A stretch of 31,626 nt of DNA from a virus: positions 1 to 31,626 of IMG/VR virus record IMGVR_UViG_3300017989_000306; one strand, given 5' to 3'. The position numbers and the translations under genes are program-made. The stretch's first letter is position 1, and each line of letters starts with the position of its first letter. Positions 1-31,626 of this stretch are shown piece after piece. The notes under the pieces were generated by a model. It ran no database searches, was not told the DNA's origin, and saw only the letters and a program-made list of their open reading frames with translations.

Positions 1-129
1 TAGAGTCAAGGCCCGCTCTTTGATCTTCGGGCGCCCGTCTGGGCCCGGATCCCCTCGATCAGGATAATTCTCCATGATGGGGAATCCTTCGTAATCAGTC
101 AAAACCATGTCGATATTTCCTATTTTCAT
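1..129 (-). CDS. Partial tail-region protein, cut by window edge
   Basis: The first 43 codons of a gene that runs off the left edge. The ATG at 129 overlaps the stop of the tail fibre gene (ATGA), so it belongs to the same late operon. The visible peptide begins MKIGNIDMVLTDYEGF and contains an acidic, Pro/Gly-rich stretch (DRGDPGPDGRPKIKER). It is too short to assign a family. Its position after the fibre gene suggests another tail or fibre-associated protein, but that rests on position alone. Confidence 0.7.
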   Translation of the reverse strand, partial: MKIGNIDMVLTDYEGFPIMENYPDRGDPGPDGRPKIKERALTL

Positions 130-2813
130 GCCGGTGCCCCCAATCTTTTGATTTTATCTGTTAAGCCCCGGACCTGCTGCCGCAGGGCCTGGTTTTCCTC
201 GTAAATCTGATGAATCGCGCCGAATGTCAACATTGATGTCCGCTTGACGGGAAACATCCCACCAGGGCTTAATATCCCAATTTTCCGCATCTTGGCCGCG
301 GAGTATTTCTCGACTTCGCGCCATCGGCCGGACATGACCCGGGCCAGATCGGCGCATAAAACCGGATCATCGAAGTCGTCCCATGCATTTTCATTCAGGG
401 CCGTATCAAGATACAAGTCCCCATCCTGGCAAAAAATCGCTTTCGTCCGGCCGGCCCCGGATTCTTGACAGCGGAGAGTCCATAAATTTCCGTTCGCGGT
501 TACATTCGTCACTCCGGTTCCGGAGATCAGATAGACCATGTTATCGATCGCCCCGACGGACGTTGATCCCTGGGCTGTTCCGAATGAAGAAACGAAAGCC
601 ATCATTCTAAAACCATATCTGTACTCTGAGAATCCCCGGAAATCAACCCCCCCCTGATTTCCATCTATTTTTTTAAAGACCCCGTATGAATCGGTTTCGG
701 CGTATGTCGTACAGCCATGGGCAATATCCGAGGATTTAAAAGTAAAAATCTCGTCGTCGTTCGACCCCTGATTTATCGTCAACCCGATTGTCATGTCGGC
801 GTTCGATGTGTCGTTTATATAAACCGTATCGGAAAATATCGCCCCGCCTTTTTGCCAGGAATCCCCGTCCTCATCGATCAAATAGAGCGTTGACCAGCTT
901 CCCCCGTTGTCCAGAGTCCGGACCCCGAAAACATTCATGTCTGCCGGGGCGTTAGAATATCCCGTCCCGGATGAATAAAGCCCGTGAATCATGACGGGGG
1001 CATAACTTGCGGACGTTTTTCCGGTGTATGATTTCCGACTGATCCCGGCTAAGTCAAGAGCAAAACTCGAGGACGCGCCGCTCTCTAAAAATCCGGCGAC
1101 AGAAAGCCCTCCGTAACTTGAATCCTGAATTTTTAAATATCCGTAAGTATCGGTTTCGGTTATCGTCGTCATTCCGTGGGCGATTCCTGTTTTTTTAAAA
1201 GAAATCGCCTCCGTTGAATAAGTCAACTGGTTAATCGTAATGCCAATGTTTTGATTCGTGTTCGTGTTTTCATTCAAAAAAATTCTGGACGCCGATCCGA
1301 AATTATACCAAGCCCCGTCCTCCGATATTAATTGCAGCGTTGTCCAGGCGCCGGCATTGGAATATGTCCGGACGGCGAAAATATTTTGCCCAGAATTCGC
1401 GGCGGCAGCCGATGATCCGGTCCCTGTATATTTGATCCCGTAAACCGTTACCATCCCCTCTTGATTTATATCGTGAGTCGTCAAGGTCTGTCCGGATTTC
1501 GCGGAAAACCCAAGAGTATAATTTGACATCAATGCTTCAGAGTATCCCGTGATTTCCGCTCCTCCGTAATTATTCTTTCTGACAAAAGTCATGAAAGAAT
1601 CAGTCTCCGTTTGTGCTGTAAATCCATGCGCGACAGTCGAAGATTTTAGAGTAAGGATTTCATCCGAATTAGCGGCTTGATTGATCGTCAACCCGATTGT
1701 CATGTCGGAATTCGAGGAGTCCCCGATAAAGAAAGCTCCGCCCGTTCCCCATCTTCCGCGCTCCGTGGAATTTGTCCAGTAAACGATTGGAACGGATCTC
1801 GTCGTGAGGATGTCGAATTGGCCGCCGTTTGTCCTTGTCCCAATCCATTTTCGGGCTCCGGCGGCGAGGCCTCCGATTGTAATGTCTCCCCCGTCCGTAT
1901 GGACCCCGAATTCTTCGGAAGCTGCGTCATAATCCGACAGCCCGTTTACGTCCAATAAAAGGACGGGGGTTGAATCGCCGACCCCCAGTCTTCCGGATGA
2001 ATCAAGCCGCATCTTCTCGGCGCCGCTCGTCATAAAAATAATCGGAAGAGCGTTGACTGTGATCAGCTCAAGCGTCCCCGGGGCCGCGTCCCTTGTAATT
2101 AACCATTTTCGGCTCCCCGTTGACTCCCCCCCTAACAAGACATCGCCGCCCCCGGTTGCCGCGCCGATCACGTCCGCAGCTGCGAAATTAGTTATTCCCC
2201 CAACATCGAGACGGATTGACGGCGTACAATTCAACCCCAAAAAATCGGCGTCTGTAAGAATTGAGGATGAGTTCTGGATGGTATTCCCGCCGGCCCCGTT
2301 CCATCGTGCGACAGCATTGTCCGTTGATGCGCCGGGCCCGGAAACCCCGCCGGGCATGTCATCATAATCGATTTTATAATGGATCCCGTCCGTCACGTCA
2401 TAATAAACGAAAAAATCCCCGGAAGCCGCGCCGGCATCTTCGCCCAGGCCGTTGATGTCCAGGGTTAAATCCGTCCCGTTGATCTGGACCCCCTCCGTGG
2501 CTCGCAGCCATTCGGTCGCGCCGGCCCCGTCGTCCCAGAAAACGACCCGGTCCGCGCCGGGATCCGCCAGGTCCTCGATCCCCAGCATGTCAACCGAAAT
2601 AGTCACGTTCCCGCCGGCGCCGCCGTCGGCGACGTTGATCCCGTCCCCGTCAGCCAGGACCCGTTCCTGGGTCAGGTCGCCGTCAAGCGCCAGGGTTATG
2701 TATTGGGCATCGTCTGGGGCCCCGCCGCCCCCGCCGCCGCCGGCGGACGGAAGCCGGATCTCAATAGACAAAATTTGCTTGTTGATCTTCCGGATTTCGT
2801 CGGCGATATTCAT
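126..2813 (-). CDS. Tail fibre / receptor-binding protein with internal repeats
   Basis: A long fibre-like protein of about 895 residues. I chose the ATG at 2813, which forms an ATGA overlap with the upstream tail gene, over an in-frame TTG at 2882 that would give a 73-base overlap and lacks a visible ribosome site. After a short N-terminal helix comes a Gly run, then beta-rich sequence with shaft motifs such as SSGRLGVGDSTP, typical of trimeric fibres. Two copies of a module around GSRKWLITR/GARKWIGTR are followed by three copies of a module of about 150 residues, beginning near residues 365, 515 and 665, each carrying a TIGLTINQ-like motif and an AHG..T..ETD motif. The C-terminus (YEENQALRQQVRGLTDKIKRL) is a predicted coiled coil and resembles the end of S74-type intramolecular chaperone regions, although I see no certain protease motif. 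Host recognition is inferred from architecture and position. Confidence 0.8.
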   Translation of the reverse strand: MNIADEIRKINKQILSIEIRLPSAGGGGGGGAPDDAQYITLALDGDLTQERVLADGDGINVADGGAGGNVTISVDMLGIEDLADPGADRVVFWDDGAGATEWLRATEGVQINGTDLTLDINGLGEDAGAASGDFFVYYDVTDGIHYKIDYDDMPGGVSGPGASTDNAVARWNGAGGNTIQNSSSILTDADFLGLNCTPSIRLDVGGITNFAAADVIGAATGGGDVLLGGESTGSRKWLITRDAAPGTLELITVNALPIIFMTSGAEKMRLDSSGRLGVGDSTPVLLLDVNGLSDYDAASEEFGVHTDGGDITIGGLAAGARKWIGTRTNGGQFDILTTRSVPIVYWTNSTERGRWGTGGAFFIGDSSNSDMTIGLTINQAANSDEILTLKSSTVAHGFTAQTETDSFMTFVRKNNYGGAEITGYSEALMSNYTLGFSAKSGQTLTTHDINQEGMVTVYGIKYTGTGSSAAAANSGQNIFAVRTYSNAGAWTTLQLISEDGAWYNFGSASRIFLNENTNTNQNIGITINQLTYSTEAISFKKTGIAHGMTTITETDTYGYLKIQDSSYGGLSVAGFLESGASSSFALDLAGISRKSYTGKTSASYAPVMIHGLYSSGTGYSNAPADMNVFGVRTLDNGGSWSTLYLIDEDGDSWQKGGAIFSDTVYINDTSNADMTIGLTINQGSNDDEIFTFKSSDIAHGCTTYAETDSYGVFKKIDGNQGGVDFRGFSEYRYGFRMMAFVSSFGTAQGSTSVGAIDNMVYLISGTGVTNVTANGNLWTLRCQESGAGRTKAIFCQDGDLYLDTALNENAWDDFDDPVLCADLARVMSGRWREVEKYSAAKMRKIGILSPGGMFPVKRTSMLTFGAIHQIYEENQALRQQVRGLTDKIKRLGAPA

Positions 2814-3655
2814 AAAAGCCTGATCCCCTTCGAAAGCGTTTTTAATGGCATCGTCCAGGTTCTTAATTCGTCCGTGGGGCAATAGGGCCCGCGTTCGGCA
2901 AAATCGGAATCCTTGTCGATCATGACGTAATAGCAGAATTTCAAGGCGTCGTCTGGAACGATGATAAATTTCCCGCCGGAATTCTCAACGGCCAGCAGAA
3001 AGGTCTGAATCTCGTCCTGGACGGTTGGATCTCCGACGTTGACAAAAGTCAGGTCCAGGCGTTCGGAGTCGGCCAGCTTGACGGGCCAGTCCATCCCGTA
3101 ATCAGTCCGTTTGTTCCCCCTGTAGAAAGCCGGTCCATCCGCCCGGCCCGGCTGCAGGTGTACTCCGGCGCCGAATGATTGAACCAGACCCAGGACCAGC
3201 TCCCCGACTTCGATGAATCCGTCCCCGTTGTTTTCGTCTATGAAATCAAATCGGATCGATGGGTAGGTCTGATCCGTGATCCGATATAAATCATTCCGGT
3301 TGGTGATCATCCGGGGTTTTAGGTCGATCTCGACGTCTGGGGCGTCCCAATCGCAGGACCCGGACTCTTCGCACGGATCAGAACAAAATTTCAGGCGCAG
3401 CTCATCGTTGCCGCCGGCCAGGGCCGTCAGGTTGTGATTAAAGATTCCGGCGAAAGTGACCCGCTCCCCGCCGGAAACCGTCGATTCAATGCAAATCCAT
3501 TCCGGATCCCCGGCGGACCCGACCCCAGTAAATCGAAACGGCTTTGATGGCCTCTTGTTGTATAAAAATTCCTTGACGTATAGATCATCCTCGCTGCTGG
3601 TACAGCAAAGCGTTGTTTCATCAATAATATTTTCAATCAAGTATCTGACGGCCAT
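2810..3655 (-). CDS. Distal or minor tail protein with EF-hand-like loop
   Basis: A 281-residue protein between tape measure and fibre, where distal tail or baseplate-hub proteins sit in siphoviruses. It has a good GAGGAG site upstream of the ATG at 3655. The fold looks beta-rich. The N-terminal half has a phrase (VTFAGIFNHNLTAL) seen in jelly-roll-type phage structural proteins. The C-terminal half contains FVNVGDPTVQDEIQTFL and ends with WTMPLKTLSKGIRLL. Near residue 140 the segment DENNGDGFIEVGEL resembles an EF-hand/dockerin calcium loop, with Asp, Gly, Ile and Glu at loop positions 5, 6, 8 and 12 and Glu rather than Asp at position 1. It also has a cysteine-rich loop (CSDPCEESGSC). The exact tail role is inferred from position. 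Confidence 0.65.
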   Translation of the reverse strand: MAVRYLIENIIDETTLCCTSSEDDLYVKEFLYNKRPSKPFRFTGVGSAGDPEWICIESTVSGGERVTFAGIFNHNLTALAGGNDELRLKFCSDPCEESGSCDWDAPDVEIDLKPRMITNRNDLYRITDQTYPSIRFDFIDENNGDGFIEVGELVLGLVQSFGAGVHLQPGRADGPAFYRGNKRTDYGMDWPVKLADSERLDLTFVNVGDPTVQDEIQTFLLAVENSGGKFIIVPDDALKFCYYVMIDKDSDFAERGPYCPTDELRTWTMPLKTLSKGIRLL

Positions 3656-3668
3656 GGCCTTTTCTCCT

Positions 3669-6293
3669 CTATGCCATTTCCAGGGCCCGCTTTAAATCCG
3701 TCTTCTTGAAATTCGCCCGCATCGCCCGGACGATCGCTGGGATTAATTCGCGCCGGGTGTATTCGTCGGTAGTTATGACCTGGCCGTCAATTTTCACGAT
3801 GTTCTGAACCGTGATCGGCCCGGCCGCCCGTTTCCCCGCTGCGGCGGTTACGGCGTTTTTCTCGGCGATCTCCCGCATGACGTTTTCGACCTGGCTGGAT
3901 CTGGCCGTGATCTCCGGATCCCCGGTCGTTCCGTGGGTGACGATCATTTCCGTGTTGGTAGAAACGGCCCCATGTTGGGCCCCTTTCAAACCCCGCAGGA
4001 TCTTAACCGCCGCGTTCGCGTTGGCGTCTATGCTCCGCAAGTGCTTTGTATGGTTCCAGCTGACCTTTTGAATCGACCCCAGCAGCTTTTCCCGGGTCCA
4101 TCCGCTTTTCTTGATATCTTCGAAAATAGCAATTCCATTGTGGACAATGGCATTGACCAGGTGCTGAGTATTTTCCCAGATGTTGTGCAGCTCCCGGTTC
4201 GTGGCATCGATGGCGCCCTTCGTCTTGCTGCCGGCGACCAGGCTGGCCAGGCCGGAAACGATTCCGCCGGCGACGTTTCCGATAATGCCGGCCGGGCTGA
4301 AATTGGCCGCAGCGCCGGTCAGGCTGGTCAGGGCATCGCCGGCGACCCCGCCGCCGCCTCCGCCGCCGCCCGTGAATATGCTTGACAGGGCCCCCCCGAT
4401 ATCACTCAAAAGGCTGCCGGCCAGGTCCTTGACGCCGGAAAGCGCCCCCCCGATAAAATCGACCGTAAATTTGCTTATCATTTGGCCGACGATATCGAAA
4501 AATTGGGTTTTCATCGAATCGACGATCCCCGCCCACCCCTCTTTAAACGTCATCGAGCGGGACAAAACCTGGCCGATCGTCGACGACCATTTTGTCCGCA
4601 GGCCGTCCGCAAATGATCCCCAATCAATCAGGGCCTTTGTGGTTTTTTCCTTGACCGTCGCCGAAAAATCGCCGACTTTGGTTTCCATCGTGTCGACCGC
4701 CTGGCCGACGACATCCCCCAGATCCCGGGCCGGCGGGATGGCGGTTTCGGTCGCTGTGGCCATGTCCAGGATTTCATCGCTGGCGGCCTTCGTGGCGGCC
4801 TGGTATGTTTCCAGGTCGATCGTACCGTCTTTGTATGCCTGATGTAAATTCTCGAGGTAGCCTTCCAGGACCGCGACCCGTTCCTTTTTCTCGTCGATCG
4901 TCTTTAGTCCCAGGTCGCCCAGAAAATCCGTCCAGGTCTTCGTTTTTTCTGTGACCGCAGCCGCAGCGTTGCCGGCGTCGGTCAGGCCGGCCGTGAAATC
5001 TTCCAGGGCCGGGACGTTGACTTCCAGGCTCTTTTTGTGTTCGTCGTAAGCCGCTTTCGATTCCTTGGCGACTTTGGTCAGGCCCTCCTGGATCTTTTTC
5101 CCTTCCTTGCCGCGCTTGATGTTGATGGCCATGGCCGCGGCGTTGTCTTTGTATTTCCGCCGCAGATTGTCAAACTCTTCGGCCGAAACGCCGGCCGCCT
5201 CTGCCGACCGTTTCAACTTGTCCATCAGCTTGGCGTTGGCCTCTTCCGCGTTCCGGGCCGACTGTTCGGCCTTTTTCTGGGCGTCCCTGACTTTCAGATA
5301 TCCAATCGCCAGGGCCCCCAGGGCCGCAATCACCAGCCCGATCGGGTTCGATGCAAGCCAAACAAAAGCCCGCCCCAGCCCCTGGACTCCGGCGATCATC
5401 CGGGGAATCATCATTAAAATTGGGCCGGCGACGGTCAGGATCCCGCCGGCGGCAGCGGCGACCTTGACGATCGTCCCGGACAAAACGGGGTTCTCTTTGG
5501 CCCATTGATTGAATTTCCCGACGATCTCGCTGATTTTCTCTGCGATCCCTGATACCGCTGGGACCAGGGTATCAGCCAGAGACAAGGCGACCCCCTGGAC
5601 GGATGCCTTTAGCGAAACCTGGGCGTCGGCCAGCCTGGCCGCCTTGTCGGCCGCTTCCTGGTCGTAAACGACCCCCAGCTCCCGGGCTTTCTGGCGCAGC
5701 TCTTCCATGCCGTCAACCCCCGCCGCAAATAGGGGCAACAGCTGAGTCCCCGCCCGCCCGAAAATATCCTGCGCCGTGGCCGCCCGGACCGTGGGGTCCT
5801 CGACCTTGGCGATGGCTGCGGCGATCGATTCAAATTGCTGTTCTGGGCCCAGGTTTTTTAATTCCGCATAATCGACGTTTATTCTTTCGAATGCCCGCTG
5901 GTATGTCGCCATCCCATCATTGGCGTCGGTGATGGTCTTGGCCATCCGCTTGACGCCTTTCTCCAGGGCGTTGATATCGGCGCCGGAGATCTCGGCCGCG
6001 TACTTCAATTCAGATAGGGTTTCCGTGGCGAATCCGGTCCGCAGCGCCATTTTGTGGACCTCGTCGCCGGCCTTCGTGTATTGACTGATCATCAGCCCGA
6101 TCGATCCGACGATCGCCCCGCCGGCGACGGTAAAGGCCGTCCCCATCTTTTTGATCGATGCGGAATTCCGGGACGCCCAGCCCCGCATCCCCTTTTCGTC
6201 TTTCTCCAGGCCCTTGACAGATGCGTCCCATTTCGATTTATCCAGGACCATTTTTGCGACCAGGGATCCCGCCATGAATGCGCCGACTGCCAT
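3669..6293 (-). CDS. Tail tape measure protein
   Basis: An 874-residue protein with a near-ideal GGAGGAAATAAG ribosome site before the ATG at 6293. It is the longest head-to-tail gene apart from the fibre and lies directly after the tail assembly chaperone, the standard place for a tape measure. The N-terminal region has the TP901-type pattern (GDEVHKMALRTGF...TLSELKYAAE...GADINALEKGVKRM). The middle, around residues 270-340, contains hydrophobic membrane-like segments (TVAGPILMMIPRMIAGV, PIGLVIAALGALAIGYL). Long helical, Ala/Lys-rich stretches follow, then a Gly-rich patch (TGGGGGGGGVAG) and a C-terminal region with NTQHLVNAIVHNG. It should set tail length inside the tube. The size fits a long siphovirus tail; an exact length cannot be derived here. 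Confidence 0.92.
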   Translation of the reverse strand: MAVGAFMAGSLVAKMVLDKSKWDASVKGLEKDEKGMRGWASRNSASIKKMGTAFTVAGGAIVGSIGLMISQYTKAGDEVHKMALRTGFATETLSELKYAAEISGADINALEKGVKRMAKTITDANDGMATYQRAFERINVDYAELKNLGPEQQFESIAAAIAKVEDPTVRAATAQDIFGRAGTQLLPLFAAGVDGMEELRQKARELGVVYDQEAADKAARLADAQVSLKASVQGVALSLADTLVPAVSGIAEKISEIVGKFNQWAKENPVLSGTIVKVAAAAGGILTVAGPILMMIPRMIAGVQGLGRAFVWLASNPIGLVIAALGALAIGYLKVRDAQKKAEQSARNAEEANAKLMDKLKRSAEAAGVSAEEFDNLRRKYKDNAAAMAINIKRGKEGKKIQEGLTKVAKESKAAYDEHKKSLEVNVPALEDFTAGLTDAGNAAAAVTEKTKTWTDFLGDLGLKTIDEKKERVAVLEGYLENLHQAYKDGTIDLETYQAATKAASDEILDMATATETAIPPARDLGDVVGQAVDTMETKVGDFSATVKEKTTKALIDWGSFADGLRTKWSSTIGQVLSRSMTFKEGWAGIVDSMKTQFFDIVGQMISKFTVDFIGGALSGVKDLAGSLLSDIGGALSSIFTGGGGGGGGVAGDALTSLTGAAANFSPAGIIGNVAGGIVSGLASLVAGSKTKGAIDATNRELHNIWENTQHLVNAIVHNGIAIFEDIKKSGWTREKLLGSIQKVSWNHTKHLRSIDANANAAVKILRGLKGAQHGAVSTNTEMIVTHGTTGDPEITARSSQVENVMREIAEKNAVTAAAGKRAAGPITVQNIVKIDGQVITTDEYTRRELIPAIVRAMRANFKKTDLKRALEMA

Positions 6294-6294
6294 C

Positions 6295-6516
6295 TTATTT
6301 CCTCCCCGGCAACGGCCAAATAATTCCGAATGCGATGGCCGATTCCATGCTTTCCCTCATCTCTTCGTCCTGATATTCTTCGTATGTCAACCCCAGCCGG
6401 CGGGCGGCCGCCATATCCAGCAAAATCCGCAGCAGGGGGTTTTCAGGCGGCGGAAATTTCGGCCTTTTTGGCAAAAACTTTCCCGGGCGTGATGAATAAA
6501 TCACGCGATAGGCCAT
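6295..6516 (-). CDS. Small conserved-position tail protein
   Basis: A 73-residue protein between the frameshifted tail chaperone and the tape measure. Its ATG at 6516 overlaps the stop of the frameshift product (TGATG), so it is probably translated by coupling from chaperone GT ribosomes. The N-terminus is basic and proline-rich (SSRPGKFLPKRPKFPPP). The rest is helical with an acidic patch (TYEEYQDEEMRESMES). Small proteins in this slot often assist tape measure assembly, but I do not recognise a family and the role is inferred from position only. Confidence 0.7.
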   Translation of the reverse strand: MAYRVIYSSRPGKFLPKRPKFPPPENPLLRILLDMAAARRLGLTYEEYQDEEMRESMESAIAFGIIWPLPGRK

Positions 6517-7111
6517 CAGTCCCCCCCTGTCTGCAGATTGAGAATCTGAAAATTTAACCTCGTCATTTCATCTTGGCAAGCGCTCCCGCCGACCATGCCC
6601 AGGACCGCGGCATGGATGGCATCGAATTTCCGGACCTTGTCCAGGATCCGGGCCTGGCGATCAAGGAAAGTTATTTCCCGGACGTCTTTTTCGAGGATTT
6701 CCCCGATTGACCCTTCGCCGGGGAATTCGGCCGCGATCCTGACGGCCCGCTCGACCCAGGCCCGGACGGTTTTTTTGTTTTCTCCGCGCCGGCTTTCTGA
6801 TCCTCATAAATCCGTTTCTGTGTGTATTCGACCAGGTCCATTAATTCCCGCAGGTCCAGGTCTTCCAGGGTTTCGGCCTTGATCGTCGGATAAAGTACTT
6901 GAATCTGTTCGATGACCGCGTCGACCTTTCCGGCGATGGCGGCCGGCGTCAACTCTTCCAGGCTTCGGATGATCCCGGGGGTGAATTTTTTCGACCTGTA
7001 GACAGTTCCGTCGATTTCGATTTCAATGGGCGGAAAAAGGCTTTGCTTCGTGGATAGTTTTAATCGGGTTCCGCTCACATCGCCCCCCCCGCCTTTACGG
7101 CGCGACCCCAT
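6516..7111 (-). CDS. Tail assembly chaperone GT, -1 frameshift product
   Basis: The long form of the tail chaperone, 198 residues, made by a -1 ribosomal frameshift at A AAA AAA (6776-6770 read on the minus strand). The zero-frame part supplies 114 residues. The -1 frame supplies 84 more, starting TVRAWVERAVRIAAEFPGEG and ending at a TGA at 6518-6516 that overlaps the next start codon. The -1 extension is a well-behaved protein sequence (helical, mixed charge), whereas the zero-frame tail past the site is Ser/Gly/Lys/Pro low complexity, as expected for a terminating short form. In phage lambda the G and GT proteins recruit tape measure and tube subunits, and the position between tail tube and tape measure matches. 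The ratio of products is unknown. Confidence 0.85.
6671..7111 (-). CDS. Tail assembly chaperone G, short form
   Basis: The zero-frame product, 146 residues. The start is placed at the ATG at 7111 (MGSRRKGGGGDVSGTR), 17 bases inside the end of the tail tube gene. The upstream extension of the open frame is shadow sequence of the tail tube gene. The core FPPIEIEIDGTVYRSKKFTPGI, followed by helices (ELMDLVEYTQKRIYEDQ), is typical of tail chaperones. The last 32 residues, after the frameshift site, are a Ser/Gly/Pro/Lys-rich disordered tail. It should act in the cytoplasm during tail assembly and not be part of the mature virion, as known for lambda gpG. Confidence 0.82.
   Translation of the reverse strand: MGSRRKGGGGDVSGTRLKLSTKQSLFPPIEIEIDGTVYRSKKFTPGIIRSLEELTPAAIAGKVDAVIEQIQVLYPTIKAETLEDLDLRELMDLVEYTQKRIYEDQKAGAEKTKKPSGPGSSGPSGSRPNSPAKGQSGKSSKKTSGK
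6770..6776 (-). other. Programmed -1 frameshift slippery site A AAA AAA
   Basis: Seven consecutive A on the minus strand, in exactly the X XXY YYZ phase of the chaperone frame: the codons are ACA AAA AAA CCG. Slippage of one base leads to ACC GTC CGG and an 84-codon extension. This is a standard late-gene frameshift signal. I did not identify a definite downstream pseudoknot, although the sequence after it is GC-rich. Confidence 0.88.
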
Positions 7112-7616
7112 ACTGATACAGCCGGCCTTCGTATCCGGAATCGAGATTAACGAAAACCAAAAACTTGACCATATGGATCCGCTGGGAATCCCGGTCAAAC
7201 TGCAGGTCGAAATCCCGGTACGGATAGCATTTGTAAAGCAGGATCCATTCGCTTTCCGTGGTGCTGGGGATGTTGTCGCACATGGGCTTGATGACGACCT
7301 GCTTGGCGTTGGTGTACATATCACATCCGGCCTTCGCCTTGAATATGTTCCCATGCTCTCCGCTCTCGACTCCGGCCAGCAGGGTTTTCAGCTGCGCCAG
7401 GGTCGACCTGGCCATCGGGATTTCCAGCTCGACATTGGTCCCAGTAAAAACGGCGTCGACCGGGGTCGTCCCGTATCCCTCCTCCTCGACGGTGGAAATC
7501 CCGTCAGTCGTTCGAAGGGAAACAGTCCCCAGGAAAGGCGAAAGATTAAGCGGGGTCCCCGCGTAATCCCAAACGACCTCACAGGGCCCCTTGTCTTTAA
7601 AAGGTAACTGCGGCAT
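7095..7616 (-). CDS. Major tail (tube) protein
   Basis: A 173-residue protein preceded by a perfect AGGAGG, the sort of strong ribosome site expected for an abundant structural protein. It is beta-rich and contains the segment TPVDAVFTGTNVELEIPMARSTL, a pattern common in siphovirus tail tube proteins, where subunits stack as hexameric rings. It sits between the tail terminator and the tail chaperone, the canonical place. A family-level match was not computed, so the call rests on position, size and expression signal. Confidence 0.82.
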   Translation of the reverse strand: MPQLPFKDKGPCEVVWDYAGTPLNLSPFLGTVSLRTTDGISTVEEEGYGTTPVDAVFTGTNVELEIPMARSTLAQLKTLLAGVESGEHGNIFKAKAGCDMYTNAKQVVIKPMCDNIPSTTESEWILLYKCYPYRDFDLQFDRDSQRIHMVKFLVFVNLDSGYEGRLYQYGVAP

Positions 7617-7633
7617 AGTGGCCTCCTCTTTTT

Positions 7634-8062
7634 TTACTCGGCGGACGTGATCGAAATTTTATAATCCGTCTGCCATATAAAAAACCCGCTGTTCGACGGG
7701 TTTTCAATCGGATAGGGTAGGTTGGCGGCATCGATAACCAGGGCCTTGTATTCCGGCCCATCGACGACCGGAAGCCGCCAGCCGGCCGTCCCATGAATCG
7801 AATCGAAAATGCAGTATGCGTCCTCCCGGCCATCGTGATAATCCCGGGCCCGGTTCCGGATCCGGATTATAAGCGGATCCTTCCAGTCGGGAAGTTCCCC
7901 GACCGCTTGGCCGCCGGACGCCTCCAGGATGACCGCGACCTGATCGCCGACCTCGTTTCCGTTTTTGTCTTTTTCCGGAAGAAAACCAACAAAAAGATTA
8001 ACGCCCAGCTCCCAATCACAGCCGGAAAACCCCTCGATGAATTCCGCGATTTCCTTGATCAT
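7634..8062 (-). CDS. Tail terminator / minor capsid-type protein
   Basis: A 142-residue protein whose ATG overlaps the stop of the HK97-gp10-like gene (ATGA). The sequence LFVGFLPEKDKNGNEVGDQVAVILEASGG, with WKDPLIIRIRNRARDY, resembles the short alpha/beta tail-completion proteins that cap the tail tube and join it to the head. A strand near the C-terminus (GFFIWQTDYKISI) is usual for the family. Located immediately upstream of the tail tube gene, as tail terminators are. The family is assigned by pattern and order only. Confidence 0.72.
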   Translation of the reverse strand: MIKEIAEFIEGFSGCDWELGVNLFVGFLPEKDKNGNEVGDQVAVILEASGGQAVGELPDWKDPLIIRIRNRARDYHDGREDAYCIFDSIHGTAGWRLPVVDGPEYKALVIDAANLPYPIENPSNSGFFIWQTDYKISITSAE

Positions 8063-8466
8063 CGGGCGCCCCCTCGGATGGTTTCCGCTTGGATCTTCAT
8101 ATATTTTTCTGAATTCTGGATCAGGCTGGTTTCAAGATATTTCGGCCCGGATCCCTCCAGGGTCCAGTTCCATCCGTCCGGCGCTTCGTGCAGCCGGGCG
8201 GCATACGGCGTATTGAATCCGGCCGTGATGGCGACCCCTTTCCCCTCGATCCGCGGCTCCCCGATCAGCTGCGACCGCCACAGGTGGCCGTGTAAATGCG
8301 GGACCCGGGGCTCGTCCTGGATGGCGTCGGCCAGCAGGGCCGCGGCCGCCCGCTTGGCCCCCTGCAGGCCCAGGCCGGGAATCGTATCCTTGACCAATTT
8401 CTGAAATTTTATGTCAAAATCGGACGTATCCAGAGTAAAAGGCCCGTGATCCTGTTTATTTATCAT
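8059..8466 (-). CDS. HK97-gp10-like head-tail joining protein
   Basis: A 135-residue protein beginning at the ATG at 8466 (MINKQDHG), which forms an ATGA overlap with the preceding gene. The upstream 24 residues of the open frame are shadow sequence. The pattern GAKRAAAALLADAIQDEPRVPHLHGHLWRSQLI..., then GFNTPYAARLHEAPDGWNW and ETSLIQNSEKYMKI, is characteristic of the HK97 gp10-like family: an N-terminal helix, then a beta core containing Y-A-x-x-x-H-E. These proteins act at the head-tail junction or in tail completion. Confidence 0.83.
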   Translation of the reverse strand: MINKQDHGPFTLDTSDFDIKFQKLVKDTIPGLGLQGAKRAAAALLADAIQDEPRVPHLHGHLWRSQLIGEPRIEGKGVAITAGFNTPYAARLHEAPDGWNWTLEGSGPKYLETSLIQNSEKYMKIQAETIRGGAR

Positions 8467-8771
8467 TCGACATAAACCTCTATATGGTGGCTCGCCGTTG
8501 AATCCTGGGGGCGGAGAATTTTTAAAATCGCCCGCCATCGGGTTTCCCCCTGCAGCTTGACCTGGTCGGATCCCGAAACGACCGCGGCCGGCTTAAAAAA
8601 AACTTTCGCCGTTGAGACGACCTCTTCCCCCGCTTCGTCCCGGACCGTCTTGACTCCATACATGATCCGGCATTTAATCCCCGCCGTTTCCGTAAAAACA
8701 GCCTGGTTGTATTTATCGACCGTCCGGGCCCGGGTCGTGCAGGTGTTGATTAAAAGTCCGTCGTAGCTCAT
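8463..8771 (-). CDS. Head closure (stopper) protein
   Basis: A 102-residue protein starting at the ATG at 8771 (MSYDGLLINTCTTRARTVD), which overlaps the sulfotransferase stop as ATGA. A GTG nine bases upstream is an alternative start. It shows the small beta-barrel pattern of phage head closure proteins: a start naming the analyte-like strand (DGLLINTCTTRARTVDKYNQ), then GIKCRIMYG and later VFFKP...VSGSDQVKLQG...WRAILKILRPQD. It plugs the connector after DNA packaging. In typical phages it directly follows the connector gene, which here lies 6.6 kb away beyond a cargo block. Confidence 0.78.
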   Translation of the reverse strand: MSYDGLLINTCTTRARTVDKYNQAVFTETAGIKCRIMYGVKTVRDEAGEEVVSTAKVFFKPAAVVSGSDQVKLQGETRWRAILKILRPQDSTASHHIEVYVE

Positions 8772-9547
8772 ATCGGCCACCCCGTTTCAATCCCCGTTAA
8801 CCGCTCGAATGCGGCGTTTTGCGGGATATAAAGATCGTCCAGGGCTTGACGGATCGGCTGGGGAATCTTCGGATATTTGACGTTGGGGCGGATCTTCCGC
8901 AGGGCGTCGACGTTATCGAATGGCCCCAGGTCCTCCGCCGGCAGTCCCAAAAATTCCAAAACCCCCAGGATCTCCGCGCTGGGATCCTGAAAAAATCGCT
9001 CCGAAATAATAATTTTAATCTGATTCGGGTCAAAATATTTGTACCATCGGGCCAGGGCCGCAGCGTAAAACCCAAACTGAAAAATTCGCGCCTTCGGGTA
9101 GGGTCGGCCTCCCCTCGAGTCCAGGATAACGGCATCCCGGGGCGTGATCCGCCCGGCCATGTCGACCAGGTCCTCTTCCCTCATCCCGCGCAGCTCGTGG
9201 TCCCGGTAATGGCAATAATGGGACCAGGCCCGGGCCGTAGGGTCCCGCAAAACGGCCATGAATTTCCGATCGGGGAAAATACTGGCGACCCGTTTCGGGA
9301 CGGCCTCTTCAATAAGATACCCCGGCGAGGCCTCGATCAAAATCCCGCCTGGGATGGGCGCCGGGAAGCATTCCCCGTACCATTTCAGGCCGTGCTTGAA
9401 TTCTCGATCGAAAAAATTGACCTCTTTGTCCCCAGCGTGGGCCCGAACAGGCCCCCGGATCCGGGAATGTCGGGTCAGATATCGAAAAAGGGAAGTCGTC
9501 CCCCCCCGCATCGTGCCGATAATCAGGGCATTCGGATATCCGCTCAT
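8768..9547 (-). CDS. Sulfotransferase 3, carbohydrate sulfotransferase type
   Basis: A 259-residue cytoplasmic-looking protein with the full PAPS-dependent sulfotransferase pattern. The 5'-phosphosulfate loop is GTMRGGTTSLFRYL (residues 11-24), the KEVNFFD motif at 41-47 matches the KE.HFFD motif of heparan/carbohydrate sulfotransferases, and the 3'-phosphate-binding segment is LRDPTARAWSHY (100-111). The start at 9547 has an AAAGG ribosome site. The longer open frame upstream lacks a good start. It overlaps the head closure gene by ATGA, so it lies in the structural operon. It would transfer sulfate from PAPS to a sugar hydroxyl or amine; the acceptor is unknown. It is the most canonical of the three sulfotransferases in the window. 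Confidence 0.88.
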   Translation of the reverse strand: MSGYPNALIIGTMRGGTTSLFRYLTRHSRIRGPVRAHAGDKEVNFFDREFKHGLKWYGECFPAPIPGGILIEASPGYLIEEAVPKRVASIFPDRKFMAVLRDPTARAWSHYCHYRDHELRGMREEDLVDMAGRITPRDAVILDSRGGRPYPKARIFQFGFYAAALARWYKYFDPNQIKIIISERFFQDPSAEILGVLEFLGLPAEDLGPFDNVDALRKIRPNVKYPKIPQPIRQALDDLYIPQNAAFERLTGIETGWPI

Positions 9548-9596
9548 CGCCTTTCCCTCGATTTCCCCGATGGTAGAAACCAGCTTCCCCCGGCCA

Positions 9597-10204
9597 TCAT
9601 TTCCGCCTCCTGCGAATAAAAACCGGCCGATCGGACGGCGTCCGGATGAAAATCTCCAGGCGCCGGCGGTAAACGGTCGGCATCGTGGGGGCGTGCTGTT
9701 CTGGGGCGTAATCGGCCTGCAGCCCGCAGCCGTTGACGTGGGTGATCCCACAGATCCCCGCCATTCTGGTTTCCAGATCCGGGGGTTGGTCCCAATATTC
9801 CATAATCAGGGCGCCCCCCTCTCCGATGGCCGGGAGTATTCTTGGGATAATCCGCTGCCATTCCTTCCATTGACATGCCACCCCGGCCCATAAAATCAAA
9901 TCAAAAAGCCATGCTCGCCAGCCAGGGCGGCGCCGTCCAGGGATCGGATGTCCCCGACGACATATCTGATCGACTCCGTTTCCTGCCGGCCTCGAATTAT
10001 TGGGGCGTATGAATCAATCCCCAGGTAAAAGTCCGGATCGACCTCCGGGAAAAGGTCGGGGAATGGAAACGGCCCGCAGCCCAGATCTAAAATCCGCGGT
10101 CGCCATCTGGAATATTGGCGGACCGCCCAATATACCAGGCCCCATTTTAGTTTAAACTCGGGGTCGGCCATGTATTCCAGGCGCTTGGCTCGATCGCTAT
10201 TCAT
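9597..10204 (-). pseudogene. SAM methyltransferase split by frameshift at a T5 run
   Basis: Two abutting frames together make one class I methyltransferase. The upstream part (10204-9896, 102 residues) contains motif I, RILDLGCGPFPFPDL, and an acidic GIDSYA and GDIRSLDG, then stops at TGA. The downstream part (9899-9597) continues in the -1 frame with DLILWAGVACQWKEW, a typical post-motif II strand, then PAIGEGGALIMEYW. Removing two T from TTTTT near 9903-9907 would restore a single protein of about 200 residues reading GEHGFDLILWAG. Possibilities are true inactivation, a sequencing or assembly error, -1 frameshifting, or reinitiation at the TTG at 9899. The start overlaps the PLP enzyme gene by 8 bases. 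Substrate unknown; context suggests a sugar or small molecule. Confidence 0.72.
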
Positions 10205-11048
10205 TTTTAAAAACTCCCCCGGTATGCCAAAACAGGACCTTGGCGCCGGCTGGGATCTTCCCCTCCCGGGCGTCTGAAATCAGGGCCGCCATGGCCCGGC
10301 CGGTATAAACCGGATCCAGCAGGACCCCCTCTAAATTCAGGACGTCCCGGACCGTTATCCCGTAAGTGCCCTTGATTTCCCGCTGGTCAATGTTACGGGC
10401 CAGGACCCGGCATCCGATCATCCCCTCGACCGCCTCATATATCTGATTGATATAGGCTTTATCTTCCGCGGTCCCCAATGCGCCGCTTGGCGCTCCGGGC
10501 CCTCTGACTGCGATAATCTTCGAGTCGATCGCCCGGGCCCACAGGCCGATTGAAAGCCCGATCCAGCTGGCGTCATACGAATACAGGTAAATGAGATCGA
10601 CGTCCGGCATGTCCTCGAGGATTTCCCCGGCCGCCTCGAAATATCCCAGGGCCGCATATTCTTTCAGCTGATCATATCGGATCTTGATTTCCCTGGCCGG
10701 GCCATCGCTCAGGCTTCGAATCATTCGGATGGCGGCGCCGTTCCCCCCGGCTGCCGGCGATGTCAGGTCCAGGTGAACGTCGAACCCGGCCCGCTTGAAT
10801 GCCGCCGCATATATCCGGACCGTGTTTGAATCTCCCCTCCCCTTTATAATCAGGCGCTCGACTTTTTTCGCCCGGGCCCAGGCAATCAAATATTTTGCGT
10901 GCCTGGTTTTATTCCCCAGGAAATCAGTCAAATCGTCCCGCTTTATATATAGATTTTCAATCCCAAGCTGACCGGCAAGCCGGGGCATCGGCTGAATTGG
11001 CGTCCTGACATGAAAGTCAGGCGCAAGCTCGCTTAATTTCTCGTACAT
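10197..11048 (-). CDS. PLP enzyme, D-cysteine desulfhydrase / ACC deaminase family
   Basis: A 283-residue fold-type II PLP enzyme. The N-terminal motif YIKRDDLTDFLGNKTRHAKYL (residues 34-54) contains the predicted Schiff-base lysine Lys47. The C-terminal signature DPVYTGRAMAAL, then KVLFWHTGG, is highly characteristic of this family. The usual substrate-binding Ser-Asn-His is Ser74-Asn75-Thr76 here, so the exact activity may differ from D-cysteine desulfhydrase or ACC deaminase. It could release sulfide/ammonia, or make or degrade a D- or cyclic amino acid. It lies just downstream of a palindromic repeat (11071-11084) inside the glycan cargo block, and 40 bases separate it from the preceding gene. 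The link to sulfur metabolism is speculative. Confidence 0.83.
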   Translation of the reverse strand: MYEKLSELAPDFHVRTPIQPMPRLAGQLGIENLYIKRDDLTDFLGNKTRHAKYLIAWARAKKVERLIIKGRGDSNTVRIYAAAFKRAGFDVHLDLTSPAAGGNGAAIRMIRSLSDGPAREIKIRYDQLKEYAALGYFEAAGEILEDMPDVDLIYLYSYDASWIGLSIGLWARAIDSKIIAVRGPGAPSGALGTAEDKAYINQIYEAVEGMIGCRVLARNIDQREIKGTYGITVRDVLNLEGVLLDPVYTGRAMAALISDAREGKIPAGAKVLFWHTGGVFKNE

Positions 11049-11070
11049 TCAGGCCTCTGGCTTTACGTGG

Positions 11071-11084
11071 CGCCGTATACGGCG
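11071..11084. repeat. Palindrome CGCCGTATACGGCG, copy 1
   Basis: A perfect 14-base palindrome in the short gap between the tailed methyltransferase gene and the PLP enzyme gene. The same 14 bases recur within a 16-base palindrome at 20278-20293, again in a gap just after a stop codon and just before a cargo gene. On the minus strand both follow an ATAAA. It could be a protein-binding operator, an RNA hairpin or a recombination junction. Confidence 0.6.
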
Positions 11085-11087
11085 ACT

Positions 11088-11798
11088 TTATCCCTTTTTC
11101 CTTGTCCTGGTCTGGGTCTTCTTTTTCGCGGCCGATTTTGCGGGGCTGCGCCGCGTGGGCTTGGGCGTGGCCGGCTTTGGCTTGTCTTCGGCCGGGGCTG
11201 GTTTTGGCTCCGGCTTGGCCGGCTCTTCCGGCTTTTCCTTTTTCGGTGCCGGGCCCGGAATCGACCCGGTAAAAACTATCAGCCGGCGCCGGCGCTGGGC
11301 CAGGCGGTCCTGATAAAGGATCCGCTCTTCCTTGATCCCAAACCGGCCGCGGAAGTCCCGCCGGAATCCCGCCTCCGGGAAATAAAACTGGCCCCTCATA
11401 TGTTCCAGGGCTTCCATGGTCCAGACGACGACCGCAATCCTGGCCCCCGGCCGCATGACCCGCTGATATTCCGCCAGGGCCGGCCGCCAGTCCCGGACAT
11501 GGTCGATTGTGGAAAAATCCAGGACCAGGTCGAAAGCCCCGTTTTCGAATGGTAGACGGCGGATGTCCGCCAGCTGGGCGTCCAGTCCGGCCCGCTTTGC
11601 CGCCTTGACATAATCCGCCCGGATTTCGACCAGGCGGACGTTCCCGGGAATGTTGCCGGCGATCCCCCCGGCCATCGGGCGCCCGGTCGCCTCATTGAAG
11701 CAATCGGTTTTTAAAATGTCCGCATCTTCCCGGGCCATGTCCCGGGCGATCTGCAGATATTCGTCTAAAATCCCAGGGTAGGCTTTCGCTAAATTCAT
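11088..11798 (-). CDS. SAM-dependent methyltransferase with Pro/Lys/Ala tail
   Basis: A 236-residue protein. Residues about 45-150 form a class I methyltransferase-like core: RLVEIRADYVKAAKRAGLDAQLADI, then RRLPFENGAFDLVLDFSTIDHV (post-motif II) and RVMRPGARIAVVVW. The glycine motif I is unusual (GGIAGNIPGN) rather than the canonical D-x-G-x-G. From about residue 175 the protein becomes a low-complexity Pro/Lys/Ala/Glu tail ending in AAKKKTQTRTRKKG, strongly basic at its end. The tail may tether the enzyme to nucleic acid or to a virion, but that is a guess. ATGA overlap with the upstream glycosyltransferase gene marks it as part of the coupled block. Confidence 0.72.
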   Translation of the reverse strand: MNLAKAYPGILDEYLQIARDMAREDADILKTDCFNEATGRPMAGGIAGNIPGNVRLVEIRADYVKAAKRAGLDAQLADIRRLPFENGAFDLVLDFSTIDHVRDWRPALAEYQRVMRPGARIAVVVWTMEALEHMRGQFYFPEAGFRRDFRGRFGIKEERILYQDRLAQRRRRLIVFTGSIPGPAPKKEKPEEPAKPEPKPAPAEDKPKPATPKPTRRSPAKSAAKKKTQTRTRKKG

Positions 11799-12634
11799 CG
11801 TTTCCTCCCGTCAAGCGTCCGCTCGATCCAATCCCAAACCCGCGCCGGCATGCAACTTTCCTGGAACAGCCGGGCCGCGTTGGCTCCGACTTCCCGCAAA
11901 TCCCGCCGGCGGTCTTCGAATCTTTCTATTGTTCCGACCAGGTCGGAAAAATCTGGGCTGCAGGTCAAATAATGAACCCCCGGCTCTGGTTCCTTCCAAT
12001 CCGGCAGGACGATATCAAGCGGGGTCGACAGCGTCGCGCAGCCGAAAGCCATTTGCTGCAGCTGGCCGCGGTCCAGGATCGTTTCCCTGGCGCCGGGGAT
12101 GCAAACAGACAAAAAGCAATTGTTTATTTTTCGCCAAAAAGCCTCTTGTCCGGTCATGCTGAAATCAGCCTTCGCCCCGAATGCTTCCCTTAGAATAAAC
12201 TGCGCCCGCCGGCGCCGCTTAACGGCCGCATGCCGGGGCCGCTGATTATTCAGAATCCAGGGGGCATTCGCCCGATAGTTGATTTTTTTCCGCATCCGGG
12301 AAAACTGGCCCCAATTGTGGAATGATATCGGGGTCAACGGGAAAACATTTTCCCGTGGCCCATGGCGCCGTTTAGAATAGTGGTATCGGAAAACGGTCCC
12401 GAAATTGTCGATATCCTCGGCCTCCGTGGGGTGATCCCCAAAATCGACCAGGACATCCTGGCCGTAATATTTAAAAATAAATCCGCGGCGGCCGGTGCCT
12501 TTTTGAGAATCAGCCCGGGGGGGTAGCGTGAATCTGACATTTACGCCGGCGGCCCGTGCCAAATTTATAAAAAATAGATAATGGGTCGGGTAATATCTTT
12601 GACCTTCGTCCCGCTCAAAATCGATCGATTTCAT
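11795..12634 (-). CDS. Glycosyltransferase, GT-B-like
   Basis: A 279-residue protein with an ATGA overlap at both ends. The C-terminal half reads like the donor-binding half of a group 1 glycosyltransferase: LSVCIPGARETILDRGQLQQMAFGCATLSTP, then VHYLTCSPDFSDLVGTIERFEDRR and AARLFQESCMPARVWDWIERTL. These carry the G-rich turn and the late D-L helix pattern typical of Glyco_trans_1-type domains. The N-terminal half (YYPTHYLFFINLARAAG) is more divergent. No membrane segment is visible, so it would act in the cytoplasm. Its place between a GT2-type gene and a methyltransferase supports a role in assembling or modifying a glycan. The sugar donor and acceptor are unknown. Confidence 0.68.
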   Translation of the reverse strand: MKSIDFERDEGQRYYPTHYLFFINLARAAGVNVRFTLPPRADSQKGTGRRGFIFKYYGQDVLVDFGDHPTEAEDIDNFGTVFRYHYSKRRHGPRENVFPLTPISFHNWGQFSRMRKKINYRANAPWILNNQRPRHAAVKRRRRAQFILREAFGAKADFSMTGQEAFWRKINNCFLSVCIPGARETILDRGQLQQMAFGCATLSTPLDIVLPDWKEPEPGVHYLTCSPDFSDLVGTIERFEDRRRDLREVGANAARLFQESCMPARVWDWIERTLDGRKR

Positions 12635-13314
12635 TCCGCCTCCGGGTGGATCCGATTAAAATCAGATCCCCATAAAAACCCCTTGCCCGCTCTGGCCGAT
12701 TGCGTGTGCAGATCCCTCGCTTTGACCTGCTGCGCCAGCTGGTGGGTTCTGTCTTTTTTCCTGGCGTGCCTGACCTTGGCGATGGGGCAAGGGATCCAGG
12801 CCCCCGCCCGCCTGGCGAATCGGCCCAGCTCAAAATCCGCCCCAAAATGGATATAATCCGGGCACATGACCGCTTTTCCTGGGAATCGATCGATAAACCC
12901 CCGCCCCATCAAACCGAATGCGCTTGAACAGCCGCCGACGTCCTGGGCGATCTGGACTACCCCGCCCAGCCCTTCCGGGCCGGCCTCGAGCCTGGCCGCG
13001 GCGATCGCCAAACATTCCGGATCAAACTGGATGTCGTCGGCGCCGTACAAGAAAGCGTCCGCGTGGAATGTTTCCGCCAGGGCCCGGTTGATCGACCTGG
13101 GCCAGTCGATCCTCTTTTCGTTAAAAATAACGGTATACCTGGCGCCGTATGGCTCTATTTTTTCGATTTCGGTTTTCAGGGCCGGGTTCCCGTCGACGAT
13201 GATGGTTATCCCCAGCCGGTCCGCTGGGAAGCGGGACCTCCGGATCGATGCCAGGGTCTTTTTTATCGCGTCCGGCCTGGCGCAGGTCGGGATCCCGATA
13301 TCAATATCGATCAT
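12631..13314 (-). CDS. Glycosyltransferase family 2-like
   Basis: A 227-residue GT-A-fold protein. The N-terminus DIGIPTCARPDAIKKTLASI is the classic nucleotide-sugar-binding opening of GT2 enzymes. A second strand, ITIIVDGNP, carries the first aspartate, and YGADDIQFDPE (residues 90-100) supplies the metal-binding DD motif. Later residues GKAVMCPDYIHFGADFELGRFAR fit the acceptor-side region. No C-terminal membrane helices are present, so it is not a processive synthase. It overlaps both neighbours by ATGA and should be co-translated with the adjacent glycosyltransferases. Confidence 0.82.
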   Translation of the reverse strand: MIDIDIGIPTCARPDAIKKTLASIRRSRFPADRLGITIIVDGNPALKTEIEKIEPYGARYTVIFNEKRIDWPRSINRALAETFHADAFLYGADDIQFDPECLAIAAARLEAGPEGLGGVVQIAQDVGGCSSAFGLMGRGFIDRFPGKAVMCPDYIHFGADFELGRFARRAGAWIPCPIAKVRHARKKDRTHQLAQQVKARDLHTQSARAGKGFLWGSDFNRIHPEAE

Positions 13315-14189
13315 AATTCCCCCGCCGCTTCATAGGCCCGAATGTATTCCTGGATTTTCTCGATCGGGTGCCATTTTTTTAAAATCCATTCCCGGCCGCG
13401 CCGCTGAAAATCTTCCAGGGTGACTTGATCGTCAATAAGAGAAATCAGGCGATCCTCTAAAGTCCGGGGCGTTGTGAAGCAAAACGGGATTTTATTGACC
13501 CGGGCCAGGACCGCGGCTCCAATGCAAAACCCCTCAAGGCTGGTCCGGTGCCAGTTCCCGGTGACAATGTCGTCAATCAGGATGTGGCATCGTTGCTTTC
13601 TCCGCAGGTTGTCGAAATACGGCACGCCTTCGATCAGGTCAACGTCGACATCCCGGGCCCCCTTTATTCGATCCAGAATTTTTACGACCTCATGATATGC
13701 CTTCGAATCCGGCCGCCCGATATGGGTCCGGCTGGTTGGGGCGAATCCGATCCTGATTTTCGGTTCTCTTCGAATCGGCCGCAGCTCGTCCGGGTCAATT
13801 ATGTTTGGGAGTCCGGGGATTTTGTATTCCGCGATCTGTCCCGGCTGGTCGATCGTGTAATGAATATCCGCAGCCGACCATAGGGCCTCCCAATTTCCCA
13901 GCCGCGGGAGGCTGTGGAATTGAGCAAGAATTTTCTGTCCCCTGGTCCGTCCGGGAAAGGTCCCTGGTAGGTAATTGTGAAAATGGATTATGTCCGCCTG
14001 GCGAAAAAGCCGGCTGGCGTTCCCGTTCAAGTCATGCAGCATGAGATGATGGGGAAAAATCCGCCCGTCCCGGTATCGGTCCCTTTCGTTGACCAGGTCA
14101 ACTTTAATGTCTGTATATTTCCGCAGGGCCCGCCAAATCGACCAGGGCGCCGCGGCCAGGGGGGTCCGGGAATACATTAAAACCCGCAT
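13311..14189 (-). CDS. Glycosyltransferase, GT4-like
   Basis: A 292-residue protein that begins MRVLMYSRTPLAAAPWSIWRAL, the usual opening strand and glycine/alanine turn of GT-B enzymes. It contains ADIIHFHNYLPGTFPGRTRG, typical of the N-terminal acceptor domain, and IRIGFAPTSRTHIGRPDSKAY, the inter-domain strand. The C-terminal GNWHRTSLEGFCIGAAVLAR corresponds to the E(x7)E-like donor-site region, and the protein ends with IEKIQEYIRAYEA. The start overlaps the cupin gene stop as TGATG. Likely transfers a nucleotide-activated sugar in the cytoplasm; specificity not visible. Confidence 0.76.
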   Translation of the reverse strand: MRVLMYSRTPLAAAPWSIWRALRKYTDIKVDLVNERDRYRDGRIFPHHLMLHDLNGNASRLFRQADIIHFHNYLPGTFPGRTRGQKILAQFHSLPRLGNWEALWSAADIHYTIDQPGQIAEYKIPGLPNIIDPDELRPIRREPKIRIGFAPTSRTHIGRPDSKAYHEVVKILDRIKGARDVDVDLIEGVPYFDNLRRKQRCHILIDDIVTGNWHRTSLEGFCIGAAVLARVNKIPFCFTTPRTLEDRLISLIDDQVTLEDFQRRGREWILKKWHPIEKIQEYIRAYEAAGEL

Positions 14190-14566
14190 CAGCCCGAAAT
14201 CCTTCCCAGGATCCCGCCGGTAGAACGCCGCTCGATGTCTGGGTCCTGCAGGGCGACCGTGTAAAATTCGATCGCTTCGGTGTTCTCCAGGGCCTCGAAT
14301 TTATGCCAGGCGCCGGCTGGGACCGCCGTCAACTCGCCGGCTGCGATCTCTGTTTGGTCCGGGATTTCCTGGGGTCCATGGGGCCCGTCCACCTCCCGCC
14401 ATATCGTGATCAGCAGGCGCCCGGAAATTACATAAAAAATATTGGATTTGAATTCATGCCGGTGTTCCGAACAAAACCCGCCGGCCTGTGCGCTGATATG
14501 GTGGGCCGAAACCGTCCGCGTCCGCAGGATTTCCTGCGTCAAACCCCAGATTTTACCTTGTTTCAA
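14189..14566 (-). CDS. Small cupin-domain protein
   Basis: A 125-residue single-domain cupin. Motif 1 is GFCSEHRHEFKSNIFYVISG with metal ligands His35 and His37. The usual glutamate position is Asn42. Motif 2, GELTAVPAGAWHKF, matches G-x5-P-x-G-x2-H exactly, with His88. The start is a TTG at 14566, preceded by GAGGAGG and overlapping the DUF115 stop as TTGA. It may be a sugar isomerase or epimerase such as mannose-6-phosphate isomerase type, or a sensor; the family is too broad to choose. Context within the glycan block favours a sugar-modifying role. Confidence 0.8.
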   Translation of the reverse strand: MKQGKIWGLTQEILRTRTVSAHHISAQAGGFCSEHRHEFKSNIFYVISGRLLITIWREVDGPHGPQEIPDQTEIAAGELTAVPAGAWHKFEALENTEAIEFYTVALQDPDIERRSTGGILGRISG

Positions 14567-15342
14567 TTAAGGACCTCCTCGGGTGATCTCTTCGGGAAAG
14601 CCTCGAGTCCGGAATCTGGATTCAGATTTATAACCGTAGTCTTTTTTTGCCGGCATGCCTGGGCCGCCGGCTCGAAAAATTTGGCGAATTTTACGGCCGT
14701 TTCTTCTTTTTGTTTCCTGGGGTGGCCGTCGTGAAAATGGGATCGGCCGTCTGAATGCTTGCAATCAAACCCCAGCAGATAAATCGGATTGGCGCCCAGG
14801 CAAACCGCCAGATTCAGGGCCCCATATCCGGAATTATTCCCATGGCCGATCCCCGCCCGGCTTGTCATGGGAAAGGCCCGCAGGCCGTCCTTATAATTCC
14901 GAAAAACCCGGACTATGAAAATTTCCGCCGGCAGTTTAACGGTATACGTGCAGAGCCAGACCTTGTATGAGGTTGACTGGTGGAATTTTTCCCGGGCGCC
15001 GGCCCCGTCTGGGATCCGTTCATATCGGCCTTGATATATGAAGTTTAAAAACCGGGTGTCCATTGAAAAAATAATCGTTGGGTCAAAAAATTCGAAGGCG
15101 CGATTTATTCCGATCGTCCGAAATCCTTTCAGCCGGGAAAAATCGAACCCCCGCAGGCTGGGACCGCCCCCTACTATGACGCAAGGCCGCCCCTCCCAGG
15201 CCCCGTCTGGCAGGACCTCGTATAAAAATCTATTGTCGAAACGATCGGATCGATAAAGAATTGGATCTCTCCGTGATAGCAAATCGTTTTCTGGCGCCGG
15301 CCGCTTCGGATCCGCGCCGGGAAGGCTGGTTTTTCTGTCCAT
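14563..15342 (-). CDS. DUF115 / sialyltransferase-like Rossmann protein
   Basis: A 259-residue protein with the motif CVIVGGGPSLRGFDFSRL (residues 54-71), then IGINRAFEFFDPTIIFSMD, and the late signature NPIYLLGFDCKHSDGRSHFHD. This pattern is shared by DUF115 (MptE-like) proteins and by CST-type bacterial sialyltransferases, both of which use the G-x-G-P-S-L loop for nucleotide binding. Members are frequent in phage genomes next to glycosyltransferases. The ATG overlaps the connector stop as TAATG, so this is the first cargo gene after the connector. A transferase or pyrophosphokinase-like role is possible; no acceptor can be deduced. Confidence 0.75.
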   Translation of the reverse strand: MDRKTSLPGADPKRPAPENDLLSRRDPILYRSDRFDNRFLYEVLPDGAWEGRPCVIVGGGPSLRGFDFSRLKGFRTIGINRAFEFFDPTIIFSMDTRFLNFIYQGRYERIPDGAGAREKFHQSTSYKVWLCTYTVKLPAEIFIVRVFRNYKDGLRAFPMTSRAGIGHGNNSGYGALNLAVCLGANPIYLLGFDCKHSDGRSHFHDGHPRKQKEETAVKFAKFFEPAAQACRQKKTTVINLNPDSGLEAFPKRSPEEVLN

Positions 15343-15992
15343 TACACCGCCCCCATGATCGGCTTTTTCTGCTTGATGTAATGGCGGAGAATCGCATCGA
15401 CTCGATCGATCCCCGTATAAACCCCGCCGGCCGCGTATCCGGTCAACCCTTTTGTATATGAATAATCCCCAATTTTCTCGGATTTGAAGGCGCCGACGGC
15501 GCTGGTTTCCAGTTCGCCGGCGTTATAAGCGTCAATTAAAAACTCGATACATTTTTTGATGGGTTCTGGAACAGACGAATATCCAGAATATCCGACGATG
15601 CGGATATTATTCAGCCCCCGGGGAAAAAGCCCCCTCTCGTCTTCCTGGGAAATCCTGTAGTAAATCTCGGGATCCCCGACGACGACCCCGGATCCGCACA
15701 GATCCAGAAAAACGGAATCATCGTCGAATCCGTACCAGCTGGGGTCAAGTTCGATCCCGCATAGGTGGACAGCAGTCACGTCGACCAGCCGGGCCGGGAT
15801 CCTGACGGTCAATCGGTTCCGCCCGCTCCCGTTTTGTTTGAAATCCAGGGCCTTTTTGTAAAACCAGGTCCCGGTGATTTTCTCGACCAGCTGTTCGCAG
15901 AAATCGATTATTTCCTGCTTGCCGGCCTCGTCCAGGCCGCTGGGCCAAGAATCAACGTCGGCCTCTGATATATAGTTTCCGCTTGCCGCCAT
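15342..15992 (-). CDS. Head-tail connector (adaptor) protein
   Basis: A 216-residue protein beginning MAASGNYISEADVDSWPSG, with a helical N-terminal region (QEIIDFCEQLVEKITGTWF), a central beta part (IPARLVDVTAVHLCGIEL) and a helical C-terminus (IKKCIEFLIDAYNAG). The late segment SEKIGDYSYTKG is a recognisable feature of gp6/YqbG-type connector proteins, which bind below the portal. A GGGAGGG ribosome site lies just after a strong terminator (16009-16043). Expression must come from readthrough, antitermination or a promoter I did not identify. It is separated from its usual partner, the head closure protein, by the cargo block. Confidence 0.82.
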   Translation of the reverse strand: MAASGNYISEADVDSWPSGLDEAGKQEIIDFCEQLVEKITGTWFYKKALDFKQNGSGRNRLTVRIPARLVDVTAVHLCGIELDPSWYGFDDDSVFLDLCGSGVVVGDPEIYYRISQEDERGLFPRGLNNIRIVGYSGYSSVPEPIKKCIEFLIDAYNAGELETSAVGAFKSEKIGDYSYTKGLTGYAAGGVYTGIDRVDAILRHYIKQKKPIMGAV

Positions 15993-16008
15993 GCCGCCCT
16001 CCCGCTAT

Positions 16009-16043
16009 AAAAAACGGGGCGGAGGGAACATTCCCCCCGCCCC
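16009..16043 (-). terminator. Strong rho-independent terminator
   Basis: On the minus strand, a GGGGCGG...CCGCCCC hairpin extends inward through one G-T wobble to about 11-13 base pairs with a very small loop, followed by GTTTTTTAT. It lies in the 82-base gap after the decoration candidate and before the connector. It would end or attenuate the capsid transcript, separating highly expressed capsid genes from the connector/cargo/tail genes. Confidence 0.88.
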
Positions 16044-16074
16044 ATCGGTTGACTTCATGCCTCGACCGTCCGGG

Positions 16075-16863
16075 TTATTCGATGACCCGTTTCTGGGCGC
16101 CCTTGACGTAATCGATATACATGACCTTGGCCACCGCCTCTCCGTTCCGGATCCCGAATCCGATGGCCATTTCCTCGTCCTGGCAGATATTGGTTGTAAC
16201 CTTGCCGGTCGCCAGGACCGTCTGGGGGGCGTCGCCGTCCTGAATGACAAACCAGCGGACCGTGTCTTCGCCGTCCCAATGAAAGCCCAGGCGGGTCCAG
16301 GTCAGATCCGCCAGGTCCTGGCCGGTGTCGACTTCGGTTTCGACGGAATCCGCGCAGGTCACGAAATCGATATTTCGGTCGCCGTCGTCCTTTCGGAAAA
16401 CGACATAATCATCGACCCCTACAAACCAGCCGCCGGTCCCTGTGGCCAGGCCGAACCAGACGTCCGACTGCAGGCCATCGGAAACCTTAAACCGGATTTC
16501 GAAATACGCCGGATATCCGTTGACCAGCTTCCAACATTCGCAGTCCTGCTGCAGCTCGTCGGAATCGTTGTCGGCGGCCGCATTGGTCAGAGTCAGGACG
16601 CCGCCGGCCAGGTTGGCGCAGGCCTCGGCGGCGCTTCCCTGGCCCTCTTCGGTCGTGGTAATCGACCAGCAGCCGGAAACCTCACCGCAGCAGAAATCAT
16701 CGACGAATCGATGGGCGTCGATGACGTCATGCATCTTGATCACGTTCCATTTGTCATGGTTGATGTGATAATTCAGGAAGTACAGGTCCCGGATGTAAAG
16801 CTCGGCCTGATTGGACCCGACCCCGGAATGGGGAAAATTTTCGTCCGAAAATACTTTGCTCAT
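16075..16863 (-). CDS. Lectin-like putative capsid decoration protein
   Basis: A 262-residue protein two genes after the major capsid gene. A GAGGAG site precedes the ATG at 16863. The C-terminal 190 residues look like a jelly-roll (concanavalin A/laminin G-like) domain: CWSITTTEEG near the start, AYFEIRFKVSDGLQSDVWFGL, GWFVGVDDYVVF, LTWTRLGFHWDG, and a final VMYIDYVKGAQ strand. The N-terminal part (FLNYHINHDKWNVIKMHD) is not recognised. Several cysteines (FCCGEVSGCW, DCECW) could form disulfides. Position suggests a decoration or surface protein on the head. Carbohydrate binding is possible given the fold and the sugar enzymes nearby, but no binding site is evident. Confidence 0.7.
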   Translation of the reverse strand: MSKVFSDENFPHSGVGSNQAELYIRDLYFLNYHINHDKWNVIKMHDVIDAHRFVDDFCCGEVSGCWSITTTEEGQGSAAEACANLAGGVLTLTNAAADNDSDELQQDCECWKLVNGYPAYFEIRFKVSDGLQSDVWFGLATGTGGWFVGVDDYVVFRKDDGDRNIDFVTCADSVETEVDTGQDLADLTWTRLGFHWDGEDTVRWFVIQDGDAPQTVLATGKVTTNICQDEEMAIGFGIRNGEAVAKVMYIDYVKGAQKRVIE

Positions 16864-16865
16864 TG

Positions 16866-17159
16866 TTAGCTCCTCTCCTCGAGCGCCGCGACCAGGACGT
16901 CTTTTTTCATAAAAAACGCCTTTTTGACTTTCAGCCCGCCGGCGATCTGCCGCAACTGCTGAATGGTGTATTTCGAATAATCAACTTTTCTGGGCGCAGC
17001 GCCCGCCAGGTCCTTGACCTGGACGTTGGGATATTCGGAAAGCTCCCGGGCGGCTTCCGGGTTTTCGATGTCGACCTCGATCCCGCGGGGCATCCGGATA
17101 TTTCCGGCGACCGTGGGAAAGGATCGCGTTCGGCCGTAGTTTATGGCTTTGGCGCTCAT
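16866..17159 (-). CDS. Small head protein with HeH/SAP-like C-terminus
   Basis: A 97-residue protein between the major capsid and decoration genes, with an AAAGGGG site 5' of the ATG. The N-terminal half is basic and extended (NYGRTRSFPTVAGNIRMPRG). The C-terminal 40 residues (YTIQQLRQIAGGLKVKKAFF, then MKKDVLVAALEERS) form a helix-extended-helix pattern like SAP, HeH or Rho N-terminal domains, which bind nucleic acid. Similar small proteins occur in head modules near the connector. Function unknown; a DNA-contacting head component is a reasonable guess. Confidence 0.7.
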   Translation of the reverse strand: MSAKAINYGRTRSFPTVAGNIRMPRGIEVDIENPEAARELSEYPNVQVKDLAGAAPRKVDYSKYTIQQLRQIAGGLKVKKAFFMKKDVLVAALEERS

Positions 17160-17169
17160 TGGGGCCCCT

Positions 17170-18291
17170 TTAACAGGCGTGTTCCAGGCAACGGAGGAAA
17201 ACCACCGCGTTTATATTCTCGATGGCCAGGTCGGCCCTCATGGAATAATAAACATAAGTGGCCTCGTCCGCCGCGACCCGCTGGCTTTCGATTTTGATGT
17301 CCCGCTGCAGACCGATGATCAGGTTCCCCCTCGGGGTCAGCAGGACGTCAGTATAATCGCCTTCCCCCAGCAGCCCGTCCTCGGTGTCCAGGGGCGATCC
17401 CAGGTTGGTCGGCATCAGGGGCACGTCCAGAATCCCGACCCGTCCATATTGGGGGGTGACTTTGCCGGTAAACACCGCATCGCCCAGGGCGGTCCCTCTC
17501 TCGGAAAGCGCCTCGAGATAGTCCTGTGTCACCAGGTCGGAATTCAAAAACTTCATGTTGGCCAGGCCGTTCCGGACCTTGTACTTGCTGGGCATGGCCT
17601 TGATCATTTTGTGGTACTTGCACTCCCAGCCGTAGGGGGCGCTGGTATGCTGTTCCATAATCTTTCCGGGAAGTTCGAACCAGGCGTCCGGGTCGTCGAC
17701 CCCGCTGGGGCAATCCGTCCCGCTTTCGCATTCGCAGGCGTTGAGGACCTTGGATCCGCCGGAAACGTCGTTGTAATAGGCCTGGCCGCTGGTCTGGCCA
17801 TAAACGATCTGATATCGCCATCCGTCCCACAGGCTCCGGATGTCGTCCGCGCCGAAGCCATTCAGGGAGTGGGTGTCCCCGATGTAAAATGCCTCTTCCA
17901 GCTCATTGGCGATCTTGCCGGCGACGATCCGCATCAGGTGATCGGCGAAAGCGTTCCCTTCCAGGTTGTCTTCCAGGTCGTCATCGTAGACAGCGATGCA
18001 TCCGCGGACCTTTTTGGTCGATAAAGTAATGGTGTTGTGGGCCCATTGTTTCTTGTACTTCGTCTCGTCGAAAGCGGTCGCCGGATACAGAAAGCGTCCG
18101 TTTCCGAATCCCAGCGCCCGGATCCGCTTTTCGGGTTTCCCCATGCGGATGATCCGGGCGTAGTCCTTCATGACGGACTCATCGACCATGTAATCCAGGA
18201 AGCGGTCGGCCTCTTCCGGATCCAGGTCTATCGTCGGCATCGAGATCAAGTTGAATTTGTTCATCTTGACCCGTTTTAAAAGATTTCGCAT
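17170..18291 (-). CDS. Major capsid protein, HK97-fold type
   Basis: A 373-residue protein directly after the scaffold gene, with an AAAGGAAA ribosome site before the ATG at 18291; an ATG at 18264 is a weaker alternative. It has the expected order of an HK97-fold capsid protein: a helical N-arm (EEADRFLDYMVDESVMKDYARI), an E-loop-like strand pair (GFGNGRFLYPATAFDETKYKKQ), a spine-helix region (FADHLMRIVAGKIANELEEAFYIGD), and a C-terminal A-domain strand set (GILDVPLMPTNLG, VLLTPRGNLIIGLQRDIKIE). An unusual cysteine-rich insertion (ACECESGTDCPSG) lies near residue 190. About 400 copies would form the shell in a T=7 head, but the T number is not shown here. Confidence 0.88.
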   Translation of the reverse strand: MRNLLKRVKMNKFNLISMPTIDLDPEEADRFLDYMVDESVMKDYARIIRMGKPEKRIRALGFGNGRFLYPATAFDETKYKKQWAHNTITLSTKKVRGCIAVYDDDLEDNLEGNAFADHLMRIVAGKIANELEEAFYIGDTHSLNGFGADDIRSLWDGWRYQIVYGQTSGQAYYNDVSGGSKVLNACECESGTDCPSGVDDPDAWFELPGKIMEQHTSAPYGWECKYHKMIKAMPSKYKVRNGLANMKFLNSDLVTQDYLEALSERGTALGDAVFTGKVTPQYGRVGILDVPLMPTNLGSPLDTEDGLLGEGDYTDVLLTPRGNLIIGLQRDIKIESQRVAADEATYVYYSMRADLAIENINAVVFLRCLEHAC

Positions 18292-18321
18292 TGTGTTTTT
18301 CCTTTCTGGATTTCGCCCCGA

Positions 18322-19053
18322 TTATTCGTCCTCGGCGCCGGTAATCGACGGCCAGGCCGGGGTTTCGTCCTTTTTGACGTTGGCCTTTTTGTCGTCGTCG
18401 TCGCCATCCTTGGCCTGTTTCGATCCGCCTTTCTGCAGGTCCTTAATCTGCTTTTCCATCTTTTCGATTTTGTCCAGCAGGGCCTGTTTTTCGGCGTCGG
18501 CCTTGTTTTTCGCGGCTTCCCGTTTTTCGGTCCGCAGCCGGGCCAGCTCTTCCAGGTCGGCTTTCACGTCATCGGGTAGGCCGTCATGGCCCTTACTGAC
18601 GTTTTTCTCGGCGTCGGTGATCAGGTTCCCGATGATTTCGGCCGCCTTTTTAAGCTGGCTGATCGTTGCCTTGGAAAGCCGGGCGCCGGCCTTTTCGACG
18701 TCGGTCAGGATATCGACGACGTTTTCGGGATCGGCGTCCAGGGTGATCGGGTCGATAGTGGCCAGTTTGGCCAGGGTGGCGATGGCCGCCTCGTATTTCT
18801 CGGGCATGTCATCCCGATACTTTTCGATTTCGGCCATAGCCTCGGAAACGGAATCCGCCCGGGCCTGTTCCATTTTATTGACGGCTTCGACCTGGGCGTC
18901 GGTGATTTCTTCGTTCCCAAAAACTTTCTTCAAAAACTTGATAAGGTTGTCCATTGGATGTCCTCGCTTGATGATGAAAAATTTTTTTCGATTCGCAGCT
19001 CGATCGACCAGGCTGATCTCTGCAACATCGATGTCTTTCAATTTTCGCGCCAT
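18322..19053 (-). CDS. Capsid scaffolding protein with nested start
   Basis: A 243-residue protein just upstream of the capsid gene. Residues 8-30 (DIDVAEISLVDRAANRKKFF) match the conserved segment seen near the N-terminus of XkdF-type prohead protease/scaffold proteins. The rest is helical, with a long charged coiled coil (EELARLRTEKREAAKNKADA..., DKIEKMEKQIKDLQ) and an acidic/lysine C-terminus, as expected for scaffold. A second ATG at 18954 (MDNLIKFLKK) has its own GAGGA site and could make a shorter scaffold, similar in concept to nested scaffold genes in other phages. Transcription probably starts at the promoter-like sequence at 19227-19255, leaving a structured leader. Confidence 0.78.
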   Translation of the reverse strand: MARKLKDIDVAEISLVDRAANRKKFFIIKRGHPMDNLIKFLKKVFGNEEITDAQVEAVNKMEQARADSVSEAMAEIEKYRDDMPEKYEAAIATLAKLATIDPITLDADPENVVDILTDVEKAGARLSKATISQLKKAAEIIGNLITDAEKNVSKGHDGLPDDVKADLEELARLRTEKREAAKNKADAEKQALLDKIEKMEKQIKDLQKGGSKQAKDGDDDDKKANVKKDETPAWPSITGAEDE

Positions 19054-19070
19054 GAAAATCTCCCTTTCGT

Positions 19071-19210
19071 GATCCGGGTTTCATGGCTTGGTGAATCCCC
19101 GCTTGGTGGGGGCATTCCCGGCCGGTCCTGGTCCGGAATGCCAGAGCGGGGCGCCGGCTGCTGCCGGCCCTCTCTGCCTTCCGACCTGGCGATTTATCGA
19201 TCGCCGGATC
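19071..19210 (-). ncRNA. Candidate structured leader RNA of the capsid operon
   Basis: The 208-base gap between genes can form several perfect helices on the minus-strand transcript: an outer GATCCGG/CCGGATC (19204-19210 with 19071-19077); GGCGAT/ATCGCC (19188-19205) with a six-base loop; GCCGGC/GCCGGC (19153-19168) with a four-base loop; CCCCGCT/AGCGGGG (19145-19151 with 19097-19103) enclosing GGCATTCC/GGAATGCC (19135-19142 with 19111-19118). The set is mutually compatible as a multibranched fold, except that the outer helix and the GGCGAT helix share two bases. It lies between the promoter-like sequence and the scaffold start. It could be a leader control element, a processed small RNA or a packaging-type RNA. 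It does not match any RNA family I know. Confidence 0.55.
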
Positions 19211-19224
19211 TTAGGCGTCTGATT

Positions 19225-19250
19225 AAAAAATAAGCCGTCGGGCCCGGCTT
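19225..19250 (-). terminator. Rho-independent terminator after the 120-residue gene
   Basis: On the minus strand AAGCCG GGCCCGA CGGCTT, then ATTTTTT. The stem is six base pairs with a GC-rich loop and a good U tract, located directly after the stop at 19262. It would stop transcripts from the terminase-portal-protease genes. It is physically interleaved with the promoter-like hexamers described separately. Confidence 0.72.
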
Positions 19251-19255
19251 GTCAA
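19227..19255 (-). promoter_or_regulatory. Sigma70-like promoter before the scaffold-capsid operon
   Basis: On the minus strand a perfect TTGACA (19255-19250), a 17-base spacer and TATTTT (19232-19227). It is placed about 170 bases before the scaffold start, the only sizeable non-coding gap in the window. The spacer is the stem-loop of the terminator, so the two signals share bases. Strong separate transcription of scaffold and capsid would make sense. The host polymerase and start site are not verified. Confidence 0.6.
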
Positions 19256-19261
19256 ATATTT

Positions 19262-19624
19262 CTACATGCCAGGTTTTGGTAATTCGAATATTGGGGATGT
19301 GATTAATTCGTGTTCCTGGTGTTTTATCGATCGGATCCAATCGAAAAGCCGGCCCCAATCGGGGCCCGTAAGAAAGGAAATCAGGTCATATAGGCCGGCG
19401 GCTTGGATTTCCCGGCATCGATCTTTCCCGTCTGTGAATGCGACCGCCTTCCCGGACGCCATTCGAAAAACGATAATATTCCCGTTTTCAATTCCCAGGA
19501 TCTCGACCAGGTAAAGGTTAATCCGGATCCCATCGATCCAAACAATCCCGGGGTCTTTCGCTGGCTTCGCGGGGGTAGACTGCAGGTTCCCCGCCGGCGC
19601 CGCGTCGTTATTTTTTTTGTCCAT
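19262..19624 (-). CDS. Hypothetical 120-residue protein
   Basis: No family recognised. The N-terminal 25 residues are Ala/Pro/Lys-rich and probably disordered (KNNDAAPAGNLQSTPAKPAK). After that comes a compact alpha/beta segment (IVWIDGIRINLYLVEILGIE, then GNIIVFRMASGKAVAF and AGLYDLISFLTGPDW). It overlaps the end of sulfotransferase 2 by 17 bases and precedes the terminator/promoter gap, so it is probably the last gene of the upstream transcript. It carries one copy of a recurring DNA motif (19567-19583) also found in two other small genes. Confidence 0.65.
   Translation of the reverse strand: MDKKNNDAAPAGNLQSTPAKPAKDPGIVWIDGIRINLYLVEILGIENGNIIVFRMASGKAVAFTDGKDRCREIQAAGLYDLISFLTGPDWGRLFDWIRSIKHQEHELITSPIFELPKPGM
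19567..19583 (-). repeat. 17-base motif, copy 3 with one mismatch
   Basis: Minus-strand GCAGTCTACCCCCGCGA, one base different from the two perfect copies at 26337-26353 and 29686-29702. It encodes QSTPA in the 120-residue gene. Confidence 0.45.
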
Positions 19625-20261
19625 CGCTTTCCTTTCGCCCGGCGGTCTGGGCCTCCCCTGGTAAAAACTTCGGCCGCTCGATCATCCGGGCCAGGCTTGT
19701 CGGGACCGCGGCCTTTAAAAACTCGAAAACCGGCCGCAGGGCCTCGTCGACATCGGCCAGGATGTTTTCATACTTGACCTCGATGGCGTCGGCTGGGTGT
19801 TCCTTGATGTGCTGCCGGAATCGGGCGACCGTAAATTCCGCCGCCGGCTGATAGGCCGTCCAGGGAACGAACCCGCGGACGATGTCCCGGTCGGCGGCTT
19901 CATATGAACGCCAGGTTTCCCGGATCCCCCTGGTGACAAAAACTATTTTCGACCCCTTAAACGTCAGGGGTAGCCAGATCCATTCAAGCCCGCCGGCGCC
20001 GGGATTTATCGCCAGCTTGGCCCCGATCCATTTCCCAGGCCTTTTTTGTGCCGTGTAGTCCTGGAGGATTTTCTGGACATATCCCTGGGCCTTGAATCGG
20101 TCAAGGTGATTCATGCCGATGGCGTGAAATAACGGGTGCGGCTCAAATAGAACAGGGCCGATGTTCGGCGATGCGGCCAGCAGCCGCCGCAGGATCGACG
20201 TCCCAGATCTTCTCAATCCTATAATCCAAAAAAAACCCTCTCCGTCAAATTGTGATTGCAT
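19608..20261 (-). CDS. Sulfotransferase 2, divergent
   Basis: A 217-residue sulfotransferase-family protein. The 5'-phosphosulfate loop is IIGLRRSGTSILRRLL (residues 13-28), followed by an acidic/histidine segment (FEPHPLFHAIGMNH). The 3'-phosphate-binding region is KIVFVTRGIRETWRSYEA (105-122), in which the usual R-D-P is R-G-I, so it is more divergent than the other two. ATG at 20261 follows an AAAGGGAAGC ribosome site. A 16-base palindrome (20278-20293) lies immediately upstream. Inserted between a small basic protein gene and the 120-residue gene in the head module. Should use PAPS to sulfate a sugar or protein; target unknown. Confidence 0.78.
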   Translation of the reverse strand: MQSQFDGEGFFWIIGLRRSGTSILRRLLAASPNIGPVLFEPHPLFHAIGMNHLDRFKAQGYVQKILQDYTAQKRPGKWIGAKLAINPGAGGLEWIWLPLTFKGSKIVFVTRGIRETWRSYEAADRDIVRGFVPWTAYQPAAEFTVARFRQHIKEHPADAIEVKYENILADVDEALRPVFEFLKAAVPTSLARMIERPKFLPGEAQTAGRKESDGQKK

Positions 20262-20277
20262 GCTTCCCTTTCGTCTG

Positions 20278-20293
20278 CCGCCGTATACGGCGG
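20278..20293. repeat. Palindrome CCGCCGTATACGGCGG, copy 2
   Basis: A perfect 16-base palindrome in the 33-base gap between the small basic protein gene and sulfotransferase 2. It contains the same 14-base core as 11071-11084. Both copies follow the stop codon of a gene with a basic tail and come just before the ribosome site of a cargo gene. Confidence 0.6.
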
Positions 20294-20294
20294 T

Positions 20295-20543
20295 TTATGC
20301 TTTCGATGCGGCCGATGGGATGGCTTTCGGCCTCTTCGGCTTTCTGCGCCGGCGCCCCAGGGATTTGACCAGGTCGTCAATTATGACCTCCCGCCTGGCC
20401 GGCGATGCGTAAAAATCCCGCCAGAATTGCCGGCGCTGGGCCCGGGGCATATTTTTATCCGCCAGGGTTTTATTCAGGGCCCGCAGGATCCGGGCCGCCC
20501 GCGTGAAATCCCGCCGCAGCTTCCACCGTTTGAATTTGTTCAA
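20295..20543 (-). CDS. Small basic protein, unknown
   Basis: An 82-residue, strongly basic, helical protein (MNKFKRWKLRRDFTRAARIL, then SLGRRRRKPKRPKA). The start is a TTG at 20543 with GGAGG just upstream. It lies between the prohead protease gene and sulfotransferase 2. The arginine/lysine content suggests nucleic-acid or polyanion binding, possibly a head-internal protein. No family is recognised, and the TTG start lowers certainty. Confidence 0.55.
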   Translation of the reverse strand: MNKFKRWKLRRDFTRAARILRALNKTLADKNMPRAQRRQFWRDFYASPARREVIIDDLVKSLGRRRRKPKRPKAIPSAASKA

Positions 20544-20553
20544 CCTGCCTCCG

Positions 20554-22308
20554 TTATCCGACCGCCGCCGATCCCCCCATCGAAAATCCGGTCAGGTCCC
20601 CGGCCTTGATCGCTCCCCAGACTTTGTCCGAATTAATCTTGATCATTAGCCACCAGGCGCCGGCCTTGATTTTCTGGCCGCCTTTCTGGATGTCTTCGTC
20701 CGGCTGAAAACATTCAATTACCGGGAAATTGAAAGCCCGCCCTTTATGCATGACCTTTAATTTCCCCCCGCCGCTGGCGTATCTCTCCATGAATTTGACC
20801 AGGGCCTTGTCGATCTCTTCGGCGGTCGTGTAATCCCCTTGGGTATCCGTCGCCATCGGCTCATAAACAATTCCGCCGACCAGGCGCCGATCTTCGTCCG
20901 TTTTCAGGATCTTGAATTCGGCCTTTTTGAAATCATCCGTCCGGGCCGGCTCGACGTGGATCGGCTCGACGTGATTCTCTTCCGCCCAATCCCGGACCCG
21001 GCTTTCCGGCCAGGTGTCGGCTGGGAATCGCAGCTCGACCAGCCATTTGTCATCATATCCCGGCATCGAATACATATAATGCGGCGAGGCCCAGACCTCG
21101 ATTGCTTCGCCGGGCAGGTCGACCCGGCCGAATAACTTCCCAGCCTGGTCGCCGCTTCCGGCAAGGCGCCGCTCGTAATCAGTAAAGGTTTCCCAATGAT
21201 CCCGGATAAAAACCAGGGCGGTTTCTTTGGCCGCCTCGTCCGGTTCTGGCGCCGCCTGTTTTGCGACCTTGGCCGCCGGCTCGAAATTCTGATATTTGAC
21301 CTCGTTTTCTTTGAGCCAGGCCCTGGCCTCGGCCGCTGTCCATTTGTCCTTGGGGAATCGCAGGGCCTGGGGCTGGATTTTGCCGGCCTTCGTCTTTGCC
21401 CAGATGACGCCGATCGTCTTCGGGACGTCGACCCCCCAGACCTTCCCGCCTCGGGTCCGGCGGAAGATGTCAAACTGGTGGGGGTCCTGCAGCCGGGCGG
21501 AGTGTTCGCTGGGATAGGGCTTCCGGATCTCTGTCCGGACCTGGGCCCCCGGCTTGACGTCGTCGATCTTCCGGACCATGCATTCCGGGGCCCGGGCCTT
21601 CAAAAATTCCCCCCGGGCCTTTATCCGGTGTTTGTGGCAAACCGGAATGAATTCCCGCCCATCATTCCAAGTGTAGGCCCATCGGGCCGGGGCGTCGCAG
21701 TATTTGCATATATGCTCGACCTCGGGGTCGGCCTCCGGGCCGCGCTTCCCAATGTCGCCCCGCTTGGCCAGGATGATGTCAAATATCGGCATGTGATCGC
21801 CGGCCGGCGCCGCGTCGGAAAATTCCAACATGACGGCTTTCCCCGTTTCCCCCTCGATCGCTTTCTCGATCCAGGCGGCGACCTCTCCGGTCCGTAGTCC
21901 CTCTGGGACGTTGGCGCTTACCATGACGACCTCGGCCGCGGCTGCGGATTTCAAAAAATCCCCGGTAATCGAAACCGCGCCGTCGGTGATCTTGTAATCC
22001 TCGAGTGCCGCCGGATCGATCCCGCGCAGGGCCTTTTTGAATGCCTCCCTGTCCAGGCTCGTTTCTTTCATCCGGACGCCGCGCCCCCGGATCTCTTTGA
22101 CCAGGATGGCGTATTTCCGAAAAAAATCCCGCCGGGTCAATTCCGTTTCTTCCCCCATCGCCTTGATGACGGCGACGGAATCCTGGGACCCTTCGAAATA
22201 TTTCCGATACATGCAAATAAACCGATAGCGGATATCCTTCAATTCGCTGTCGGTCGATTTCTCGACGGCCTCCCGCAGGGCCTGGACCGTCACGTCCTCG
22301 ATCATCAT
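20554..22308 (-). CDS. XkdF-type prohead protease with long N-terminal extension
   Basis: A 584-residue protein. I chose the ATG at 22308 (MMIEDVTVQ), which has GGAGGAG eight bases upstream. The C-terminal 120 residues look like the Peptidase_S78_2/XkdF domain: FKILKTDEDRRLVGGIVYEP (465-484), KLKVMHKGRAFNFPVIE with the likely catalytic His521, and AGDLTGFSMGG (569-579) with a likely nucleophile Ser577. The N-terminal 450 residues are unusual. They include a helical start, a zinc-finger-like Cys201/Cys204/Cys224/His227 motif, and two similar modules ending LRFPKDKWTAAEARAWLKEN (316-335) and LRFPADTWPESRVRDWAEEN (426-445). The protease would mature the procapsid. The extension may act as a scaffold or bind other head proteins. 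Confidence 0.78.
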   Translation of the reverse strand: MMIEDVTVQALREAVEKSTDSELKDIRYRFICMYRKYFEGSQDSVAVIKAMGEETELTRRDFFRKYAILVKEIRGRGVRMKETSLDREAFKKALRGIDPAALEDYKITDGAVSITGDFLKSAAAAEVVMVSANVPEGLRTGEVAAWIEKAIEGETGKAVMLEFSDAAPAGDHMPIFDIILAKRGDIGKRGPEADPEVEHICKYCDAPARWAYTWNDGREFIPVCHKHRIKARGEFLKARAPECMVRKIDDVKPGAQVRTEIRKPYPSEHSARLQDPHQFDIFRRTRGGKVWGVDVPKTIGVIWAKTKAGKIQPQALRFPKDKWTAAEARAWLKENEVKYQNFEPAAKVAKQAAPEPDEAAKETALVFIRDHWETFTDYERRLAGSGDQAGKLFGRVDLPGEAIEVWASPHYMYSMPGYDDKWLVELRFPADTWPESRVRDWAEENHVEPIHVEPARTDDFKKAEFKILKTDEDRRLVGGIVYEPMATDTQGDYTTAEEIDKALVKFMERYASGGGKLKVMHKGRAFNFPVIECFQPDEDIQKGGQKIKAGAWWLMIKINSDKVWGAIKAGDLTGFSMGGSAAVG

Positions 22309-22339
22309 TTTTTTGTTCTCCTCCGCTTCGCCTCCTCGA

Positions 22340-22912
22340 TTATTTTGTCGGCCGCATCCAGAAAATTTGATTTTCCGGCTGCAGACCCCCCTCGTCCGGC
22401 TCTGTCCAGATGTCAACCCGGACCCGACCGTCCGTCTTCCTCAAAAATCGCAAAACGCATAATTCCCCGATCGAAACCGGCTTGATGGCGCCGGCTGGCT
22501 CTCCAGTATATCCGCCGGCTGTAACTTCCCCCGGGCTGGCTTCATTCGCGCCGACCCCAGCCCATGCCGCAGTTTCCTTCCCCCTCTGCGCCCGGATGAA
22601 ATCCAGGGCCTCTGTGTCATATGTGATCTTGACGGAAAATGTCTTGACGGGGCGCCCGCTGCCGGCCCGGGCGAATAAGGCGATGGAAAATTCCGCGCCG
22701 TCCTGGTTCCTGGGGCCCTCCGCCCAGATCGTCCCAGGCTCGTTGGCCTGATATCTGACCAGGACCTGACGGGTCCGGTTTATTTGCCGGCTGATTTTCT
22801 CGATGGTAGAAACCGGCTCCGCCTGGCCGCCCCCAATCCTGACCGCCAGCATGGCCGCGACCGAAACGGTCGCCAGCGCCAACAAAAAATAATTAGGTGG
22901 TTTTGCGCTCAT
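22340..22912 (-). CDS. Membrane-anchored or secreted protein, cohesin-like fold possible
   Basis: A 190-residue protein with an N-terminal hydrophobic segment (NYFLLALATVSVAAMLAVRI, residues 7-26) that acts as a signal or anchor. The following domain (KTFSVKITYDTEALDFIRAQ, then GGYTGEPAGAIKPVSIGELC and VLRFLRKTDGRVRVDI) has the order of strands and the typical phrases of cohesin-like beta sandwiches. Such a protein would be outside the cytoplasm, which is odd for a gene between the MuF and protease genes. The start overlaps the zinc-ribbon gene by 20 bases and has GAGGGG nearby. The cohesin call is tentative. Confidence 0.6.
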   Translation of the reverse strand: MSAKPPNYFLLALATVSVAAMLAVRIGGGQAEPVSTIEKISRQINRTRQVLVRYQANEPGTIWAEGPRNQDGAEFSIALFARAGSGRPVKTFSVKITYDTEALDFIRAQRGKETAAWAGVGANEASPGEVTAGGYTGEPAGAIKPVSIGELCVLRFLRKTDGRVRVDIWTEPDEGGLQPENQIFWMRPTK

Positions 22913-23123
22913 ATCCCCTCTTTTTCCCGCATCCGGCCTTTACGCAAATAAGCATTGTGGCCCATCCGCGCCGGCTGAGATGGGCGCAGGCCGGGACTGC
23001 GATCATCCCAGATCCGCAAACCGGGCACGTCTTCCGCCTGACCAGGGCGCCCTTCAATTCCCGGGCCCCCGTCTTCGGGTTGGTGACGTATCGCTTGGCC
23101 GGGTTCTGCTTTCCGCAGGCCAT
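22893..23123 (-). CDS. Zinc-ribbon protein
   Basis: A 76-residue protein starting at the ATG at 23123 (MACGKQNPAKR), which overlaps the HTH gene stop as TGATG and follows a GGAGGG site. It contains CPVCGSGMIAVPACAHL and then LICVKAGCGKKRG: a CxxC pair and a later C-x4-C pair, consistent with a zinc ribbon. The upstream 22 residues of the open frame are shadow of the HTH gene. It is likely to be a nucleic-acid or protein-binding zinc protein, perhaps working with the HTH neighbour. Confidence 0.68.
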   Translation of the reverse strand: MACGKQNPAKRYVTNPKTGARELKGALVRRKTCPVCGSGMIAVPACAHLSRRGWATMLICVKAGCGKKRGYERKTT

Positions 23124-23665
23124 CAGCCCTCCCCCCGGGGGACCCTGGGCCGAACCGGCCGGCTCTGCCTGATCGCCTTCGGGTCCCAATCGGCCGGCAT
23201 GGAAAACGGATTGAATTTATGTTTAAGCATATACTCGATCAGGGCGTCCTCGAGGACCTCCGACGGGATCCGATTATATGCGCCGGCCAGATAAACCAGG
23301 CCTTTTTTTACGGATGAATAAACCGGGACGTCGATGGGGACCCGGATCGGCCCCGCCTCCGTTTTCGCCGGCGCCGTTATTTTGTAAAGGCGGATATATC
23401 CCTTGACCGTTTCGATCCGAGTACAGGTTTTTTCCGCGATTTGTTCCGCTGTGACCCCCGCCCGGATTTGCCGGGAAAGCCAGCCGGGGTCCCTGTATGT
23501 CCCCTTGGCCTTTTTCTGCCGATCGAATTTTATCCCGACCCTATTGGCGACCTGGTAAACGTAAGCCTGGGAAACGCCCACCTGATCGGCGATCCAGGCG
23601 GCCGACTTCCCGTCCTGCGCCGCTTGGATTATTTTGATTTTCGTTTTCGCTCCGATCCGCTTCAT
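23123..23665 (-). CDS. Double helix-turn-helix DNA-binding protein
   Basis: A 180-residue protein whose ATG at 23665 overlaps the preceding mini-gene stop as ATGA. It contains two HTH-like segments: IIQAAQDGKSAAWIADQVGV, followed by SQAYVYQVANRVGI; then IRAGVTAEQIAEKTCTRIET, followed by VKGYIRLYKI. A C-terminal alpha/beta part (VYSSVKKGLVYLAGAYNRIP) follows. It could be a late-gene regulator, or a displaced small terminase, since the gene before the large terminase shows no clear HTH. Location inside the head module, between MuF and protease, is unusual for a regulator. Confidence 0.7.
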   Translation of the reverse strand: MKRIGAKTKIKIIQAAQDGKSAAWIADQVGVSQAYVYQVANRVGIKFDRQKKAKGTYRDPGWLSRQIRAGVTAEQIAEKTCTRIETVKGYIRLYKITAPAKTEAGPIRVPIDVPVYSSVKKGLVYLAGAYNRIPSEVLEDALIEYMLKHKFNPFSMPADWDPKAIRQSRPVRPRVPRGEG

Positions 23666-23805
23666 TTCTTGCGGCCCTTCCGATCGTCTTTTTTTTCTTC
23701 CTCGTATGGGTTGCGGCCCGGTGCGACCTCTCGATCGTCGATCAGGCGCCCCTTTCGGATCGCCTCCAGGCGTTCCTTTTCCGTCATGTCGTGAATATTT
23801 TTCAT
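23662..23805 (-). CDS. 47-residue highly charged mini-protein
   Basis: A small gene linked at both ends: its ATG at 23805 overlaps the MuF stop as TGATG, and its TGA overlaps the HTH start as ATGA. Such double coupling is strong evidence that it is real. The product (MKNIHDMTEKERLEAIRKGR... ending DDRKGRKK) is very hydrophilic, rich in Lys, Arg, Glu and Asp, and probably helical. No family recognised. It may simply couple MuF and HTH translation. Confidence 0.7.
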   Translation of the reverse strand: MKNIHDMTEKERLEAIRKGRLIDDREVAPGRNPYEEEKKDDRKGRKK

Positions 23806-25232
23806 CAGTAGCCCCCAAAATCGTCCCTATCTATAAATTCTAATTTAAAATTATGCATCTTGGCCAGCTCTTCGTTTATAAATTGGGTGTGTTCCCTCTG
23901 GACAAGTACGGCCGCTTCCTGCCTCGGCATGCCAGCTAAAACCAGACGGTCATATTTTGGCTTGAATTTATTAAACGCGATGCCGTCAATGGCCTTGTAA
24001 TCCGCCCCTATCGTCTGCCATGCCGGCCAGCCGCCCGCCGGCCTGATCGCCTGCCAGACGCCTTTTTCGGTGATGACCTGCATGGTTTTGACATCCTGGA
24101 CGGATCCGAACATATAATCGGGGCCTGAAAACGCCGTCCCGTTGGGGTGATTATGAGAAAATACGCTGGCGCCCTTGATCTTCTTCGATTCCGCGTCTGT
24201 GAAATTTACATGATCGGACGCGCCTTTTTTGTATATCAGGGTTTTCCCCTGGGCGTCCATGGCCCCGGCATACTCAATTTTTCCGCCGCTTTTCTGGGCG
24301 TCCTTCCAGATCCGGTCCGTCATTTTCTGGTTTGGCGTCAGATCCGGGCCATCGTCCCCATAATAGGCCGCCCAGGTACACTCACAATGGGGGTGTGCCG
24401 GCTGCAATCCCTCGATCTCGTCAATGTTGTGAACCGATCCGTTTTGATCCTGGCAATATTCGCAGCAGTCCTCCGACATATCGGCGATCCAGATAACTTT
24501 TTTTATCCCAATCTGCTTGAACCCCTGGCGCTGGCCCTCAATCAAGGAAAACGCCGTTTCCGTCCGGGCGATCATCGCCGCCCGATATCGCAGCAGGCGC
24601 CGGGCCCTGGCATCCATGGCCGCCTTGACCTCGCTGGCCGTGAATCCGTCCGCTGTCATCTGGGCGCCCATGTTTACGACCGCCTGGGCATGTTTGGGCA
24701 GCAGGGGAATTATTGGCTCCAGGGCCCGGATATAGGGCCAGAGTGCGGCGCCGCTCTCGACCCCGCTGACGACGATCCCCCGGATAGTCCCCATTAATTC
24801 CTTTGTGATCGATGTTACCAGCTTTGCTGCATGGCCGGCTGACCAGGCCGTCGCTGATTCATTGATCATGTCGAAATAATCCCGCTTGAACATGCCCTGC
24901 TCGACCGTGGCCTTCCCGCCCTCGCCCAGGACCTCGAGCATGGCCGGCTTAAAAATCCGGGTCGCCGCGGCTTCGAAGTCGTCCCAATCCAGCAGCGCCT
25001 TGACCGTTTTTGTCGGCGTCGACTTGGCCCGGGCCGTCCGCCCCGCCTCCTTGACTTCGGCGATCGCAAACTTGAAAAATTCTCTTGTCGCCTTCCGCAG
25101 GGTTGGCTCGTTTTTATTTAAAAGCCGATGATATCTCTGCCAGATTTTTCGGCGCCGGGCCTGGCTGACCCTTTTGATAAATTTGTCGGAATCCATCCCA
25201 AGCGTTGCCGCGGTAGGCCCGGCGCCGATCAT
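23805..25232 (-). CDS. MuF-type head morphogenesis protein with C-terminal JAMM-like domain
   Basis: A 475-residue protein. The first 290 residues are a MuF/SPP1-gp7-type minor head protein: a helical N-terminal region and the conserved MIARTETAFSLIEGQRQGFK, then IKKVIWIADMSEDCCEYCQDQ and LQPAHPHCECTWA. These match the usual T-E-T, D, C-x2-C and H-P-x-C-x-C features. After about residue 300 a second domain contains VFSHNHPNGTAFSGPDYMF (His360, His362, Ser369, Asp372), close to the JAMM/RadC metal motif H-x-H-x7-S-x2-D but one residue shorter in the spacer. MuF proteins with C-terminal enzymatic or toxin-like domains are known. The protein would enter the head near the portal and might be ejected with DNA. 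The start has AAGGAA upstream. Confidence 0.8.
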   Translation of the reverse strand: MIGAGPTAATLGMDSDKFIKRVSQARRRKIWQRYHRLLNKNEPTLRKATREFFKFAIAEVKEAGRTARAKSTPTKTVKALLDWDDFEAAATRIFKPAMLEVLGEGGKATVEQGMFKRDYFDMINESATAWSAGHAAKLVTSITKELMGTIRGIVVSGVESGAALWPYIRALEPIIPLLPKHAQAVVNMGAQMTADGFTASEVKAAMDARARRLLRYRAAMIARTETAFSLIEGQRQGFKQIGIKKVIWIADMSEDCCEYCQDQNGSVHNIDEIEGLQPAHPHCECTWAAYYGDDGPDLTPNQKMTDRIWKDAQKSGGKIEYAGAMDAQGKTLIYKKGASDHVNFTDAESKKIKGASVFSHNHPNGTAFSGPDYMFGSVQDVKTMQVITEKGVWQAIRPAGGWPAWQTIGADYKAIDGIAFNKFKPKYDRLVLAGMPRQEAAVLVQREHTQFINEELAKMHNFKLEFIDRDDFGGY

Positions 25233-25235
25233 TTT

Positions 25236-25571
25236 TTAGTTCCTTTTTTTTGTTCCCGGCATTAGGGGCATGATCCCCTGCGGTGCCGATATCCGCCCCC
25301 CGCCGCGCATCGCCCGGCGCCGGGCCTGTTCCTCTTTCGCCTCTTTTTCCATCTGCTCCAGTTCGGCCGCCGAAATCTCCCGGGCGTATTTCAGTTGATT
25401 GTTGGCATCCGTCCCGATCAGGACCTGGTGTCCGTGTCTGAAATCCTGGCTTTCGATGAAATTTTCCGGATCCCGCTCCAGGACCTGGTCCTTGAATGTC
25501 CGCCAGGACCCCTTGATGGCATAGGCCGACCTGTTCCCAGCCGGGGTTTCGATTTCAATGAGAATTGGCAT
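25236..25571 (-). CDS. Hypothetical 111-residue head-region protein
   Basis: A short protein with a GGAGGG site. The N-terminus has a beta-like start (MPILIEIETPAGNRSAYAI). The central and C-terminal parts contain a basic helical stretch (ELEQMEKEAKEEQARRRAMR) and a glycine/proline-rich end. It lies between sulfotransferase 1 and MuF. No family recognised. Confidence 0.62.
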   Translation of the reverse strand: MPILIEIETPAGNRSAYAIKGSWRTFKDQVLERDPENFIESQDFRHGHQVLIGTDANNQLKYAREISAAELEQMEKEAKEEQARRRAMRGGGRISAPQGIMPLMPGTKKRN

Positions 25572-25583
25572 TTTCCCTCCGTT

Positions 25584-26297
25584 TTAATATTTTTCCCATC
25601 GTGGAAAATTGCGATGGGTCATTTCCTTTAATCTCCGGACATGCGGCTGATAAATCTCGCGCAGGCGCTTGAATGTCTGGGGTGGGATGGCCGGATATCC
25701 GCGCCCCTTCCGCCGGCGCCGGTGTTCCATGGGGTCCCAAAAATAGGTATCCCATCGGAAGTCCCGGGGGCATTTCTGGGCCAGGTAAAGCCTGTCCTCG
25801 ATCGCCATAATCAGGCCCATGGGGTTTTCAAAAAATTCTTCCGCCCCCCAGATCAAAAATTGATCTCTCGGAAAAACGGCAAACCAGGCCGCCAGATCCT
25901 CATCATAGAATCCCCGCCGCAGCAGCCGGCTTTCGGCGTTGAATGTGGCCGCCGTTTCCCCGCGCCGGACCGTGAATTCCGACCAGGCCCGCCGGATCGG
26001 ATCCCGCAGCAGGATGATGAAAAGCCGAATCTCGGGAATGTGCTTTTTGATCCTGGCCGGCGCCTGATGGTATCCGAAATAAAACGGGGAAACCTCAAAT
26101 CTCAATTTCCCCGGCTGCGGATCTGGGAACAGTCCGCGATAATGTGAAAGGCTCGTATTTTTGAATGTATCATCACAGAAAAAATTGATTTCCTTGTGAT
26201 GTGGTGCCTGCAGGGCTGGGTGTGCCTCGAGCATTCTGTAAAGCGTGGAAGTCCCAGACCGCATCACGCCGATGGTCATAAAATCAGGCGTCCCCAT
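25584..26297 (-). CDS. Sulfotransferase 1
   Basis: A 237-residue sulfotransferase. I used the ATG at 26297 (MGTPDFMTIGVMRSG), which has AAAGGGGG just upstream. An in-frame ATG at 26312 adds five residues but lacks a good site. The 5'-phosphosulfate loop is GVMRSGTSTLYRML (residues 10-23), the KEINFF motif (35-40) matches the carbohydrate sulfotransferase K-E-x-x-F-F, and the 3'-phosphate-binding part is LLRDPIRRAWSEF (96-108). It sits between the portal-side membrane protein and the 111-residue gene, separated by thousands of bases from the other two sulfotransferases, and is clearly non-identical to them. Target unknown. Confidence 0.85.
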   Translation of the reverse strand: MGTPDFMTIGVMRSGTSTLYRMLEAHPALQAPHHKEINFFCDDTFKNTSLSHYRGLFPDPQPGKLRFEVSPFYFGYHQAPARIKKHIPEIRLFIILLRDPIRRAWSEFTVRRGETAATFNAESRLLRRGFYDEDLAAWFAVFPRDQFLIWGAEEFFENPMGLIMAIEDRLYLAQKCPRDFRWDTYFWDPMEHRRRRKGRGYPAIPPQTFKRLREIYQPHVRRLKEMTHRNFPRWEKY

Positions 26298-26523
26298 GGG
26301 GCCCCCTTTCATTTTTCTTTTCTTCGCCGTCCTTCATCGCGGGGGTAGAGTGCGGCTTCCGGGCCGGCAGCGGCCAGGTCGCCAGGCGGAACAGGACCAG
26401 GCCGACGGCCAGCAGGACCGCCAGCTCCGTTTTGGTCCCGATTTTCCCAGTCGTGAATGCAACTAAAAACCCAACGGACCATATAACGGACGCCTCCCGC
26501 ATCAACCCCCGCCTGATTTTCAT
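26284..26523 (-). CDS. Small membrane protein with two hydrophobic segments
   Basis: A 79-residue protein whose ATG overlaps the portal stop as ATGA. Two hydrophobic segments (ASVIWSVGFLVAFT and LAVLLAVGLVLFRLATWPL) are likely membrane spans, followed by a hydrophilic tail. Size and topology are holin-like, but lysis genes are not seen nearby, and location right after the portal is not typical for a holin. It carries one copy of the 17-base motif (26337-26353). Best described as an unknown membrane protein. Confidence 0.65.
   Translation of the reverse strand: MKIRRGLMREASVIWSVGFLVAFTTGKIGTKTELAVLLAVGLVLFRLATWPLPARKPHSTPAMKDGEEKKNERGPHGDA
26337..26353 (-). repeat. 17-base motif GCACTCTACCCCCGCGA, copy 2
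   Basis: Identical to 29686-29702 and one base different from 19567-19583. Located in the C-terminal part of the small membrane protein gene, about 40 bases before sulfotransferase 1. In each copy the bases encode S-T-P-A in the local frame. Confidence 0.5.
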
Positions 26524-28130
26524 TCTTTCGTGCGCCCCTTTCCGACCGCGACCTTTTCGCGCCGGCCGGGGCCGGGGTCGCCCAGGGCCTTCGACTCTAT
26601 TTTCCGGACCCGGTCGGCCATCGATCGAATCAGGGCCCGGGATTCCTTGTTTATGGTCGCGACCTCGGCATCCCGTTTTTGGATCCGGCCGTGAATGGCT
26701 GCGATTTCCGCCTCGATGTCCCGCTTTTCCGTTGGCAAGGCCTCGCCGGCCTCAACGTACTGGTTCGAGACATAATAGGTTTTCATGTGGGGCTCGCCGG
26801 TGGGCACGTCCCCCAGGGCCTGGGCGATGTATTCCGCGTTTATGACCCCCATCGCAAAAAGTTTGGACCATCGCTCGACGGCCGCATCCAGGTTCCTTAA
26901 ATCCATCGGCTGGAATTTCATCACAGCGTCATCGAACCCCATCCCGTCCCTGATCAGGGTAGCCGTCAACATGGCCGCCAGGTCCCGTTTCAACGGGGCG
27001 ATCATGGCGCTGTTGTAAATTTTGGTTGACTCCGGCGCCGTCGACCCGCCCAGAGCCCCGACTTCCGCGATCCCGATCCTATAGGGGGGCATTTTGTAGG
27101 CCGCCAGGATCTCATCCCTGTGATCCTTTCGAATCAGCCGGAATGATCCCTCTTTGATTTCGGTTGAAAGCGGGACCATTTCAACTTTCCCCTCGTCGGG
27201 GACCTCCAGGACCATGGTCCGGTGGGCGTTTTCGGTCCCCCGGATTTCCTCGGACATGAATTTTAAAATGGCATCCGCTGTCCCTTCCTCCCATCGGCCC
27301 TCGATGGTGATCAGGCAAGCTGGGACCCCGTAGTTTTCGAAAAACGAAAGATTGTAATCCCGGACGCCGATCATTCCCATCACCGCGCCGACCCCCGGCA
27401 AAATCGGCGGCTCGCCGTAAAGGTCGGAAAGCCGGGAATACCGCCGGGTAAATATGACCTCATTGGCCCGCCGGTCGGCTGGGATTTCGCCGCCCTCTTT
27501 TCCGGTTTTGCAATCAATGTCATATGTGGCGCCGAATGGCTTAAACCAGGCCTTCGCCTGGCCGCGTACTTGACAATATTTCGTCTCGCTGTCATGAAAA
27601 TACAGAGTGTGGGCTGGAATGTGGAAAATCGCCACCGGCGGCCCGCTTGGGTTGTCGCCCTCCCTGGCGACCTCGATCCCCGCCCATCCGATCGACATCA
27701 GATCATCAATCGCCCGCTCTAAAATCGCCGCTGGGGTTTCGTTTTGGGCATTGACCCCCGTAAAAAAAGCCTCCAGGTCGGCTTTGATCTTATCCGGTAA
27801 TTTCTTTTTCGGGTCTTTGCTTTCGAAGACAAACCCAGACCCGGCGACGTCCTGGGCGACCGTCCTGGTGCAATTGGCGAAATAACTACAGTTCGCCTGC
27901 AGCTCCAATAATTCCTTGACGGAAAACGGAAACGGGACCAGGCTGTCGGCCCTTAAAAATCTTTTTGACGGCTCGACCTGGCGGCTTCCCTTTTCCCCCT
28001 TCGCCGCCGTCTTCAAAACGGACGTCGGGAAAATCCCCCGGCTGGTTTTTAAAAATGTTACCGCCCGGCCTGTCCGGCCGGCATCGGCGACGGTTTTTTT
28101 AATAGACCGCTCGTCCCCTTTGGGTGCCAT
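26520..28130 (-). CDS. Portal protein
   Basis: A 536-residue protein starting at the ATG at 28130 (MAPKGDERS), with GGGAGG just upstream; the extra frame before it is terminase shadow. It matches PBSX-family portal proteins: FPFSVKELLELQANCSYFAN near the start, GSGFVFESKDP, IDDLMSIGWAGIEVAREGD, YRIGIAEVGALGGSTAPEST, and a helical C-terminal crown with coiled-coil character (AEIAAIHGRIQKRDAEVATI). It forms the dodecameric DNA portal. Overlaps the end of the terminase gene by 32 bases. Confidence 0.87.
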   Translation of the reverse strand: MAPKGDERSIKKTVADAGRTGRAVTFLKTSRGIFPTSVLKTAAKGEKGSRQVEPSKRFLRADSLVPFPFSVKELLELQANCSYFANCTRTVAQDVAGSGFVFESKDPKKKLPDKIKADLEAFFTGVNAQNETPAAILERAIDDLMSIGWAGIEVAREGDNPSGPPVAIFHIPAHTLYFHDSETKYCQVRGQAKAWFKPFGATYDIDCKTGKEGGEIPADRRANEVIFTRRYSRLSDLYGEPPILPGVGAVMGMIGVRDYNLSFFENYGVPACLITIEGRWEEGTADAILKFMSEEIRGTENAHRTMVLEVPDEGKVEMVPLSTEIKEGSFRLIRKDHRDEILAAYKMPPYRIGIAEVGALGGSTAPESTKIYNSAMIAPLKRDLAAMLTATLIRDGMGFDDAVMKFQPMDLRNLDAAVERWSKLFAMGVINAEYIAQALGDVPTGEPHMKTYYVSNQYVEAGEALPTEKRDIEAEIAAIHGRIQKRDAEVATINKESRALIRSMADRVRKIESKALGDPGPGRREKVAVGKGRTKE

Positions 28131-29517
28131 GCTTCCTCCCCTTTGCCTCTTTCTCTTTTTTGTCGCCGGCTTCCTCTTGTTCGCTGGGCGGCTGCCGCAG
28201 CTGGGAAATCGAAACCGGCCTGGCGCTGCGGTCCTCCCGCAGCCGGTCCTCGATCTGTTTTTTCGCCGGCTGGGAAATCGCCCGGCCCTTCTGGGCATAT
28301 GGCGCCAGGTGCTTGATCCATATATACGTTATAGCATAACGGGACCCGTCCATAAAATGATCTTTAAATTTTACGGGCTTTCCCGTTGATCGACCCTGGG
28401 CGTCGACGGCCGCCTTGTATCCCCGCCTTTCTTTCTCGATGTTGGTCGAGCCCTCAACGATCCGGATGTCCAGGCTCTGCAGCAGCTTGATCCCGTACTC
28501 CACAGATCCGGGCGGCTTTAGGGCTGGGACCGCATTATGGCCCATCCCCTGGATGTCGGCGATCGATTTCGGGTCCTCCGAATCCCAGACCTCCAGGCGC
28601 TCTGGATCGTATCCCGGGATCTCCCGCAGCTGTTCGTCAATGGCTTTGTTGCCCAGCCCAGGCTTGTATAACAGTTCCTCGAGCCAGAAAACCAAGCCCT
28701 TCCTGTAAACTCTGACGACCGCGGTTTCGTTTACGGAAAACCCCCAATCCCCGCCCTTGACGATTTCATCATACCAGTCTGGGTCAAGGCTGGGCAGGGG
28801 TTCGGTCGGCCAGGTGTAAAACAGCCCCTTGATCGCGCCCCATTGGCCCAGGGCATAGATTTTCCTGGTCGTCGGATCTTTCAGGGCGTCCAAAACAGCC
28901 CGGTATGATTCCCGGATCTCTTTTATCGGGTTGTCCAGAAACGTCGAATGATGTAAATACGAATCCGGATATACGCCCGGTCCGCTGTAATCCGCCGGCA
29001 TAGAATCCTGGAAAAACAAATCCCGGATCCAGGCGCCGGCCGCCTCGTCCGGATTAAACGACATTAGGATCTGCCGATATCCGGGGACGACGTCCCGCAG
29101 TCGAAGGTCAATCTGGGTAAAATCATCCTCCGTCAACTCCGTCGCCTCTTCGATCCAGACGGACGTGATCCGCTTGATTGATTTTAGTTTCAGCCGATCG
29201 TCCAGGCCCCAAAATATTAAAGTGCTGGGCTTTACGCCTGGCGGGGATATCTTTATGGTCAAGTCGGTTTTGTTCTGCTTGTATGGGATCCCGTTCTCTT
29301 CGAAAAATTCAATGAATGCCTGCCAGCAGGACTGCTTTAATGAATTCCGGACCTTCCGGATGATTAAATATCGATGATCCCCTTCGTCCGCGCAGCGTAA
29401 AAAAACCTTCCGCAGGCAAAACTCCGATTTCCCGGATCCGGCGCCGCCGTAAAGTAGCAGGTATCGGCTGGCCCGGTTCAATAGCGGGATGAATCGCCGG
29501 GAAAGTTTGATTTTCAC
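28099..29517 (-). CDS. terL: Large terminase subunit (TerL)
   Basis: A 472-residue packaging ATPase/nuclease starting with a GTG at 29517. Walker A is YGGAGSGKSE (residues 23-32), Walker B is SVWIEEAT (119-126) with catalytic Glu, and the coupling motif is SFNPD (153-157). The C-terminal nuclease domain (RNase H-like) has likely metal ligands Asp257 (GGDWGF), Asp312 (WDSEDP) and Asp390 (FMDGSRYA). It is of the PBSX/Terminase_3 type. The last 60 residues are basic and low complexity (DKKEKEAKGRKHGTQRGR). It cuts and pumps phage DNA into the prohead via the portal encoded next. Confidence 0.93.
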   Translation of the reverse strand: MKIKLSRRFIPLLNRASRYLLLYGGAGSGKSEFCLRKVFLRCADEGDHRYLIIRKVRNSLKQSCWQAFIEFFEENGIPYKQNKTDLTIKISPPGVKPSTLIFWGLDDRLKLKSIKRITSVWIEEATELTEDDFTQIDLRLRDVVPGYRQILMSFNPDEAAGAWIRDLFFQDSMPADYSGPGVYPDSYLHHSTFLDNPIKEIRESYRAVLDALKDPTTRKIYALGQWGAIKGLFYTWPTEPLPSLDPDWYDEIVKGGDWGFSVNETAVVRVYRKGLVFWLEELLYKPGLGNKAIDEQLREIPGYDPERLEVWDSEDPKSIADIQGMGHNAVPALKPPGSVEYGIKLLQSLDIRIVEGSTNIEKERRGYKAAVDAQGRSTGKPVKFKDHFMDGSRYAITYIWIKHLAPYAQKGRAISQPAKKQIEDRLREDRSARPVSISQLRQPPSEQEEAGDKKEKEAKGRKHGTQRGRAVY

Positions 29518-29518
29518 G

Positions 29519-29830
29519 TCATCCGATCTCTTTTAAAATCTTCCTGAAAAGCGGATCCGCCCGAATCCCCCGGATCCGGAAATCCAGCAACTCATCCCGG
29601 ACTATTTCCCGGACCCGGGATTCGGTCATGGGGCTGATGGAATCAATCATGGCCTTGATAATCTCCGGCTCGATGTTGGCCGGGATCGCGGGGGTAGAGT
29701 GCAGGCCCCCGCCCGGCAAATCAAACCAATCCCCGCCCCGTCGAACAGCCCGGCTCAACGTCAGCAGCCGGGCGACGTCGTCCTGCAAATATCCCAATGG
29801 ACTGGGATGGCGATCGACTTTATTCCCCAT
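29519..29830 (-). CDS. Hypothetical 103-residue protein upstream of TerL
   Basis: Located immediately before the large terminase, the usual slot for the small terminase. The sequence (helical C-terminus: ANIEPEIIKAMIDSISPMTE, then SRVREIVRDELLDF) does not show an evident HTH, so the small-terminase call is only positional. It carries copy 1 of the 17-base motif as HSTPAI. Preceded by a weak AAAGG site. Confidence 0.62.
   Translation of the reverse strand: MGNKVDRHPSPLGYLQDDVARLLTLSRAVRRGGDWFDLPGGGLHSTPAIPANIEPEIIKAMIDSISPMTESRVREIVRDELLDFRIRGIRADPLFRKILKEIG
29686..29702 (-). repeat. 17-base motif GCACTCTACCCCCGCGA, copy 1
   Basis: Identical to 26337-26353 on the minus strand. It encodes part of HSTPA in the gene upstream of TerL. 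The neighbouring bases of the copies differ, so it is a short shared island, not a gene duplication. Confidence 0.5.
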
Positions 29831-29833
29831 TGA

Positions 29834-30004
29834 TCAGGCCTTTGTCCTGGGGACCCGCGGCCGGCGTTTCTTCGGGATCCGCGGCCGAATGACAATTTTC
29901 GAAACCTGGGGATCCTCCGCCGCCTCCCGGGCCCGCTCGAATAATTCGTCCAGGTCCTTGTGCCGGCTGGATTCCTTCCGTCCGTCGTTGTAAGTTATTT
30001 GCAT
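29834..30004 (-). CDS. 56-residue basic mini-protein
   Basis: A gene that fills an otherwise empty gap: ATG at 30004, TGA at 29834-29836, four bases before the next start. The product (MQITYNDGRKESSRHKDLDE... ending PKKRRPRVPRTKA) has a charged helical centre and a strongly basic tail, suggesting nucleic-acid contact. No family recognised. Its tight fit between neighbours supports a real gene. Confidence 0.62.
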   Translation of the reverse strand: MQITYNDGRKESSRHKDLDELFERAREAAEDPQVSKIVIRPRIPKKRRPRVPRTKA

Positions 30005-30220
30005 TTATTCATCCCTCCAGGATGTAAAAAAATCTTCGTCCGGCCATAAAAACGGGCTAATTTCTCGATATGGCAACGGCTCCCGGCCGGCATCCGCCCG
30101 CCGGCGGTCCTCTTCGGTCCGCCATTTTTGAATATCCCTGATCGTCTTCTCTGCAAGTATGATCAGGCCCAGAATAATCAAAACAATCCCCATTGAAACA
30201 GCGATCCCGGCGATTGGCAT
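30005..30220 (-). CDS. Small single-span membrane protein
   Basis: A 71-residue protein with one hydrophobic span at residues 3-23 (IAGIAVSMGIVLIILGLIIL), followed by a charged helix (EKTIRDIQKWRTEEDRRRAD) and an acidic aromatic end. The topology resembles small phage spanin-like or holin-like accessory proteins, but there is no further support for either. Confidence 0.62.
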   Translation of the reverse strand: MPIAGIAVSMGIVLIILGLIILAEKTIRDIQKWRTEEDRRRADAGREPLPYREISPFLWPDEDFFTSWRDE

Positions 30221-30221
30221 T

Positions 30222-30428
30222 TTACAATACTCCCCGGACCCTCCGGATCGCCGCCATAACCATCAGGCCGATGACCCGGGGAATCCTCAAAATTCGTGAT
30301 TTTAAACAGGGGGCCCCGGTTGGGTCGGTGTGGCCGACCCTAAAATATCTCGACAGACTGTCGTTATATTCCAGGGCATAAAGGCGCCTGGCAATTTCCC
30401 GCCGCTCGTTTTCAGCGTTCTTATTCAT
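30222..30428 (-). CDS. Hypothetical 68-residue protein
   Basis: A small protein overlapping the preceding gene by 8 bases. It has a charged N-terminus (MNKNAENERREIARRLYALE) and a hydrophobic, basic C-terminus (IPRVIGLMVMAAIRRVRG) that may associate with membrane. No family recognised. Confidence 0.58.
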   Translation of the reverse strand: MNKNAENERREIARRLYALEYNDSLSRYFRVGHTDPTGAPCLKSRILRIPRVIGLMVMAAIRRVRGVL

Positions 30429-30930
30429 TCCATTTTGTCCATTTTGGCCCCCATCCGATCATCAGCTCCTCAATTCGAAAAATCGCCACCCCCTGGGGGG
30501 CGTCCCTCCGCCAGATTTTAATCCGCATGTCCCCATCTTCGGGCTGGCCGAAATATTCGCCATGCAGCCATTCCATGCGCCGGCCGATAAAAACGCCCAA
30601 GCTTGGAAGTGATGGCCGAAACCGGCGGACCTCAAGGCTAAAATACCATCCGGCCGCCCCTTCAATAAGCGCCCCGGTGGGAAACCTGATCGTCGCCGTC
30701 GCTTCCGCCGTCGCCAGCTGCGCCTGGACCCGGATGTAATCATATCCGGACCAGGGCATTTTCCCCGGCCCCAGATCCTGGAATGGCTCGAAACGCGCCG
30801 GCGATCTGTCGGGGTCAAGGCTGGTGTTCTGGATTCGGATTTCTGTCGGCCCGCTATATCTCGCTATTTGCTCAACGGATAAAATCGGGGTCGCCTTTAG
30901 ACGGTCAATAATGGCCGGCCTTTTGTTCAT
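30421..30930 (-). CDS. Hypothetical 169-residue protein, beta-rich
   Basis: Starts at the ATG at 30930, which overlaps the PAPS reductase-family stop as ATGA and follows an AGGGGGTG site. The composition and alternating pattern (GYDYIRVQAQLATAEATATI, WYFSLEVRRF) suggest a beta-rich fold. Its first seven residues, MNKRPAI, and the underlying DNA are nearly the same as the start of the upstream gene (16-base direct repeat). No family recognised. Confidence 0.65.
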   Translation of the reverse strand: MNKRPAIIDRLKATPILSVEQIARYSGPTEIRIQNTSLDPDRSPARFEPFQDLGPGKMPWSGYDYIRVQAQLATAEATATIRFPTGALIEGAAGWYFSLEVRRFRPSLPSLGVFIGRRMEWLHGEYFGQPEDGDMRIKIWRRDAPQGVAIFRIEELMIGWGPKWTKWNE

Positions 30931-30931
30931 A
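30916..30931 (-). repeat. 16-base direct repeat over start codon, copy A
   Basis: Minus-strand TATGAACAAAAGGCCG, covering the start of the 169-residue gene. Identical to 31611-31626, 695 bases away, which covers the start of the PAPS reductase-family gene. The pair exactly brackets that gene. Confidence 0.7.
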
Positions 30932-31625
30932 GCACCCCCTGTAAATGCAGATCGCCAACATAGTCAGAGACGCGGCATCCGTCAATAAAGGTAAAATTTT
31001 GATTTTCCTCATTGTCAGTTGCCGCCGTAATTTCAAGATCAACGGCAATCTGAAATAACTCTGGGTATCGACGCCTCAACTCTACCCATTCAGACCTCTT
31101 CTGCATCGAGCAAATATAACATCCGCTCTTCTGTGGCACCCTTAAACCCGCCTCCCGTATAACCCGACGGCAATCATTCCGCGTCATCTCCATCTCTACA
31201 ATCGGATACCGATACCCCTTGCGAGGCTTCGCCCTGTGGAATTCATCGGAAGAAATCCCGATCCATTGCTCATCAACCCCCATAGCACGAGCGAATCTTA
31301 CTAATGGGACGCGCTTCCAATAACCCGTACACCATCTACTGCGATAACTCGGGATATACCCCTTCTCCCGGCAATGCTCCAGCAAAGTTTTCCCCGCCGG
31401 GCTAAACTTCCCGCCGGTTAAATATATCAACCCAGGATAACCCCGCCTCTTTAACTCCCCCTCAATATAATCGATGTATTCGTATGTCCCCGGCCATTCG
31501 ACGCCCGTGTCAGAGAAAACGACATAATCCGGCGCTGGAAGCCTTCCGAGGAAAACAAGGGCGAGGAGTGCGGTTGAGTTGACGCCAGCACCGTAAGAAA
31601 GAGATATCGTCGGCCTTTTGTTCAT
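30927..31625 (-). CDS. PAPS reductase / ATP pyrophosphatase family protein
   Basis: A 232-residue protein with the PP-loop SYGAGVNSTALL (residues 10-21), the early FSDTGVEWPGTYEYI typical of this superfamily, Cys99 in RWCTGYWKR, and Cys169/Cys172 in SGCYICSMQKRSEW. This is a common phage branch of the phosphoadenosine phosphosulfate reductase family. True PAPS reduction is not assured; relatives act in tRNA, DNA or sulfur-related modification. By eye its DNA is AT-richer than its neighbours, and the gene is bracketed by a 16-base direct repeat, suggesting recent acquisition. The start codon lies at the right window edge, so its upstream signal is not visible. Confidence 0.8.
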   Translation of the reverse strand: MNKRPTISLSYGAGVNSTALLALVFLGRLPAPDYVVFSDTGVEWPGTYEYIDYIEGELKRRGYPGLIYLTGGKFSPAGKTLLEHCREKGYIPSYRSRWCTGYWKRVPLVRFARAMGVDEQWIGISSDEFHRAKPRKGYRYPIVEMEMTRNDCRRVIREAGLRVPQKSGCYICSMQKRSEWVELRRRYPELFQIAVDLEITAATDNEENQNFTFIDGCRVSDYVGDLHLQGVL

Positions 31626-31626
31626 A
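31611..31626 (-). repeat. 16-base direct repeat over start codon, copy B
   Basis: Minus-strand TATGAACAAAAGGCCG, covering the start of the PAPS reductase-family gene at the window edge. Identical to 30916-30931. The repeat may extend past the edge. Confidence 0.7.

Follow-up and report, generated by a model that had tools for sequence, protein, structure and literature searches.

A probable RNA switch with competing, coevolving helices in the leader of a phage head operon

Control of the late structural genes of tailed phages is usually ascribed to promoters and protein antiterminators. In the lambda pR'-tR' (Q) and Xp10 P7 systems, a late promoter is followed by a short leader and a promoter-proximal intrinsic terminator that has to be passed for the late genes (PMC7171158, PMC6624301). 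The put RNA of phage HK022, described for early genes, is a promoter-proximal structured nascent RNA that acts directly on polymerase (PMC9378689). Here, we describe a phage leader that likewise combines a late promoter with a short leader, carries an apparent promoter-proximal intrinsic terminator in some relatives and resembles put as a promoter-proximal structured nascent RNA. It differs from the lambda and Xp10 systems in its covarying alternative RNA folds, and from put in that it heads late operons; for HK022 put, we know of neither a built-in terminator nor folds that compete and coevolve. Two other kinds of leader offer a comparison, namely trp-type attenuators, and riboswitch or protein-responsive leaders with a P1 antiterminator.

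The DNA analysed in this study (the window, 31.6 kb) is a phage contig from a virus record with its genes on the minus strand. These are arranged in the order terminase (PF04466), portal (PF04860), MuF-like head protein and a protein with a C-terminal XkdF-type protease (PF14550), followed by two inserted genes and then by the scaffold and capsid genes. About 200 nt separate the inserted 120-aa gene from the scaffold ATG (19053). In agreement with the initial annotation, this is the sole long gene-free gap seen nearby on the minus strand: the 292-nt interval at 20262-20553 holds an 82-aa ORF with GGAGG before its TTG.

Several other features of this region were observed. The XkdF-type protease-scaffold gene seems to be split and reordered in the window (18322-19053 and 20554-22416), such that the scaffold gene begins with its N-terminal motif of ~33 aa, EISLVDRAANRKKFFIIK, and the upstream 620-aa protein ends in the protease domain; family phrog_3017 matches both of these parts, and in the cultured relative Drs3 one single XkdF gene precedes the capsid gene. 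Near codon 34, the scaffold gene has a second in-frame ATG (~18954 in the window), preceded by AAGGAGA in many relatives, which would point to a shorter scaffold made from an internal start. One of the two genes between protease and promoter (19262-20261) has a partial sulfotransferase match and the other is unknown; relatives have different inserts, of up to 4 kb, in this interval, which therefore resembles a cargo-gene hot spot. The window also encodes a protein (14563-15342) with a match to a phage family carrying a sialyltransferase annotation and, at the contig end, a partial PAPS reductase domain (30927-31625). Together with the sulfotransferase-like gene, these give a hint of sulfur or glycan modification.

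The promoter upstream of the scaffold gene (Table 1) was the best match within the 8-kb stretch scanned and, of all minus-strand matches in the window that contain a complete TTGACA, it scored highest. Transcription would start near 19220 on the minus strand. The promoter is conserved, and its distance to the scaffold gene is about equal in most relatives.

Table 1. Coordinates of the leader, its parts and the genes behind it in the window
Feature	Position	Strand	Remark
Major capsid gene (XkdG-like)	17170..18291	-	behind the scaffold-type gene
Scaffold-type gene, led by the RNA element	18322..19053	-	N-terminal ~33 aa match the start of phrog_3017, an XkdF-type protease family
Leader RNA, ~167 nt	19054..19220	-	putative start site to the base preceding the scaffold ATG
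Conserved RNA element	19088..19194	-	full-length match to covariance model R2
Segment 4, GGGGAUUCACC	19090..19100	-	pairs with segment 3; CCCC:GGGG here, CUCC:GGAG in L026
Segment 3, GGCCGGGAAUGCCCC	19109..19123	-	pairs with segment 2 or 4; no U-run after it in the window
Segment 2, GGCAUUCCGGACC	19130..19142	-	pairs with segment 1 or 3
Hairpin-bearing stretch inside the 1:2 helix	19143..19171	-	predicted fold; sequence variable in relatives
Segment 1, GGUCGGAAGGCAGAG	19172..19186	-	pairs with segment 2
Extra 5' hairpin	19183..19210	-	not seen at this position in aligned relatives
Sigma-70-type promoter TTGACA-17-TATTTT	19227..19255	-	-35 at 19255-19250, -10 at 19232-19227

The minus strand of 19071-19210 folds at -67.2 kcal/mol, compared with -52.8 +/- 3.8 kcal/mol in dinucleotide shuffles (z -3.8, 1/200 as good). 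The perfect helices that the initial annotation had reported for this stretch are present as inverted repeats (19111-19123/19130-19142, 19183-19193/19200-19210 and 19050-19057/19079-19086), and the repeated sequence it had pointed out is also real, with two copies of GCTTGGTG (CACCAAGC on the minus strand) at 19086 and 19101; the nearest relative (L026) lacks this repeat. The plus strand folds unusually well too (z -3.45), so that folding energy alone cannot choose between the strands, a choice made instead by the G.U and A.C counts in relatives (see below). The leader contains four segments with three possible pairings (1:2, 2:3 and 3:4), any of which excludes its neighbour. Thus, the helices first described as nested or side by side do exist, and what that description missed is their mutual exclusivity, which is the main result here. 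When the window or L026 was tested on its own for a chain of competing helices, significance was not reached (8/60 shuffles as good for the window). The evidence from the window by itself is limited to folding energy, and the proof of competing helices is comparative.

Searches with the capsid protein yielded more than 200 loci, and the capsid clade holding the window comprises 50 rows with support of 100/100. In most members of this clade, the promoter is retained and a leader of ~105-180 nt precedes the scaffold gene; the leader remains next to that gene even where inserted genes have opened a gap of 0.2 to 4 kb between protease and promoter, as in the window. A natural contrast is offered by the sister clade, 21 phages of which are leaderless and have abutting protease and scaffold genes (gaps of 3 to ~50 nt); searches of the whole records of such phages gave nothing above background (E below 0.01). 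Cultured phages with a close capsid were not found, the listed cultured relatives being ~30% identical or less, and in Drs3 the capsid gene directly follows the protease gene without a leader. Phage records searched at the nucleotide level gave no match to the region, and the scaffold protein as query returned identical contigs only.

The nearest relative, L026, has 73% capsid identity and flanks nearly identical to those of the window. A 3-nt block has changed jointly in segments 1, 2 and 3 between the two (CGG/CCG/CGG in the window vs AUA/UAU/UAU in L026), and their helices 3:4 (Table 1) differ by a U-A to C-G exchange. Some local variation was also seen among the leaders, including a short hairpin (GGUCU...AGACC) between the Shine-Dalgarno sequence and the scaffold start codon in L027-L034, and a 31-nt duplication within the 2:3 region of L059 relative to L060 and L056. 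Six leaders (L007, L008, L078-L080 and L084) are shorter (~105-111 nt), with the same promoter and a different fold, and are matched unconvincingly by our models.

The four segments were seen in a plain MAFFT alignment of 25 leaders. In an alignment fitted to no structure, helix 2:3 (16 pairs) is 89.5% paired and shows 38 double-sided changes, compared with 14.7 in shuffles; in the fitted alignment of 34 relatives, the counts are 50 and 20.6. Helix 1:2 (14 pairs) is 84% paired in the 25-leader alignment, with 52 double-sided changes against 21 in shuffles, and when 34 leaders were aligned with fitting to 2:3 only, it showed 77 against 25.3 +/- 5.1, with 14/14 pairs affected. The compensatory changes looked for across relatives are hence present for both helices. 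For helix 3:4 (80% paired in 34 leaders), support from column covariation is weak, with 25 double-sided cells against 15 and a number of affected pairs not above shuffles. An analogous 1:4 helix showed no coevolution in the alignment test.

All three helices were recovered when segments were swapped among 23 leaders, with segment limits set by hand on the alignment: own segments paired better than swapped ones for 1:2 (z -8.2), 2:3 (z -9.9) and 3:4 (z -5.0), whereas the control pairings 1:3, 1:4 and 2:4 did not (z -0.6, +1.0 and -1.1, respectively). The control pairings have the same ancestry and composition as the pairs under test, so the result is not explained by relatedness alone. Most columns of segment 2 hold differing bases with both partners matched, and 347/476 cells keep both pairs. 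In addition, the relatives contain 219 G.U cells and only 42 A.C cells, which places selection on the transcript (minus) strand. From these comparisons, we conclude with high confidence that a conserved structure with three competing helices is real, and they point to selection maintaining mutually exclusive helices, as would be expected of an attenuator. The functional structured leader of a scaffold-capsid transcript, as initially proposed, is thus supported by promoter, conservation and covariation.

Two covariance models were used to locate the element. Model R2 (1:2 plus 3:4), built from 34 relatives with the window left out, found a sole match in the 31.6-kb window, the minus-strand element of Table 1, with 21.7 bits and E 8.9e-4, E-values of these models being rough. 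With default settings, model R1, which contains only 2:3, did not detect the window; a run directed at it scored 9.2 bits. When Rfam was searched, no family reached its gathering threshold in the window, in 13 loci of relatives or in 10 outgroup and tail-copy loci. The Mu-gpT-DE RNA (RF03012), by its name another phage-capsid-gene-associated RNA, scored 12.5 bits in the window against a gathering score of 49, and the match covered the ribosome-binding region only. A scan of 291 genomes from the class of a Desulfobacterales host matched only the genome already known, and the element was not found in the 290 others.

Folding of growing prefixes predicted the same order of helices in the window, L035 and L015, namely 1:2, then 2:3, then 1:2 together with 3:4; in L098 the predicted path led from 2:3 to 3:4. 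A U-run directly follows segment 3 in 11/34 leaders, compared with 5/3537 positions elsewhere in the same leaders. Members with this U-run favour 2:3 over 1:2 by 14-20 kcal/mol and the others by -9 to +12 kcal/mol without overlap, a contrast that does not come from independent cases, the U-run members being mutually related. In several of them (L054, L056 and L064), 2:3 is still favoured in the predicted fold of the full-length leader, implying that segment 4 leaves their equilibrium fold as it was. Most outgroup leaders combine 2:3 with a U-run, and seven of them (L085, L086, L090, L137, L151, L153 and L157) have a long 2:3 hairpin followed by U5-U9. In these forms, 2:3 looks like an intrinsic terminator and 1:2 like its antiterminator. 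The window has no U-run after segment 3, so termination by 2:3 cannot be its mode; it is a terminator-less variant, in which the U-run was lost or never present.

Whole-record searches revealed a second, weaker copy of the element in three phages (G004, G007 and G008), scoring 23-30 bits with R1 and 33-42 bits with R2. Each second copy follows its own TTGACA promoter and directly precedes a gene of 131-133 aa that starts the tail genes, which is of the Neck1 type (phrog_5) in the copy scanned. Thus, the element is not tied to capsid genes. The leader for capsid dosage suggested in the initial annotation holds as a structured leader, and its capsid-only role is weakened by the same leader type before the neck/tail operon of these relatives. 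No second leader was found before the tail operon of the window, where the stretch preceding the neck gene is coding, and other phages likewise have coding sequence at the neck-gene position.

With trp-type attenuators, the leader shares four segments, exclusive pairings between neighbours and, in U-run relatives, a choice of terminator or antiterminator. It differs in that the U-run follows 2:3 and not 3:4 (the window having no terminator), in that it belongs to a phage late operon and not to biosynthesis, and in that there is no room between start site and segment 1 for a leader peptide overlapping that segment, the distance being ~34 nt in the window and still shorter, at 1 to 19 nt, in ten relatives. 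As in riboswitch or protein-responsive leaders with a P1 antiterminator, helix 1:2 has a domain inside it and is the competitor of a terminator hairpin; here, however, no conserved ligand pocket was recognised, the inner part is variable and Rfam gave no match.

Several other explanations were considered. Unassembled scaffold or capsid protein might bind the leader as an operator and lower its own synthesis, as the unassembled scaffold of P22 reportedly does according to an old report, and the persistence of the leader beside the scaffold gene across insertions of 0.2 to 4 kb would fit such autoregulation. We regard it as unlikely, because the element also leads the neck/tail operon in three phages, three exclusive helices exceed what an operator needs and the N-terminal scaffold motif is found in leaderless phages too. 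A put-like RNA that acts on RNA polymerase for processive antitermination through the long late operon would account for a promoter-proximal structured RNA heading long late operons, twice in three phages, and the final fold (1:2 plus 3:4) does consist of two tandem hairpins, put being a nascent RNA acting on polymerase (PMC9378689). Such an RNA should retain its contact bases, whereas the hairpin sequences vary widely; the conserved 2:3 helix with its own covariation and the terminators inside the element would also be left unexplained, and this reading ranks just behind autoregulation as an improbable one.

Production of a trans-acting small RNA, by a stop after segment 3 and with the operon read by leak-through, is suggested by the strong promoter and by the strong hairpin with U-run in some relatives. 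Segment 4, which lies past the terminator, nevertheless coevolves with segment 3, the element always precedes an operon and the window has no terminator, so that the processed small RNA of the initial annotation would be possible in terminator-bearing relatives only, and we think this quite improbable as a general account. The good fold of the plus strand could point to a DNA-level element, such as a packaging or replication site or a cruciform, or the structure could be a mere stabilising 5' hairpin. Given the excess of G.U over A.C cells and the fixed upstream position of the promoter, and since a stabiliser does not need exclusive helices, these options appear very unlikely; nothing points to the packaging-related RNA that had also been suggested. 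Least credible to us is that a single protein-binding hairpin is present twice, as 1:2 and as 3:4, with 2:3 as a by-product of their similarity. Segments 1 and 3 are indeed alike, as are 2 and 4, but 1:4 should then match as well as 2:3. It lacks coevolution (z +1.0), 2:3 has the best support of all the helices, and the reading is largely refuted by this control. DNA duplication or tandem operators were rejected by the same 1:4 control.

We consider it reasonably likely that the leader is a cis-acting, co-transcriptional, attenuator-type RNA switch of the head operon. Segments 1 and 2 would pair first in a transcript from the leader's own promoter; segment 3, once it emerges, would capture segment 2, and segment 4 could then retake segment 3 and restore 1:2. 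In U-run relatives, 2:3 would terminate and 1:2 antiterminate, such that anything favouring 1:2 would open the operon. In the window, where 1:2 and 2:3 are predicted to be about equally strong and 3:4 strong, our best guess is that a transient 2:3 hairpin pauses transcription or times folding rather than stopping transcription. In the cell, the helices would form in this order and read-through would be regulated, and a late phage or host factor might set the balance. We have moderate confidence in such regulation of the late operon by alternative folding. A more tentative proposal, which we regard as possible yet doubtful, is an undescribed family of phage RNA switches of late structural operons, working by sequential strand exchange (1:2, 2:3, then 1:2 plus 3:4), with terminator and terminator-less forms, at head and tail operons that answer to a common late signal.

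Judging from sequence comparison, an RNA switch absent from current listings probably controls the timing or amount of phage head protein. The leader is a compact element that is testable in a reporter without phage growth. If true, the head operon would have an extra layer of control in the form of a conserved RNA switch, which in some phages has also been copied to the tail operon; this could help explain how the supply of scaffold and capsid is matched.
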